Positions 1 to 56,158 of a DNA stretch of 56,158 nt are shown here, piece after piece. The notes under the pieces were generated by a model. The model had not been told where the DNA came from, made no database searches, and saw only the letters and a program-made list of their open reading frames with translations. Source of the stretch: Candidatus Aegiribacteria sp. (GTDB lineage: Bacteria; Fermentibacterota; Fermentibacteria; Fermentibacterales; JCC-6); assembly GCA_030600545.1 (NCBI GenBank), contig JAUVLV010000010.1, positions 1 to 56,158 on the forward strand, written 5' to 3'. A program made the translations under genes and the position numbers. The first letter of the stretch is position 1; each line of letters begins with the position of its first letter.

Positions 1-1179
1 GCATCGGGCGGAAACATATACGCAGGAAGATATCATGTATTCCCGAATTCGGGTGCTGCCTACATCCAGGACAAGATGGAATACAGGGGAATGATAGTTA
101 ACGCCGGACTCCGCTTCGACTATTATGACTCGAACTTCGACGAATATCCCGCGGATATCACCGATCCAATAATTCCCGGAACGGAGCCAGGAACACCCGG
201 ACACATCAAGAATCCGATAAGCGTTCCTGTCAAATACCACCTGAGTCCCCGCGTGGGATTCTCACATCCGATAACCGAGCGCGATGTGCTTCATTTCACT
301 TATGGTCACTACTTCCAGACCCCTGACTTCGATAACATGTTCAGTGGTTCAAACTACGACCTTTCCGGTGCGTTCCCCGTCGTTGGAAACCCGGATCTTT
401 CGGCCGAGGAAACGATTTCCTACGAAGTCGGCGTGAAGCATCAGTTCGATGATGTCACAATGATAGATATCACCGGTTATTACAAAGACATCACAGGTCA
501 GCTCGACATGCAGAACAACTTCTACAGTGCTGTCGATGCCTATGACCTCTACATCAACGCTGATTATGGAAACGCAAGAGGAGCCGAGCTCACTTTAACC
601 AGGCGTCCCAGCGACTTCTGGTCAGGCAGCGTCAACTACAGCTATTGCATCGCTATGGGTAAGAGTTCTTCTGCAGGGCAGAACTACACTTACGTATGGG
701 CGAACTGGATAATTCCCAAGAAGGAATCTCCTCTCGACTGGGACCAGAGGCATACTATCAACGCAGACTTTGATTACCGTATTCCACAGGGTGAAGGACC
801 AAGAATTGGTGACACACCTTTCCTTGAAGGATTCGGTGCTCATGTCTCATGGTCCTACGGAAGTGGATTCCCATACGATGAAGACGCCCAGGGAACTGCC
901 ATGCCTGAGATCAACGGTAAAAGGTATCCATGGACCATGACGACTACTCTGAAGGTCAACAAGAACTTCTGGATTGGTTCAGTAACACTCAATGCCTACT
1001 GTCAGATCAACAATCTGTTCAACAGGCAGAATATCAATACGATTATTGATACAGGATGGTACGATGCTGACCAGGATGGTGATGGTGAGCCTGATCATGA
1101 TCCGACTGGCAGGATGAGTAATCCATATGTATTCAGCCAGCCTCGTGCGATAAAGTTTGGTCTGGGATTTGAATGGTAA
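1..1179 (+). CDS. TonB-dependent outer-membrane receptor, C-terminal part (5' end outside window)
   Basis: The reading frame is open from base 1, so the gene begins upstream of the window and only the last ~392 residues are visible. What remains looks like the second half of a TonB-dependent receptor barrel: alternating amphipathic strands, many Tyr/Asn/Asp residues, stretches such as LSPRVGFSHPITERDVLHF and NPDLSAEETISYEVGVKHQF that are typical of TonB receptor barrels, and a final strand ending in an aromatic residue (LGFEW) as outer-membrane barrels do. The plug domain and TonB box are not visible, so the substrate cannot be named. It lies 66 bp upstream of exbB in a run of same-strand genes that includes its energising complex. 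An acidic, calcium-site-like DADQDGDGEPDHD stretch near the C-terminus probably sits in an extracellular loop. Confidence 0.85.
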   Translation, partial: ASGGNIYAGRYHVFPNSGAAYIQDKMEYRGMIVNAGLRFDYYDSNFDEYPADITDPIIPGTEPGTPGHIKNPISVPVKYHLSPRVGFSHPITERDVLHFTYGHYFQTPDFDNMFSGSNYDLSGAFPVVGNPDLSAEETISYEVGVKHQFDDVTMIDITGYYKDITGQLDMQNNFYSAVDAYDLYINADYGNARGAELTLTRRPSDFWSGSVNYSYCIAMGKSSSAGQNYTYVWANWIIPKKESPLDWDQRHTINADFDYRIPQGEGPRIGDTPFLEGFGAHVSWSYGSGFPYDEDAQGTAMPEINGKRYPWTMTTTLKVNKNFWIGSVTLNAYCQINNLFNRQNINTIIDTGWYDADQDGDGEPDHDPTGRMSNPYVFSQPRAIKFGLGFEW

Positions 1180-1245
1180 ATTGAATTCTTCCGCTCAGTA
1201 ACAGCTGTACAGCTAATGCTGAACGTAAAGAAGGAGTGATAATAG

Positions 1246-2091
1246 ATGCGAAAATTTCTGCTACTGTTCCTCTTGATTACTGCCCTTGTATGGGCACAGT
1301 CGGAGGAATCCAATCCCGCTGAAACCGCAGATGAAGCTATTGCGGCGGAGATTGAAGGTGAACAGGCTGAACCGGCAGAAACCGTTCAGGAGGAATCGGT
1401 TGTTGAAGAAACAGTCGACGAAACTCCGGAAGGTGAAGAAGTTGAACGGGCACAGAGCGCCAGCATGGATCTGATGGATCTATTCTTAGCAGGCGGACCT
1501 TTTATGTACCCTCTTCTACTCGCTTTGCTTATCGGTATAGCCGTGACGGTCGAGAGGTTCATTTCTTACAGAAAAGTTAAAGTAAGTGTTGGCCCCTTCC
1601 TCGAAAAAATAGGCGGATTCATCCGCAAAGGAAATGTTAAGGGAGCCGAAGAACTGTGCGAACGCACAAGAGGCCCTGTAGCTGCAATAATGCACGCAGG
1701 CCTTCTGCGCCACGATAAAGGGCTTGAAGCAGTCGAAAAGGCTGTTGAGAGTTCAGGCGGAATTGAGATGGCATATCTTGAAAAGGGTATTGTCGTACTT
1801 GCCTCGGTATCGAGTATTGCCCCTATGCTGGGTTTCCTCGGAACCGTCTCAGGTATGATAAGAGCCTTCGGTGAAATTGCCGCCGCAAAGAACGTTGAAG
1901 CAAGTCTTGTTGCTGGTGGTATACAGGAAGCCCTGATCACTACCGCGACAGGTCTTACAATAGCAATCCCGATCCAGATGGCACATAACTACTTCATATC
2001 CAGGATCGGCAAGTTCGTGATCGATATGGAAGAAGCCAGCATATTCCTTGTGGATACACTGGCTGAAATGGAGCACTTGAAGCAGCTTTAA
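1246..2091 (+). CDS. exbB: ExbB/TolQ/MotA-family proton channel with acidic N-terminal extension
   Basis: The pentameric inner-membrane proton channel subunit of the Ton motor, 281 aa. It starts with a signal-peptide-like segment (residues 1-17, ending VWAQ), followed by a ~55-residue stretch very rich in Glu, Pro and Ala (about 20-75). The MotA/TolQ/ExbB core follows, with TM1 near 84-105 and the paired helices PMLGFLGTVSGMI and ALITTATGLTIAIPIQ near 192-245. The conserved Thr residues of these two helices line the proton path in ExbB. The start is supported by AAGGAG 12 nt upstream of ATG 1246. The next gene begins 9 bp after the stop, so translational coupling is likely. The pre-core acidic segment would be periplasmic after signal cleavage; similar extended ExbB forms are known in other Gram-negatives. 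Confidence 0.92.
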   Translation: MRKFLLLFLLITALVWAQSEESNPAETADEAIAAEIEGEQAEPAETVQEESVVEETVDETPEGEEVERAQSASMDLMDLFLAGGPFMYPLLLALLIGIAVTVERFISYRKVKVSVGPFLEKIGGFIRKGNVKGAEELCERTRGPVAAIMHAGLLRHDKGLEAVEKAVESSGGIEMAYLEKGIVVLASVSSIAPMLGFLGTVSGMIRAFGEIAAAKNVEASLVAGGIQEALITTATGLTIAIPIQMAHNYFISRIGKFVIDMEEASIFLVDTLAEMEHLKQL

Positions 2092-2100
2092 GGAGCATTG

Positions 2101-2850
2101 ATGCGGATACGTAACAGACCGAGAGCAAGCGGGGCTATACCCGATTCCTCAATGTCCGACATTGCGTTCCTGCTGTTGATTTTCTTCCTGGTCACAACGA
2201 CCTTCGAAGTTCAGAAGGGCATATCCTACAAACTTCCGAAAAAGCCCGACATAGAAACCGTAGAGGTTGTAATTGACGAATCTAACAGGCTTGTCATGAC
2301 CATTAAGCAGTGGGGAGCCCATGAGTACGTGGTACTGATAGATCAGGCTCCACCCGAGGGCCCGCTGCGCAGAGCAAGGGCTGGAGAAGATGTAAGTCTC
2401 CAGGATACAACTCTGCAGAATGGTATAAGAACACTGGCTGCGGACAGGGCTGAGCCCATAGATGCAGTTGAAGACAGGCTTATGAACAACCTGGAAGTAG
2501 CAAAAGGTCTTCCTTCTGGAACTTTCAGTTCCCTTGAAACTGCCATTGCCGCAGAGAATCTGGTGCCCCTGATTCGTCCCGGTATTATCAGGACATATCT
2601 CGGCGCTGATACTCCAATGGAAGATACCCCCATTTTCGGAGAGGTAGCCTTTGGAGATACCCTGGTACTCTCAGACGCGAGACAGGGAGAGATTGCATCC
2701 GCGGTTAGAGAGAGCGAGCTTGTTGTTATTCTCAAGTTCTTCCCTGACTGTGATTACGAGGGCATGGTTCATGCTCTTGATGTCCTCCGCATGAATGGCG
2801 TGAGCAGGACAGGTATCACAATTCAGGAGCGGATGGGAGGTGGCGCATAA
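2101..2850 (+). CDS. exbD: ExbD/TolR-family biopolymer transport protein, long form
   Basis: First of two adjacent ExbD/TolR proteins, which form the dimeric stator partner inside the ExbB pentamer. A single N-terminal TM (about residues 20-36, SDIAFLLLIFFLVTTTF) carries the essential Asp as D20, where protonation drives the motor. The periplasmic part is unusually long: 249 aa against ~140 for common ExbD. About 100 extra residues (roughly 75-175) lie between the first strand and the usual C-terminal fold, and the C-terminus (VILKFFPDCDYEGMVHALDVLRMNGVSR) is a standard ExbD ending. The start was set at ATG 2101 rather than the in-frame TTG 2098 because GGAG lies 5 nt before the ATG. The stop overlaps the ATG of the next gene by 1 nt. 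What the insertion does is unknown. Confidence 0.9.
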   Translation: MRIRNRPRASGAIPDSSMSDIAFLLLIFFLVTTTFEVQKGISYKLPKKPDIETVEVVIDESNRLVMTIKQWGAHEYVVLIDQAPPEGPLRRARAGEDVSLQDTTLQNGIRTLAADRAEPIDAVEDRLMNNLEVAKGLPSGTFSSLETAIAAENLVPLIRPGIIRTYLGADTPMEDTPIFGEVAFGDTLVLSDARQGEIASAVRESELVVILKFFPDCDYEGMVHALDVLRMNGVSRTGITIQERMGGGA

Positions 2851-3314
2851 TGAAGTTCAAGAGCAGGATGAAGGTTGGAAGCACTATCTTCACAGGAACA
2901 ATGGCTGATATTGTATTTCTTCTTCTGGTGTTCTTCATGGCTACCACCCTCTTCAAAGAAGACGGAGGACTCAGAGTCCGCTTCCCACAGGCGCATTCAC
3001 AGGTAATGAGTGAACTGGGAAAGCAGTTCCTTACCGTGACCGTCTGGATAAAGCAGGTTGAACCGGGGAATGATGACAGTGAACTCGTTGCGAGAATCGG
3101 CGATTACGACATGCCTGCTGATCAGGTATCAGAACAGCTGACTCGTTTGAGCAGCAAGTTCTGGCGTGAGCAGAACAAAGAACTTGATGTTGTTGTGCTC
3201 AACGTAGATTCGAGGGTTCCTATGGAAGATATGGTTAGTCTTTTTTACTCTATGCGGTTCGAGGAGATCTACAGCATTCAGTTCAATGCTGAAGAACTCG
3301 GACTGTACAACTGA
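2850..3314 (+). CDS. exbD: ExbD/TolR-family biopolymer transport protein, short form
   Basis: Second ExbD, 154 aa, close to the usual family length. An N-terminal TM, ADIVFLLLVFFMATTLF, carries the catalytic Asp at position 20. The periplasmic domain ends with the typical pattern DVVVLNVDSRVPMEDMVSLFYSMR. It is translated from an ATG that overlaps the previous stop codon (TAATG), so the two ExbD proteins are probably made in a fixed ratio. ExbD pairs of this kind are common in FCB bacteria, where a heterodimer is thought possible. The two copies here are clearly different in sequence and length, so they are not a recent duplication. Confidence 0.92.
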   Translation: MKFKSRMKVGSTIFTGTMADIVFLLLVFFMATTLFKEDGGLRVRFPQAHSQVMSELGKQFLTVTVWIKQVEPGNDDSELVARIGDYDMPADQVSEQLTRLSSKFWREQNKELDVVVLNVDSRVPMEDMVSLFYSMRFEEIYSIQFNAEELGLYN

Positions 3315-3322
3315 AGGGGGGA

Positions 3323-3991
3323 ATGATGGCTGAGAACAGAACTAACTTCGGGCATTCTTCCCTGAACTTCGAATTGGGAGTAGTGATAGGACTTGCCATT
3401 CTGATAATCTTTTTCGAGCTTATCCCGCCCAGCGAGATGGGAAGGCTTTCTACACGAACATCCGATTCCGAAATGGAAGCAGTTGAAACGGATCTTGCAT
3501 TCGATGATACTGTGGAAGAACAGGAAGAGGAAGTCGAGGAAGAACAGGAAGAGTTAGAGCAGGAAACCGAAGAGATGGTTGAGGAAATCAGTCAGGATAT
3601 AACGTTGTCACTGGATGCCGATACAACCGGTCTTGAAACAGTTGAAACGGTTGACCAGGGTGAAGAGCTTGATACAAGCCAGTCGGAAGAAATGGGACCT
3701 CCCAGGTTCATGCCTGCCGAGGTGTTTCCGAACTGCACCTACAAGCCAACTCCCGGTTACCCGGAAATGGCTGCTCAGGCCGGAGTGGAGGGAACAGTCA
3801 CCCTTTGGGTGTACGTTTCCGCCAGCGGTAACGTTTCCGATGTAAGGCTTTACAACTCCAGCGGTGTTAATTCGCTGGATGAAGCTGCTCAGTCGGCGGC
3901 GTGGAACACAAGATGGACACCTGCCCAGAATAATAGTATTCCGGTAGGTGTATGGACAACACTGACATACGAATTTGTCCTAACCGATTAG
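3323..3991 (+). CDS. tonB: TonB-family energy transducer with Glu-rich spacer
   Basis: TonB transduces the ExbB/ExbD motor output to outer-membrane receptors. This 222-aa protein has one N-terminal TM (about 15-34, FELGVVIGLAILIIFFELIP), a periplasmic linker (about 50-110) and a C-terminal TonB domain (about 135-222) with the hallmark YPEMAAQAGVEGTVTLWVYV followed by a DEAAQSAAWNTRWTPA segment. The linker contains runs of Glu with Gln (EEQEEEVEEEQEELEQE) instead of the Pro-rich spacer of classical TonB, and is probably a long acidic helix or disordered tether. Two ATG codons stand in tandem (3323 and 3326), preceded by GGGGG. It lies 8 bp after the short exbD, completing an exbB-exbD-exbD-tonB set. 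Confidence 0.92.
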   Translation: MMAENRTNFGHSSLNFELGVVIGLAILIIFFELIPPSEMGRLSTRTSDSEMEAVETDLAFDDTVEEQEEEVEEEQEELEQETEEMVEEISQDITLSLDADTTGLETVETVDQGEELDTSQSEEMGPPRFMPAEVFPNCTYKPTPGYPEMAAQAGVEGTVTLWVYVSASGNVSDVRLYNSSGVNSLDEAAQSAAWNTRWTPAQNNSIPVGVWTTLTYEFVLTD

Positions 3992-4105
3992 TTAATTGAT
4001 GATGGAAAGAAAATGTATAACTACAATAGATCGCGGACATTACGGAGGGAAACCAGAAAAGAACTCCCTGTGGCCGCGAAATATGAATTGGAGGTGAAGG
4101 AGAGT

Positions 4106-6358
4106 ATGAGGAACTCCAGTTACATTCGCGGGTTCCTGGTACTCACGGTGCTTGCAGTGTTTACACTGTCAGGTACCGGACTTGCGAGGGAAGTGCAGGA
4201 AGTAGCAATGCCGTTTGGCGGTGGGACAGACCAGGACAGACCACCTGTAGTTACTATCCTGATGAACCTCAGCAACGTTTGGAGTGCCTTTTTTAACATG
4301 GGCATATATGGTGACCCATGGGTCAACTACCCATCAATGGAATGGCCGGGAGGAGAGGGCAGCAGCTATCTCTGGAGTGGCGATTTCATGTCAAGTTGTT
4401 ACGGACCGGTTACCGTATGGGGAGATTCTGTTGCGCGATGGGCCAGCTGCAGTGACTACGGAAACTGGGAGCTTCGTCCCAGCGTAGGCTATCCCGCAGA
4501 AAAGGTCAATCCGGGACCGACAGCGCTTGAGGAAACTCATTACGGGTTTGATGATTGGTACGGTACATACAATCCAAACCCGTACGGATTATTCGTTTAT
4601 AACGAGAACTACGATTGGGGGACTCCCGGTTACAACAGCTTCATATCGCAGGATTACAACATCATGCACTTCAGCGATAAGGGAAATCCAGGAGAGCCCC
4701 TTGGCGCTCTCTTAATTGGCATGAGAGGTGACTGTGATATCGCTACTGCAGATGTAGTTGCGAACAACCTCGATGACCTTGTATACTACGATGGTCATGC
4801 CATATGGTGTAACGATCCTGCCGCAACCTTCGAGTACTTGTTCGATGGCAACCCCCCCAAGCAGGCCAGTACACAGGACATATACACATATCAGCAGAAT
4901 CCTGACAATCCACTTGATGATGAAGATCCTGAGAACATCTACTACTACTACAACTATCTGGGTGATGACGGAAGATTGGATAACGACAATGACGCGAACG
5001 GCGTCAGCGATCACTTCACGATTCTGTTCAAGACGATGAAAGCAACCGGTGACACCGTGTGGCTTCCATTCAATACGGCGGGGCTTGTCCCCTTTGCCGA
5101 CGGAATGCCTGAGTACAACTGGAAGCAGACTGTAGGTGACACCGTTTTCCACGTTGTGCCCAGGAACATGAGTTACATGTGGGACAGCGACAATCCTTCG
5201 TCCAGTGCTGATGACAGTGGCGAACCCACAATTTCACCTCCCTGCAATGGTTACATTGGATGGAGACTGCTTGATTTCTACATCGTGAAGGCTAACGGAA
5301 CCATCGAACGCCCGATTGATGTATACAATTACCCGATTCCTATTTCCCATTCCTGGTGGAACTGGGAAAGCGATCCGGGTACCGATAACGAGAAGTACAA
5401 CTACATGTGGGGAAAGAACCCCGATATGAACGGGCGGCACAGTGCGCCCATGTATCTTTCGGACTGGGTCGGAAACGAATATGCACCCGATGCATACGTA
5501 CCGAAAAACCCCGGACCTTTCCCAATAGTCTATGACAACCCCCTGGCACTGGATTATCCTGTCTTTGACTACAGGTTCCAGCTTTCGGCAGGACCTGTCA
5601 ACCTTGAGGACGGAGACAGTCTTCACGTAACAGGCGGTTGGGTACTTGGCCTCGGCCTTGCAGGACTACGCCAGTCCGCAGATGATATGCTTGACGCATT
5701 TTATCGTGGTGGCGGATGGAGTGTCCCACAGCTTCCACCTGCACCGATCCTTTTCTACTCAGCAGGAGACGGACAGGTGAAGCTTGAGTGGGGTTCCAAT
5801 GCGGAATCCTATGATCCACTGGGTGGATACAACATATACAGAACAACCTTCGAGCCCTCCGGCTGGGGGAAACCGATAGCTACGGCAGATCTAGGAACCT
5901 TCACATATATGGACACGACCGTCACAAACGGTTATCCTTATTACTACGTTGTCTGCTCTTACGATTCCGAGACGGAAGTCGAAAGCACCAAATCCAACTA
6001 CAAGCAGACACTGGAAGGAACTCCAGTTGCCGTAACACCGGTTTTGGGGAAAAATGCCAACTGGGTTGAAAACGTAGCAGTAGTACCCAACCCCTACAGG
6101 GGTTCGGCCCGATGGGAGCAGACATACCTCGACAAGATCGCTTTCATCAATCTGCCCGCCATGTGCAATATTCACATTTACACTCTTGCCGGGGATCACG
6201 TGATCACCCTTGAACACAATGACTTCAGTGGACAGTCAGGCACAGCGTTCTGGGATTTGGTCAGCAGAAATGATCAGGAAGTAACATCCGGTCTCTACAT
6301 TTATCGTGTTGAGACTCAGGATGGTTACGTTGTCGGCAAGTTTGCCATCATAAGGTAG
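4106..6358 (+). CDS. Secreted protein with fibronectin-like domain and Por/FlgD-type C-terminal sorting domain
   Basis: A large exported protein, 750 aa. The start was placed at ATG 4106 (GAAGGAG 4 nt upstream), which opens a clean signal peptide (MRNSSYIRGFLVLTVLAVFT, cleavage near GLA-RE). The longer frame from 4013 would put a charged, non-hydrophobic leader in front of it. Residues ~40-550 are rich in Trp, Tyr, Gly, Asp and Asn and match no fold I recognise. At ~555-645 there is a fibronectin type III-like module (PPAPILFYSAGDGQVKLEW ... YNIYRT ... YYYVVCSYD). The last ~85 residues (VVPNPYRGSARWEQ ... FINLPAMCNIHIYTLAGDHV ... SGLYIYRVET) have the form of the FlgD-like/type A sorting domain used by the Por (type IX) secretion route. 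The next gene encodes a PorV-like protein, which agrees with surface delivery. Function is unknown. Confidence 0.8.
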   Translation: MRNSSYIRGFLVLTVLAVFTLSGTGLAREVQEVAMPFGGGTDQDRPPVVTILMNLSNVWSAFFNMGIYGDPWVNYPSMEWPGGEGSSYLWSGDFMSSCYGPVTVWGDSVARWASCSDYGNWELRPSVGYPAEKVNPGPTALEETHYGFDDWYGTYNPNPYGLFVYNENYDWGTPGYNSFISQDYNIMHFSDKGNPGEPLGALLIGMRGDCDIATADVVANNLDDLVYYDGHAIWCNDPAATFEYLFDGNPPKQASTQDIYTYQQNPDNPLDDEDPENIYYYYNYLGDDGRLDNDNDANGVSDHFTILFKTMKATGDTVWLPFNTAGLVPFADGMPEYNWKQTVGDTVFHVVPRNMSYMWDSDNPSSSADDSGEPTISPPCNGYIGWRLLDFYIVKANGTIERPIDVYNYPIPISHSWWNWESDPGTDNEKYNYMWGKNPDMNGRHSAPMYLSDWVGNEYAPDAYVPKNPGPFPIVYDNPLALDYPVFDYRFQLSAGPVNLEDGDSLHVTGGWVLGLGLAGLRQSADDMLDAFYRGGGWSVPQLPPAPILFYSAGDGQVKLEWGSNAESYDPLGGYNIYRTTFEPSGWGKPIATADLGTFTYMDTTVTNGYPYYYVVCSYDSETEVESTKSNYKQTLEGTPVAVTPVLGKNANWVENVAVVPNPYRGSARWEQTYLDKIAFINLPAMCNIHIYTLAGDHVITLEHNDFSGQSGTAFWDLVSRNDQEVTSGLYIYRVETQDGYVVGKFAIIR

Positions 6359-6371
6359 GAGAGGAGTGACC

Positions 6372-7355
6372 ATGAAGTATACAGGAATAGTCCTGACAGC
6401 AGCGGTCGCCGTTTTCCTGCTGTTTCCGGTCTCTGCAGAAGCAAGCTCTTTTGCAAAGGTTGGAACTTCTGGCGCACAGTTCCTGAAAATTGGACTGGGT
6501 GCCCGCGGAACCGCAATGGGTGGTGCTTTCATCGCTACGGCTGATGATCCAAGCGCCGCATTCTGGAATCCTGCATGTCTTGTAAGAGTACCCGGAACAC
6601 AGGTACAGTTTACGGGCATGCAGTGGTTTGCGGACATACTCTACGGCGGCGGTATCGTATCCCATGAAGTTGAAGGGGTAGGTATCTTCTCTGCACAGTT
6701 CGCAATGCTGCAGTCCGGCGATATGGACGTAACCACTGTTGCAAATCCAGAAGGAACTGGAGAAACTTTCTCATGTAATGACATGGTGGCAGGTATCTCC
6801 TTTTCCAGAATGCTTACCGACAGATTCAGCGCCGGAATGACGGTGAAGTATGTACGGGAGCAGTGGGATGATATTTCCGCTGGCGGTATCGCTGTTGATA
6901 TTGGTACCCTTTACGACACGGGTTTCAAAACCCTGCGTATAGGTATGACAATTCAGCACTTTGGAGCAGAAATAACTCCAGGAGGAGAATACAGAACGTA
7001 TTACAGCGGAGACGATTCAACAGAAGTGTACGAATCCTACTCGATGCCAATGATTTTCAAGCTTGGTATGGCTATGGATATAATCAACAGAGGCCCGCAT
7101 TTTCTGACGGTTGAAGTTGATGGTATTCATCCCAGCGACAATGTAGAGCAGCTTGGAGTCGGTACCGAGTACTGGTACAACAATATGTTCGCCCTGCGAG
7201 GCGGCTATCGTATAAATACAGACGAAGAAGGTCTTACCGCCGGAGCGGGATTCAATATCCCTGTAAGCGGAAAGACTATATCACTTGATTATGCGTATGC
7301 GGACTGGAACAGGCTGGACATGGTTCACCAGGCCAGCCTGGGGTTCGTATTTTAG
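6372..7355 (+). CDS. PorV/PorQ-like outer-membrane beta-barrel protein
   Basis: 327 aa, with a signal peptide (residues 1-24, ending AEA-SS) followed by KVGTSGAQFLKIGLGARGTA and MGGAFIATADDPSAAFWNPA. This block is diagnostic of the PorV/PorQ/UPF0164 branch of FadL-like barrels. The rest is a run of amphipathic strands ending in LGFVF with a terminal aromatic, as expected for an outer-membrane barrel. In type IX secretion PorV acts as a shuttle that receives cargo with C-terminal sorting domains. Its position directly behind one such cargo gene (13 bp) and upstream of another supports that role here, but related proteins outside that system are just called 'PorV/PorQ family', so the transport role is inferred. 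The ATG at 6372 has GGAG 6 nt upstream and is preferred over the in-frame GTG at 6366. Confidence 0.78.
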   Translation: MKYTGIVLTAAVAVFLLFPVSAEASSFAKVGTSGAQFLKIGLGARGTAMGGAFIATADDPSAAFWNPACLVRVPGTQVQFTGMQWFADILYGGGIVSHEVEGVGIFSAQFAMLQSGDMDVTTVANPEGTGETFSCNDMVAGISFSRMLTDRFSAGMTVKYVREQWDDISAGGIAVDIGTLYDTGFKTLRIGMTIQHFGAEITPGGEYRTYYSGDDSTEVYESYSMPMIFKLGMAMDIINRGPHFLTVEVDGIHPSDNVEQLGVGTEYWYNNMFALRGGYRINTDEEGLTAGAGFNIPVSGKTISLDYAYADWNRLDMVHQASLGFVF

Positions 7356-7370
7356 CTGACTGATAATTGT

Positions 7371-7395
7371 CGGGGCAGGTAAGAATCCTGCCCCG
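7371..7395 (+). other. Intercistronic stem-loop
   Basis: A perfect 9-bp stem (CGGGGCAGG / CCTGCCCCG) with a 7-nt loop lies between the PorV-like gene and the first GWxTD gene. It has no T-run, so it is not a canonical Rho-independent terminator. It could stabilise the 3' end of the upstream mRNA or reduce expression of the downstream genes. It ends only 6 bases before the Shine-Dalgarno of the next gene. Confidence 0.6.
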
Positions 7396-7409
7396 GTCGG
7401 AAGGAATGA

Positions 7410-8555
7410 ATGACACTTCTTGCGCTGGTGTTAACTGTCATCACAGGATTCCAGGTTAACTGGAATGCTGAACCTGCCAGAGGGCAGAACGAAGGCATAG
7501 TACATATTACTGTGCAGTTCATCGAAGAGGATCTTCTCTTTGTTATGGAAAACAGCGGTGAAACTGCCTTTTGGGAAGTTGCAGCTGCTATCGATGGTGA
7601 TTATACCGCGCGAATCAGTGGTTCGGTGAACAGAAGCGAATTACCTCTGACAAAGGAAATATCCATTTCTGATGTTCAGCCTGGAATTCATCTGTTGACA
7701 GTAATGGTAGGAGACCTGGAATCAGGCAGAAGTACCAAATGGGAAGAAACCATTGAAGTATTACTGCTGGACAGTACATCCTGGTCATCAGGCAATCTTC
7801 AGATCTCTGGAGGATATTATCAGAGAGCTTCAGGTACAATTGAAGTTATCTGGTTTATGTATCCTCCAGATATGGAAGCTGAAGAAGCTGAATCTCTTTC
7901 AGCCGCCTACGCCCTTCGGGACGAGGCAGGAGTTACAAAGAGAGAAGGCTGGATTGATATGATATCTTCAGGGAGTGCGTACAGGGGAGAAGCAACACTT
8001 GATATCAGTAATCTTGATGCAGGCAAGTATGAAATACTTGCTGTTATCGTTTCTGATTATAAGATAGCTGCGACTTCAAATGCTGATCTTCAGCTTCTTC
8101 AGGCATGGGATGTCTGGGGAGAAAATCCTGATCTCACAGAAACTCTGATAAGACCCATTGCCAGCCCTTCGGAACTGGATGAACTGGAAAATGCGGAAGG
8201 GCCATCCAGCAGGAGAGCTTCGATGGCTGAGTTCTGGCATAAGAGGGATCCGTCACCGGGCACTGTGCAGAATGAATTTCTGGAAATGTACATGGCAAGG
8301 CTTGACTACATAGAGGATAACTTCTCAATGCTCAATACTATGGGTATCAATACCGATCAGGGCCGTGTATTCGCCCTGCTTGGTGAACCCGATATGATTG
8401 ACTCCAGACCCCTCGAAACATCAACTCGGCCTACTCAGGTATGGACTTACTGTTCACCTGCCATAGAAGTGTGCTTCATCGATTATCTGGGTTGTGGAAC
8501 ATTCGAACTCGCAACAGATTGGGAGGAGGTTCAGTGTATCTATGAGAGGCATTAG
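7410..8555 (+). CDS. GWxTD domain-containing exported protein (first of pair)
   Basis: 381 aa. It begins with a short signal-like segment (MTLLALVLTVITGFQV), then about 230 residues of beta-rich sequence resembling Ig-like repeats. The C-terminal ~115 residues form a GWxTD-type domain: an EFWHKRDPSPGT ... NEFLEMYMARLDYI segment and then GINTDQGRVFALLGEPDMI. In this copy the name-giving motif reads GINTD, with Ile in the Trp position. GWxTD domains have no established function and are found mostly in FCB-type and acidobacterial genomes. ATG 7410 is preceded by AAGGA. The 3' end overlaps the start of the second GWxTD gene, so the two are almost certainly co-translated partners. Confidence 0.82.
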   Translation: MTLLALVLTVITGFQVNWNAEPARGQNEGIVHITVQFIEEDLLFVMENSGETAFWEVAAAIDGDYTARISGSVNRSELPLTKEISISDVQPGIHLLTVMVGDLESGRSTKWEETIEVLLLDSTSWSSGNLQISGGYYQRASGTIEVIWFMYPPDMEAEEAESLSAAYALRDEAGVTKREGWIDMISSGSAYRGEATLDISNLDAGKYEILAVIVSDYKIAATSNADLQLLQAWDVWGENPDLTETLIRPIASPSELDELENAEGPSSRRASMAEFWHKRDPSPGTVQNEFLEMYMARLDYIEDNFSMLNTMGINTDQGRVFALLGEPDMIDSRPLETSTRPTQVWTYCSPAIEVCFIDYLGCGTFELATDWEEVQCIYERH

Positions 8556-9837
8556 TATTCTTTGTATGCTTGCTATTTGTGCGGTGTTAAATAGTTCGGA
8601 TCTGGCGTCTGTCAGCACCGGAGATATCCGTTTCGGAATAGACACAGCACTGTTCAACTATACGGGAACAGATACTCTGGGCCTCGAGATTTACGAACAG
8701 CTTAATATTGACCAATTTTCAGCTGGCCAGGATTCGGTTGTAATATTTACGACGACAATAATCCTGATTTCTGAGGATGGCGATACTACCGCTGTTGATC
8801 AGTGGAATTCTGAAATCAGCTGGGCTCCGGGAAGGTCAGCGGTCAACAGTACCGTCCTTCCTGTGGTACCGGGTAGTTACATCCTTGCGGTTACTGTTAC
8901 GGATACAGGTAACGGGCAGCAGGGAACCGTAACCAGGAACCTGATAGTAGAATCCGCTGGAACTCTCAGTGAAATCGAACTTGCCCGTGCCGTAGTCCCG
9001 TCCCCGGTGGAATCAACCAATCCCCTTAAAAAGGGAGAAGTTCTTGTATTCCCCGCGGCCGATGGAAGTTATGAACTTCCAGAGGAGCATATGGCCTACT
9101 ATTACGTTGAGATCTATAATCTTGGAGGCGCTTCAGTCGAACTGCAGGGACGCCTTGAAACATCCTCAGGTGAAACGGTTTTCGCACGGCCCTGGGTATC
9201 ACTTACGATACCTGAAGGAGCGGAAGCAGTTGGACTGGTAGACAGCCTTGATCTCCGCGTTGCGCGCAGTTCGGGATTGCACCGGGTCGTATTCGGCTTG
9301 ATTGCACAGAATGATACCCTCGAAGTAGACAAGTACCTCATGATTGGCAGAAATCTGGAATCGGAGGATGAATTCATCGGTGAAACCACAGGCGAACCGG
9401 TTGAAATACCGTATCCGAACCATTTCCGACTGATTCTGACCGATACCGAGGCTGATCTTTATGACGGTCTCGATTCAGATGGCAGGAAGAGGTTCTATAC
9501 CGTCTACTGGCAGGGGGCTCCCGAACAGCGCGAGTACTTCGAGGAATGCTGCGAAGGCAGCGCAAGATATTCGAGTGGTAACAGAGAAGCCTGGGAAACC
9601 GACCGGGGAAGGGTATACGTTATCTACGGCCCGCCCGATGATATTGAATCAGAACTCTTTCAGGGAACACAAATCCCATATGAGATCTGGTACTATTATG
9701 GAGGCAGGAACGATAGCTTCGTTTTTGCCGACAGAACAGGAGCTGGAAGTTACGAACAGGTTTACTCCTCAGTTGAAGGAGAAATCAGTTATACGAACTG
9801 GGAGAAAATGATCAGTACCACAGGAATTGGTGGCTGA
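8542..9837 (+). CDS. GWxTD domain-containing exported protein (second of pair)
   Basis: 431 aa, starting at ATG 8542 inside the end of the preceding gene (14-nt overlap); GGAGG lies 12 nt upstream. The chosen start gives a signal peptide (MRGISILCMLAICAVLNSS). The first ~290 residues are beta-rich and match no named domain. The last ~135 carry the GWxTD block: FYTVYWQGAPEQREYF, then EAWETDRGRVYVIYGPPDDI and YEIWYYYGGRNDSFVFAD. The two GWxTD genes share this layout but are strongly diverged, suggesting a heteromeric pair rather than a recent duplication. A frame extending back to 8494 exists but has no signal sequence at its start. Confidence 0.82.
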   Translation: MRGISILCMLAICAVLNSSDLASVSTGDIRFGIDTALFNYTGTDTLGLEIYEQLNIDQFSAGQDSVVIFTTTIILISEDGDTTAVDQWNSEISWAPGRSAVNSTVLPVVPGSYILAVTVTDTGNGQQGTVTRNLIVESAGTLSEIELARAVVPSPVESTNPLKKGEVLVFPAADGSYELPEEHMAYYYVEIYNLGGASVELQGRLETSSGETVFARPWVSLTIPEGAEAVGLVDSLDLRVARSSGLHRVVFGLIAQNDTLEVDKYLMIGRNLESEDEFIGETTGEPVEIPYPNHFRLILTDTEADLYDGLDSDGRKRFYTVYWQGAPEQREYFEECCEGSARYSSGNREAWETDRGRVYVIYGPPDDIESELFQGTQIPYEIWYYYGGRNDSFVFADRTGAGSYEQVYSSVEGEISYTNWEKMISTTGIGG

Positions 9838-9951
9838 TGATGCTCCCGGTAATGAGAGGTGATAACGAAAAATGCCCAAATTCAGAAATGACTTTGCGCT
9901 GCATTTAGTTTTGTTCATGCGGTTTGCAGCCGCTGAAATAGGAGGTAAAAT

Positions 9952-12384
9952 ATGAGAATCTTTGCGGGACCGCTCAGGAATGGTTTTCTAACCATCCTGA
10001 CAGCGCTCCTGTTACCGGTACTGGGAATCGGTGTGGCAAGTGCTGATATGAACGTCGGGGACACTGTTGATCTCAAAGTTCCCGATCTTTCGGAGTTTCC
10101 AAATGATATTGAGACTCATCAGTTCACATGCCGTGCACGTACGCCACACGCCTACTGGCTGGTACAGGATACCTGTTCAGTCGATGGCAGTGGCCCAGGA
10201 GTTCAGGATACGACTGTTTGGAATAACCTGATTCATCAGGGGGAACTTGACACTCTGACTTCTGAATTTGAAGGTAGCGGAGTTGATGTATATGGTACTG
10301 TCACCGAATATCTCGGAGATCCCGTGGATACAGACGGAGATCCCCGAATCTGGATCGTGCTTGCTACCATACCTGATCAATACTCGTATAATAATCTTCC
10401 GACTGACAGAAGGACAATGGAGTATGTAAATCCTGATGATGTCAATGGTAGTGGTTTGTTCAACAATCATGATATTATCTACATCAATGTACATACATAC
10501 ACGAGAACTGAAGATAATCTGGCGGTTGCAAAGCAATTGAGAAGATTCTTCATTCCAAACGGACTTGGAGTACTCATACGAACAGCAGTGAAACCTACCG
10601 AGGAGCTGTGGATTGTAAGGGGTCTTGGTGAAGTATGCCAGTACTTCTGTTATGGCATAACAGCAACAACTTCTTACGATCTCGGTATCACTAATGATAT
10701 TCTGAAGTTCTTTAAAAATCCGGAATACGTAATAACTAATTACAGATCTGGTTCTCCAAAATTAGATTTTGCTGGATCAAGAGGACAGTCATTTCTCTGG
10801 ATGATGTACCTCGCTCAGCGCAAAAATGACACTATATTGGAAACAATCGCACAGTCTGATACAACTGGACTACTCAACGTAGCACGTGCCATCGATTCCA
10901 CAGTACCTGACAGTACAGCTGTCCAGACCAACATTGTTCCAATCTATTTTGACTGGCTCGTCTGCAACCTTACCAGCAACTTAAGAGACCCTATGAGTGA
11001 TGGGATATACACGTACGATATTTTCTCGGATACTTCTAACAGCTTTGGTCATATGGACCAGTTACAAGCATTCGAGGGAAGATTCAGCGACGGAGATTAT
11101 CCACTGCCCGTCTGGATTCCCAAATATGGCATAAGCGCACCCATATGGGGTGTGCAGTACGATAAGTTCGAAGGAGACTACAGTAGTTACCCTACTGTTT
11201 ACTTCAACGGAGCTTACGCTGACGCAAATGGTTCCGGAACTCCTATTGACGGAAAATGGACCGCATTTGTTGTGTCTGTTGATACGTTACATGAAAAGAT
11301 CGCTTCCATTACAGAAGTAGCGTTTAACGATCTATATAACGGCTCCTTCGAAATGGCAGGTAATGACTCGTACCTTATTGTGACCAACAACGATGAAGGA
11401 GGTCCTGTTGATCTTCGTTACATCCTGTCTCAGGACGAGGATCTTCCTGAAGTTCTTTTGGCAGCCCATCAGAACTCTATCAACGACCAGTATCTAACTC
11501 TCTATACTACTTTGTTTGATAGTATTCCGGAGGGATTTGACTGGTACGGACCCGTCTTCACGGCTACAGGTCCTGACACCAGCTGTGTTATCGAAATGAG
11601 CACTTTCTACAACACAATCTGGGACTGCAATTTCAATGCCTGGGAAAGTGGGAAATTCACACTGCAGGTAGCTGGATACGACAGCAGCGGCTCCAGTGTA
11701 AGCAAAAGCATGAAAATATCTGTCGGATATGTTAATGCAGGTAAAATGACGCTGAGTGTTAACGGTATCAATCTTGACGTAATGGCCGGAGCAGCTGCAC
11801 CAGGAACTATGGTAAGTCTTTGCGAATCAAGTATTCTTGATCTTGCAATAGGAACACAGGCTCCAGTGGCGAACATTGTGGCTATGATGACCGGAATAAA
11901 TGCCGGTCCTGTAAGTATCCCCAATGTGAACGCAACACTGTCCTTCCCGGCTGAAAACTCTGAAGGTGCTGTATATCGTTATACGGATAACGGATGGGAA
12001 CAGCTGGACAGTTACTTCCAGAACGGAAGAATGTGCGCTCTCGTATCCAAGGGTGGTAACTACGTCTTTGGAGACGCCCCGGGGGTTCATTCTCCTGAGA
12101 TTCCAGCGAACTTCCGTTTCGGTGGAACATATCCCAACCCCTTCAGTGCAGAGGCAGCCATAAGTTTCTCTCTGCCCTCAGCGGGACGTGTTGATGTAAC
12201 CATTTACGATATGAGCGGTCGTGCTGTCAGAACTCTCAATGATACTGAGATGCAGGCAGCAGAACATATACTTATGTGGGACGGACTCGACGAGACCGGG
12301 AATGCAGTAGGCGCAGGAGTATACTTCTGCAGACTGCAGGCTTGTGGAGAGACTGTTACCCAAAAAATGCTCCGGATAGAGTAG
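9952..12384 (+). CDS. Large secreted protein with degenerate metallopeptidase-like region and Por-type sorting domain
   Basis: 810 aa. GGAGG lies 7 nt before ATG 9952 and a signal peptide covers residues 1-31 (cut near ASA-DM). Residues ~35-240 resemble the catalytic part of secreted M30/M6-like peptidases found in sorting-domain proteins: DTDGDPRIWIVLA, then NHDIIYINVHTY, then a helix where HExxH is expected, then EELWIVRGLGEV where such enzymes have a WxNEGxSE-type segment. Here the zinc ligands are absent: the helix reads KQLRRFF (194-200) and the Glu position is Arg223, so it is probably not an active protease. The C-terminal ~85 residues (YPNPFSAEAAISFSLPSAG ... VDVTIYDMSGRAVRTL ... GAGVYFCRL) are a textbook FlgD-like/type A sorting domain. 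It may be a surface adhesin or binding protein; that is inference. Confidence 0.8.
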   Translation: MRIFAGPLRNGFLTILTALLLPVLGIGVASADMNVGDTVDLKVPDLSEFPNDIETHQFTCRARTPHAYWLVQDTCSVDGSGPGVQDTTVWNNLIHQGELDTLTSEFEGSGVDVYGTVTEYLGDPVDTDGDPRIWIVLATIPDQYSYNNLPTDRRTMEYVNPDDVNGSGLFNNHDIIYINVHTYTRTEDNLAVAKQLRRFFIPNGLGVLIRTAVKPTEELWIVRGLGEVCQYFCYGITATTSYDLGITNDILKFFKNPEYVITNYRSGSPKLDFAGSRGQSFLWMMYLAQRKNDTILETIAQSDTTGLLNVARAIDSTVPDSTAVQTNIVPIYFDWLVCNLTSNLRDPMSDGIYTYDIFSDTSNSFGHMDQLQAFEGRFSDGDYPLPVWIPKYGISAPIWGVQYDKFEGDYSSYPTVYFNGAYADANGSGTPIDGKWTAFVVSVDTLHEKIASITEVAFNDLYNGSFEMAGNDSYLIVTNNDEGGPVDLRYILSQDEDLPEVLLAAHQNSINDQYLTLYTTLFDSIPEGFDWYGPVFTATGPDTSCVIEMSTFYNTIWDCNFNAWESGKFTLQVAGYDSSGSSVSKSMKISVGYVNAGKMTLSVNGINLDVMAGAAAPGTMVSLCESSILDLAIGTQAPVANIVAMMTGINAGPVSIPNVNATLSFPAENSEGAVYRYTDNGWEQLDSYFQNGRMCALVSKGGNYVFGDAPGVHSPEIPANFRFGGTYPNPFSAEAAISFSLPSAGRVDVTIYDMSGRAVRTLNDTEMQAAEHILMWDGLDETGNAVGAGVYFCRLQACGETVTQKMLRIE

Positions 12385-12397
12385 GAAGGAGGGAGAA

Positions 12398-13438
12398 ATG
12401 AAACAGATACTAGCCATAGCAATCCTGGGCTCCCTCATGCTGCTCGGTGGTTGTGCTGACAATCCTACAGATATTCCAGATGTAGAAGGATATCAAGGAT
12501 TTGTTGAACTGGGCTGGGAAAAATATCACGATAAAGATTTCGGGATGGCCCTCGATTACTTCATCAAAGCTATCGATATCAACCCATCAAAGCCTGAAGG
12601 ATTTTTAGGCGCCGGCTGGGCATCACTGTACCTGCCTGACGTATGGAACATTGCGGACAACTACTTCTACATGGCAATTCAGCAAAAGACAGGATACTAC
12701 CCATTGAACGGATACACCGAATCTCAGGTTCAGGATACTATGTGGATAACCTTCGATTGTCTGCACCCCGATTTGCCCCCCAGCATCCTGGATCCCATAC
12801 TCAAGCAGACCGCTGACTTCGGTCTTGTCTGGGTAGGGGAGCAGATAGAAGCCATAGTTGGCGAAGTCTCGATGCCCTATCGCTTCAAGCCGCTTAATAT
12901 CGGTGTAATGGCGATATTCGAAGCTGTTAACAGTTATACTACGCTTAACTGTGAAGTAGACAGTATTGCGGGAGGATGGGTGTACATTACCGTTCCTCTT
13001 GGAGTAATGGATATCGGCGGCGATGAATACTACACCTGGATAAATGTTGATAACCAGATCAACTACGATTATCGAGTATTCGATAGATCAGGTTCTCCGG
13101 GAGGACAGATCTTCTACGACGCCCTTGCGGGATGCTGCATGCTGCAGGACATCAGGGGCGAATATGGAGATCCTCTCCTGGGCTGCGTAACAGCCTGGGC
13201 GCTTGACTTTTTGAAAAGCGATTACACCTTCGGTTACGGTTTGCAATACCAAGGGTATGAAGAATTGTCTAATCTTCAGCTGAAGGGTACAGCTGCAGCG
13301 CTGGCCTTCGCCCAGCAATACTTCAGGTTCGCCTGGTTTACATGTACAAGCAGCGGTAGGGGAATGGCTCTTGATCCCAACGACCCTTGCTTTGTTACAG
13401 ATCTGATGTCCGTAATAGAGTTCATGCTGAACAACTAG
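12398..13438 (+). CDS. TPR-containing lipoprotein of unknown function
   Basis: 346 aa. It begins with a lipoprotein signal (MKQILAIAILGSLMLLGGC) with lipobox LGGC and acylated Cys19. Residues ~30-95 form one or two tetratricopeptide-like helical hairpins (GWEKYHDKDFGMALDYFIKA, INPSKPEGFLGAGWASLYL). The rest has no recognised domain. It lies 13 bp after the preceding gene with AAGGAGG upstream of its ATG, and is the last gene before a strong terminator. It is therefore likely the final cistron of the long cluster and an envelope accessory of the sorting or GWxTD proteins, though this rests on position only. Confidence 0.75.
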   Translation: MKQILAIAILGSLMLLGGCADNPTDIPDVEGYQGFVELGWEKYHDKDFGMALDYFIKAIDINPSKPEGFLGAGWASLYLPDVWNIADNYFYMAIQQKTGYYPLNGYTESQVQDTMWITFDCLHPDLPPSILDPILKQTADFGLVWVGEQIEAIVGEVSMPYRFKPLNIGVMAIFEAVNSYTTLNCEVDSIAGGWVYITVPLGVMDIGGDEYYTWINVDNQINYDYRVFDRSGSPGGQIFYDALAGCCMLQDIRGEYGDPLLGCVTAWALDFLKSDYTFGYGLQYQGYEELSNLQLKGTAAALAFAQQYFRFAWFTCTSSGRGMALDPNDPCFVTDLMSVIEFMLNN

Positions 13439-13458
13439 AGAACCGAAAGTTAAGAGTG

Positions 13459-13487
13459 AACCCCCCGGCTCTGCCGGGGGGTTTCCT
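13459..13487 (+). terminator. Rho-independent terminator closing the TonB/GWxTD cluster
   Basis: A 9-bp GC-only stem (CCCCCCGGC / GCCGGGGGG) with a 3-nt TCT loop, flanked by AA and TT that extend pairing, followed by TTTCCTT. It lies 21 bases after the stop of the TPR lipoprotein gene and 25 bases before the end of the convergent minus-strand gene. Confidence 0.9.
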
Positions 13488-13511
13488 TATAAGTGGAATT
13501 CCGCAATCCAG

Positions 13512-14420
13512 TCAGTAGGAGGGAGAATCGATACTGAAAATATCGTAATTCCCACCTCCACTCCTTCTGTTGGAAGAAAAAGCAAACCAGCCATGTCCGG
13601 GATTCCACGCGGGATAAATATCCTCTTCCGGATCATCTGTTACCCTTATTATGCTGGAGCCGTCAAGATTGCTTATCCAGATTTCGTAATTGCCTGATCT
13701 GTTGGAAGAAAAGGCGAACCAGTTGTTTTCTGGTCCCCAGCAGGGATGGATATTGTCGCAGGAGTCCTCAATTACCGCATGGGGGTCGGAGCCATCTGGC
13801 CTGATAAGCCAGATGTCTGAATGACTGCCGTAGGAAAGCTCGAAAAGGATCCACTGGCCATCGGGGGAATAGGAAGGACGCAGGCAGTCGTTCAGGGGCG
13901 TATAGAACTCGGCAGGAGTAAGAAGGCTGTCTTCGTGATACACAGTCTTCCAAAGTCCCCAGTAATCGTTTACGTATGAGCATAGAAGCAAAGAGTCTCC
14001 ATCGGCGGTCCATGTTGGGTGCAGGTGATTCCTGCCGTCGCTGATTACAACAAGCAATGCTCCAAGATTTCCAGGAACGGTTCTTACAGTTGAGGTTGAG
14101 TCGGTGTTATAGGTTGTATACACTATCAATCCCTGTTCACCGCTCCAGCAGCCGTTGGGGCCGCATGATTCGTCCATATTCGAAGCCGCGATGGGAACGG
14201 GGTCATCTATACCGTTAAAAATCAGTATGCATCGGGATGTGTACGCATACGAGGAAAATAGAAGAATACTTCCACCCGTAGACCATGAAAGGGCCGTATC
14301 AGGAAATACACTGGACAAATAGAGATAGGCCCCGTCAGGCCATTCTTCCGGTTCAGAGGGATTATCTCCGCAGGAAATCAGTATTGCTATCAGTACGGCA
14401 AGAATTGCAGTGGCTTTCAT
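13512..14420 (-). CDS. TolB-like (PD40) beta-propeller lipoprotein
   Basis: 302 aa with a lipoprotein signal (MKATAILAVLIAILISC; Cys17 followed by GDN). The rest contains repeated propeller blades of the WD40-like/PD40 type: LSWSTGGSILLFSS, HPTWTADGDSLLLCS, RPSYSPDGQWILFELSYGS, HPCWGPENNWFAFSSNRSG and YPAWNPGHGWFAFSSNRR, each followed by an SDIWLI/YEIWISN-type strand. This is the arrangement of the TolB C-terminal propeller, but the TolB N-terminal domain is missing, so it is not TolB itself. Such lipoproteins usually act as periplasmic or surface binding scaffolds. It is transcribed towards the preceding cluster; murA starts upstream on the same strand, 42 bp away. Confidence 0.8.
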   Translation of the reverse strand: MKATAILAVLIAILISCGDNPSEPEEWPDGAYLYLSSVFPDTALSWSTGGSILLFSSYAYTSRCILIFNGIDDPVPIAASNMDESCGPNGCWSGEQGLIVYTTYNTDSTSTVRTVPGNLGALLVVISDGRNHLHPTWTADGDSLLLCSYVNDYWGLWKTVYHEDSLLTPAEFYTPLNDCLRPSYSPDGQWILFELSYGSHSDIWLIRPDGSDPHAVIEDSCDNIHPCWGPENNWFAFSSNRSGNYEIWISNLDGSSIIRVTDDPEEDIYPAWNPGHGWFAFSSNRRSGGGNYDIFSIDSPSY

Positions 14421-14462
14421 TATTATACTCCAATTGAATGTGCAATAAGGAATGCAGGTAAT

Positions 14463-15776
14463 TCAGCGGGTTTCGTAACTTGGTCCTGCGGTTATACTGG
14501 CACCGAGAGCCTTCAGTCTGGACACAAGATTTTCGTAACCGCGTTCAATCTGGTGTACATTTCGAATAATACTGGTACCCTCCGCACACAGGGCAGCTGT
14601 GAGAAGAGCCATACCTGCTCTTATATCCGGGCTGCTGACATCGGTTCCATGGAGCCTGGAAGGTCCTGAAACAACAACGCGGTGAGGATCACACTGAATT
14701 ATACCCGCACCCATTGAAACAAGCTTGTCAACGAAGAAAAGCCTGCTTTCGAACATCTTCTCAAAAATAAGTGAGGTGCCCCTTGCCTGGGTTGCTACAA
14801 CAACGGCGGTGCTTGTCATGTCCGGAGAAAACCCCGGCCAGGGAGCATCGTAAATCGTAGGGATTGAACCGCCCCGGTCAGGTTGTACTTCCAGCTCCCG
14901 AGAACCATCAATTACAAGGTATTCTCCATCGGTTTCGGCTGATACGCCCAGCCTGGCAAATCCATTCATGGTGGGCTTTATAATGTTCGAGGGTACATCG
15001 GGGATCCGAACTACTCCTCCACAGCATGCCGCGAGCCCGATAAAACTGCCTATTTCAATATGATCCGGTGCGATTGTATATTCTGTTCCTTTAAGGAGAG
15101 TCCCTGACCCGATGATACTGATCCGATTGGTTCCAATGCCTGTTATCCCGGCTCCCATTGAGGTTAGCATATTCGAAAGGTCCTGAACGTTGGGTTCGCA
15201 GGCTGCGTTGTAGATCACCGTTTCACCTTCAGCAAGTGTTGCGGCCATTATCGCGTTCTCTGTGGCTGTAACCGAAGGTTCATCCAGAAAAATGAACTTT
15301 CCGGTGAGCTTATTTGCAGAGAAGGATAACATCCTATTCGAAAAGCTGACGTCAGCTCCCATCTGCTCAAGTGAGAGGAAATGAGTATCAAGCCTGCGTC
15401 TGCCGATGATATCTCCTCCCGGTGGAGGCAGCTTAATGCGGCCGGTTCTTGCAGTAAGGGGTCCGGCAAGAAGAATTGAAGCCCTGATTTCCCTGCAGGC
15501 TGGAATGTCAATGTTGTCAGGGTTGATGCTGGACGCGTTCAAACGCAGGGAACCGTTACTCAGATGGATGACTGAAACACCGATACTTTCAAGAAGAGAT
15601 ACCATTGCCCTCACATCGCGAATATCTGGAAGATTATGCAGCGTAACATCACTGCCTGTCAGAAGGCAGGCTGACAGAATCGGTAATGCGGCATTCTTGC
15701 TGCCGCATGGCTTCAGGATTCCGGATAATGGTTTCCTACCCTCAACGACATAGCTGTCAGGGGGAGGATTGCTCAT
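14463..15776 (-). CDS. murA: UDP-N-acetylglucosamine 1-carboxyvinyltransferase (MurA), Cys-to-Asp variant
   Basis: Catalyses the first committed step of peptidoglycan synthesis, transfer of enolpyruvyl from PEP to UDP-GlcNAc. 437 aa, the normal size. The N-terminal CGSKNAALPIL carries the conserved Lys-Asn pair (27-28), and the PWPGFSPDM motif holds the general-base Asp equivalent to E. coli Asp305. In the active-site loop the usual GGC is GGD: residue 122 is Asp (PPGGDIIGRRRLDTH, codon at 15411-15413). Cys-to-Asp enzymes such as those of mycobacteria and chlamydiae remain active and are insensitive to fosfomycin, which alkylates that Cys. The ATG overlaps the stop of the upstream exonuclease gene by 4 nt (ATGA), so the two are co-transcribed. 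Confidence 0.95.
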   Translation of the reverse strand: MSNPPPDSYVVEGRKPLSGILKPCGSKNAALPILSACLLTGSDVTLHNLPDIRDVRAMVSLLESIGVSVIHLSNGSLRLNASSINPDNIDIPACREIRASILLAGPLTARTGRIKLPPPGGDIIGRRRLDTHFLSLEQMGADVSFSNRMLSFSANKLTGKFIFLDEPSVTATENAIMAATLAEGETVIYNAACEPNVQDLSNMLTSMGAGITGIGTNRISIIGSGTLLKGTEYTIAPDHIEIGSFIGLAACCGGVVRIPDVPSNIIKPTMNGFARLGVSAETDGEYLVIDGSRELEVQPDRGGSIPTIYDAPWPGFSPDMTSTAVVVATQARGTSLIFEKMFESRLFFVDKLVSMGAGIIQCDPHRVVVSGPSRLHGTDVSSPDIRAGMALLTAALCAEGTSIIRNVHQIERGYENLVSRLKALGASITAGPSYETR

Positions 15777-16579
15777 GGTTTTTTTCTCATTTCAGATGTT
15801 TTGTCCAGTAGAGTCTGGTACAGGTCGGGATAATCGGATGGAATCCATTTCTGTTTCAGAAGCCATTTTATATAATCCATGTCCTGAGCGGCAATGTCCT
15901 CTACCAGTTTCCCGCGGTGCTTTCCAAAGGTGAATATCTTAACCTCAAGAGCAGACTGTGTATACGCAATAAGATCCGTCCAGCTGTCAGGAGTTACAAT
16001 ATCCGAATGAAGGATGTACTCAACAAGAGATCGGGCCAGTTCAGTATCGAACATGGCTCTGTGGGCATCACCTGCAATATCAGCATCCAGATTGAACCTG
16101 TACCGGAGAGCCTGCAGAGAATGGGAAGGTATGGCGGGCCACACATGTCTTGACAGTCTCAGGGAGTCGAGTTTCATCTCTTCCCCTATTTCACTGAAAA
16201 TCTCCGGAAGCTGCCTGTTCAATATTGTGAGATCGAAGGGCATATTATGTGCACATAAAAAGTCAGCCTTATTGACAATTTCCGCGATTTCACCGGAAAT
16301 ATCATCGATAGAGGGCTTATCGGAAAGCATATCGTTGGTTATATGATGAATTGCTGAAGCTTCTGGCGGGACAGGTTCTGGTGGAAGTATCAGTTCCTGC
16401 AGTATAACATCGTTCTCGGGTTTTCTGATAAAACCTTCGTATGTACTGAGCAGGAATGCAACTTCGCATATGTGGGCAGTTTCAGTGTCTACTCCGGTGG
16501 TTTCGGTGTCAAGGAACAGAATTCTGCTTTCTTCTCCGTTACTGACAGTATTTGAAAAAAGGTCTGGTTCGTTTTTCAT
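15773..16579 (-). CDS. DnaQ-like DEDDh 3'-5' exonuclease with C-terminal DUF3820-like domain
   Basis: 268 aa. The first ~190 residues are a DEDDh exonuclease of the DNA polymerase III epsilon type: D24 and E26 in FLDTETTG, D116 in HNMPFDLTILN, and H173/D178 in AHRAMFDTELA, so all five catalytic residues are present. A short C-terminal module follows (about 210-255), TFGKHRGKLVEDIA ... DYIKWLLKQ, which is the pattern of DUF3820 and is often fused to such nucleases. It probably acts in DNA repair or proofreading, or in trimming RNA/DNA ends; the exact substrate cannot be read from sequence. It overlaps murA by 4 nt. No promoter was identified upstream, where the 145-bp intergenic region is shared with a divergent lipoprotein gene. 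Confidence 0.85.
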   Translation of the reverse strand: MKNEPDLFSNTVSNGEESRILFLDTETTGVDTETAHICEVAFLLSTYEGFIRKPENDVILQELILPPEPVPPEASAIHHITNDMLSDKPSIDDISGEIAEIVNKADFLCAHNMPFDLTILNRQLPEIFSEIGEEMKLDSLRLSRHVWPAIPSHSLQALRYRFNLDADIAGDAHRAMFDTELARSLVEYILHSDIVTPDSWTDLIAYTQSALEVKIFTFGKHRGKLVEDIAAQDMDYIKWLLKQKWIPSDYPDLYQTLLDKTSEMRKKP

Positions 16580-16641
16580 AACTATATTCTAATCGCAGAA
16601 CGTTGATTTGAAAACCCGATAAATATGAATCCCCTCATTTT

Positions 16642-16669
16642 TTGGCAAATTTCAGGAATAGTTTATAAT
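16642..16669 (+). promoter_or_regulatory. Probable sigma-70-type promoter of the 554-aa lipoprotein gene
   Basis: TTGGCA at 16642-16647 and a perfect TATAAT at 16664-16669 with 16-bp spacing, in an AT-rich divergent intergenic region. This would place transcription start near 16676 and give a ~50-nt leader before the GGAGG and ATG 16725. Confidence 0.6.
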
Positions 16670-16724
16670 ATTATGTAACAATGCATGTACACCGTTTATA
16701 ATCTGTTTCAATTTAGGAGGAATC

Positions 16725-18389
16725 ATGAAAGCAATTGCAGTATTATCAGTTGTGTTTGCGGCTCTTTTAGTCGCATGCGGAGCACAGCCGGAGCAGGAGG
16801 AGGGAGCTTCGATATCGTCACTTGATATACTCCCGGAGAATACACTGTTTTCCATGGCCGTGGTTAACCCCGCAGCCGTTATTTCGTCGCTGGACGATTA
16901 CGCTTCAGGTGTAGCCATTCTCGGTGAAAACTCAATATCGGGATGGATTCTTTCCGCTCTTGATTGCGCGGATATGTCCGAAGTCGAAAGCAAACTGGGC
17001 ATAGATATCAATGGAAACCTGATATTTTTCATGGAGAGTATGATGCCCCAGAGTATAGGGGCTGCTTTGACTGTATCTGATCCGGATATATTCTGGGCCA
17101 ATATTGGAATTACGCCCGAAGCCGGAGAACCGCTGGAAGGCTACGATGTCAGTAAGATAGCTGTTGATTTCGGAAATATCTACTTCTGTTACACTGATGG
17201 CCTGCTTCTCGGAGCCGGCAGCAGGGCGGGGCTTCAGAGTATGCTGGGGAACATCGATGGAAACCTTCCGACAGGTCTCCCTGGTTTACCGGATGGCAGC
17301 TTCTACATGTATGCGAATATCGCATCATTCGGACCAATGATCGCTAGCCAGCTCTTAATGATGAAGCCCCAGATACTGTCCGGGTTTATCACCGATGATA
17401 CTTCGGACGCTGAGCTCACTCAGAACGTAATGGGAATGTATTTTGATGCCATCGGTCTTGTACTTAACGAAACGAAATCGATGAGCTTCGTTCTCTCATT
17501 TGAGCCGGAGTACATTACTGGAATCTCTTCCGTTGAATTTATTCCGGGTTCTTCGCTTGACCAGTATATAATTCCCGTTGAAATAGAAGACCTGACAGGT
17601 ATGATTCCCGCGGGTAATGTAGCTGTTGGCAGGGTTAATCTTGATCCATCCACCAGTACCGCTGCGATGAACGCAGTTTTCAGCGCTATGGGTATTGAAG
17701 ACGTTCCGCAGAGCATGATTGATTTCCTGGCTCAAACCGCAAGTAATACAGCCATGTCCATGTCAATTGATGCCGATAATCCGATGCATATCGTGGCTGT
17801 ATACGAAATGCCTGAGGGCACATCCCTTGAGGATGTGAAGGATGCTTACGATATACAGTTCTCCATGCTATCTGAAGTCATGGAAATGCCCGGATTGACT
17901 CTTTCCGGTGTTCAGTATGCTGATTACGAAGGTCTTGAGTGGATTACATTCGGAATGAATATGGACATGACAGCTCTGCAGCCCGACAGCGTCGTAAACA
18001 GCATACCCATGACTGAAAGTGTTGCCTGGACCGCCTGGATGACCGTTCAGGATGGAATTCTCTATTTTGAAATGGCTCCCGAGCCGCTAATTGTACCACA
18101 GCTGCTTGACGGTACCTATCAGGGTGAGACTACGGGAGAAATGCCGGAGATGCAGGACTTTTCAAGTTCATCAGAGATGGCGATGCTTATTAATATCCCA
18201 GGATATGCGAACATGATAATAGCGATGTCCGGTCTTGAATTGCCGCCTATTGACACTGAGCCGGTCTGGCTTGAAATGGAAGTCGATTTTATTGATGGAG
18301 GAATGAATCAGCACTTCAGTGTTTCAGGTGCTGGCCTGAGCGCATTCATTGGACAGGCAGTTCAGTTATTAGGAGCGATGTCACAGTAA
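16725..18389 (+). CDS. Large lipoprotein, DUF3352-like, unknown function
   Basis: 554 aa with a lipoprotein signal (MKAIAVLSVVFAALLVAC, Cys18) and an ideal AGGAGG before the ATG. After the signal comes LPENTLFSMAVVNPAAVISSL, resembling the opening of DUF3352-type exported proteins, where a 'levels of x are P..t' strand starts repeated alpha/beta units. Met is unusually frequent throughout. Two similar halves seem likely (compare the stretches around 55-250 and 270-540), but I could not align them rigorously. It is transcribed alone from its own promoter and ends at a hairpin shared with the convergent pth gene. No function can be assigned. Confidence 0.65.
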   Translation: MKAIAVLSVVFAALLVACGAQPEQEEGASISSLDILPENTLFSMAVVNPAAVISSLDDYASGVAILGENSISGWILSALDCADMSEVESKLGIDINGNLIFFMESMMPQSIGAALTVSDPDIFWANIGITPEAGEPLEGYDVSKIAVDFGNIYFCYTDGLLLGAGSRAGLQSMLGNIDGNLPTGLPGLPDGSFYMYANIASFGPMIASQLLMMKPQILSGFITDDTSDAELTQNVMGMYFDAIGLVLNETKSMSFVLSFEPEYITGISSVEFIPGSSLDQYIIPVEIEDLTGMIPAGNVAVGRVNLDPSTSTAAMNAVFSAMGIEDVPQSMIDFLAQTASNTAMSMSIDADNPMHIVAVYEMPEGTSLEDVKDAYDIQFSMLSEVMEMPGLTLSGVQYADYEGLEWITFGMNMDMTALQPDSVVNSIPMTESVAWTAWMTVQDGILYFEMAPEPLIVPQLLDGTYQGETTGEMPEMQDFSSSSEMAMLINIPGYANMIIAMSGLELPPIDTEPVWLEMEVDFIDGGMNQHFSVSGAGLSAFIGQAVQLLGAMSQ

Positions 18390-18417
18390 AGCAAAGCGAA
18401 GTTAAAATATGATCAGT

Positions 18418-18444
18418 GATGCCGGCAGCTATGCTGCCGGCATC
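18418..18444. terminator. Bidirectional hairpin between convergent genes
   Basis: A perfect 12-bp stem (GATGCCGGCAGC / GCTGCCGGCATC) with a 3-nt TAT loop lies between the lipoprotein stop (18389) and the pth stop (18452). There is no adjacent T-run on either strand, so termination may be weak or Rho-assisted, but position and strength fit a shared terminator. Confidence 0.7.
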
Positions 18445-18451
18445 CTCGTAA

Positions 18452-19030
18452 TTAAGTATCCTGATCGACCGGATTTCTGTTGTACCTGTCCTGGGCGGAG
18501 GCCAGTCCTTCTTTTATATAGAGCAGGACGCAGTCAGCTGCATTGTGCGCCATAACCGAAGCTTCCTCTTCGAGTTTCTCCGGTACAGTATCCAGAACAT
18601 AATCGGCCAGGTCCGCTCCACCGGGAGCAGGTCCGATACCCAACCGGAGTCTGGAGAACTGCTCGGTACCAAGCGATTCAATGATGTTCTTAAGGCCATT
18701 GTGACCTCCGTGAGAACCGCTGTTCCGAAGACGAAGTCTGCCGAGATCGAGATTGATATCGTCACAGACCACCAGTAGTTCTTCAGCATTGTAGCCCCTG
18801 CTGTCAAGAAATGCCGCAACGGCTCCGCCGCTTCTGTTCATGTAAACGGTCGGTCTGATAAGATCCGGGCCATCCGGGATGACAGTCACATTGAAAAGGC
18901 CTGCATCTATGAAATGGACGCCGGCTTCCCGTGCCAGTATATCGGCTACCCAGAAGCCGGCGTTGTGCCATGTCATACTGTATTTATCCCCGGGGTTACC
19001 AAGGCAAGCAACAAGACGGGGAATTGACAA
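18452..19030 (-). CDS. pth: Peptidyl-tRNA hydrolase
   Basis: Recycles tRNA by cleaving peptidyl-tRNA that has dropped off ribosomes. 192 aa, the family length. The catalytic and binding residues are in place: Asn12 in LGNPGDKY, His22 in WHNAGF, Asn65 in YMNRSGGAV, and the Asp of the CDDINLDLG segment (about 90). The SGSHGGHNGLKNI and FSRLRLGIG blocks are also present. It sits 3 bp after rplY on the same strand, an order (rplY-pth) conserved widely among bacteria. Confidence 0.96.
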   Translation of the reverse strand: MSIPRLVACLGNPGDKYSMTWHNAGFWVADILAREAGVHFIDAGLFNVTVIPDGPDLIRPTVYMNRSGGAVAAFLDSRGYNAEELLVVCDDINLDLGRLRLRNSGSHGGHNGLKNIIESLGTEQFSRLRLGIGPAPGGADLADYVLDTVPEKLEEEASVMAHNAADCVLLYIKEGLASAQDRYNRNPVDQDT

Positions 19031-19033
19031 GGA

Positions 19034-19714
19034 CTATTCCTTTCCGGATTTAGAAGATTCTTCTTCCGCTTCTCCCTCGGGAACTTCTTCACCCTCGACA
19101 GCGCCTTCCTCACCTTCAAGAAGCTCTTCTTCCTCTTCCTCAACCTCGACCTTGGCAACACTTGGCGCAACAACGGAAGCGACCACAAGGCTGCTATTCA
19201 TGTCGAGAACCATGTCTTCAGGTAATACGACCTCCGAAAGGTGCATGGTGTCACCGATATCCATGTTTTCAACGTTAACGTTAATAGCTGATGGGATATC
19301 TTTTGCCCTTACCTTTATGATTATCTCATGAAGAGTATGTTCGAGGACTCCACCCATCTTAACACCGATGGGGATGTTATCAAGGTGTAAATGTACCGGG
19401 ATCGAGACTATCTGATCCGCGGACACTCTCAGAAAATCGATATGAACAGGTTTGTCGGAAATTATGTCCCACTGGATATCTTTGACGATAGCCGTAACTG
19501 GAGACTTTCTTCCCATTTTAAGGTTGACGATTCCGGTTGAACTGGAGTAGCCTATTTCATCCATGAATTCTTTTTCGTTAACAGATACGTTCAGTTCACC
19601 CCCGCCTCTACCGTAAACCACAGCTGGAACTGAACCGGCACGGCGCAATCTCCTGGCGATTCTTGAACCGAACTCAGTGCGTTCGGCGATTTTCAATGAC
19701 TTTTTCTCAGGCAT
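19034..19714 (-). CDS. rplY: 50S ribosomal protein L25 (CTC family)
   Basis: Binds 5S rRNA in the large ribosomal subunit. 226 aa, the long CTC form. The N-terminal L25 domain (about 5-92) shows RTEFGSRIARRLRRAGSVPAVVYG, the hallmark of the family. The C-terminal beta domain (about 100-185) contains VHLHLDNIPIGVKMGGVLE. The tail (190-226) is almost entirely Glu, Gly and Ala with a few Ser and Lys, as in many CTC proteins. AAAGGA lies before the ATG. It follows tRNA-Gln on the same strand and leads into pth. Confidence 0.95.
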   Translation of the reverse strand: MPEKKSLKIAERTEFGSRIARRLRRAGSVPAVVYGRGGGELNVSVNEKEFMDEIGYSSSTGIVNLKMGRKSPVTAIVKDIQWDIISDKPVHIDFLRVSADQIVSIPVHLHLDNIPIGVKMGGVLEHTLHEIIIKVRAKDIPSAINVNVENMDIGDTMHLSEVVLPEDMVLDMNSSLVVASVVAPSVAKVEVEEEEEELLEGEEGAVEGEEVPEGEAEEESSKSGKE

Positions 19715-19732
19715 TACTATATCCTTTCTCCC

Positions 19733-19749
19733 TCCCGGTCATGCCGGGA
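19733..19749 (-). other. Short hairpin between tRNA-Gln and rplY
   Basis: A 6-bp stem TCCCGG / CCGGGA with loop TCATG, just downstream of the tRNA 3' end and 18 bp before the rplY start codon on the minus strand. It has no T-run. It may help to define the tRNA 3' precursor end or tune readthrough into rplY. Confidence 0.4.
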
Positions 19750-19752
19750 TTG

Positions 19753-19827
19753 TGGCTGGGGCGGGAGGACTCGAACCCCCAATACAGGGACCAAAACCCT
19801 GCGTCTTAACCATTTGACGACGCCCCA
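19753..19827 (-). tRNA. tRNA-Gln (anticodon UUG)
   Basis: The minus strand folds into a complete cloverleaf of 75 nt including an encoded CCA. The acceptor stem is TGGGGCG / CGCCCCA with discriminator G. The anticodon arm is CAGGG-TTTTGGT-CCCTG, giving TTG at positions 34-36. The T arm contains GGTTCGAGTCC. The position between ispE and rplY is typical for this tRNA in bacteria. Its first 22 bases are also the last 22 bases of the ispE reading frame. Confidence 0.96.
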
Positions 19828-20681
19828 ACGGTTTCTGCTGACCTGCACAGAGTAAAATTCCCTGGCAGTGTTTCCGAGAAACAACTTGCCCTGCTCTTCG
19901 TTTTGAAAAGAGCGTAGAAAGTGGGCCCTGAGCCAGACAAACCCCAGTTAATGCACTGGCTGTTCGCCATGAACTGCGCCAGGAGCGCTATTTCAGGGAA
20001 GTGTTTCTCAAGCAGTGGAAGGAAGTCATTCCGCAAATTGTGCGGAAAAGGCTTACCCTCATGCCATACTGCTGACAAGGCTGAATAATGCCTAATCATA
20101 GTGTTGTTTGTCAAGGATGTAATCATACTTTCATCCCAGGCTCTGTATGCCCATGGAGTGGATATCCTCAGGAGGGGATGCAATAGAACAGCATGGAAGG
20201 GAATAACAGGAATGCTTGAAATGAGTTCGCCACGGCCCTCAACTGAAGCCGCTCCACCCCTGATGAAGAAGGGTACGTCACTTCCCAGTTTGGAGGCGAT
20301 CTTCAGCAAATCAACATCTTTCCTGCCGGTAAGCTGACGGAGCCCCTTGAGAACGGTTGCTGCATCGCTGCTTCCACCTCCCAGCCCCCCCCGGGAGGGG
20401 ATGTTTTTCTCAAGGTCAATTTTTACATCGATCAGTTCTCCGGTACTCTTCAGGAAAGCATCGGCAGCCATCCAGGCAAGGTTCGAAGAATCCGATGGAA
20501 CATCATCGGTTGAACATGATATTGATATCGCGCCACTTCCAGGATTTGTGGAGATACGTATCATGTCGCACAGTGTAATCTCCTGGAAAATACTCCTTAT
20601 ATCATGAAAGCCGTCTGGTCTTTTCCCGAGGATTCTCAACCCGAGGTTGATCTTCGCCCTGGCCTCAAGGGTGACATTCAC
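19806..20681 (-). CDS. ispE: 4-diphosphocytidyl-2-C-methyl-D-erythritol kinase (IspE)
   Basis: A GHMP-family kinase that phosphorylates CDP-ME in the non-mevalonate (MEP) isoprenoid pathway. 291 aa. The N-terminal ARAKINLGLRILGKRPDGFH contains the conserved Lys10, the ATP loop is RGGLGGGSSDAATVL (about 97-111), and the catalytic Asp is D135 in LGSDVPFF. The last codons (GASSNG and the stop) are read from the 5' end of tRNA-Gln, so the CDS overlaps the tRNA by 22 nt. It overlaps the upstream prenyltransferase gene by 4 nt (ATGA). The two genes together suggest coupling of isoprenoid supply with its use. Confidence 0.95.
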   Translation of the reverse strand: MNVTLEARAKINLGLRILGKRPDGFHDIRSIFQEITLCDMIRISTNPGSGAISISCSTDDVPSDSSNLAWMAADAFLKSTGELIDVKIDLEKNIPSRGGLGGGSSDAATVLKGLRQLTGRKDVDLLKIASKLGSDVPFFIRGGAASVEGRGELISSIPVIPFHAVLLHPLLRISTPWAYRAWDESMITSLTNNTMIRHYSALSAVWHEGKPFPHNLRNDFLPLLEKHFPEIALLAQFMANSQCINWGLSGSGPTFYALFKTKSRASCFSETLPGNFTLCRSAETVGASSNG

Positions 20682-21595
20682 ACCGTGAGTGATTCCGTAC
20701 CGGGGTACATCGTTAGGGACAATGCAACCGCGACAACCCAGAGAAGGATATTCAGCAGCAGTGGTTTGTCCGAAAGAAGAAGCCTGTCAGGGCTGCCGCC
20801 ATGGCCTTTAATGTGAATAAGATAAAGATACCTGAATATTCCGTAGGTAACAAAAGGTATGGTCAGCCAGAGTTTGGTGGAAACAAGTTCCATTGTTCTG
20901 TCACTTACGGTGTATATTGAGTAGCCGATAATACTTGCTGCTGTAGCTATACCCATCATTTCATCAAGCAGAGAAATACTGTATTCTTCAAGGATTTCCC
21001 TGTGGCCGGAAGCATCCTTGCCGAGTGAAACTACTTCGGAGCGTCGTTTAGCGAAGGCGAGGAATATGGCAAGGAAAAAGGTACATACGATTAGCCAATG
21101 AGATATGGACACATCAGCGTATCCGGCATCCATGGCCAGTGTTACTCCTGCTATAGCCCTGAGAACAAATCCAGTGGCTATGATAAGAACATCGAGAATA
21201 ACAACATGCTTCAGTTTGAAGGAGTAGCACATTTGCATAACGAAATAAACGCTAAGAACCAGAGCGTAAGTTGGTGCAAGTATCCAGGATATTGCCAGCA
21301 CACCTGTGGCGAGGAAAAAAGCAGCAGACGCTGCTGTTGACACGGGAAGTATCCCTGCAGCAATCGGACGATTCTTCTTTTCCGGATGATATCTGTCACG
21401 TTCCCGGTCAGCTATATCGTTCGTCAGATATACTGAACCTGACAGTAGACAGAATCCCAGAGCCCCAAGAGCGGTTATACCCACCGCTTTCGGACTGTTC
21501 CAGTGATTTGCGAATAGAATCCCGGCAAAGACAAAGAGGTTCTTTGTCCATGATCTCATTCTCAGACTGAGCAGAAGAGCCTTAAACCTTTTCAT
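20678..21595 (-). CDS. UbiA-family prenyltransferase, decaprenyl-phosphate phosphoribosyltransferase-like
   Basis: An integral membrane enzyme, 305 aa from ATG 21595, with about eight or nine TM helices. The N-terminal RMRSWTKNLFVFAGILFA and the first Asp-rich motif YLTNDIADRERDRYHPEKKN followed by RPIAAGILP match decaprenyl-phosphate phosphoribosyltransferase, which attaches phosphoribose to a polyprenyl phosphate, rather than quinone- or heme-type UbiA enzymes. In actinobacteria this feeds arabinan synthesis; in other phyla the sugar acceptor is usually unknown. The frame continues upstream to 21670 (25 more residues), and no clear ribosome-binding site distinguishes the starts; 21595 was chosen because it gives the usual family N-terminus. 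The 239-bp region up to the divergent transporter gene holds nothing else I can identify. Confidence 0.8.
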   Translation of the reverse strand: MKRFKALLLSLRMRSWTKNLFVFAGILFANHWNSPKAVGITALGALGFCLLSGSVYLTNDIADRERDRYHPEKKNRPIAAGILPVSTAASAAFFLATGVLAISWILAPTYALVLSVYFVMQMCYSFKLKHVVILDVLIIATGFVLRAIAGVTLAMDAGYADVSISHWLIVCTFFLAIFLAFAKRRSEVVSLGKDASGHREILEEYSISLLDEMMGIATAASIIGYSIYTVSDRTMELVSTKLWLTIPFVTYGIFRYLYLIHIKGHGGSPDRLLLSDKPLLLNILLWVVAVALSLTMYPGTESLTV

Positions 21596-21834
21596 AATCG
21601 GTATAATAATCCATGGGATGGTTATAAAACAGTTATACATGTAGCCTGCCAGCTGATCACTGCGGTGCATTTCCCGAAATCACTTATTCCTTTCAACCGT
21701 AAAATTTGTATATTCCCCCCATCATTGAGATTTAATCTTATCGTTGCTGTTTTGTATCGGATTACTGTACATTCCTGCTCAGGCCAGATACTTTGATTTT
21801 CATTAGCCGGATTATCCGGAGTTGAAAGGCTGAT

Positions 21835-23895
21835 ATGCGAACGGTTCTGCTTCTCCTGATTTTCATATTTTCTGTACTTTCAGCGCAGAATTATACCGTT
21901 ATTGAATCAGGCAATTCCCAGCACGGTAGAACAGAAACACTGCTGGAACAGCAACTCGAGATCAGAGTGCTTGACTCCGGCAGCAACCCGGTCAGTGGAG
22001 TTCCCGTAGAATTCGAGACAAATTCCGATGGTGGTACTCTTGCTTATCCCTTTGAAGGCGTAGACCTTCTGATACTGGAGGGTGATACGGTATCGGGAGC
22101 CTTTTCAACCGTACTGATTCATACGGATTCCAGTGGATACGCTGCGATTTCCCTCAGACTGGGCGGCAGCACCAGCAATAACAAGGTCAAGGCACGCGTA
22201 TTGCTTCCTGACGGTACAGAGGAGAGAATCCATTTCTCAGCTCTGGCAGTAGATCTACAGAGTATTATCTTCCAGATTCTTGGAGGCCTGGCAATATTCC
22301 TGCTCGGTATGAAAGTGATGTCCGAATCACTTCAGACCGTTGCGGGCAATAAGATGCGGAGCATACTCAAAACGGTTACCAGCAACAGGATACTTGGACT
22401 GATGGCCGGTGCCCTCATGACTGCCGTCATACAAAGCTCCAGCGCCACTTCTGTGATAGCAGTGAGTTTTGTCAACTCCGGCCTGATGGTTCTAAGGCAG
22501 GCTGTCGGTGTAATAATCGGTGCCAATATAGGTACTACAATCACCGGTCAGCTGATTGCGTTCAAATTAACGCATTACGCTCTTCCAATTGTTGCAGTCG
22601 GTTTTTCCATGTTCGCCTTTGCCAAGACCCGCCGCGTTCAGTTCTGGGGTAAAGCTATAGTCGGCCTGGGTCTTATCTTTCTTGGTATGACACTCATGAA
22701 GGATGTTCTTGGTCCACTTAAGACCAGTATGGCTGTAAAAAGCTTCTTCATGAATTTCAGCGAAAATCCGCTGCTCGCAGTTTTTGCCGGAACACTTATC
22801 ACATCCATTATACAAAGTTCAAGCGCCACCGTCGGATTGACCATGACACTTGCCGGGACAGGGCTGATAAGTCTGCAGGGAGCTTTCTATCTGGTGCTGG
22901 GAGATAACATTGGTACTACAATAACTGCCCAGCTTTCGGCAATAGGTGGCAGCAGAACGGCAAAACAGACGGCGATGGCACATACACTTTTCAATGTGAT
23001 AGGTGCCATATATATGGGGTTGCTCATATCTAACAGTAACGGGTTCATCCTTAACTTCGTAAGATCAACATCTGGTGATGCCCTCAGGCAGGTGGCTAAC
23101 GCACACAGTATGTTCAATGTTTTCAACGCAATTATTTTTATTCCCTTCGTCCCGCTTCTTACGAGATTGTGCCAGTTCATTATTCCAGACCGTGAAGAGG
23201 ATAAGAGTGATGAAATTGAACTGATACTCGATGACAATCTTCTGGATACTCCTGCCCTTGCAATTGACAACCTTGAACGTGAGATGGTTAAGATGTCAAG
23301 TTACTCGGAGGCCACTGTAAGGGGGGCTATATCCTGCTTTTTCAGGGGTTATCCAAAACCGGGCAGGATAATGTCCATGGAGGACAGAGTTGACTATATG
23401 CAGCGGGATCTGACGATATATGCCACGAAACTGTTTCAGCGGGATCTTGATCAAATCCAGTCCCTGAAGCTTCCTGTAATTATCCATACTATCAACGACC
23501 TTGAAAGGGTTTCTGACCATGCGGTCAATATTGTTGAGGCAAGGGGCAGAATATCAGGGAATATTAATGTAGAGTCAGGATTGCTGTCTGAAGAAGCAGT
23601 AAAAGCATCCGAACTTGTCACCAAAATGCTGATTTCGACAAAGCTGTCCCTTGAATCTCACGACAGGGAAGCTTCGCAGACGGTTCTTGCACTTGAGTCG
23701 AAGCTCAACATACTCGAGGCTGAAGCGCGGAAATCCTACACTGATTGCCTAACCATGAACGGGCAGGACGGAATGAAGAAACTGGCTCTGCTTGATTTTA
23801 CAGACTACTGTGAGCGAATAGGCGATCACCTCACCAATATAGCCCAGTCCCTTATTGGCGGTGGTGTCTGGCATGGAACCGATGATATGCACTGA
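21835..23895 (+). CDS. Na+/phosphate cotransporter (NptA/YjbB family) with N-terminal Ig-like domain and C-terminal PhoU-like domain
   Basis: 686 aa in four parts. Residues 1-18 are a signal peptide (ending LSAQ). Residues ~20-138 are a bacterial Ig-like domain (LEIRVLDSGSNPVSGVPVEFE ... IHTDSSGYAAISLRLG). Residues ~142-440 are the Na/Pi cotransporter core, with the two inverted-repeat signatures QSSSATSV (200-207) and QSSSATVG (327-334) and GANIGTTIT / GDNIGTTIT. Residues ~460-680 are a helical PhoU-like domain (HTINDLERVSDHAVNIVE, LDFTDYCERIGDHLTNIAQ). It moves phosphate or a similar anion with sodium. The cleavable signal plus an exported Ig-like domain is unusual for this family. It is followed by a Rho-independent terminator, so it is probably monocistronic. 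Confidence 0.9.
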   Translation: MRTVLLLLIFIFSVLSAQNYTVIESGNSQHGRTETLLEQQLEIRVLDSGSNPVSGVPVEFETNSDGGTLAYPFEGVDLLILEGDTVSGAFSTVLIHTDSSGYAAISLRLGGSTSNNKVKARVLLPDGTEERIHFSALAVDLQSIIFQILGGLAIFLLGMKVMSESLQTVAGNKMRSILKTVTSNRILGLMAGALMTAVIQSSSATSVIAVSFVNSGLMVLRQAVGVIIGANIGTTITGQLIAFKLTHYALPIVAVGFSMFAFAKTRRVQFWGKAIVGLGLIFLGMTLMKDVLGPLKTSMAVKSFFMNFSENPLLAVFAGTLITSIIQSSSATVGLTMTLAGTGLISLQGAFYLVLGDNIGTTITAQLSAIGGSRTAKQTAMAHTLFNVIGAIYMGLLISNSNGFILNFVRSTSGDALRQVANAHSMFNVFNAIIFIPFVPLLTRLCQFIIPDREEDKSDEIELILDDNLLDTPALAIDNLEREMVKMSSYSEATVRGAISCFFRGYPKPGRIMSMEDRVDYMQRDLTIYATKLFQRDLDQIQSLKLPVIIHTINDLERVSDHAVNIVEARGRISGNINVESGLLSEEAVKASELVTKMLISTKLSLESHDREASQTVLALESKLNILEAEARKSYTDCLTMNGQDGMKKLALLDFTDYCERIGDHLTNIAQSLIGGGVWHGTDDMH

Positions 23896-23956
23896 CAACG
23901 GAGTTACCAATGAGTTGACAATTGCGTTAATGCTTGAGAGATTTATCCAGTTGTAT

Positions 23957-23982
23957 CCGGTCAACGGTTGACCGGAATTTTT
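23957..23982 (+). terminator. Rho-independent terminator after the Na/Pi cotransporter gene
   Basis: An 8-bp stem CCGGTCAA / TTGACCGG, a 3-nt loop, then AATTTTT. It lies 61 bases after the transporter stop codon. Confidence 0.8.
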
Positions 23983-23997
23983 GCAGATGGGAGAGGC

Positions 23998-24058
23998 CGA
24001 ACCGCTATGTCGGTTCGCTGTTGCTTTCCCGCAAGCAGTCATCCTCTTGCGGAAAGGA
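23998..24058 (+). promoter_or_regulatory. Structured 5' leader: two tandem hairpins, the second pairing part of the Shine-Dalgarno
   Basis: Hairpin A is CGAACCG (23998-24004), a 6-nt loop and CGGTTCG (24011-24017). Hairpin B pairs CTTTCC (24024-24029), a bulged C and GCAAG (24031-24035) with CTTGC (24046-24050) and GGAAAG (24051-24056) across a 10-nt loop. The GGAAAGGA that serves ATG 24065 is mostly inside the 3' arm of hairpin B, so ribosome access may be controlled. It matches no riboswitch class I recognise. A conserved ligand-binding fold cannot be shown from one sequence. Confidence 0.45.
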
Positions 24059-24064
24059 CGACAG

Positions 24065-25390
24065 ATGAAAAAGATCAGAACCTTGATACTTGGTGCCGCA
24101 GGGCGCGATTTTCACAATTTTAACGTAATCTACAAAGATAATTCAGATTACGAGGTGATTGCGTTTACCGCAACCCAGATACCGGATATTGATGATAGAA
24201 AGTATCCTGCCGCGCTTGCAGGCGAACTCTATCCGGATGGTATACCTATACTTGCAGAAGATAAGCTTGAAAATATCATAAAAGAAAAGGATATCGAGCT
24301 CTGCGTTTTGTCCTACAGTGACCTGTCTGACAATACTGTCATGGAACTTGGTTCCAGGGTAAATACCGCAGGTGCGGATTTCACCATGCTTGGGGCGGGA
24401 AGAACTATGGTTAAAAGCTCGAAGCCTTTAATTGCTGTCTGCGCCGTGCGTACGGGATGCGGAAAAAGTCAGACAACCAGGCGTGTGGTTGAAATTCTTC
24501 AGGCAGCTGGCAAAAAAGTTGTTGCCATAAGGCACCCGATGCCCTATGGCGATCTCATTGCACAGAAAGTTCAGAGATTCGCTGACATAGAAGATCTCAA
24601 AAAGCATAATTGTACTATTGAAGAGATGGAAGAATACGAGCCTCACATCAAGATGGGTAATGTAATCTATGCCGGTGTCGACTATGAAGCGATACTCCGC
24701 GAGGCGGAAAAGGAAGCTGACATAATTCTCTGGGATGGGGGCAACAACGATACATCTTTCTACAAACCTGATCTTACCATTACTGTAGTAGACCCTCACA
24801 GGCCCGGGCATGAACTTTCCTACTATCCCGGACAGACAAATCTCAGGCTTGCGGATGCTGTTGTCATCAACAAGATAGACAGCGCTTATCCGGAAGATGT
24901 TGACGAGGTAAGGGCAAATATCAGATCTGTTAACCCTGACGCCGTGATTATCGACGCCGCAAGTCCTGTAACTGTGGACAACCCATCCATCATAACCGGA
25001 GCAAACGTTCTGGTTGTGGAAGATGGCCCGACACTAACACACGGTGACATGGAGTACGGCGCGGGATACATAGCAGCCGAGAAATTCGGAGCGGCCGATT
25101 ACGTTGATCCAAGGCCATTCGCGGTGGGTACCATTATCGATACATATGAGAAGTACTACGCTGACAGAGAGGAAGCTTATATTCTTCCTGCCATGGGTTA
25201 CGGAGAGGATCAGATGAAGGATCTTCAGCAGACTATAAACGCTGCGGACTGTGATGTTGTCATTATCGCAACTCCCATTGACCTTTCGCGGATAATCAAG
25301 ATTAACAAACCTGTGGTAAAAGTTGGATATGATCTCCAGGAGATAGGTAAGCCTGATCTTCCTGAAGTTCTGAGATCATTTATAGAATAG
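24065..25390 (+). CDS. Cyclic 2,3-diphosphoglycerate synthetase-like P-loop NTPase
   Basis: 441 aa. The N-terminal ~115 residues form a Rossmann-like domain (RTLILGAAGRDFHNFNVIY). From ~120 there is a P-loop NTPase with TGCGKSQTTRRV (130-141), AIRHPMPYGDL, ILWDGGNND and VVINKIDSA. This is the signature set of the archaeal cyclic 2,3-diphosphoglycerate synthetase (CpgS) family, which also occurs in many anaerobic bacteria where the product has seldom been tested. ATG 24065 was chosen because AAAGGA lies 6 nt before it; the frame extends back to 23981 but that part overlaps the leader hairpins and a terminator. The next genes downstream, korDABC, belong to the same area of carbon metabolism. 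The reaction is a family-based call, not a certain one. Confidence 0.75.
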   Translation: MKKIRTLILGAAGRDFHNFNVIYKDNSDYEVIAFTATQIPDIDDRKYPAALAGELYPDGIPILAEDKLENIIKEKDIELCVLSYSDLSDNTVMELGSRVNTAGADFTMLGAGRTMVKSSKPLIAVCAVRTGCGKSQTTRRVVEILQAAGKKVVAIRHPMPYGDLIAQKVQRFADIEDLKKHNCTIEEMEEYEPHIKMGNVIYAGVDYEAILREAEKEADIILWDGGNNDTSFYKPDLTITVVDPHRPGHELSYYPGQTNLRLADAVVINKIDSAYPEDVDEVRANIRSVNPDAVIIDAASPVTVDNPSIITGANVLVVEDGPTLTHGDMEYGAGYIAAEKFGAADYVDPRPFAVGTIIDTYEKYYADREEAYILPAMGYGEDQMKDLQQTINAADCDVVIIATPIDLSRIIKINKPVVKVGYDLQEIGKPDLPEVLRSFIE

Positions 25391-25415
25391 CTGGAACGGA
25401 ATAATGTTTCATAAT

Positions 25416-25448
25416 GCAGAGGGCAGGATTCATTTCCTGCCTTTCTGC
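25416..25448 (+). terminator. Putative terminator hairpin between the cpgS-like gene and korDABC
   Basis: An inner stem GGCAGGA (25422-25428) / TCCTGCC (25435-25441) with a 6-nt loop, extended by GCAGA / TCTGC across a small internal loop. The T-rich tail is short (CTTTCT), so efficiency is uncertain. Confidence 0.55.
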
Positions 25449-25495
25449 GCAGTTAGTTGTGTCCCCGTGCGATAGATAAGGGAGGTACAGGTTCA

Positions 25496-25858
25496 ATGGT
25501 AAAAAAATCCTCACCTGCAAAGAAAACCTCCGCCGGAAAGAACGGCGGTAAGGTAGAGGAGAAGAAGGAAGTATCGAAACTAAAACCCCGGGAAGAACCC
25601 GATTCTTTCGTACATGTTTTCCCGGAGTGGTGCAAAGGTTGCGGAATATGTGTTGAATTCTGCCCCACCGGTGTTCTGGAGATGCAGAATCAGAAAGCAG
25701 TTGTCGCTCATCCGGAGAAATGTGTCAGATGCTATCTCTGTGCGAGAAGATGTCCTGATTTCGCCATCGGAATCAAGGACAGAAGAGGACGCGTAAACGG
25801 TATGCAGGATAAACTGCAGCGTTTACCGGAACCAAAGGGAGAAGGTGATTCCAGGTGA
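25496..25858 (+). CDS. korD: 2-oxoacid:ferredoxin oxidoreductase delta subunit (2[4Fe-4S] ferredoxin)
   Basis: 120 aa. A Lys/Glu-rich N-terminal ~40 residues precede a two-cluster ferredoxin domain with CKGCGICVEFCP and CVRCYLCARRCPD, giving ligands for two [4Fe-4S] clusters. It passes electrons from the catalytic KorAB subunits to an external ferredoxin. ATG 25496 lies 10 nt after GGAGG; an upstream in-frame start at 25457 would add 13 residues before the binding site and was rejected. The stop codon overlaps the GTG start of korA, and the order D-A-B-C matches known 2-oxoglutarate:ferredoxin oxidoreductase operons. Confidence 0.93.
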   Translation: MVKKSSPAKKTSAGKNGGKVEEKKEVSKLKPREEPDSFVHVFPEWCKGCGICVEFCPTGVLEMQNQKAVVAHPEKCVRCYLCARRCPDFAIGIKDRRGRVNGMQDKLQRLPEPKGEGDSR

Positions 25859-26997
25859 TTGTGCCTTGGGGAGAAACCAGACTTGTTCAGGGAAATGAAG
25901 CTGTTGCTCTGGGAGCAGTTGCCGCCGGTATCGATTTATTTGCCGGATACCCTATAACTCCATCCACAGAAATCGCGGAGCTTCTTGCGAAGTATTTACC
26001 TCTTATTGATAAGAAGTGGATTCAAATGGAGGATGAAATAGCAAGCATCAGCGCTCTAATAGGAGCGAGGCTTGCAGGCTCGAAATCGATGACGGCAACC
26101 AGCGGCCCGGGTTTCAGCCTTATGCAGGAGGGGCTTGGATACGCATGTATGACTGAAGTTCCATTTGTACTTGTTAACGTAATGCGTGGAGGCCCTTCCA
26201 CCGGGCTGCCGACACAGGTTGCTCAGGGAGACGTGATGCAGGCCAGGTGGGGTACCCACGGAGATCATCCCATTATAGTTCTTGCACCCTCCAACGTAAG
26301 GGAGTGTTTTGAGCTGACCGTAAGAGCTTTCAATCTGTCGGAGACCTTCAGAACTCCCGTCATTCTCCTTCCGGATGAGGTCATCGGCCATATGAGGGAA
26401 AGGATTGTATTTCCCAATAAGGAAGATGTCCATGTTGTTCCAATGGCTGTTCCCGACGTTCCCGTAGAATGGTACGAGCACTACCATGAATCGGCATCGA
26501 ACGTGTCCCCAATGGCAAGTTTCGGAACTGGTTACAGGTATCATGTAACGGGTCTGACACATGACGTACATGGTTTCCCCACAAGAAAAGAGAGCGAAGT
26601 AATCGCGAAAATGAACAGACTCAAGCACAAGATAACCAGAAGACTTGATGAACTTGAAGATGTTCAGATGCACGATGTAGAGGACAGTTCGGTCGTAATA
26701 TTCGCCTACGGTTCCGTTTACAGATCCGCACTCGCGGCACAGGCGATTCTGAAGAAAAGAAGGAAGAAGGTTGGTGTTTTCCGTCCTGTGACACTCTGGC
26801 CATTTCCCGACAGGACAGTAAAGGAAAACCTGGATTCCAAAGATGTTATCCTTGTACCCGAACTGAATCAGGGACAGATGATACACGAGGTTGAAAGAAT
26901 GACCAAGGATTCTGTCAGAGTGGTTCCGCTGCAGAGGATCGACGGATACGAGATAACACCTGAAGAAATCGTCGATGCCGTTATGGAGGTGATCTGA
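25855..26997 (+). CDS. korA: 2-oxoacid:ferredoxin oxidoreductase alpha subunit
   Basis: 380 aa, starting with GTG 25855 that overlaps the korD stop (GTGA). The first ~200 residues form the pyrimidine-binding domain (GNEAVALGAVAAGIDLFAGY, PITPSTEI, MEDEIASISALIGA, TATSGPGFSLM). The C-terminal part contains the transketolase-C-like domain (VVIFAYGSVYRSALAA ... VPELNQGQM). The protein oxidatively decarboxylates a 2-oxoacid, most likely 2-oxoglutarate, to its acyl-CoA with ferredoxin reduction, and may run in reverse for CO2 fixation. Substrate choice between 2-oxoglutarate and branched-chain or other 2-oxoacids is not certain from sequence. Confidence 0.93.
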   Translation: MIVPWGETRLVQGNEAVALGAVAAGIDLFAGYPITPSTEIAELLAKYLPLIDKKWIQMEDEIASISALIGARLAGSKSMTATSGPGFSLMQEGLGYACMTEVPFVLVNVMRGGPSTGLPTQVAQGDVMQARWGTHGDHPIIVLAPSNVRECFELTVRAFNLSETFRTPVILLPDEVIGHMRERIVFPNKEDVHVVPMAVPDVPVEWYEHYHESASNVSPMASFGTGYRYHVTGLTHDVHGFPTRKESEVIAKMNRLKHKITRRLDELEDVQMHDVEDSSVVIFAYGSVYRSALAAQAILKKRRKKVGVFRPVTLWPFPDRTVKENLDSKDVILVPELNQGQMIHEVERMTKDSVRVVPLQRIDGYEITPEEIVDAVMEVI

Positions 26998-27839
26998 TGT
27001 CTGCTACTATTCCCTACGAGTACAAGTATCTAAGGGCTAAAAAACGGTTTCCTCATGTATGGTGTTCCGGCTGCGGAATAGGCATAGTTATGGGTTCCAT
27101 AGTGAGGGCAGTTGATGCCATGGGCTGGGAAAAAGATGACATCGTAATGGTTTCCGGTATTGGATGTACTTCCAGAATGCCTGTATATGTTGATTTTAAT
27201 ACACTTCACACTACCCACGGTCGAGGTCTTGCATTCGGGACCGGCGTAAAGATGGCCAATCCGGATCTGAACGTCATGGCTGTAATGGGAGACGGCGATT
27301 CTCTCGCGATTGGTGGAAATCACATTATTCACGCTGCGAGGCGCAATATTGATATTACCGCTATTATCGTTAACAATAACAATTACGGAATGACAGGCGG
27401 CCAGTTCTCTCCCACAACGCCCCCCGGAGCAAGAACATCAACTACTCCTTACGGGATGATCGAGCCCTGTTTTGATGTGTGCAGACTCATGGACGGAGCA
27501 GGAGCATCGTTTGTCGCTCGGGGTACGGTTTACCACATAACCGAGCTTGATAACATGATACAGATGGCTTTCAGAAAGAAGGGATTCAGCGTCGTTGAAG
27601 TACTCGCGCCATGCCCGACTAATTTTGGCAGAGCGAACCGTCAGGGAGGTCCTGTTGAGATGATGAAACTTCTCAGGGACAACACCATAAACAAAAGCCA
27701 GCTGAAGGCCATGAAGCCGGAGCAGGCAAAGGATAAAGTTGTTCGGGGCATCTTCGTTGACAGGAATTCCATCTCATACGGTGACCGGTATGAAGCGCTC
27801 TGCGAAAAGGCTAAGAAGGCAGCGGAGGCTGAAAAATGA
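26997..27839 (+). CDS. korB: 2-oxoacid:ferredoxin oxidoreductase beta subunit (thiamine diphosphate binding)
   Basis: 280 aa. CSGCGIGI (23-30) supplies cluster-proximal Cys residues, and VMGDGDSLAIGGNH through IIVNNNNYGMTGGQ (about 96-136) is the GDG-N thiamine diphosphate/Mg2+ motif. The stretch QFSPTTPPGARTSTTPYG follows, as in other KorB proteins. The ATG overlaps the korA stop by one base. It forms the catalytic core with KorA. Confidence 0.95.
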   Translation: MSATIPYEYKYLRAKKRFPHVWCSGCGIGIVMGSIVRAVDAMGWEKDDIVMVSGIGCTSRMPVYVDFNTLHTTHGRGLAFGTGVKMANPDLNVMAVMGDGDSLAIGGNHIIHAARRNIDITAIIVNNNNYGMTGGQFSPTTPPGARTSTTPYGMIEPCFDVCRLMDGAGASFVARGTVYHITELDNMIQMAFRKKGFSVVEVLAPCPTNFGRANRQGGPVEMMKLLRDNTINKSQLKAMKPEQAKDKVVRGIFVDRNSISYGDRYEALCEKAKKAAEAEK

Positions 27840-28447
27840 AGAAGTATTACGAGATAAGACTGTCCGGAGCAGGAGGGCAGGGACTTGGTCTTGCTGGAAG
27901 AGTATTTTCTGAGGCTGCCATACGATCGGATTACGATGTATGCCAGACTCAGAGTTACGGACCCGAGGCCAGGGGTGGTGCAAGCAGAACGGATATCATC
28001 ATTTCAAAGAAGGAAATTCTATATCCGAACTGCAGGAACCTTGACATTCTTCTGGCAATGAACCAGGAAAGCGCTGATAAATTTTCTGGAGATGTTGTTA
28101 ACGACGGAATAATTCTGGTTGATACAACTTATGTCAACCAGGTGCCCGATGGTAACGTGTATGAATACTGTCTGACCAGAAAAAGCATAGAGGAGTTCAA
28201 AACTCCCATGGCGGCGAATATAATTGCCGTGGGTATGCTGGCTTCACTGGCAAGGCTTTTCACCCTTGAAATCTGGATCGAAGCATTAAAGGAAAGGGTT
28301 CCGGCACGGTTCATCAAGATGAACTTGAAAGCTTTCGAACTGGGACATAAGGAGGGTCGCGAAGTTCTTCATGTGAAGGAAGGAAGGGTCCCGGTTGCTT
28401 TCGACAGGAAACAGCCGATACCTGATTGTCTGAAGAACGATTCCTGA
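27836..28447 (+). CDS. korC: 2-oxoacid:ferredoxin oxidoreductase gamma subunit
   Basis: 203 aa, with the family-typical start IRLSGAGGQGLGLAGRVFSEAA and QSYGPEARGGASRTDIIIS, then LLAMNQESADKF. The gamma subunit binds CoA in related oxidoreductases. It overlaps korB by 4 nt (ATGA). It is the last gene of the four-gene operon, which ends in a strong bidirectional hairpin. Confidence 0.95.
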   Translation: MKKYYEIRLSGAGGQGLGLAGRVFSEAAIRSDYDVCQTQSYGPEARGGASRTDIIISKKEILYPNCRNLDILLAMNQESADKFSGDVVNDGIILVDTTYVNQVPDGNVYEYCLTRKSIEEFKTPMAANIIAVGMLASLARLFTLEIWIEALKERVPARFIKMNLKAFELGHKEGREVLHVKEGRVPVAFDRKQPIPDCLKNDS

Positions 28448-28469
28448 TACATCTGAACTGAAATGAAAG

Positions 28470-28501
28470 CCGGTGGCATTCTATTGAATGCCACCGGTTT
28501 T
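28470..28501. terminator. Bidirectional terminator after korC
   Basis: A perfect 11-bp stem CCGGTGGCATT / AATGCCACCGG with a 6-nt loop, followed by TTTT on the plus strand. On the minus strand the preceding A-rich sequence gives a weaker T-rich tail. It lies 22 bases after the korC stop and 34 bases before the end of the convergent radical SAM gene. Confidence 0.9.
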
Positions 28502-28535
28502 CATAGCAGTCCGTTTGAAGCTTACACCGGTCCGG

Positions 28536-30326
28536 TCAGATATCCAGGGCTCTGCTCCAGTTGGCTTCCATCTGTCTGTTCGTGAAAAGAACCTGGTGCA
28601 TTGACGGTACTTCTGATGAGAGCTTGTTCATATCCCAGTTGATGCCCGGCAGCCTTACACAAACGCCAGCGTCCCAGAATTCTCTGATCAACTCATCGGG
28701 AGAATCTGCGTCCAGTACCACTGTACAGCTGGCCGCCGCCGCTGCTATCCAGTCTGCAGAGAAACCATCAGCTTCATCAATCAGAATGCAAACCCTCAGG
28801 TTGCCCTGTCGCCCCAGGATTCTGCCGGTTCTGCCCGAGTAGTCCACAGGATTATCCAGATTTCTTACCATATCAACCAGATTCAGTGGGAGTTCTTTTT
28901 TCGGACATAGAATAACATCGAGTACGCAATAAGGATCTGCTTTAAGCCTTGTTCGAACGAATTTTAGCAGAAGGCTCCTTTCCGCCCAGAGATCTTCCGA
29001 CGTTATCCTGATGGCCCCATGCCTGCAGGAGGGCATCCGTCTCTGAAGATCGGGGCTCACGCCAAGATCTATCATTTCCGTTCCCGGCCAGCCTTCAAAC
29101 AGGAGGGGTCTTCCGGCAAGGTCCAGGTCGTAACCAACTATGTCCGCAATTTCCTCTCTTGCGTCAGCGAAACCACCCATACTTTCATCGCTGAACCTGT
29201 AATACGGCGGTCTGGGCATGTACTGGTTCCTGAATTCCCGCCTTATATAAGTTCCCGGCAGCATGGAAAGGTAAAATACCTGTACGTGCTGATGCAGATC
29301 CCGGTCCTTTATCATAAGCGCAGTTCTTACTGCGTCTGAAGGACTGTCTCCGGGGAGACCCAGCATAATATCAAGAACCGGAGTTACCCCCACTTTCTTC
29401 AGCTCAAGGGCTCCATCAAGTACCTTGAGGGGATTCCCCGGTCGTCCTGACCTGATAAGGGTATCTCTGTTAGCCGATTGAAGTCCGATCTCAACATTTC
29501 TGAAACCGGCATCGGCAATAAGAGACGCTATCCCGATTGAAATGAGATCACCCCGCATTTCACCGAAAAAATCCGAATCAAGCCTGCTCATCCTTTTCAA
29601 GAGTTCAACAAGATCACCGCGATTATTGAATGTAGGATCCAGAAAAACTATTTCCCCTGCCCCTGCCTCGATGAGTTTTCTGAGCAGCTCTGAGCTACTC
29701 TCCGCGTTCAGAATCCTGGGCGACGGGTGATTCCTCCTGTACGAACAGTATGTGCAGCCTCCGGCGCATCCCCTGATAGTCTCAACGGATACCGATGCTC
29801 CTCCGGCAGGATCAAGGTAACCTGTGAGCCATGGGTCCGGATACGTTCCGGGAAGAAAACTCATTCTGCCGGCTTCCAGAAATTTTCCATTTTCCTTGAT
29901 GACGTTTTTTGCGGAAGACGGGTCAAGAATTTTACTCGCGAGTTGCTCACCCTCGCCCGAAACCATGAGGTCGAAAGCATCCGAGGAAATAAGCCATTCA
30001 TTATCACCGGATACTTCCGGACCCCCTGCAACAGTGATTATCCCGGGCAGCCTTTTTTTCAGCATCTTTGCAAGCCAGGTGCTTCGCTCAGCGTTCCACA
30101 AGTAGAGGGTGAACGCTACGAGTTCGGGTGATCTATCCACTATAATATCAGCAAGAGAGCGGTCTCCTGCCGTATCAGCCGTATTCTGATCGATTACAGT
30201 TTCATGAGGGAGGAATGCCGCGGCAGCAAGGGAAGCTCCGGCCATGGGCACGTTTCCGGTTGCTTCAAGCGGTGCTGAGGGATTCATGGGAAGCTGAACT
30301 ATCAGGGATCCGTTCAGTTCACGCAA
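28536..30326 (-). CDS. B12-binding-type radical SAM protein
   Basis: 596 aa. Residues ~1-145 form a Rossmann-like cobalamin-binding-type domain (VAFTLYLWNAERS ... IITVAGGPEVSGDNE ... FDLMVSGEGEQLA), without the DxHxxG that would give the lower axial His. The radical SAM domain follows, with ETIRGCAGGCTYCSYRRN: Cys187, Cys191 and Cys194 ligate the [4Fe-4S] cluster. GGP and EIVFLDPTFNNRGD are also typical. The C-terminal ~170 residues look like the DUF4080-type tail of such proteins. Members modify small molecules or peptides; no substrate can be read here. The start overlaps the end of the upstream membrane protein gene by 8 nt. Confidence 0.88.
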   Translation of the reverse strand: MRELNGSLIVQLPMNPSAPLEATGNVPMAGASLAAAAFLPHETVIDQNTADTAGDRSLADIIVDRSPELVAFTLYLWNAERSTWLAKMLKKRLPGIITVAGGPEVSGDNEWLISSDAFDLMVSGEGEQLASKILDPSSAKNVIKENGKFLEAGRMSFLPGTYPDPWLTGYLDPAGGASVSVETIRGCAGGCTYCSYRRNHPSPRILNAESSSELLRKLIEAGAGEIVFLDPTFNNRGDLVELLKRMSRLDSDFFGEMRGDLISIGIASLIADAGFRNVEIGLQSANRDTLIRSGRPGNPLKVLDGALELKKVGVTPVLDIMLGLPGDSPSDAVRTALMIKDRDLHQHVQVFYLSMLPGTYIRREFRNQYMPRPPYYRFSDESMGGFADAREEIADIVGYDLDLAGRPLLFEGWPGTEMIDLGVSPDLQRRMPSCRHGAIRITSEDLWAERSLLLKFVRTRLKADPYCVLDVILCPKKELPLNLVDMVRNLDNPVDYSGRTGRILGRQGNLRVCILIDEADGFSADWIAAAAASCTVVLDADSPDELIREFWDAGVCVRLPGINWDMNKLSSEVPSMHQVLFTNRQMEANWSRALDI

Positions 30327-31161
30327 TCCAGCTATTACTCACGGATGTAAGATTCGCCATAACCCACACGATGTTCGTAATCCATGTTGCAGCCACAAGA
30401 AACACCGCTGAGGGATGATGGAGTCTCAGCCTGTTTCTGAAGAGAGATGTTGTGGTAAACAGGAGAAACACCAGTACGGTTTGCAGTATTGCAGCTCCCG
30501 CGGGATATTCGCATTTGACGATAAGAAACGTCAGTATAAGCAGGGATACAAGGGCGGTATTGGCGGCTATTCTGGTCAGCCTTTTTATCCAGTATTCCGA
30601 ATAGACCAGGGAGGGCAGGAAATAGTAGAATCCGCTTCCTTCCTTAGCGAAAAGGCGCAGGTAATAGGTTATTGTAAAAGGGATTGTAATCGAAAGGAGA
30701 AAAAGCAGGACAAATGATACCAGTGAAACAATCCAGTCAGTTTCATGAGCTGCGGATTGCGGGTCAAGTTCCGAAGCTATCCCCGTAAAGATGAGAAGAA
30801 TCAGAAGAAAAACCTGAAGCATGACCGTAATCCCAAGGACCGCCCACTGGTTTATTACCTTTCGGTTCAATATCCGTACTATCTGGATAAGCAGGAGCAG
30901 TCCTGCCAGCTGGCCCGCTGTTGTGTATAACACCCTGATTCCTGAAAGGGCAGCAATAACTGCGAAAAGAAGGCCGAAAACAAGAAGTTGCATCGTTCTG
31001 ATCCAGGAAAGAAGCCTGGTGAATCTGCCAATCCCTTTTTTCTCAACCTGTTCTACTGAATCGCCTGCAAGGTCAACATCCATGAACGATGACCCTCTGT
31101 TCAGCCTGTGAAAGATCTCCTCAAGAATAAGCAGGAAGAAAAGTATAAATATTACTATCAT
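30319..31161 (-). CDS. Polytopic membrane protein of unknown function
   Basis: 280 aa with about seven hydrophobic helices: 1-14, 58-75, 82-95, 106-126, 145-168, 200-218 and 224-240, plus one near 254-270. A charged cytoplasmic stretch (HRLNRGSSFMDVDLAGDSVEQVEKKG) lies between the first two. I recognise no family. It is embedded between the UMF1 transporter (4-nt overlap) and the radical SAM gene (8-nt overlap), so the three genes are translationally coupled and probably act in one process. Confidence 0.75.
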   Translation of the reverse strand: MIVIFILFFLLILEEIFHRLNRGSSFMDVDLAGDSVEQVEKKGIGRFTRLLSWIRTMQLLVFGLLFAVIAALSGIRVLYTTAGQLAGLLLLIQIVRILNRKVINQWAVLGITVMLQVFLLILLIFTGIASELDPQSAAHETDWIVSLVSFVLLFLLSITIPFTITYYLRLFAKEGSGFYYFLPSLVYSEYWIKRLTRIAANTALVSLLILTFLIVKCEYPAGAAILQTVLVFLLFTTTSLFRNRLRLHHPSAVFLVAATWITNIVWVMANLTSVSNSWIA

Positions 31162-32534
31162 TCAGTTCCCTCCGGGCTTTTAACTGTCTTGAGAACCAGG
31201 GCTCCCGATACGAAAAGGACCAGCAGCGACAGTATGGACAGCCTTGAGTTTCCCGTAATATCGTTAATCAGAGCAAACATCAATGGCCCTAATATACTTG
31301 CAAACCTCTGAGAAATCGAAAAGAAACCAAAATACTTGGCGTTCATTCCAGCTGGTATCATTCTTGAGAAGAATCCGCGGCTGACAGCCTGAAGCCCGCC
31401 CATAAAAAGGCCCACCATACCTGCAAGTATCCAGAAATCAATGGCTTTCTTCATCCAGAACGCGTAGAAGATGATAACAATGTAACCCGCGATACCTGCA
31501 TAGAGCATCTTCTTTGAGCCAAACCTTTTCGCCAGCCAGCCATATATCAGACTTCCCGGAACTCCCACTGCCTGGGTGAGCAGCAGAGCACCGATAAGAT
31601 CGCCAGAATTCAGCCCAAGTTCGGTTTTACCATAAACCGTGGCCATCATAATGACCGTCTGAACACCATCGTTGTACAGCAGGAATGCCAGGAGAAATCT
31701 GAAGATGTTCTTCCTTCCCCTTATGTGGTGGAATGTTGAAATCAGTGATGAGAATCCTTTGTGGATGGAACCTGCGAGTGTTCTTTCACCGCCGGATATG
31801 CCCTCAGGTACTTTTATGAAGAGGGGTATGGAGAAAAGGCTCCACCAGACGGCAACAGACAGGAATACGTATCTGAGGGCAACAGAGGGATCGCTGAATC
31901 CGAAAATAGACGGCTTTCGTATCATCAGGAGGTTTACCGCAAGGAGAATACCACCACCGAGGTATCCGAAGGCGTAACCTCTGGATGAGATAAGCTCCCT
32001 TCTTCCGGGCACCACTGCTGAAACGAGAAGTGAATTATAGAACACGTTGGCTCCCGCGAATCCGATCTGTCCCACAACAAGAAGTCCGAGAACCTGCCAG
32101 ATGTCTCCCGGTCCGGTAAGTGATAGAAGTGCCGCGGCAAATACGCCCGTTCCTGTCATAACCCCGAGGAACTGCTTCCTTCTTCCACCTGCGTCCGCTG
32201 CTGCACCAAGAACAGGACCCATCAGAGCGACAAGGAATGCAGCTGCAGCCATGGCATATCCCCAGAGGGACATGGCATTGCTTGAAATGTTCATTCCCAG
32301 AAGAGACCAGTTTACAGTGCTGCCGGCGCAGATCGTTTCGGCGAAATAAACAGGCAGTACCGCCGCTACAATGGTTGTAACGAAAGCCGAATTGCCCCAG
32401 TCGTAAAGGCACCATGCGTTCTCGCGAGAGAGCCTGAAAAAGCTTTTCAGAATTTCCCCTTTCACCGGACGAACATAAAATGTTTTATCCTTTAGAGAAA
32501 GAGATTGACTGCAGGTGGTTGCTTTGTTCAGCAT
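31158..32534 (-). CDS. MFS transporter, UMF1 (Atg22-like) family
   Basis: 458 aa from ATG 32534, with 12 predicted TM helices. The N-terminal region LSRENAWCLYDWGNSAFVTT and the loop GPVLGAAADAGGRRKQFL are diagnostic of the UMF1/Atg22-like branch, which includes vacuolar amino-acid effluxers and many uncharacterised bacterial exporters. A second half with SLIYGWLAKRFGSKKML completes the two-bundle MFS fold. The start is uncertain: no good Shine-Dalgarno precedes ATG 32534, a GTG at 32465 would still keep the whole domain, and the frame also extends to 32606 into the divergent pckA gene. The substrate is unknown; linkage to the radical SAM gene may mean export of its product. Confidence 0.88.
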   Translation of the reverse strand: MLNKATTCSQSLSLKDKTFYVRPVKGEILKSFFRLSRENAWCLYDWGNSAFVTTIVAAVLPVYFAETICAGSTVNWSLLGMNISSNAMSLWGYAMAAAAFLVALMGPVLGAAADAGGRRKQFLGVMTGTGVFAAALLSLTGPGDIWQVLGLLVVGQIGFAGANVFYNSLLVSAVVPGRRELISSRGYAFGYLGGGILLAVNLLMIRKPSIFGFSDPSVALRYVFLSVAVWWSLFSIPLFIKVPEGISGGERTLAGSIHKGFSSLISTFHHIRGRKNIFRFLLAFLLYNDGVQTVIMMATVYGKTELGLNSGDLIGALLLTQAVGVPGSLIYGWLAKRFGSKKMLYAGIAGYIVIIFYAFWMKKAIDFWILAGMVGLFMGGLQAVSRGFFSRMIPAGMNAKYFGFFSISQRFASILGPLMFALINDITGNSRLSILSLLVLFVSGALVLKTVKSPEGTE

Positions 32535-32594
32535 GGAGTATTTTACATGACCTGATTGATTACGGTAACGAGTTACGCTTACGAAAGGTATCAC

Positions 32595-34271
32595 ATGACA
32601 CTTCAACAGAGAATCGCGAAAACTGTTAATTCAAGGAACAATATACTCAGGAATATTCCCCGCACGCAAATGATACGGAAAGCGGTAGAAAGGGGAGAGG
32701 CTGTTGTAAGCGCCTGCGGTGCGCTGTCCACCTGGACCCCTCCCGAATCAACGGGAAGGAGCCCGAAAGATACTGTAATAGTAAAACGGAAATCAAGCCA
32801 GGACAGTATCGACTGGACCAGTCCCAACAATATTCCGATCGACGAGGAAACTTTTGATATGGTCTTCGAAGACGCTCTTGAAAAACTCGCTGAAGTTCCC
32901 GAGCTTTTTATCACCGACAGGCTCATAGGCGCTGATGCATCTTACGCCCTGCCTGTGCATACCATTTCTGACGGAGCTCTGCCTGCTCTTTTCACCGACA
33001 ATATGTTCCGCCCGTGGGTCGATGAAGCCGCTGAAAGCACATGCTTCCGGAATAAGCATTTTACACTGATTGTTCTGCCTTACCACAAACTTGACCCTTT
33101 GAAGTACGAGGGCCGTCTGAGGATTGATCCCAGACTGGGACATACATCAACAATGATGGTGGGAATGGATATGGACCGCTGCATCGGTATTGTCTACGGT
33201 TCAGCGTATGGAGGAAGCGTCAAGAAACTGATGTTTACAGTTATGAACTACCTTCTTCCCGGTGAGGATATCCTCCCGTTGCATTGCAGTGCTAACGAGG
33301 GTGATGATGGTGACAGTGCCCTTCTTCTTGGACTTTCCGGAACGGGCAAGACAACCCTTTCTGCGGATCCTTCAAGAGCCCTTCTTGGAGATGACGAACA
33401 CGGCTGGGGAGACAGCGGAATAACCAATTTCGAGAACGGGTGTTACGCGAAACTCATAGATCTCAGCGCGAAGAAGGAACCCGAGATATACAATGCCTGT
33501 TTCCATGATGGTGACTGGCTCGAGCACGGCTCTATAATAGAGAACACTATGATGTATACTGACGGGCATTTTGACCTTTTCGACGACAGACTTACACCCA
33601 ATTCGCGAGGATCGTATCCGCTGAGGTACCTTTCCAACATCAAGGAATCTTCCATGGCGGGACATCCCTCCACAATCCTCTTTCTTACAGCAGACGCCAA
33701 CGGTGTAATACCACCCGTATCGAAGCTGAGCCGAAATCAGGCTATGTTCTGGTTCCTCATGGGTTATACCAGCAAGCTTGCCGGAACTGAAACGGGAATT
33801 ACTGAGCCCGTAAGTACTTTCTCAAGGTTCTTCGGCGAACCCTTCATGCCCCGGAATCCCGATGTATACGCATCAATGCTTGGCGAGCGAATGGACAGGT
33901 ACGGTACAGAAGTATATCTCATTAATACTGGATGGAGCGGAGGCCCATACGGAGTGGGCTCAAGAATAGACCTTCCGCTCACGAGAATAATGGTCAATGC
34001 CGCCCTTTCGGGAAAACTGAGGGAGATCAGCTGCCATGAGGATCCTGTATTCAGGGTGATGGTGCCGGATTCATGCCCGGGGCTGCCTGACAGTTCAATT
34101 CTGGATCCTGTAAACACCTGGGAAAACAAGGAAGCCTACAGAGCCAGAGCCCGCAAGCTTGCGTCTGAATTCAAGGCACATTTCGAGAAAGCTTATGGAA
34201 ACAAGGGTATTTCCGAAGAGATTGCTGCTGAATGTCCGGGGTCAGGTCTTGCATTCGGGCATTATGCATAG
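32595..34271 (+). CDS. pckA: Phosphoenolpyruvate carboxykinase (ATP)
   Basis: Interconverts oxaloacetate + ATP and PEP + CO2 + ADP; in fermenters it often runs in the carboxylating direction. 558 aa. The oxaloacetate-site Arg is R55 in GRSPKD, the P-loop is GLSGTGKTT (246-254), the kinase-2 segment is LLGDDEHGW (263-271), and NFENGCYAKLIDLS follows. ATG 32595 has AAAGG upstream and is preferred over the frame start at 32556. The protein should end near EEIAAECPG by comparison with the usual C-terminus; the last nine residues (SGLAFGHYA) are encoded by a repeat that recurs after the cobalamin adenosyltransferase gene. It is divergent from the MFS gene. Confidence 0.95.
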   Translation: MTLQQRIAKTVNSRNNILRNIPRTQMIRKAVERGEAVVSACGALSTWTPPESTGRSPKDTVIVKRKSSQDSIDWTSPNNIPIDEETFDMVFEDALEKLAEVPELFITDRLIGADASYALPVHTISDGALPALFTDNMFRPWVDEAAESTCFRNKHFTLIVLPYHKLDPLKYEGRLRIDPRLGHTSTMMVGMDMDRCIGIVYGSAYGGSVKKLMFTVMNYLLPGEDILPLHCSANEGDDGDSALLLGLSGTGKTTLSADPSRALLGDDEHGWGDSGITNFENGCYAKLIDLSAKKEPEIYNACFHDGDWLEHGSIIENTMMYTDGHFDLFDDRLTPNSRGSYPLRYLSNIKESSMAGHPSTILFLTADANGVIPPVSKLSRNQAMFWFLMGYTSKLAGTETGITEPVSTFSRFFGEPFMPRNPDVYASMLGERMDRYGTEVYLINTGWSGGPYGVGSRIDLPLTRIMVNAALSGKLREISCHEDPVFRVMVPDSCPGLPDSSILDPVNTWENKEAYRARARKLASEFKAHFEKAYGNKGISEEIAAECPGSGLAFGHYA

Positions 34272-34300
34272 TTTAATTTAAGATTTTAACTATATACATA
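34239..34300 (+). repeat. REP-like repeat, copy 1 (forms the 3' end of pckA)
   Basis: The 27-nt unit 34239-34265 matches 39534-39560 at 25 of 27 positions; it begins GGGTCAGGTCT and ends CGGGCATTAT. In both places it is followed by an AT-rich imperfect palindrome (here TAGTT ... AACTA, about 34269-34292). The unit lies inside the pckA reading frame and supplies its last codons and stop. Confidence 0.65.
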
Positions 34301-34309
34301 GGAATTCAG

Positions 34310-37300
34310 CTAGATAATCTGCAGAATCGAACTGCGCCTCCTGATGGAGATACCCATTTCTTTCTCCAGTTCCAATGCTTTGATCATGCGGTTATTCCGT
34401 TTTTCAGCATCTTCTGAAGAGATATTGCTTTTGAGATCCTGCATGTCGCAGTATGTCATTAATGTGTTTGCCAGAGCTGGTTTCATACTGTGTTTTTCGA
34501 AGATGTCCGCAGCTTTATCGAATTCGATGCTTCCCTTCTCAAAATCACCAAGAGAGAAATGCAATTTTCCATTAAGATAATGGATTTTTGCCATACCTGT
34601 AATTATGCCCATTTCTCCGATAAGATCTTCAGCCTCTTGAATTATTTCCCGGGTTTCATCTGATCTTTCCGTCATTATATAGAGATCCGCAAGGATTACA
34701 AGCACATCCTGCAGGAGACTTCTTGCATGGACTTTCCGCGCCAGTTTTTCCGATTCCCTGAGTATTTCTTCGGCTGTTTTTTTATCTCCCTCCTCCATGG
34801 CAATCAAACCTAGAAGCATGAGTAAAAATGCTTCTTCGCGTTCGTGTGACGATTTCCTCGAAAGCTCCACAGTAGTATCCGCAAGCTCCCTGGCTTTCTC
34901 TGATCTGCCCATTGCAAGGTGGAGCAGGATGAGCTGCTGTTGCGCGAGAAGCATATCATGAAAGGCCGGCAGTTCTTCAGCCTGGCGGTTGTATTTTTCA
35001 GCTGTTTCAAGTGATTTATTGAACTGGCCTATGGAACTGTAGACCATTGACATATGGCCGTAGGCAGTAAATGTATTCAGCTTATCACCGATCTCTCTTG
35101 AGACGGAAAGCTGATTTGTGAAAGAATCAATTGCCTCATTGTATTCTCCCATTTTTTCTGAAACCAGACCAATATTGCCATAGGTAATAGCAATTTCCCT
35201 TTTCATGTTATTGCTCAAAGCTATCTCAAGAGCTTTCAGGTAATACTCCCTGGCTTTCATATAATTATCGTCCGCCCAGTGAACAGTTGCGATGGTATTG
35301 TAAGAGAAACCGCGCTGATGAGCAGATTCGGCTTCACTGCAGTTGCTAAGGTTTTCTGCCAGCTCCACACTCTTGAGAGCTGTTTTCATCGCTACTTCTA
35401 TTTTGCCCATTACGCAGTAAGTCCATGCACGAAAGCATTCAATGCGGATGAGAAGTATGTCATGACTATCAGAACTTCGCTGAAGCTTTTCTTCAAGATC
35501 ATCAAGATATTCTATCGATCTGTCAATTTCACCACGTGTATAAAGGATATTGGCAATGGAAATAGATATTTTACCTTTCAGCTTCAGATCATCTGTCGTA
35601 TTAAGAGCCCTGTTATAATATTCCAGTGCTATATCGTAATTGCCCATTCTGTCGTTGATCTTTCCCAGGTAGTAACAGCAGTCAGCGTGCCTGTCGAGAT
35701 TGTTTTCCAGCCGGTTTTCGATAATGTTCACGGCATCCTTAAAATACTGAATAGCGTTAAGGTTCCTGTATTCCGACCATGCCTTTTCACCTGCTGCGAT
35801 GCTGTATTTCAGTGCCTTTTTCCATTTTTCCGCGATGCGGAAGTGATAGGCGAGTACGGAGCATAAAGCATCGAGCTGGTCAGGATGGAGTTTCTCAAGT
35901 ATTTCGCCAATTTCGCCGTGGATTTCTCTCCTCCGCTTTCTAAGAATGGAATCATAAGATACATCTTTGATCAGAGTGTGGGAAAAAACGAATTCCAGAT
36001 CCTTCAGTTCCGACTGATACGTAAGGCCAGCTTCGGTACAATCCATGAGGTTGTCATGAACATCCCGCCGCAAAACCATTCTTACGATTTCCTCATCGAA
36101 TCTCAAACCGGCAACACTGCCAATTCTGAGGCATTCCTTTGCCTGCTTTTCCAGCCTGTCTATCCTGGCCATTACCATTGAGAAAACATTGCCTGGCAGT
36201 TTATCATCACTGTAAAGCCCGGTTCTTACCCATATACCACCCTCTCTGCGAATAAGCTTTTCCTCAATAAGGTAGAGAAGGAACTGCATGAGATAAAATG
36301 GATTTCCATTTGCTCTTTCACGGATAAGGTTTTCTATACTCTCTTCAAGAGGTAAGCCATTGAGAATTTCTATCATCAGCGCATTGGTAGCTATATATCC
36401 GAGGCCTTCCAGAAACATCCTGTGAACCGGGAATTCATCTCCTTCAAGTAGTTTTCGTTCTTCAGGTCTTTTTGAAAGAACGAAGGATACATTTCCGTCC
36501 TTGTATTCAAGCAGTTGCCTTGTGATGTACTCTATCGCTTTAATGTCTTCATCCGAGGAATGGTGAACATCCTCGAGAATCACGCACAGGGGCTTTCTGT
36601 GAGATCCAATTATCTCACAGATACCATCGAGCAGGTTCTCTCTTCTCAGCTTCGGGGGCAAAGTATCGTAATACGAATCAGTGTAGGTTAGAGAGAACAG
36701 CATTCTGCCCAGGAATACTTCTCTTCTTGAAATGCTGGAGGTGGAATCATCCAGTTTCCGGATAAGATTCCGAAGCTTTTTCCGTTTGGTTTCACTTGAA
36801 TCATGATCCAGCATTCCGGAGAGATTTTCTATCAGTGACGCAAACAGGTCGTTTGTATCGCCATGTTCAGGAGAGGTTCCATGCAGTACGCAATAACCCC
36901 TTTCCGTCAGACGTTCAGAGAGTTTTTTCAGGAGGCTTGTCTTGCCAATGCCAGCTTCTCCCTCGATTTTGATAACTGTTCTTCCCTCAGTTATTATCGT
37001 CGAGATTTTGGCAAGTTCTTTTTCTCTTCCGACGAAGGGGTATCTGTCGTATGTATCCACTCTTCTTGCGACCGGGGAAAAACGCCTGATGGAGCTTTCC
37101 TTGCCCTTCAGCATGATACTGTCCATAACTTTGTACTCGAAGTAATAACTGGACATCCGGTATACTTTATCAGTGACTGCTATGTTTCCGGGTTCAGTTG
37201 AGTCCGACAGGCGGGCTGCAGTATTCACAACATCTCCAATAACGGTGTATTGCCTGCTCCACGAATTTCCTATTAACCCCGCGAAAGCAAAGCCTTCGTC

Positions 37301-38203
37301 TATACCGATTCTTATCTGGAAATTGTACTGGCCGGACAGAAGACTGTTTATCTCCAGGCTCGCCTGAACCGCGTGAAGCAGGTCATTTCCATATGAACGG
37401 GGAGCACCGAAAAGCAAGAATATCCTGCTTCCACCCTTAAGGATATTATCCACCATTTGAATGATACCATTGTACTTTCGTGCAATATCCAGGATTTCAA
37501 GGTAGAGTGTCTGGATCTGACTGTGGGGAGGTATCGTCTTATCGTAACCTGAGAAGTTGATGAATACAGCGGTTATAGATCGATGCTCCCCCTGAAGATT
37601 TTCAGTACCAGGGATGTAGAACGAGCTGTCCTTCAGATCAGGCAAGATATAATCATCGAGGAAAACATCTGTCTCTGATCGAACTACAACCGTTTCGCCA
37701 CTTGCCGCTGTATCCTCGGCTACAGCTATCTTTTCGATAATGTCACCAGCAAGAAAAATTCTGGCGCTCTCGCGGTTCCCTACGATGAATTCAGTCCACG
37801 ATCCGTATCCCAGAACTATTTTAATACCGAGTCTGAACATGCCTGAATCGGTTTTCAGGTTTTCGAAATTTTCCATTTCGGACATCATCCGGCTTGCACA
37901 TGCATCGGGAACTTTTCTCGGTGGAAAGCGGACAAGGACAGAATCCCCTGCTGAGGAAATGATAATACCACCGTGTTCTCTCACAATTTCGTACATCGTT
38001 CGGAAGTATCCGTTAAGGATTTCGGTAAGGTTTTCAGTGCCCTTCTTGCCGTGCAGGGCAAGTTTCTCGGTAAGTTCTGTAAAACCTGATATGTCGGCAA
38101 GCAGCAGGGAGCCGCTGTATGCGTACTTTCCCTGTTTTATAAGAGCTATATCGTTCGGTATTGAAGGGTTCAATTTACAATTCTTTCGTTGATATACAGG
38201 CAT
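34310..38203 (-). CDS. Soluble-adenylyl-cyclase-like protein: two class III cyclase domains, AAA ATPase, TPR array
   Basis: 1297 aa, predicted cytoplasmic. Cyclase domain 1 (about 31-180) has both metal-binding Asp residues, D37 in LLADISGFT and D87 in SSAGDSVLVRF. Cyclase domain 2 (about 208-380) lacks the first (N216 in FINFSGY) but has the substrate-side residues K256 in LKGGSRIFLLFGAP and N327/R331 in VIGDVVNTAARL. The two halves therefore make one composite active site, the plan of mammalian ADCY10. An AAA/STAND-type ATPase follows with P-loop EGEAGIGKTS (415-423), then about ten TPR-like hairpins (~800-1230) for ligand or protein sensing. It probably makes cAMP. The promoter just upstream gives an almost leaderless mRNA. 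A cyclic-nucleotide-gated channel is encoded 5 kb away. Confidence 0.9.
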   Translation of the reverse strand: MPVYQRKNCKLNPSIPNDIALIKQGKYAYSGSLLLADISGFTELTEKLALHGKKGTENLTEILNGYFRTMYEIVREHGGIIISSAGDSVLVRFPPRKVPDACASRMMSEMENFENLKTDSGMFRLGIKIVLGYGSWTEFIVGNRESARIFLAGDIIEKIAVAEDTAASGETVVVRSETDVFLDDYILPDLKDSSFYIPGTENLQGEHRSITAVFINFSGYDKTIPPHSQIQTLYLEILDIARKYNGIIQMVDNILKGGSRIFLLFGAPRSYGNDLLHAVQASLEINSLLSGQYNFQIRIGIDEGFAFAGLIGNSWSRQYTVIGDVVNTAARLSDSTEPGNIAVTDKVYRMSSYYFEYKVMDSIMLKGKESSIRRFSPVARRVDTYDRYPFVGREKELAKISTIITEGRTVIKIEGEAGIGKTSLLKKLSERLTERGYCVLHGTSPEHGDTNDLFASLIENLSGMLDHDSSETKRKKLRNLIRKLDDSTSSISRREVFLGRMLFSLTYTDSYYDTLPPKLRRENLLDGICEIIGSHRKPLCVILEDVHHSSDEDIKAIEYITRQLLEYKDGNVSFVLSKRPEERKLLEGDEFPVHRMFLEGLGYIATNALMIEILNGLPLEESIENLIRERANGNPFYLMQFLLYLIEEKLIRREGGIWVRTGLYSDDKLPGNVFSMVMARIDRLEKQAKECLRIGSVAGLRFDEEIVRMVLRRDVHDNLMDCTEAGLTYQSELKDLEFVFSHTLIKDVSYDSILRKRRREIHGEIGEILEKLHPDQLDALCSVLAYHFRIAEKWKKALKYSIAAGEKAWSEYRNLNAIQYFKDAVNIIENRLENNLDRHADCCYYLGKINDRMGNYDIALEYYNRALNTTDDLKLKGKISISIANILYTRGEIDRSIEYLDDLEEKLQRSSDSHDILLIRIECFRAWTYCVMGKIEVAMKTALKSVELAENLSNCSEAESAHQRGFSYNTIATVHWADDNYMKAREYYLKALEIALSNNMKREIAITYGNIGLVSEKMGEYNEAIDSFTNQLSVSREIGDKLNTFTAYGHMSMVYSSIGQFNKSLETAEKYNRQAEELPAFHDMLLAQQQLILLHLAMGRSEKARELADTTVELSRKSSHEREEAFLLMLLGLIAMEEGDKKTAEEILRESEKLARKVHARSLLQDVLVILADLYIMTERSDETREIIQEAEDLIGEMGIITGMAKIHYLNGKLHFSLGDFEKGSIEFDKAADIFEKHSMKPALANTLMTYCDMQDLKSNISSEDAEKRNNRMIKALELEKEMGISIRRRSSILQII

Positions 38204-38212
38204 TTATTTTAC

Positions 38213-38243
38213 ATACTAGAAAAATGTTATCTTCCGGTGTCAA
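38213..38243 (-). promoter_or_regulatory. Putative promoter of the cyclase gene
   Basis: On the minus strand there is a perfect TTGACA (38238-38243), 19 bp, then TAGTAT (38213-38218). Transcription would start within a few bases of the ATG at 38203, and no Shine-Dalgarno is visible, suggesting a leaderless or very short-leader transcript. The spacing is long and the -10 is only 4/6, so this is tentative. Confidence 0.4.
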
Positions 38244-38335
38244 GAGAAACAGGGATATTCGTTCATTGCGGAACTGCCTGATAATAATGAATTATATTGC
38301 ATGAGTTGTTAGCAACCATGGAAGGAAAGAAGAAT

Positions 38336-38959
38336 ATGTCCGGCAGAAAGGTATCAGAAAGAACGATCAGGCGTATCAGCCATTATGCCCGTTGTCTTCG
38401 TACTTCCAGGGCCAATGGGGATAGAACGGTTACATCCAGCTGGCTTTCCGGGCAATGCGGAATTTCTTCTGCAGCTGTAAGAAAAGATTTGACTATTTTC
38501 GGAGAGTTCGGGAAACAAGGTTCAGGCTACGATGTGGATGATCTGCTGGTCCAGATTGAAAATATACTGGGAACATGCGATTCACCTTCTATCATAATCA
38601 TCGGTGCCGGGAATATCGGCAGGGCACTGCTTAAGTCCGGCCTGGAAGGTACAGGAGGGTATACATACTCGGCTATTTTCGATATTGATCCAGATCTTGT
38701 TGGGACGAAATGCGCGGGGCTCACCGTAAAATCCATGGATGATATTCATAATACGGTATCCGGTTTTAAGAAATTTATCGCGGTAATAGCAGTTACAATG
38801 GGAGAAGGGCAGAAGGTTGTTGACAGGCTAAACGAAGCAGGATGCCGGTCTATGCTGAGTTTTAATCTGGAACCACTGAAGTTGCCGGAAGGGGTTGAAA
38901 TACGTTACATAGAGGTGTCTACCGAACTGGATATGCTTACCCATTCCTTGGAAAAATAA
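38336..38959 (+). CDS. rex: Redox-sensing transcriptional repressor Rex
   Basis: Senses the NADH/NAD+ ratio and represses fermentation and respiration genes when NADH is low. 207 aa, the family length. The N-terminal winged-helix (about 5-60) contains TSSWLSGQCGISSAAVRKDL. A Rossmann domain follows with IIIIGAGNIGRALLKS (86-101), FDIDPDLVG and AVIAVTMGEGQKVVD. ATG 38336 is preceded by GGAAGGAAAG and gives the correct length; a TTG frame start at 38297 would add 13 unrelated residues. It lies 132 bp from the divergent cyclase gene. I did not find a full Rex operator in the window. Confidence 0.95.
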   Translation: MSGRKVSERTIRRISHYARCLRTSRANGDRTVTSSWLSGQCGISSAAVRKDLTIFGEFGKQGSGYDVDDLLVQIENILGTCDSPSIIIIGAGNIGRALLKSGLEGTGGYTYSAIFDIDPDLVGTKCAGLTVKSMDDIHNTVSGFKKFIAVIAVTMGEGQKVVDRLNEAGCRSMLSFNLEPLKLPEGVEIRYIEVSTELDMLTHSLEK

Positions 38960-39009
38960 CCACTTTTCCGCGGTTAATAACCTGTTATCTTTAAGCCGGA
39001 GGAAATGCG

Positions 39010-39534
39010 ATGAAGGGAAGATTTCAGCTCTACACTGGAAACGGCAAGGGTAAGACCACAGCAGCCCTCGGGCTTGCGGTAAGAGCTGCATGTGCGGGTT
39101 TGAAGGTATACTTCGGGCAGTTCATGAAGGGCCGGGATTACTCGGAACTCTGTCTGCCTGATCATTTTCCAGGTATTATTACAATGGAACAATTCGGTAC
39201 TCCAAAGCTTATATGCAAGGGGGAGAAGCCTTCGGAGGATGATATGCGATCCGCCGCAGATGGTCTTAATAAGATAAAATCAGCGATGAACTCAGGTGAA
39301 TACGATATTGTTATTGCGGATGAATTGAACGTTACAGTCTATATGGGGCTTCTTGATGAGAATGAAGTGATCGATTTTATTAACCAGAGGCCGGACGATG
39401 TAGAACTTGTGCTGACAGGACGCTACGCCCCGGAGTGTTTTATTGATGCAGCCGACCTTGTGACAGAGATGAGGGAAGTAAAACATTACTATGAAACGGA
39501 AAATCTGCTGGCCCGAAAAGGTATCGAATCCTAG
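39010..39534 (+). CDS. cobO: Cob(I)alamin adenosyltransferase (CobA/CobO/BtuR type)
   Basis: Adenosylates cob(I)alamin with ATP to make coenzyme B12. 174 aa, as usual. The P-loop-like GNGKGKTTAALG (10-21) is the family signature, followed by VYFGQFMKGRDYSEL, DIVIADELNV and VELVLTGRYAPECFIDAADLVTEM, which are all typical. GGAGG lies 7 nt before the ATG. It sits 50 bp after rex. Its stop codon TAG merges into the second REP-like repeat. A need for B12 agrees with the B12-binding-type radical SAM protein in the window. Confidence 0.95.
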   Translation: MKGRFQLYTGNGKGKTTAALGLAVRAACAGLKVYFGQFMKGRDYSELCLPDHFPGIITMEQFGTPKLICKGEKPSEDDMRSAADGLNKIKSAMNSGEYDIVIADELNVTVYMGLLDENEVIDFINQRPDDVELVLTGRYAPECFIDAADLVTEMREVKHYYETENLLARKGIES

Positions 39535-39600
39535 GGTCAGGTCTCGCATCCGGGCATTATTATCTATTTAATTATATTATTAGATATATAATATAATATA
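39534..39600 (+). repeat. REP-like repeat, copy 2, with AT-only palindrome
   Basis: The 27-nt unit 39534-39560 is shared with 34239-34265 (25/27). It is followed by a perfect 10-bp inverted repeat ATTATATTAT (39571-39580) / ATAATATAAT (39588-39597). The AT palindrome also contains several TATAAT-like hexamers that could serve the barrel-protein gene starting at 39615. Confidence 0.65.
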
Positions 39601-39614
39601 GTAAGGAGAGCGAA

Positions 39615-40178
39615 ATGAAAACTGCTGTTATGTTACTGGTTTTGCTTACCACCCTCGTGGTGGCATCTGAAAGAAGTGAACTTGAAGTTTCTGTCGGCGG
39701 GGGTGTCTGGATGCCATCTCTGTTCGATTCAGATGCCAAGCTTACTCCTGGACTCGCGATCGTTGCTTCTTTGCAGATACCTCCATCATTGGGGAACTGC
39801 TTCATTATTGAAGCTGGATACCTTAGCGCAGGTTCGGACAACACAAACTACAGCGGAGTAAGCGGTATCCCCCTTACGGTCGGGTACAGAATGTATCCAT
39901 TTTATAGAAGATTCGCGGGTCCTCGTGGAATTGAACCGCTTCTTGGCATATACGGTGGAGGAATGCTTTTGTGGGACAGCCCGGAAGGCAGTCATGATAA
40001 AACGAGTACCGGTGCCGGTGTTATCGGGGCTGAACTTGGCGCAAGAGTACATATAGGAGAATCAACTTCCATTGATCTTGTAGTTACTCCCGAATGGGTG
40101 CATGCAGGTTCCGCGCTGGCGGGAGAAACAGGAAAGGACCTTTCCGGTCTTGAAGTAACCGTATCAGTATCATTCTGA
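39615..40178 (+). CDS. Small outer-membrane beta-barrel protein (hypothetical)
   Basis: 187 aa. A signal peptide (MKTAVMLLVLLTTLVVA-SE) is followed by a regular series of amphipathic strands with Gly and aromatic residues (LEVSVGGGVWMP, CFIIEAGYLSAGS, LLGIYGGGMLLWD, IDLVVTPEWVHAGS) and a terminal Phe (EVTVSVSF). This is the profile of an eight-stranded OmpA/OmpW-like barrel. There is no recognised family. AAGGAGAG lies before the ATG. It is convergent with rlmN, 8 bp apart. Confidence 0.7.
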   Translation: MKTAVMLLVLLTTLVVASERSELEVSVGGGVWMPSLFDSDAKLTPGLAIVASLQIPPSLGNCFIIEAGYLSAGSDNTNYSGVSGIPLTVGYRMYPFYRRFAGPRGIEPLLGIYGGGMLLWDSPEGSHDKTSTGAGVIGAELGARVHIGESTSIDLVVTPEWVHAGSALAGETGKDLSGLEVTVSVSF

Positions 40179-40186
40179 AATTAGCA

Positions 40187-41254
40187 TTACGAGTCAGAGC
40201 AGGATGAAAAAGTACGATTAAATCCCGGGCCGAGTTGACCGCAGGCAGCGGCAATGTCACTTCCCCTTGAACGTCTCAGTGTAACCGCCTGGCATCTGGG
40301 GTAAAGGTAATGCATGAATCTATTCACCGATTCAGCATCGGGCCTTACGTATGGAACACCTTCAATCGGATTGTACACGAGTAGATTTATCTTGCATTCA
40401 ATATCAGCGGCGAATTCGATCAGGGCATCAGCCTCCGGGACTGTATCGTTAATACCTGCAATCAGACAATATTCCAGGGTTATCCTTCGCCCCTTTCGAT
40501 TGTAATAATCAAGCAGATCCCGCTTAATCAGTGGAAGCGGCAGAGCCTTTGATACCGGTACAAGCTTCAGTCTGGTACTTTCAACAGCGCTATGAAGAGA
40601 AACTGCAAGCCCATACTGGCCATTCAGCTTCGCCAGTTGTTCGATGCCACCGGGGATTCCTACTGTTGACACGGTTATTTTCCTGGCACCGATACAAATA
40701 CCTCTGTCATCGGTTATTATTGACAGGGCATCGCTGACAGCCGGGAAATTGTCCATAGGTTCTCCCATGCCCATTAAAACAACGTTGCTTATTCGAGAAT
40801 GGGTTCTGTTCTGCAAACCATACAGCTGTGCCACTATTTCATCGGTTTGAAGGTTACGTCTGAACCCTCCTCTTCCCGTCTGACAGAACGTACAGCCGCA
40901 TCTGCAGCCTGCCTGTGTTGATATGCATGCGGTTAATCCTGGTGAGTCCGGTATGAGAACTGATTCTATGATTTCTCCATCCTTCAGGAGAAAGGAATAC
41001 TTCACGGTTCCATCGTCTGCAGTAACGGCATTGCAGATCTCAAGGTCGGTTATCTCACCGGTTCGGTCAAGTTCGTTTCTTGCGGCAAGAGAAATGTCGG
41101 TCATCTGATGAAACGAATTTACCCTCTTCAGGTGTATCCAGGAGAAGAGCTGCTGTGCCCTGTATGGTTTCATTCCCAGGTCAACTGTAACCCAATTTTT
41201 CAGATCATCATATGTGAAACCGGTTACCTGTACTTTTTTTGAATCTTTGCTCAT
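40187..41254 (-). CDS. rlmN: 23S rRNA (adenine(2503)-C(2))-methyltransferase RlmN
   Basis: A radical SAM enzyme that methylates A2503 of 23S rRNA (and A37 of some tRNAs). 355 aa from ATG 41254. The cluster motif CISTQAGCRCGCTFCQTG contains the CxxxCxxC set, MGMGEPMDN and ITVSTVGIPGG are family motifs, and the second catalytic Cys sits near the end in GSDIAAACGQLG. The frame extends nine residues upstream to 41281. Neither start has a strong Shine-Dalgarno; 41254 has AGGGGA at 14 nt. It is divergent from mtnP. Confidence 0.95.
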   Translation of the reverse strand: MSKDSKKVQVTGFTYDDLKNWVTVDLGMKPYRAQQLFSWIHLKRVNSFHQMTDISLAARNELDRTGEITDLEICNAVTADDGTVKYSFLLKDGEIIESVLIPDSPGLTACISTQAGCRCGCTFCQTGRGGFRRNLQTDEIVAQLYGLQNRTHSRISNVVLMGMGEPMDNFPAVSDALSIITDDRGICIGARKITVSTVGIPGGIEQLAKLNGQYGLAVSLHSAVESTRLKLVPVSKALPLPLIKRDLLDYYNRKGRRITLEYCLIAGINDTVPEADALIEFAADIECKINLLVYNPIEGVPYVRPDAESVNRFMHYLYPRCQAVTLRRSRGSDIAAACGQLGPGFNRTFSSCSDS

Positions 41255-41342
41255 ATGCCTGCAGAATTCCCCTTCGACCATTATTGATAGAGTATATATA
41301 TAACATATGAACTTTCGTACTTAAACTACTGAGAGGATAACT

Positions 41343-42209
41343 ATGAAAAATCGCATTGGTATTATCGGAGGGTCAGGAGTCTATTCCTTTGATGGAGTTA
41401 GAATAGAGCAGCAGCTGAATACCGAAACTCCTTTTGGAAAACCTTCTGCTCCGCTTGTTCTGGCTGAGTATAAGGACATCCCGCTGGTATTTCTGTCACG
41501 TCATGGAGAAGGGCATACCCTTTCACCTTCCGAGGTTCCGTATGCAGCTAACATTTATGCAATGAAGCATGTAGGAGTTCGTCAGCTTATCTCCTTTTCC
41601 GCGGTGGGAAGCCTTCAGAAGGTTTATCACCCGAGGCATTTCGTCATTCCTGACCAGATCTACGACAGGACCAAGGGGATAAGAAGATCCACCTACTTCG
41701 GTGGAGGAATGGTTGGTCACGTTGGATTCGGTTCGCCATTCTGCAGTGATCTTTCAGAGATTCTGTTCAAAGCAGCTGAAAATGCGGATGCAACTGTTCA
41801 CAATGGTGGTACACTTGTATGTATGGAGGGTCCAGCTTTCTCGACAAGAGCTGAGAGCAAAGTATACCGCAGCCAGGGTCATGCGGTTATTGGAATGACG
41901 GCTATTCCTGAAGCAAAGCTTGCAAGGGAAGCAGGCATATGTTATGCAACCTTGTGCATGATAACGGATTACGATGTATGGCATGAAACTGAAGAGGACG
42001 TTTCCGTAGAAGCGGTAATAGCAAATGTCAGAGTAAATACTGTCCGGGCCAGGAAGACGATTGAAAATGTTCTGCAAGCGATTGATATCAATAAAACTGA
42101 TTGTTCCTGCTATGGTGGAAAAAACGGAATTGAGCAAGCGATCATGACTGCTCCGGAACAGCGAAGTTACCTGGCAAAGGAGCATCTGAAGGTTATCCTG
42201 GAAAGATAA
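41343..42209 (+). CDS. mtnP: S-methyl-5'-thioadenosine phosphorylase (MtnP / PNP family)
   Basis: Cleaves methylthioadenosine with phosphate to adenine and methylthioribose-1-phosphate, recycling by-products of SAM chemistry. 288 aa. IGIIGGSGVY (5-14) is the phosphate loop, FLSRHGEGHTLSPSEVPYAANIYA is the family signature, and VCMEGPAFSTRAES ... IGMTAIPEAKLAREAGICYAT ... MITDYDVWH carries the nucleoside-binding residues. A purine nucleoside phosphorylase with broader specificity is the alternative. GAGAGGA lies before the ATG. thiL follows after 8 bp. Confidence 0.93.
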   Translation: MKNRIGIIGGSGVYSFDGVRIEQQLNTETPFGKPSAPLVLAEYKDIPLVFLSRHGEGHTLSPSEVPYAANIYAMKHVGVRQLISFSAVGSLQKVYHPRHFVIPDQIYDRTKGIRRSTYFGGGMVGHVGFGSPFCSDLSEILFKAAENADATVHNGGTLVCMEGPAFSTRAESKVYRSQGHAVIGMTAIPEAKLAREAGICYATLCMITDYDVWHETEEDVSVEAVIANVRVNTVRARKTIENVLQAIDINKTDCSCYGGKNGIEQAIMTAPEQRSYLAKEHLKVILER

Positions 42210-42217
42210 TTTGTTCC

Positions 42218-43180
42218 ATGAAACAGCTTATTTCAGACATAGGGGAGAGAGGACTGATAGGGAGACTAAGGGAGATATTCCCCCGGTTTTCCTGTATTGG
42301 AGATGACAGCGCTGTATTATCGGAAATTCGCTGCCCTGTTGTTACCACTGACAGTTTTTTCGAAGGGACCCATTTTTATCGATGGTGGGCGCCACCACAG
42401 ATACTGGGAAGACGACTGCTTGAAGCCGCTTTGTCAGATATAGCGGCAATGGGAGCAAGAGCTAAATGGATTTTTGCAGCTTTGTCCCTTGACCCGGGGA
42501 TGAGAGTGAAGTGGATAGAGGATTTCTACAGAGGATTGACCGAACGTGATGATATTATCCTCGCAGGTGGAGAGACTGTCAGGGGAGAACGCATGGGAAT
42601 TACGCTCACGATAATTGGTGAAGGAGAAGAACCGGAAACTCTCCTTAGAAGATCTTCTCTTCTTCCTGGTGATAATTTGTGGGTAAGCGGCCTGATCGGC
42701 CGCGCGCTGGACGCACCTTTATTACTTGAAAAAATCGGTGGATTTGAAGGTAACGATCTCAATCCGCGCATGGATAATATCTCCGACGTGAAACTGTTGC
42801 AGCTCAGGGATTTTATGCAACCGAGAGCGGAGCTGGAACTTGGAATTGAGCTAAGAAAAACAGGAGTTCGGTGCGCAATAGATATTTCCGATGGGCTTTT
42901 TTCTGAAGCAGAGCATCTTTCTCTCGAGAGCGAAGTTAATGTAATACTTGATGTTGATGAGTCCATGTTCTACGATTCCGTGAAAGATAGACCCATGGCT
43001 GCGTCTGCCGCTGGAGAAGATTTCATTTTATTGTTTGGAGCAGCGAACGGGCTTGACTTTTCATCAAAAGGGTGTTCCATGATTGGGCGGGCTGAATCCG
43101 GTAAGGGCGAAGTGTCTGCATTTTTTGATGGAGACGAAGTAAATATCAATTCAACGGGATACGATCATATGGAGGTTTGA
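42218..43180 (+). CDS. thiL: Thiamine-monophosphate kinase
   Basis: Makes thiamine diphosphate from thiamine monophosphate and ATP; KorB in this window depends on that cofactor. 320 aa, normal. The N-terminal GERGLIGRLRE is the ThiL-type opening, then IGDDSAVL, VVTTDSFFEGTHF, ALSDIAAMGARAKW, LAGGETVRGERMGITLTIIG and DISDGLFSEAEHL, giving the Asp-rich Mg-ATP site of the AIR-synthase fold. The spacing to mtnP (8 bp) and to the following DUF4342 gene (3 bp) suggests one operon. Confidence 0.93.
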   Translation: MKQLISDIGERGLIGRLREIFPRFSCIGDDSAVLSEIRCPVVTTDSFFEGTHFYRWWAPPQILGRRLLEAALSDIAAMGARAKWIFAALSLDPGMRVKWIEDFYRGLTERDDIILAGGETVRGERMGITLTIIGEGEEPETLLRRSSLLPGDNLWVSGLIGRALDAPLLLEKIGGFEGNDLNPRMDNISDVKLLQLRDFMQPRAELELGIELRKTGVRCAIDISDGLFSEAEHLSLESEVNVILDVDESMFYDSVKDRPMAASAAGEDFILLFGAANGLDFSSKGCSMIGRAESGKGEVSAFFDGDEVNINSTGYDHMEV

Positions 43181-43183
43181 CAA

Positions 43184-43441
43184 ATGGCTGATTCTTCCGA
43201 ATCGAATGAATTCAAGGTTTCTGGTAGCGATCTTCTTGAAAAAATGAAGGAACTTGTTCACCAGGGAAACGTAAGGCATATACTCATTAAGAATGAAGCT
43301 GGTAAAACGCTGATAGAGATCCCTCTGACAATGGGAATACTCGGAGTTGCACTGGTCCCGGTATATGCTGCAGTTGCTGCAATTGCAGCACTTGCTGTAA
43401 AATGTACAATTGAAGTAAAAACTACAGAAGACCCGGACTGA
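43184..43441 (+). CDS. DUF4342 domain-containing small protein
   Basis: 85 aa. GSDLLEKMKELVHQGNVRHILIKNEAG followed by TLIEIPLTMGILG and a hydrophobic PVYAAVAAIAALAVKCTIEV is the complete DUF4342 pattern. One membrane-embedded segment (about 48-70) is likely. Function is unknown. It lies 3 bp after thiL. A 7-bp hairpin (AGCTGAC / GTCAGCT, 43443-43465) follows its stop codon, within a 169-bp gap before the channel gene. Confidence 0.8.
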   Translation: MADSSESNEFKVSGSDLLEKMKELVHQGNVRHILIKNEAGKTLIEIPLTMGILGVALVPVYAAVAAIAALAVKCTIEVKTTEDPD

Positions 43442-43610
43442 AAGCTGACACCTCGATAGTCAGCTCGATAGAATTCCCGTATAGAAACTGGAATATTCCG
43501 TAGTGCCGATATGTAAATTTCGAAGAAAAGCGGCTTCACTCAACTGTTTCATTCCCTGAGATTATCAGTTATTGTATTGACATCATAATAAGTATCCGGG
43601 AGGTATATCT

Positions 43611-45116
43611 TTGAACGCCCAGATGATCATACACGGTATTCAGGCAGTTGTTCTGGGTTTATCTGTCGGTCTTATTCTTCTGATTATCCGGAAGCATGCT
43701 CCCGGCAGTAAATTGAGACTGTGGGTACTTCTTGCGGGAATCGCGGGTGCTGCCTATCTTATAATGAGGATGTTCGGTGTTCCCGGAGAATCCACATTTT
43801 CAAAGATGGCTCTTGCAGCCACCATCATGCTTTCTTCGAACATTATGCTGCAGATTCTGAACCTGTTGTTATGGGACTATCTTCTTAAAAAGCAGGTTGA
43901 TGTCCATATTCCAAGGCTTGTAATCGATATGATCAATTTCGCAGTACTCGCAATTGTAGCCGTTGCCCTTCTGAACGGAATATTCGGAGTTAGACTTACT
44001 GCATTCCTTGTAACATCTACTGTACTTTCGGCAGTAATCGGTCTTTCTCTTCAGGATATTCTGGGCAACCTCTTTGCCGGGCTGGCTCTTCAGATGGAAC
44101 GGCCATACAAACTTGGTGAATGGGTAAGTGTTGGTGATGAAGAGGGGGTTGTTGTCCAGATGAACTGGAGAACACTAAGCATTCGAACAAGGTCCGGTGA
44201 TCATGTAATAATTCCGAATGCAACTGTATCCAAGGATATCGTAACGAATTACTCCCGTCCAGACAGAAATCATATGTGCCGGATATCCGTTGGGATGGCT
44301 TATGATCATCAGCCTGGAAAAGTTAAAAAAATAATTATTTCAATTCTTAAAGAAATGGATGGAGTTCTTGATACTCCATCACCAAGAGTATTCCTCAATA
44401 AATTCGATGATTACTCCATTATTTATGATGTCAGGTTCTGGATATACGAGTATCACAGGAGGCCTGAGTTGGAAAACGCTGTAAGAACTCGAATATGGTA
44501 CAGTTTAAGACGCAATGGCCTGACTATCCCGTTCCCCATAAGGGATGTAACAATCAGAGAAGTTTCAGCTGAACACGAGGACAGAGTAAATGAGAATATG
44601 AAGCAGAATGTTATCCGGGAGCTCAGGAACATCGAACTATTCAAGCCCATGTCCTACGATCAGATAGATGAGCTTGCTGCAAGTTCATCAAAACTCCTGT
44701 TTTCCAAGGGAGAAATTCTGGTTCAGCAGGGGGATTCCGGCGACTCTCTTTTTATCATTTCAGACGGCGAGGTAGAAATATTCGTTTCTGACAGCGCTGG
44801 AAACAAAACCCATCTGGTTGATCTTCAGAAGGGAGACTACTTCGGTGAAATGAGTCTCCTTACCGGTGAGCCGCGTTCAGCCTCTGTTACCGCTATTTGT
44901 GAAACTGAGGTGATAGTCGTTGAAAAGAGTGGAATAGCTGAACTGCTGGAGCAGGAATCTTCTATTCTTGAACCTCTTTCCACCATGCTGGAGAAAAGAA
45001 TGGAAGACCTTTCAGGCAAGGTAACAGATCAGAAGGTAAAGAAAAAGAGCGCTGAACAGCCTGACAGAAAGGAACACCTGATTGGTCGAATCAGGGACTT
45101 CTTCGGGATAGGATAA
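43611..45116 (+). CDS. MscS-family mechanosensitive channel with C-terminal cyclic-nucleotide-binding domain
   Basis: 501 aa from TTG 43611, which has GGGAGG 7 nt upstream. There are about four or five N-terminal TM helices, then the MscS pore-lining helix and beta domain (VTSTVLSAVIGLSLQDILGNLFAGLALQ ... GEWVSVGDEEGVV ... IPNATVSKDIVTNYSRP). At ~350-470 is a cNMP-binding domain with FSKGEILVQQGDSGDSLFII and the phosphate-binding cassette FGEMSLLTGEPRSASV, whose Glu and Arg bind the cyclic phosphate. This is the architecture of bacterial cyclic-nucleotide-gated (bCNG) channels. A Lys-rich tail ends the protein. A MITE-like palindrome begins one base after the stop codon. Confidence 0.93.
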   Translation: MNAQMIIHGIQAVVLGLSVGLILLIIRKHAPGSKLRLWVLLAGIAGAAYLIMRMFGVPGESTFSKMALAATIMLSSNIMLQILNLLLWDYLLKKQVDVHIPRLVIDMINFAVLAIVAVALLNGIFGVRLTAFLVTSTVLSAVIGLSLQDILGNLFAGLALQMERPYKLGEWVSVGDEEGVVVQMNWRTLSIRTRSGDHVIIPNATVSKDIVTNYSRPDRNHMCRISVGMAYDHQPGKVKKIIISILKEMDGVLDTPSPRVFLNKFDDYSIIYDVRFWIYEYHRRPELENAVRTRIWYSLRRNGLTIPFPIRDVTIREVSAEHEDRVNENMKQNVIRELRNIELFKPMSYDQIDELAASSSKLLFSKGEILVQQGDSGDSLFIISDGEVEIFVSDSAGNKTHLVDLQKGDYFGEMSLLTGEPRSASVTAICETEVIVVEKSGIAELLEQESSILEPLSTMLEKRMEDLSGKVTDQKVKKKSAEQPDRKEHLIGRIRDFFGIG

Positions 45117-45117
45117 T

Positions 45118-45221
45118 TAGGGACGGAGGGTATTTATTTTAAACTATGAAATAATATAACTGAATCATGGGTCATAAGTTCATATTATTCACGTTTTGCG
45201 AATAAAATCCCTCCGTCCCTA
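45118..45221. repeat. 104-bp MITE-like palindromic element
   Basis: Perfect 13-bp terminal inverted repeats, TAGGGACGGAGGG at 45118-45130 and its complement at 45209-45221, continue into imperfect A/T-rich pairing. The inner part (about 45148-45192) is also an imperfect palindrome (TGAAATAATATAACT against AAGTTCATATTATTCA), so the whole element can fold into one long hairpin. It fills the space between two convergent stop codons almost exactly and carries no ORF. The TAGGG end resembles that of the other repeat family here (TAGGGTCAGG at 39532). Confidence 0.85.
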
Positions 45222-45223
45222 TT

Positions 45224-45709
45224 TTAAAAGATGACCTGGCTCATGGCATAGTAAATAGCCATGAGGGAAGAAAACACCGCGCTCGAAAAGAACCTCCACT
45301 TCAGAGGGATTTTGTTCTGAATCACATAATTCGCTGTGAATGCCACAGGTACATTTGCCGAAAATGAATAGAACCCCAGGCAGAGAAGGTTCCAGCTTAT
45401 GCTGTTCCAGTTACCCTGCAGAATCTGAATGAACAAAAGATGGCGTGCTATCCACAGGGGATTGAAATAGAGTATAGCCAGACCGGCTCTTGACATTGAG
45501 CCCCGCAGGTTGCTTATCTGTGCGGTTTTTGCGTCTATCCATCTGAAGTAATTGGGAATTTCAAATGCGTAAACTGTACCGCCAATGACCATCATTCCCA
45601 GTAACCTCACGAGAGAAAACTCCGACATAACAACAGATGCGATGGTATCACCGGTAGAGTATATGAGAACTCCCCTTAGAATGTCAGCCTTGCTATAACT
45701 GAGTTTCAA
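45224..45709 (-). CDS. Small membrane protein, possibly Mpv17/PMP22-like
   Basis: 161 aa with four hydrophobic segments. The order LIYSTGDTIAS, RLLGMMVIGGTVYAFEIPNYFRWID and FSANVPVAFTANYVIQNKIPLKWRFF resembles the eukaryotic-type Mpv17/PMP22 plan (GD-x-x-x-Q, then R ... G ... P ... WY, then a P-rich loop and R before the last helix), but identity to that family looks low. Without a profile search this remains tentative. It ends two bases from the MITE-like element and lies 11 bp after the xanthine dehydrogenase large-subunit gene on the same strand. Confidence 0.6.
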   Translation of the reverse strand: MKLSYSKADILRGVLIYSTGDTIASVVMSEFSLVRLLGMMVIGGTVYAFEIPNYFRWIDAKTAQISNLRGSMSRAGLAILYFNPLWIARHLLFIQILQGNWNSISWNLLCLGFYSFSANVPVAFTANYVIQNKIPLKWRFFSSAVFSSLMAIYYAMSQVIF

Positions 45710-45720
45710 TATCCGCTGCT

Positions 45721-47982
45721 CTAATGTTTCTTATTCAAAAGCATTAGAAGCTTTTCGTTTGTCAGCGGAGCTGAATAAACAGGCGGGATTTCCTGGTTGC
45801 ATGCCTGGATTGCTTCGAGAATCGCGAAATATGTACCTATCCCATACATGAAAGGAGGTTCTCCCACAGCTTTGGAGTTGTACACTCCAGCGTTGGGGGA
45901 AAGGCATTCCAGGAATTCAATATCCACCTTATCCGGAGTAAAGTAGATATCAGGTATCTTGTAGGTCGCGAGAGAATCTGACAGCAGGGCATCTGTTTCA
46001 GTATGATATTTCAGCTCTTCCATTGTGACCCATCCGATTCCCTGAAGAAGTCCCCCCTCAACCTGTCCTTTATCAACAAGGGAATTGATGCTTTCTCCCA
46101 CATCGTGAACGATCTTTACTGAATCCACCGAAAAAATACCTCTCAGCCTGTCTAGAGTAACCTCGGTAATCGCCGTTCCCGCTACATGGTAGGCGAAAGG
46201 ACGCCCCTTTTCGGAAGATTTGTCGAAGTACAATCCCGGTGTTGCGTAATGAGCCTGGCATGAAAGGCTTATCCTGGCAAGATACGCGAGATTCACGAGT
46301 TTATCCCATTCAAGGTCGGTTTTCTTACCGTTGATCAATACGGCTTCATTTATCATTTCAACTTTGCAATCCCCAGATTTACAAAGACATTTTACGGCGT
46401 GAGACAGAAGACGCTTGAGAATGTTACTGCAGGCTGTTCTTATGGCGTTGCCGTTCATGTCCGCCGCTGAGCTTGCCGCTGTGGGTGAGGTGTTGGCCGC
46501 CCTGGTCGTGTTGGTAGATTCAATCTTGATCCTTGACAGGTTTATTCCAAAGGTTCTTGCCGCGACCTGGGCTATCTTCGTATTAACTCCCTGCCCCATT
46601 TCAACAGCTCCCGTGCTGATTCCCACACTTCCATCTGTATACACATGTACAAGAGCGTTAGCCTGGTTCAGTGAAATATTGGTGAAAGAAATCCCGAAAC
46701 AGACCGGCATGAAGGATATACCTTTCTTAAACATCACGTTACTGCTGTTGAAATCCTTTATTTTTTTACCTGTATTATCCTTACGGTACAATCCATCAGC
46801 CTGTTTCCAGGATCGTCTGACCTCGCTTCCCTCGTAAGCCATCCCGAAGGGGAATATGTCACCTCTTTTCAGCAGGTTCTTCTCCTGTATTTCCCCGGGG
46901 CTGATTCCCAATTTTTCCGAAGCGCTGTAAATCGCCGATTCAATAACGAACATGGCCTGAGGTGCCCCGAAGCCCCTGAAAGCTGTGTTAGGTGGAAGAT
47001 TGGTTCTGCAGCACATGCCTGTTGCCTTTACATTGGGAATGAAATAGGCGTTTGTTGAATGAAACAGTGTCCGCTCCAGAATCGCTGTAGACAGGTCGGA
47101 TGCCGCTCCTCCGTTCTGATAGTAGGTAACCTCCCACGCTATCATGGTACCGTCGCTCTTAAGACCCAGTTTGAAATCGGAACTGTACGGATGCCTTTTT
47201 CCTGTCCATGTCATATCTTCATTACGGTTCAGTACCAGTTTCACCGGCCTGCCTGTTAAATACACACCGAGGGCTGCCATAACGGCCCAGGGAGTAGCCT
47301 GGTCTTCCTTGCCTCCAAAAGCTCCCCCCAGCCTGCCGATATCAATTTCAACCTTATTCATGGGTATATTCAGAACTCTGGCAGCGATTTTCTGCACAAA
47401 TGTAGGCCCCTGGGTCCCTGAAGTAATTCTGATGCAGCCATTTTCCATTGGAATGGCAAAGGACCCCTGCGTTTCAAGGTACAGATGCTCCTGCCCTCCC
47501 GAATCAGCCCTTCCCTCAACTATGCAGTCGCACTCCTTCCACATCGCTGAAACACTGCCCAAGGAGAAAGTTCTGGGGGGAGCTATGAGCATACCTTTCT
47601 CAAAGGCTTCCCTTGGATCGACAACCGATGGTAATTCACTCGTTTCCAGCCTGATAGCCTTTACCGCTCTTCTGGCCTTTTCCGGGCTATCCGCCAGAAC
47701 AACTGCGATGGGCTCTCCGATGAAATGTACTTCCTTCTCGGCAAGAAGAAGTTCATCCATGATGATATTGCCGATCTGATTTTCACCCGGGATATCCTTT
47801 GCTGTAATGACCGCTTCAACTCCGGGTATCGATAAAACTTCATCGATTTCCAATGTCTCTATCTCACCATGCGAAACAGGAGAGACAAGCACTGCAGCAT
47901 GAAGGACATCTCCGGGAAGTTTGAAGTCATCTACGAACAGGGAACTGCCTCTTACGTGCAGAAGAGCATCCTGATGTTTCAT
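45721..47982 (-). CDS. Xanthine dehydrogenase-type molybdopterin-binding subunit
   Basis: 753 aa, complete. The N-terminal aldehyde oxidase hammerhead (about 5-110, RGSSLFVDDFKLPGDVLHAAVLVSPVSHG) is followed by the molybdopterin domains. QEHLYLETQGS, GRLGGAFGGKE, NTAFRGFGAPQ, AVEMGQGVNTKIAQVAA and VGEPPFMYG are present. They supply the residues matching bovine Glu802, Arg880 and Glu1261, so a xanthine- or hypoxanthine-type purine is a plausible substrate. No XdhC or molybdenum-insertion gene is visible here. It overlaps the FeS/FAD subunit gene by 4 nt. Confidence 0.93.
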   Translation of the reverse strand: MKHQDALLHVRGSSLFVDDFKLPGDVLHAAVLVSPVSHGEIETLEIDEVLSIPGVEAVITAKDIPGENQIGNIIMDELLLAEKEVHFIGEPIAVVLADSPEKARRAVKAIRLETSELPSVVDPREAFEKGMLIAPPRTFSLGSVSAMWKECDCIVEGRADSGGQEHLYLETQGSFAIPMENGCIRITSGTQGPTFVQKIAARVLNIPMNKVEIDIGRLGGAFGGKEDQATPWAVMAALGVYLTGRPVKLVLNRNEDMTWTGKRHPYSSDFKLGLKSDGTMIAWEVTYYQNGGAASDLSTAILERTLFHSTNAYFIPNVKATGMCCRTNLPPNTAFRGFGAPQAMFVIESAIYSASEKLGISPGEIQEKNLLKRGDIFPFGMAYEGSEVRRSWKQADGLYRKDNTGKKIKDFNSSNVMFKKGISFMPVCFGISFTNISLNQANALVHVYTDGSVGISTGAVEMGQGVNTKIAQVAARTFGINLSRIKIESTNTTRAANTSPTAASSAADMNGNAIRTACSNILKRLLSHAVKCLCKSGDCKVEMINEAVLINGKKTDLEWDKLVNLAYLARISLSCQAHYATPGLYFDKSSEKGRPFAYHVAGTAITEVTLDRLRGIFSVDSVKIVHDVGESINSLVDKGQVEGGLLQGIGWVTMEELKYHTETDALLSDSLATYKIPDIYFTPDKVDIEFLECLSPNAGVYNSKAVGEPPFMYGIGTYFAILEAIQACNQEIPPVYSAPLTNEKLLMLLNKKH

Positions 47983-49409
47983 AACAATTTCTCTCCATCG
48001 ACGAGTCCAGGGAAAAGCTCAACAAAATGGGCTGCAATGAGCTTTCCCAGAAGCAGCTTCTTGTATGCAGCGGAACCGCGCACATCATCTATGGGACTGA
48101 CTTCGTTGCAGGCAGTACGAACCGCGAACTTAGCTGTATCCGTGGAAATCTTCATACCACTCATGGCAGCAGAAGTTCCTGCGAGATAAAGGGGAACAGG
48201 AGCAACGCCTCCTGCGGAGATATCAGCATTTTCTATAACTTCATCGTTAGTTCTGAAAACCGCGGCGGAATTAACGGAGGCAATGTCGAGATGTTTTCTC
48301 ATGGCGACTTTTTCGAAATTGATACTGGTTTTTAGATCGGGCTCCGGGAATTCAAGACTTTCCAGTAATTCTCCGGGAGAAAGATCCAGTAATTTGTAAC
48401 CTTTGTAGAAATTTTTTAAGGATATTTCTCTGTAGTCAGAGCCATTTACTATTCTCAGCCTGGAATCCAGTGCAAGGAAGATAATGGTAAGATCGCCTAT
48501 TGGAGACGCGTTTACGATGTTCCCCCCAACAGTAGCCCTGTTGCGGATCTGGGCTGAGGAAACGAGATCCAGAGATCTCTCGAGATTACCCGAATTGCTG
48601 AATATCCCTGAATCGATGATGTCCCTGATAGTTGCAGCAGCTCCGATGACAGCTCTGCCATCTGTTATGGATATTCCGTTCATTCTTTTTTCTTTTGATA
48701 ATAATCTCAGATTGGCATTTTTCAGCTTCTCAGCTTCGATTACGAAGAGGTCTGTCCCGCCTGCTACTGTTACGGTACGTCCTGATACATTCGCGTCGAG
48801 TCCGAAGGATTCATATGTATCCATTGCTTGAAGCTTCTCTTCAATCTCGAGGAAGTAGGGTGGTATAATTCCATTCTCTACAAGCCATTCAAGATGTTCG
48901 CGGGAGTGGCAGCTTCCGGCGGGGGAATGCCCGGTTATTCCGGAAACTGTTTTCGCGGCATTCTTTATAGATACATATCCCGTGCACCTGCAGATATTCC
49001 CCCCCAGGGAACCTGTTGCCCCCGCGTCGTCAGGATCAATTGTACTCAGAAGGTAACCTGTAAGGGACATGATAATGCCGGGTGTACAGAAACCGCACTG
49101 GGAGGCACCTTCCTCTACGAAAATCTTCTGAATGGAAGACAATCCTTCCTTCGGATTAACTCCTTCGATGGTTACAAGATGCCTGCCCTGGAGTTCCGCG
49201 ATGGGAAGAATACAGGAATTCACAGCCATGTATTTAATACCCTGCTCAAGTGGTATTCCCAGAAGTACGGTGCAGGCGCCGCAGTCACCCTCCCTGCAGC
49301 CTTCCTTTGTTCCTGTTAATCCTGCTTCCTTTCGAAGCAGATCAAGAGTAACCGCCCCCGGAGGAAGCTTCGTTGTATAATTCCGATCATTGAGAATGAA
49401 CGATGTCAT
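47979..49409 (-). CDS. Xanthine dehydrogenase small subunit ([2Fe-2S] and FAD domains fused)
   Basis: 476 aa. Residues ~1-80 are a plant-type [2Fe-2S] ferredoxin (EGCREGDCGACTVLL), ~85-165 the helical second [2Fe-2S] domain (CGFCTPG ... NICRCTGY), and ~205-375 the FAD-binding domain (TVAGGTDLF, SAQIRNRATVGGNIVNASPIGD). The C-terminal FAD-linked domain ends the chain. It carries electrons from the Mo site to NAD+ or another acceptor. The fused FeS-FAD plus separate Mo subunit is the XdhA/XdhB layout. It is the first gene of the two-gene operon; 39 bp separate it from the upstream patatin gene. Confidence 0.94.
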   Translation of the reverse strand: MTSFILNDRNYTTKLPPGAVTLDLLRKEAGLTGTKEGCREGDCGACTVLLGIPLEQGIKYMAVNSCILPIAELQGRHLVTIEGVNPKEGLSSIQKIFVEEGASQCGFCTPGIIMSLTGYLLSTIDPDDAGATGSLGGNICRCTGYVSIKNAAKTVSGITGHSPAGSCHSREHLEWLVENGIIPPYFLEIEEKLQAMDTYESFGLDANVSGRTVTVAGGTDLFVIEAEKLKNANLRLLSKEKRMNGISITDGRAVIGAAATIRDIIDSGIFSNSGNLERSLDLVSSAQIRNRATVGGNIVNASPIGDLTIIFLALDSRLRIVNGSDYREISLKNFYKGYKLLDLSPGELLESLEFPEPDLKTSINFEKVAMRKHLDIASVNSAAVFRTNDEVIENADISAGGVAPVPLYLAGTSAAMSGMKISTDTAKFAVRTACNEVSPIDDVRGSAAYKKLLLGKLIAAHFVELFPGLVDGEKLL

Positions 49410-49448
49410 CTTCCCCCAATTCCATTGACTGTCCTGATTATAATGATG

Positions 49449-50351
49449 TTATGAAGATGACGATATTTCAGGATAGAACTTCATCAGTTTCTCTTTAAGT
49501 TCACTGCAGGAAACCTCAGCACATGCATATATTTCCTCGGCCCTGTTAAACTCAAGAATTCCAATATTTACAATTTCAGGTTTTATATAAATATCAGGCC
49601 TGCCTGATTTTTTTCTGGCCTTAACAATTGATCTCTGCATTATATCGAACATATCAAAAACTGCCTTGACTGCGCTGGGAGGGCTGTCAGATACGGATTC
49701 CGCATATCCTAGAACATCCACGGCAACAATTACATCGCATTCATCCAGAACATCCCAGGGAACCGGATTCACTCCTCCACCGTCAATAAGAATCCGTTCT
49801 CCATATTTTACTGGAGTAAAAAGCCCCGGAAGCCCCATACTTGCCTTGACCCCCTGTAGAAGGTCCCCTGAGGATATGACCACCTGGCTTGATGCCCAGA
49901 AATCTGAGGTGACAACCTTAAGTGGAATCTCAAGTTTATCGAAATTGTCCATCTTAATAGCATCGTAAAAGTATTTCATAATCGAATCGCCTTTGAAAAT
50001 TCCCGGTCCCATAAAGTCGATGTCCAGGAATTTTACGAACCTTTTGATATCTTTGAGTATTTCTACCGGGGAATCATTCTTTCTGATGATTGTCTCCCGT
50101 ACCAGACTGCGAATTTCCGAGCCACTCAGACCCGATGAATACAGAGCCCCCATTACAGCGCCTATGCTCGTACCCGCAATGCAGCATGGTCTGATTCTCA
50201 TTTCATCAAGAAGCTCAAGAATAGGAATATGCGCAAGCCCCCTTGCTCCGCCGCCGCCCAGGGCAAGGCCTAGCCTGATACTCTTCTTTTTGCCGTCCGG
50301 CGTTTTCCTCCCGAGAAGGCTACGGATTCTTTTTATCAAATAACTACTCAT
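49449..50351 (-). CDS. Patatin-like phospholipase (RssA type)
   Basis: 300 aa. The oxyanion loop is LALGGGGARGLAHI (29-42), the nucleophile Ser lies in GTSIGAVMG, and the catalytic Asp in LIDGGGVNPVPW completes a Ser-Asp dyad. It has no signal peptide, so it is probably a cytoplasmic or membrane-associated acyl hydrolase. A Lys/Arg-rich N-terminus precedes the domain. It is on the same strand as the xanthine dehydrogenase genes but without overlap. The 122-bp gap upstream holds nothing recognisable. Confidence 0.92.
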   Translation of the reverse strand: MSSYLIKRIRSLLGRKTPDGKKKSIRLGLALGGGGARGLAHIPILELLDEMRIRPCCIAGTSIGAVMGALYSSGLSGSEIRSLVRETIIRKNDSPVEILKDIKRFVKFLDIDFMGPGIFKGDSIMKYFYDAIKMDNFDKLEIPLKVVTSDFWASSQVVISSGDLLQGVKASMGLPGLFTPVKYGERILIDGGGVNPVPWDVLDECDVIVAVDVLGYAESVSDSPPSAVKAVFDMFDIMQRSIVKARKKSGRPDIYIKPEIVNIGILEFNRAEEIYACAEVSCSELKEKLMKFYPEISSSS

Positions 50352-50473
50352 TCAAATCTCCATAAGATACTGAGAATTCATTTTTATCAATAACATAAAC
50401 AATTGAGAACATCCGGATTTCTTGAAAGAAGATTCATTTCGACTGCCGGTAACCTGATGTGGATTGAATGTGA

Positions 50474-51346
50474 TCAGTTTCCTCCAAGTACTGCTGAGCA
50501 CCATGCGAATGCTCTGGCTCTTATTTGATCGTCATTCTTGAAGATAATTGCGTAATCGCTGAGTATCGATGCCAGTTCGTTCATACTTATAAATTCGGAA
50601 AAAGGGCTTTCCTGAAAATGTTCGGCTGATTCAAATGCATAGCACCAGTTCATATTACAAGAGACCCGCTCGAATACTGAACAGGCTTCTTCGTAATACC
50701 GTATCGCGTCCTGGATATTTCCCTCCTTAAAAGCAATCATTGAGGCGGCATGGGCCGCAACAAGAAACCTGCAGGACATCTCCTCATTGATATAGTACCT
50801 TACTGGATACATGACAGTATCCAGAATTTCAGCAGCCAGTCCGATTTCACCTGTTTCAAGGAGTGAATCCACCAGCAACAGCTGGTCTGTTGAAGAATCA
50901 TCATACGTCGAATCAACAGGAACAAGCATCAGAATTTCTGGATCCCAGTAGTAGGATACAGTGTTGGTTGACGTGCTGAAAGGATATTGTGAGGCTACTA
51001 CTACAAGGTTTTCCTCTTCATCGAACCGGGAATAGGTCTTTACCGTATTCATGAACATTCCGAAGGAAGTTGAACCAAGATACAGTGTGTCTTCCCCATA
51101 TCCGATCAATGCAAGTTCAGGTCCATCCGCCGGTTCGCCTACAACGAGAAAGTCGAGATAATCCAGTCCTTCAGGCAGGAATTCAGAGGGAAAATCCTGA
51201 ATGTTTATCACATCCAGACCGCCCTTCCTGATCTTCCATTCCTCCAGATAGAATCCGGAATCTTCAGCAATGGACGGCAATGTACAAAACAGCAGAATTG
51301 TCAGCATAGAGAATTTGAACAGTGATGAGCAGAGTATGTTTTTCAT
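50474..51346 (-). CDS. Exported protein of unknown function, paralogue of 52342-53214
   Basis: 290 aa with a signal peptide (residues ~1-27, ending SIA-ED). It is similar along its whole length to the plus-strand gene at 52342. Shared blocks include SEFLPEGLDYLDFL / SEVLPDGIQNLDLL, LALIGYGEDTL / LAVIGYGRDTL, ILMLVPVDS / QILVPVES, LLLVDSLLETGEI / LLALADTLLERGEI and SCRFLVAAHAASM / SCRFLRAAHQASM. The second half is helical and TPR-like, with four or five short helices. No family is recognised. Its AAGGAG site precedes ATG 51346. Confidence 0.75.
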   Translation of the reverse strand: MKNILCSSLFKFSMLTILLFCTLPSIAEDSGFYLEEWKIRKGGLDVINIQDFPSEFLPEGLDYLDFLVVGEPADGPELALIGYGEDTLYLGSTSFGMFMNTVKTYSRFDEEENLVVVASQYPFSTSTNTVSYYWDPEILMLVPVDSTYDDSSTDQLLLVDSLLETGEIGLAAEILDTVMYPVRYYINEEMSCRFLVAAHAASMIAFKEGNIQDAIRYYEEACSVFERVSCNMNWCYAFESAEHFQESPFSEFISMNELASILSDYAIIFKNDDQIRARAFAWCSAVLGGN

Positions 51347-51418
51347 AAGAACTCCTTCTAAGGAAAGGCTGCCAGCATCCGAAATACCTTCGGAAAAGGA
51401 ATGTCCGGAGCCAGTACT

Positions 51419-52162
51419 TTATTGGAACAGTGTCTTGATTCTTCCGAATGTAGACTGCTGAAGGCTAACATCGAAAAGCTCCACCTCATAGATAATATTG
51501 TGCTCCTGATCCGATACCCAGAAATTGTTACCATCAAATGTAAGAGCCGTTGGTTTCATGTCGCTTGAAATGCTTGTTACATCGTATGTATCTATAATAA
51601 CTCCATCAGTTGTCACTTCAACGATCAGCTTATCGTCTTTGGCAGCATAGAATAGATGTGTACCGTTCCAGGCCATATCCATCGGATTTGCGTGAGGAAC
51701 CGAAAAAGAACTGAGAACGGTTCCGGTTTTACTCATCTGATATATCATCTGTGCAGATCTGGATGATACCCAGAGGTTGTTTCCATCCCATGTCATACCG
51801 AATTCCCATATTTCCGAACACATGAAAGAAGAAACATATGTACCGGATGTTGTGTATTCGTATACCTCTCCCGGATAGCTTGTATGTTCGATGAACATTC
51901 CCCAGAGATTCGTTCCATCAAATGCGGCTCCGTCTCCATTCTTACCCCCCGGTTCCGACGGAGTGAAAGAACTTATAACAGAACCATCTGTGCTGAGTTT
52001 ATAGAAAGTATCGTAATGTCCGCCGAGCAGCCACAGGTAGTTTCCATCCCAGGCGAGACCATTTGGAAACCAGTCAGGACTGTAGAAAGAGGACAGAACA
52101 TTAACGGAACCGGCAATATTAACAACGGGTAATAAGAAAACTACTATGAGAAACACCCTCAT
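51419..52162 (-). CDS. Exported beta-propeller protein (NHL/SMP-30-like repeats)
   Basis: 247 aa from ATG 52162; AAGGAG lies 8 nt upstream, while the GTG at 52171 directly abuts it and was rejected. The signal peptide covers about residues 1-18. The mature part is a run of five or six blades of the form GLAWDGNYLWLLGG, DGAAFDGTNLWGMF, GMTWDGNNLWVSS, DMAWNGTHLFYAA and ALTFDGNNFWVSD, each followed by a strand such as IYQMSKTGTVLSSF. There is no catalytic motif, so a periplasmic or surface binding scaffold is likely. It lies between two paralogous exported proteins on opposite strands. Confidence 0.78.
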   Translation of the reverse strand: MRVFLIVVFLLPVVNIAGSVNVLSSFYSPDWFPNGLAWDGNYLWLLGGHYDTFYKLSTDGSVISSFTPSEPGGKNGDGAAFDGTNLWGMFIEHTSYPGEVYEYTTSGTYVSSFMCSEIWEFGMTWDGNNLWVSSRSAQMIYQMSKTGTVLSSFSVPHANPMDMAWNGTHLFYAAKDDKLIVEVTTDGVIIDTYDVTSISSDMKPTALTFDGNNFWVSDQEHNIIYEVELFDVSLQQSTFGRIKTLFQ

Positions 52163-52341
52163 CTGACACACTCCTTTTTCATATCAGTCAATAGAAAACT
52201 GGATTTCAACAAAATTAAGAATACCCCTGTCAATACTATTCCGTCAATACCTTACCTGTACTTACAATCCAGACCTTCTCATACTTGAGACCATTACAAT
52301 CTTTAGGTATTGTTCCTATGCAATATTAGAAGGGAGATGTT

Positions 52342-53214
52342 ATGATCCGATCCTTTCGACCTGGTGTTACAGTAATTCTGGCTTTAATGGTTGTTCTGTT
52401 CCTATCCCTGCCGGCATGTTCCGATGATTTCAGCACCTGCATTAATGAATGGAAGGCAAGAAGTGATGGACCGGGATATTTCTGTGTACTGGGTATGCCG
52501 TCCGAAGTGCTTCCCGATGGAATTCAAAACCTCGATCTGCTGATTCTGGGTGACAGCCTTATTGAAGGGTCGGACCTTGCGGTTATAGGCTATGGCCGGG
52601 ATACTCTCTGCTTTGGGACTGTGGAGTTTGATATGTTCCTGAACCCGGCAAAAGCACATGCCTCTTTCAGAAGTGAAGACAGTCTGATAATTCTTACATC
52701 TGAGTATCCAGCGAGGGCTACAAGGTGTAATATGTCCTTCGCCTGGATTAATGAAGACCAGATTTTAGTTCCGGTTGAATCCTGGATAAGCGACAGATCC
52801 GCTGATCTTCTCGCTTTGGCGGACACCCTTCTTGAGAGAGGTGAGATCCGCGAGGCGGCTGACAGCATTCGCGCGATGATGTACGGCTGGGCGTACTACG
52901 ATACTAATGAACTCAGCTGCCGATTTCTCCGGGCAGCTCACCAGGCTTCTATGGATGCTCCGGACGAGGAAGCACTGAACTATTACGACGATGCTGTTTA
53001 CGCCTTCGATATAATACAGTACAATAATACATGGTTCATATCTTTTACCTCACTTGATGATTTCCTGGGCAGTGAGTATGCCGAATATATCGAAGCGGAA
53101 GAGCTTGCCGATATACTCCACGATTACGCGAAACTCTTCAGGAATAATGGTTTTGTAGTAGAAACCACCTTTGATGACATTGCGGATATACTTGAGGGGA
53201 AAGAGGAAGAATGA
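52342..53214 (+). CDS. Exported protein of unknown function, paralogue of 50474-51346
   Basis: 290 aa, the same length as its paralogue. The leader MIRSFRPGVTVILALMVVLF ends LSLPAC-SDD, so it may be a lipoprotein with Cys26, although Pro at -2 is uncommon in lipoboxes. The other copy lacks this Cys. AAGGGAGA precedes the ATG. The acidic, helical C-terminal half (ELADILHDYAKLF matches ELASILSDYAIIF) is conserved between the copies. It is oriented away from the propeller gene, with a 179-bp divergent promoter region between them; M1 peptidase follows 79 bp downstream. Confidence 0.75.
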   Translation: MIRSFRPGVTVILALMVVLFLSLPACSDDFSTCINEWKARSDGPGYFCVLGMPSEVLPDGIQNLDLLILGDSLIEGSDLAVIGYGRDTLCFGTVEFDMFLNPAKAHASFRSEDSLIILTSEYPARATRCNMSFAWINEDQILVPVESWISDRSADLLALADTLLERGEIREAADSIRAMMYGWAYYDTNELSCRFLRAAHQASMDAPDEEALNYYDDAVYAFDIIQYNNTWFISFTSLDDFLGSEYAEYIEAEELADILHDYAKLFRNNGFVVETTFDDIADILEGKEEE

Positions 53215-53293
53215 AACCTCATTTGACTCCATCCGTTCTTTTCCACATGAGTATTAAGGATTGTGAAATATTCCTTTTCGGGAGGTTGAACAG

Positions 53294-56155
53294 ATGATTT
53301 CAGTGTTGTTATGTGCAGTGCTGATTGGTACGGGCTTTCCCGGCCCGGAAAGCAGAGCAGACTACTGCATGAAGGTTCGGCTTGAACCGGATTCGGACAT
53401 GGTCATCGGGACTTCTGAAATAGTATTTACAAACGGGGTTGAGTTCCCGGTTGACACTCTCTGGCTTCATCTCTATCCGAACGCTTACAGAGATAATACA
53501 ACTGCCTTCGGTCAGGATCTTGAGGCTGTTGGCCGTTACTGCTTCAGAGCATCTCCCGAGTCTGATAAGGGCTGGATAGATCTTTCAGACTGGAGTCTTA
53601 ACGGGATTCCCGTTGATATAACCGTCGATGGCTCTCTGGGTTTCATCAGTCTTGATTCCACCCTCGATCCGGGGGAGACAGCTGTGCTGCAGGGCGATTT
53701 CAAAGTGAAGGTTCCCTGTTTCTGGAGCAGAATGGGGCATCAGGGGGATACTTTTCAGATAACACAGTGGTACCCCAAGATGTGTGTTCTCGATGAGAAT
53801 GGGTGGCACAGAGCCAGATATCACTGGAGAGGTGAATTTTACAGTGACTACGGCGATTACACAGTAATGCTGGATGTTCCCGAAGGCTTTATCACAGCGG
53901 CAACGGGATCGGTAGAAAGCGTATCGATCGCGGAAGATTCACTCAGAAGAACTGAAACATGGAAGGCGTACGAAGTTCACGATTTCGTCTGGGCCGCAAG
54001 CCCTGACTATACGGTAAGGGAGCATACCTACATTTACCCCGATACTCTTGGTGCCGGTTCAGTGGATGTACACCTTGTCCTCCTGGACGATGACGAAGAC
54101 CACTGGGCGGATGTACCTGCAATCATCGACTCCACGCTGCTGTATTACGGAGAGTGGTACGTGCCTTATCCCTACGATGATCTCTGGGTTGTGGAACCGG
54201 TGGTATTGATGGCGGGAGGCATGGAGTACCCCCAGTTCGTATTTTCCGTTGCTGATATTCCATTAACAAGGGCTCTTGAGATGGTAACATCACATGAGAT
54301 CGGACACCAGTGGTTCTACGGCATTCTTGGAAACGATGAGGTCGATGAAGCCTGGCTGGACGAAGGGATGAATACGTTCAGCGAACTTCGTTACATGCAG
54401 AGGAAACACGGTTTTTCAGGGAACATGTCCACAACTCCCGACTGGATAATGGAAATAAGCGATCAGGACATGAGCCTCCTTACGTACGCAACAGGCACTG
54501 CCAACGGAGAGGAGGTTCCCGTCCTCAGCGATGCCACTTCAGCAGGTGACGGCAGCCATCCAACCGGCTTCACTTACTACTCCAAACCCGCGTTTTTTCT
54601 CAGAATGCTCCAGAGACAGATCGGTGAAGAAGATTTCGACAGGACAATGTCCATATACTTCAACCGATTCATGTATCATCATCCACATACGGAAGACTTC
54701 CAGGCGATTGTGGAGGAAGTTACGGGACGATCATGGGAGAGTGAATTCGATTTCTGGCTCAGGGGAACCGGGAATGCTGACGTAGGAATTGCCAGTATTG
54801 AAGAGATAGATGATTCAACTGTTGTGATCATTTCAGGTGATGTTCCCCATAACGTTGAACTTGATCTGCTTTTTATTTCGGGAAGCGATTCTCTTCTGAC
54901 CGAACTGGCCCTTGCGCCCGGGATCAACGATACCGTAACGGTACAGGGAAGCTGGCATACGGCCGTTGCTGACCCGTTTCTCTGCATGCCCGACAGGGCT
55001 CCCTGGAATAATGCCTTTCCACGGCTGAGTCAGATTAAACCGATGTTCTTACCGTTTCCAAGACCTACCCATCAAAGTTTATGGGTGCTGCCGTTCCCGT
55101 CGTATGCTGCTGGCTCATGGCGCGGGGAGATTCTTTGCATGTCCGCTGCCATTCCTTCCTATATGGGAGGTCCCTATACATGGGCGGCCCATGCATCGGT
55201 TCCCTTTGAAAGCGGGAGTTTTTCCGATTGGGGAACAAATTTTCATGCTCCGCTTTTCAGGGAATACCGCAGAAGCCTTTATCTATCTATCAGTGTATCC
55301 AGGGGATACGGAATTGGCAATGCCTCGCTTGGAACTGACTATTATATGGGAGGACGTATTGCAACGGATACTCATCTCAGAATGTCTCTTGATATGGATC
55401 TGTTCAGCGTGGAAGACACAACTGTATATGGTGGAGCCAATGTTGAAGAAGGCAACGCATTTGAATTCACCGGAGGATTCTCAGCAATTAATCGTAACTA
55501 CGGCATTTCATGGGAAGGGAGTTTGAACGCCCTGGCTTCCCCCGGATGGAACGATGGCCCATATTCGCGGGTGGACGGTGAACTTGGTATTACTACCAGA
55601 GTTATGAGCAGCTACCTCGCCAGAACCAGGATATACGCAGGCAGAATAGCAGGTGATGCCCCTGCACACGTTTTTCTCCGTCCTGGTGGAGCCCTCTTCG
55701 CAAGCGGCATCATTGGAGCGTTTCTGCCACCTGATGGATCATTATCACCTCAGGAACACTTCTACATCCGTTCCGGTCCGGCTCTGCCGGGTTACTGGAA
55801 CAGCCCTGCCAGGGGAAGAGCAGCTGTTTCAATCGAACAGAGGATTCCGATACCGTTTCCGATGCTTCCACTTGAAGTATATGGAAGCGCAGGCTGGCTT
55901 GCCGATTGTTTCAGGGATTTCTCCGAAGATACTTTCCTCGCTGACTGCGGATTCGCGGTGAGGTTCGCCATGCTGGAAGCGCTGTTTCCAATCTGGGTAT
56001 CCGATCCTGTTGACGGTGAGGACAACTGGGAATTCAGATGGCGGATAGGTTTGTCACCGGCTGGATTCCCGGACCTTAACAGACAGCTGAGGGAGGACAA
56101 TGAAAACAATTCTGTAGATCGTTCATCTTTTGACAGGGTCAGTTTTTCCATATGA
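53294..56155 (+). CDS. M1-family zinc metallopeptidase fused to a C-terminal beta-barrel-like region
   Basis: 953 aa, complete. A short leader (about 1-21) is followed by the M1 N-terminal beta domain and the gluzincin catalytic domain. The GxMEN-equivalent loop is GGMEYPQF (308-315), and zinc binding is HEIGH at 334-338 with Glu357 exactly 18 residues later in WLDEGMN. The helical part ends near 495. From ~600 to the end the sequence changes to repeated amphipathic strands (LYLSISVSRGYGIGNASLGTDYYMGG, FEFTGGFSAINRNYGISWEG, VRFAMLEALFPIWV), as in outer-membrane barrels, with a further acidic tail. GGAGG lies 8 nt before ATG 53294. It would be a surface- or outer-membrane-anchored aminopeptidase. 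Confidence 0.88.
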   Translation: MISVLLCAVLIGTGFPGPESRADYCMKVRLEPDSDMVIGTSEIVFTNGVEFPVDTLWLHLYPNAYRDNTTAFGQDLEAVGRYCFRASPESDKGWIDLSDWSLNGIPVDITVDGSLGFISLDSTLDPGETAVLQGDFKVKVPCFWSRMGHQGDTFQITQWYPKMCVLDENGWHRARYHWRGEFYSDYGDYTVMLDVPEGFITAATGSVESVSIAEDSLRRTETWKAYEVHDFVWAASPDYTVREHTYIYPDTLGAGSVDVHLVLLDDDEDHWADVPAIIDSTLLYYGEWYVPYPYDDLWVVEPVVLMAGGMEYPQFVFSVADIPLTRALEMVTSHEIGHQWFYGILGNDEVDEAWLDEGMNTFSELRYMQRKHGFSGNMSTTPDWIMEISDQDMSLLTYATGTANGEEVPVLSDATSAGDGSHPTGFTYYSKPAFFLRMLQRQIGEEDFDRTMSIYFNRFMYHHPHTEDFQAIVEEVTGRSWESEFDFWLRGTGNADVGIASIEEIDDSTVVIISGDVPHNVELDLLFISGSDSLLTELALAPGINDTVTVQGSWHTAVADPFLCMPDRAPWNNAFPRLSQIKPMFLPFPRPTHQSLWVLPFPSYAAGSWRGEILCMSAAIPSYMGGPYTWAAHASVPFESGSFSDWGTNFHAPLFREYRRSLYLSISVSRGYGIGNASLGTDYYMGGRIATDTHLRMSLDMDLFSVEDTTVYGGANVEEGNAFEFTGGFSAINRNYGISWEGSLNALASPGWNDGPYSRVDGELGITTRVMSSYLARTRIYAGRIAGDAPAHVFLRPGGALFASGIIGAFLPPDGSLSPQEHFYIRSGPALPGYWNSPARGRAAVSIEQRIPIPFPMLPLEVYGSAGWLADCFRDFSEDTFLADCGFAVRFAMLEALFPIWVSDPVDGEDNWEFRWRIGLSPAGFPDLNRQLREDNENNSVDRSSFDRVSFSI

Positions 56156-56158
56156 GGG

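Follow-up and report, generated by a model that had tools for sequence, protein, structure and literature searches.

SusCD and RagAB are outer-membrane uptake complexes of Bacteroidota. In Porphyromonas gingivalis, PorV holds PorU and PorQ holds PorZ (PMC5562754). In Flavobacterium, one PorV serves all type A tails, and cargo with a type B C-terminal domain (CTD) is encoded next to a dedicated PorP/SprF shuttle, the barrel fixing the final location of the cargo (PMC12618676). Here, we describe a gene cluster of Candidatus Fermentibacterota that may encode a Ton-energised outer-membrane uptake complex arranged around a conserved triad of genes, a reading to which we give an even chance.

Gene neighbourhood

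The window, that is, the whole stretch of 56,158 nucleotides that was analysed, carries 11 same-strand open frames within positions 1–13438 in the open-reading-frame list. An earlier reading from the sequence alone (the sequence-only reading) named these 11 genes but wrote ten. The features are as follows.

1–1179, plus strand: TonB-dependent receptor (TBDR), C-terminal 392 residues, cut by the contig start
1246–2091, plus strand: ExbB/TolQ-type proton channel (PF01618, 104.5 bits), adjacency kept in relatives
2098–2850, plus strand: ExbD, long form of 250 residues (PF02472, 43.9 bits)
2850–3314, plus strand: ExbD, second copy (PF02472, 52.2 bits)
3323–3991, plus strand: TonB (PF03544, 65.3 bits)
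4106–6358, plus strand: ORF781, a secreted protein of the cell surface whose C-terminal tail resembles PorZ/PorU and whose family spans phyla (open frame from 4013)
6366–7355, plus strand: outer-membrane barrel of the PorV/PorQ family (NF033709, 218.5 bits), with relatives in the PorV tree and proposed as the dedicated anchor of ORF781
7369–7397, plus strand: hairpin between PorV and GW1, no T-run after it
7410–8555, plus strand: GWxTD protein 1 (GW1), with signal peptide, two Ig-like domains and GWxTD domain
8542–9837, plus strand: GWxTD protein 2 (GW2), start corrected (open frame from 8494)
9952–12384, plus strand: ORF810, secreted, with type A sorting tail (TIGR04183, 36.6 bits)
12398–13438, plus strand: lipoprotein with a lipobox and a weak, sub-cut-off TPR match
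13458–13484, plus strand: strong hairpin at the cluster end, likely terminator, short T-run

Most of the identities proposed in the sequence-only reading survive profile searches. ExbB, both ExbD proteins and TonB contain MotA_ExbB, ExbD and TonB_C domains over the Pfam cut-offs, the PorV-like and GWxTD assignments hold (see below) and the receptor is confirmed (Pfam TonB-dependent receptor barrel, 104.2 bits) but partial: only its last 392 residues are present because the window starts at base 1 of contig C33. A full-length relative (L078) has an N-terminal CarboxypepD_reg-like stretch. The label of sorting-domain protein suits ORF810 (36.6 bits against the TIGR04183 cut-off of 23), the tail of ORF781 scores below that cut-off (17.7 bits), and the 'TPR lipoprotein' is a lipoprotein (lipobox LGGC) whose TPR match (17.1) stays under the cut-off of 27.8. 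No HExxH motif was seen in the stretch of ORF810 inspected. ORF810, the lipoprotein and ORF781 occur together in four of eight further ORF781 stretches, three of which also carry a TBDR. TBDRs are few (2–10 Plug matches per genome in nine genomes). TonB_C matches number 2–8 in each genome; other TonB proteins therefore exist, and the motor of the cluster may serve other receptors.

Within Candidatus Fermentibacterota the gene order is unbroken in all 41 loci (40 genomes) as far as the contigs run, and 19 of these loci hold all eleven genes. The close same-strand cluster is thus real, and with no violation in 41 loci the possibility that related genomes separate these genes freely, which would have made the neighbourhood incidental, did not materialize. 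In genome G014 (98% complete), GWxTD is absent, a window-type PorV is absent among the matches listed and SprA is not above cut-off; its contig ends inside ORF781, where gene loss and an assembly gap look the same.

A conserved three-gene core

The core triad consists of the TBDR, the 781-residue surface protein (ORF781) and the PorV-family barrel. It recurs in KSB1, Ignavibacteria, Calditrichota, Marinimicrobia and others, with differing flanks. Since the 11 genes stay together throughout one phylum and the three-gene core is recurrent in others, the neighbourhood has the appearance of a functional unit, not of a chance arrangement. In five genomes of other phyla, the surroundings of 43 PorV genes were examined: 27 stand in strict TBDR–ORF781–PorV order, one more has ORF781 before it, six more have a TBDR directly before them and nine have neither. 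In one genome, 15 of 22 examined PorV genes belong to strict triads, one barrel to each triad.

The members of the triad also diverge together. Across 14 paralogous triads of the genome with 15 strict triads, pairwise distances correlate between TBDR and ORF781 (r = 0.87), TBDR and PorV (0.89) and ORF781 and PorV (0.84), each at p = 0.0005, the lowest value that 2000 permutations allow; co-duplication alone can give rise to such correlations. In partial tests, the core of ORF781 tracks the TBDR (0.47–0.56) more than PorV (0.07–0.27). The ORF781 tail follows PorV (0.23–0.34) no better than the TBDR (0.22–0.36), so that direct recognition between tail and barrel is not supported by these tests.

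The surface protein and its barrel

ORF781 probably starts at ATG 4106 and has a signal peptide; no lipobox was seen by eye at its N-terminus. A Pfam scan gave no SusD-family match, the sole match being CHU_C with an E value of 0.75. Profile–profile comparison of the Fermentibacterota and non-Fermentibacterota sets shows homology over 454 columns (probability 99.8%, E = 2.6e-28) that extends outside the tail. Among NCBIfam models, the tail matches the C-terminal end of PorZ best (24.8 bits over residues 684–781, where the cut-off of the PorZ model NF052228 is 260); PorZ is the best tail match in four of five ORF781 proteins tested (window, L119, L143 and L140, not L149); the tail likewise falls under the curated PorU cut-off. 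With TIGR04183, homologues lie on both sides of the cut-off of 23 (L119 25.4 and L149 24.2 above, L143 20.9 and L140 16.3 below). The predicted structure is poor (mean pLDDT 57) and unusable except, with caution, for the tail, and the model thus lends no support to a lid-like or ligand-binding fold. Paralogues of ORF781 adjoin a second TBDR with no PorV on the same stretch (L203, L204, L206), and a lone form of about 630 residues also occurs (L202, L205, L207, L209), which in L202 ends in an ordinary sorting tail.

The barrel scores 218.5 bits with the PorV-family model NF033709 (cut-off 90), which bears out its PorV-like identity. It falls short of both PorV proper (NF033710, 91.7 bits against 250) and PorQ proper (NF033711, 105.9 against 220), scoring higher as PorQ than as PorV; in genome G007, the barrel that follows a PorU-type gene scores 169 as PorV and 69 as PorQ. 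Parts of the T9SS are present: 40 of 42 Fermentibacterota genomes, with G000 one of them, have SprA above the cut-off, as do all ten other GWxTD genomes tested, and PorU-type genes occur in Fermentibacterota too.

These observations can be read otherwise, with ORF781 and ORF810 as ordinary T9SS cargo and the PorV paralogue as one more general shuttle; the TBDR and the Ton genes would then be neighbours for regulation only, forming no complex. The T9SS parts of the phylum, the 4–11 PorV-family matches per genome and the use of PorV by all type A tails in Flavobacterium (PMC12618676) are in keeping with this. A general shuttle, however, needs no copy beside each cargo, whereas the triad is retained and co-divergent across phyla and in many paralogues, and six other PorV genes taken from three Fermentibacterota genomes adjoin neither a TBDR nor ORF781. 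We therefore regard ordinary cargo as rather unlikely.

GWxTD proteins and transcription units

GW1 and GW2 both exceed the GWxTD family cut-offs (TIGR04514/PF20094), with 83.8 and 54.5 bits against 28 for TIGR04514. The most likely start of GW2 is ATG 8542, with GGAGGAGG ahead of the ATG and a signal peptide after it; the two genes do overlap as proposed, by 14 nt rather than 62, and the same 14 nt overlap is found in L072–L076. GW1 is modelled well (pLDDT 89). Its Foldseek matches (50 listed) are led by tandem Ig-like-domain proteins with TM scores of 0.19–0.23 and carry no clear information on how the GWxTD domain folds; against solved structures, the family profile matches only at positions 78–309 of 438, the Ig-like part. 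A lipoprotein nature was considered and rejected, a lipobox pattern occurring in one of 74 non-Fermentibacterota frames.

GWxTD is a recurrent partner of the triad, not an obligate one. GWxTD genes adjoin triads in three or more separate lineages, while 42 of 58 non-Fermentibacterota GWxTD loci have no PorV directly upstream and no credible same-strand TBDR directly downstream. The PorV tree sets the Fermentibacterota triad beside a triad without GWxTD (L167, support 99/97) and outside the clade of other phyla that is linked to GWxTD (100/100; 13 rows, 11 with GWxTD). A fixed place for GWxTD in the triad was rejected on this basis; the grouping argues against one ancient four-gene unit and for repeated linkage, in Fermentibacterota, in the main clade and in L140. 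With 42 of 58 loci lacking such neighbours, the suggestion that the linkage is a lead on GWxTD function was only half right. As a further case of linkage L197 was discarded: its protein shares the Ig-like part, but no GWxTD domain was seen in its C-terminal 220 residues. Putative TBDR neighbours in L135, L146 and L151 (scores 65–73) were not counted, L135 being a CarboxypepD_reg and TPR protein by Pfam; that in L120 was left uncertain (71 bits, the contig ending 79 residues into the match).

A single transcript for all eleven genes, as proposed earlier, is not supported as stated. A hairpin with a stem of at least seven pairs lies between PorV and GW1 in all 35 Fermentibacterota loci holding both genes, and a strong hairpin occupies the PorV/GWxTD junction in all 11 triads of other phyla that are linked to GWxTD; in nine of them (not L119 or L142) T-rich sequence comes after it, as judged by eye. 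In the window, the hairpin near 7371–7395 is real and conserved, and was not called a terminator as no T-run follows it; the hairpin argues against a single transcript, and transcription may stop at this point. GWxTD is probably controlled separately from the triad. As for the single strong terminator placed at the cluster end, the hairpin at 13458–13484 is strong and G+C-rich, with few T after it, and is absent from a consensus terminator scan. At this junction, folding in relatives lies far below that of shuffles (mean z = −5.3, below −2 in 24 of 24 loci). The consensus scan was uninformative: terminator-like sites numbered 16 (shuffles 12.7) and promoter-like sites 15 (shuffles 21.2).

The barrel and GWxTD might instead be assembly factors for the TBDR and ORF781, akin to accessory BAM parts and outside the mature complex. 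In the BAM of Bacteroides, BamG, a FadL homologue, binds both BamA and BamH, a protein of the cell surface, although the authors deem a PorV-like role of BamG unlikely (PMC12578637). GWxTD genes elsewhere adjoin MacB-type ABC exporter genes (in Zixibacteria, L095) or the gene of Prc, a tail-specific protease (in Chlorobiales, L133), as would suit such factors. A separate barrel in each of 15 strict triads in one genome is better matched by part-specific pairing, and we consider this role quite unlikely.

ExbBD and PorLM are related motor types, and motor and cargo genes adjoin in the cluster, so that ExbBD–TonB and the TBDR could conceivably replace PorL/PorM and push or release sorting-domain proteins outwards. 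In Fermentibacterota the Ton motor genes do sit between the receptor gene and ORF781; where triads of other phyla are linked to GWxTD (11 cases), however, ORF781 directly follows the TBDR with no motor genes between, in a comparison that mostly reaches no further upstream. Fermentibacterota also have SprA and PorU-type genes, and an outward motor is very unlikely. Inherited gene order alone, through slow rearrangement within one phylum and with no functional tie, would explain much of the identity of order within Fermentibacterota, but is already disfavoured, and very improbable, given triads with different flanks in other phyla and GWxTD beside triads of separate lineages.

Proposed mechanism and comparison with known systems

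The uptake complex that we infer, with its physical contacts, anchoring, direction of transport and substrate, would work as follows. The TBDR would be the transport barrel, powered by ExbB, the two ExbD proteins and TonB. ORF781 would be exported, cross the outer membrane through the T9SS translocon SprA and remain surface-exposed, where it would bind substrate as a partner of the TBDR or serve as its lid. The neighbouring PorV/PorQ-like barrel would be ORF781's own anchor, not the general T9SS shuttle, and would retain the PorZ/PorU-like tail, left uncleaved, in the way that PorQ holds PorZ. ORF810 and the lipoprotein may be accessory binding parts, and the two GWxTD proteins soluble exported partners, probably periplasmic and under their own control. 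The combined surface machine of the sequence-only reading, perhaps importing what its displayed proteins capture, fits this scheme: the linkage is real, and transport, capture and complex formation are inferred.

The triad resembles SusCD and RagAB in that a TBDR with a CarboxypepD_reg domain (L119, L140) is encoded beside a surface protein and in that many co-diverging paralogues occur in one genome. In contrast to those complexes, the triad TBDRs lie far under the SusC cut-off, at 44 to 92 bits against 368 (SusC/RagA model TIGR04056, cut-off 368.25: L078 44.1, L119 92 and L164 70.5, the three relatives compared in place of the truncated window receptor), ORF781 has a signal peptide and a T9SS-like tail in place of a SusD-family Pfam match, and a third gene, the barrel, is added. 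With PorZ–PorQ and PorU–PorV (PMC5562754) the triad shares a surface protein that ends in a sorting-type domain and a PorV/PorQ-type barrel that would hold it; the ORF781 tail is closest to PorZ, and the window barrel scores higher as PorQ than as PorV. ORF781 is nevertheless neither PorZ nor PorU (24.8 bits against 260 for PorZ), and its pairing with the barrel differs in being coupled to a TBDR and present in many copies in one KSB1 genome. As with type B cargo and PorP/SprF in Flavobacterium (PMC12618676), cargo and its own barrel are encoded adjacently and the barrel would fix the final location; unlike there, the barrel is of the PorV/PorQ family and the tail type-A-like, and type A tails in Flavobacterium share one PorV. 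The literature searched, with most subscription papers and all bioRxiv preprints outside it, yielded no description of a TBDR–ORF781–PorV triad and no paper on PorV and type IX secretion in Ignavibacteria, on PorV in Calditrichaeota or Fermentibacter, on type IX secretion in Fermentibacter/Fermentibacteria or naming GWxTD.

More tentatively, and at clearly less than an even chance, the triad may represent a second SusCD-like architecture across the FCB superphylum and its neighbours, in which a non-lipoprotein lid delivered by the T9SS sits on its own PorV/PorQ-type barrel (two barrels, one lid), with more than 12 paralogues in at least one genome and GWxTD proteins as soluble periplasmic partners. 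If true, this would join TonB-dependent uptake and type IX secretion, two fields held apart, and account for the dozens of PorV-family genes in some FCB-group genomes (33 matches in one KSB1 genome). It would also supply a naming rule for many genes annotated as 'PorV/PorQ family' or 'T9SS sorting domain' in uncultured phyla and make the function of GWxTD testable through defined partners.

Gene cluster and its conservation

The window begins at base 1 of contig C33, in a 2.29-Mb draft genome that is 73% complete, and opens with a one-strand cluster of eleven genes, from a truncated TonB-dependent receptor (TBDR) to a lipoprotein ending at 13438. The start sites of ORF781 and GW2 were revised relative to the first open-frame call.

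1-13438, + strand: TBDR, ExbB, two ExbD, TonB, ORF781 (781-residue surface protein), PorV (PorV/PorQ-family outer-membrane barrel), GW1 and GW2 (GWxTD protein pair), ORF810, lipoprotein
7369-7397, + strand: hairpin at the PorV/GW1 junction, upstream of the GW1 ribosome-binding site
9952-12384, + strand: ORF810 (810 residues, with a sorting tail)

Relatives with the same locus belong to Candidatus Aegiribacteria, Fermentibacter and Sabulitectum, for which we take Candidatus Fermentibacterota to be the phylum name. Aegiribacteria stand under the FCB group in NCBI. Of the 42 genomes of the phylum searched, 39 contain GWxTD matches (two in 35, one in four) and three gave none. When 40 stretches out of 39 genomes and the window were compared with profiles of all eleven proteins (G020 and G031 lying outside the compared stretches), the order and strand of the genes present were identical in 41 of 41 loci, with no internal gene missing. 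All eleven genes occur in 19 of the 41, the last being cut by the contig end in G010 and G022 and the first in the window. Genomes G014 and G037, which gave no GWxTD matches, are not counterexamples to this order because their contigs stop inside ORF781; G020 (66% complete) likewise gave none. G014 is 98% complete and also lacks SprA above cut-off, yet has PorU-type matches.

The sequence-only reading of the cluster as a real gene unit is borne out by this order and by the triad TBDR-ORF781-PorV being common to several phyla. The unit extends beyond one genome, Fermentibacterota adding to the triad a Ton motor, two accessory genes and the GWxTD pair.

A stem of at least seven pairs (G-T allowed) is present at the PorV/GW1 junction in 35 of 35 loci; its letters vary between genera, e.g. 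GGGGCAGG/CCTGCCCC versus GGAAGGG/CCCTTCC, and 0-2 T follow in ten bases in the Fermentibacterota loci. The mean folding z there is -2.25 (36 loci, 58% under -2). Means for the junctions after ExbD1, TonB, ORF781, GW2 and ORF810 are -0.13, -0.19, -1.39, -1.46 and -0.74, respectively, and that after the last gene is -5.29. Outside the phylum, all 11 of the triads linked to GWxTD likewise have a hairpin between PorV and GWxTD, with a T-rich stretch by eye in nine. Triad and GWxTD are probably dosed separately.

The triad in other phyla

ORF781 of Fermentibacterota and of other phyla form one family (454 aligned columns covering the N-terminal and middle parts, probability 99.8%), the other-phylum members having been collected for their similarity to the profile from Fermentibacterota. 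Five other-phylum genomes, picked for holding GWxTD-linked triads, gave 12, 33, 18, 26 and 12 PorV-family matches, some being fragments or below cut-off; the 33 lie in the 3.6-Mb KSB1 genome G043, the source of locus L149. Among 43 PorV genes on 40 stretches from these genomes, mostly over-cut-off matches, the strict order TBDR-ORF781-PorV was found for 27 (G043, 15 of 22; G042, three of seven; G044, three of six; G045, five of six; G046, one of two). Six further genes directly follow a TBDR, one has ORF781 with no adjacent TBDR found and nine have neither.

Pairwise distances of the three proteins increase jointly across the 55 triads that passed length filters (20 Fermentibacterota, 35 others). 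For 14 paralogous triads of one genome r is 0.87 (TBDR/ORF781), 0.89 (TBDR/PorV) and 0.84 (ORF781/PorV), against a permuted mean near 0, and for the 35 non-Fermentibacterota triads, permuted inside genomes, 0.91, 0.92 and 0.88 (permuted means 0.41, 0.46 and 0.37), with p at the floor of 0.0005 in both cases. This shows that the triad was duplicated and inherited as a unit; the correlation is no proof of contact between the proteins.

GWxTD proteins and their linkage to the triad

Scanning with the GWxTD alignment confirmed 193 places. The 80 best of them, 22 from Fermentibacterota and 58 from elsewhere, were retained; the 58 are an uneven sample, ordered by resemblance to the window protein, and some of these loci end near the gene. 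Within these 58, PorV lies directly upstream on the same strand in 11, preceded in all 11 by ORF781 and TBDR; a TBDR lies directly downstream in four (L106, L122, L139, L140); one (L120) is uncertain; and 42 have neither neighbour, including L115, where GWxTD sits between two triads. Neighbours elsewhere include HlyD-ABC-MacB-MacB (L095, Zixibacteria), a Prc protease and a cysteine-synthase-like enzyme (L133, Chlorobiales), PdxA (L126, Rhodohalobacter) and a TPR protein (L135, Acidobacteria).

In nine Zixibacteria loci (L095, L099, L105, L107, L108, L111, L117, L132, L144) the GWxTD pair follows two genes of ~380-420 residues, which in L095 are MacB permeases, with an HlyD protein and an ATPase of the ABC type alongside; L095 also has ExbB-ExbD-ExbD-TonB ~7 kb upstream. 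The L140 cluster, GWxTD-TBDR-ORF781-PorV, is in a record titled Actinomycetota, making its label or binning doubtful. At L197:1014-2654, directly before a triad, a protein matches the Ig-like part of the GWxTD family and apparently lacks the domain itself.

The PorV tree has 42 rows and takes seven of the 20 from Fermentibacterota; because of its truncated receptor, the window is not included. One clade (100/100) holds 11 GWxTD-linked triads of other phyla and two without GWxTD, the Fermentibacterota triad joins L167, a triad without GWxTD (99/97), and L140 falls in a third group (99/99). The same three groups appear in a quick TBDR tree, so the linkage was gained or lost several times. Such repeated linkage is the best evidence tying GWxTD to the triad.

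The model of window GW1 (pLDDT 89) has two beta domains, both Ig-like, and a C-terminal mixed domain; no solved structure matched the GWxTD region of the family profile at E 0.1. Having a signal peptide and neither lipobox nor sorting tail, GWxTD proteins are probably periplasmic. Since their partners differ between phyla, a role specific to the triad and a general envelope role that the triad recruits are equally likely.

ORF781 paralogues and ORF810

A profile search revealed further ORF781 genes within the phylum. The order ORF810-lipoprotein-ORF781 occurs in four of eight paralogue stretches (L203, L204, L206 twice, L208), three of which also hold a TBDR, which argues that TBDR, ORF781, ORF810 and the lipoprotein belong together. 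Neither PorV nor GWxTD was found on these four stretches; PorV could therefore at best be shared for these ORF781 copies, and such second clusters weaken the idea of one barrel each. ORF810 resembles a metallopeptidase relative, but no HExxH motif was found in the part of it inspected in relatives, and it is a possible pseudo-enzyme.

The other four stretches (L202:8385-10283, L205, L207, L209) carry lone ORF781 proteins of ~630 residues, which seem to lack fn3 and the PorZ-like tail. In L202, the single case tested, the tail is an ordinary sorting domain of type A (39.8 bits), a natural tail swap.

Secretion background and a proposed anchoring model

SprA is above cut-off in 40 of 42 Fermentibacterota genomes and PorU-type matches occur in 42 of 42 (above the strict cut-off in ten); on contig C64 of the window's genome a PorU-type gene lies directly upstream of another PorV. 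TBDR or ORF781 was not found beside six other PorV genes (four in G007, one each in G039 and G003). TBDRs are few (2-10 Plug matches in nine genomes examined), and with 2-8 TonB_C matches per genome the cluster tonB is not alone.

The tail of ORF781 makes a weak sorting domain. PorZ is its best NCBIfam match in four of five proteins (window, L119, L143, L140), unlike that of L149, which first matches TIGR04183. Structure comparison with a poor ORF781 model placed PorU at rank 14, PorZ at 20 and the RgpB tail at 49, among many fn3 proteins. The window barrel scores higher as PorQ than as PorV, and the reverse holds for the G007 barrel behind a PorU-type gene. In Porphyromonas gingivalis, PorU pairs with PorV and PorZ with PorQ in subcomplexes whose barrels have been interpreted as anchors for the surface proteins (PMC5562754); in Flavobacterium, most type B cargo has an adjacent barrel of its own and type A tails use one common PorV (PMC12618676).

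When co-divergence is split by domain, the ORF781 core tracks TBDR beyond PorV (partial 0.47-0.56) and the tail tracks TBDR and PorV about equally, a pattern that only half fits the proposed model of a barrel holding ORF781 on the surface. We propose that the triad may work by uptake and anchoring, the best reading of it and one that stands evenly balanced between right and wrong. If true, the pairing of a type-A-like tail with a dedicated PorV/PorQ-family barrel would be new.
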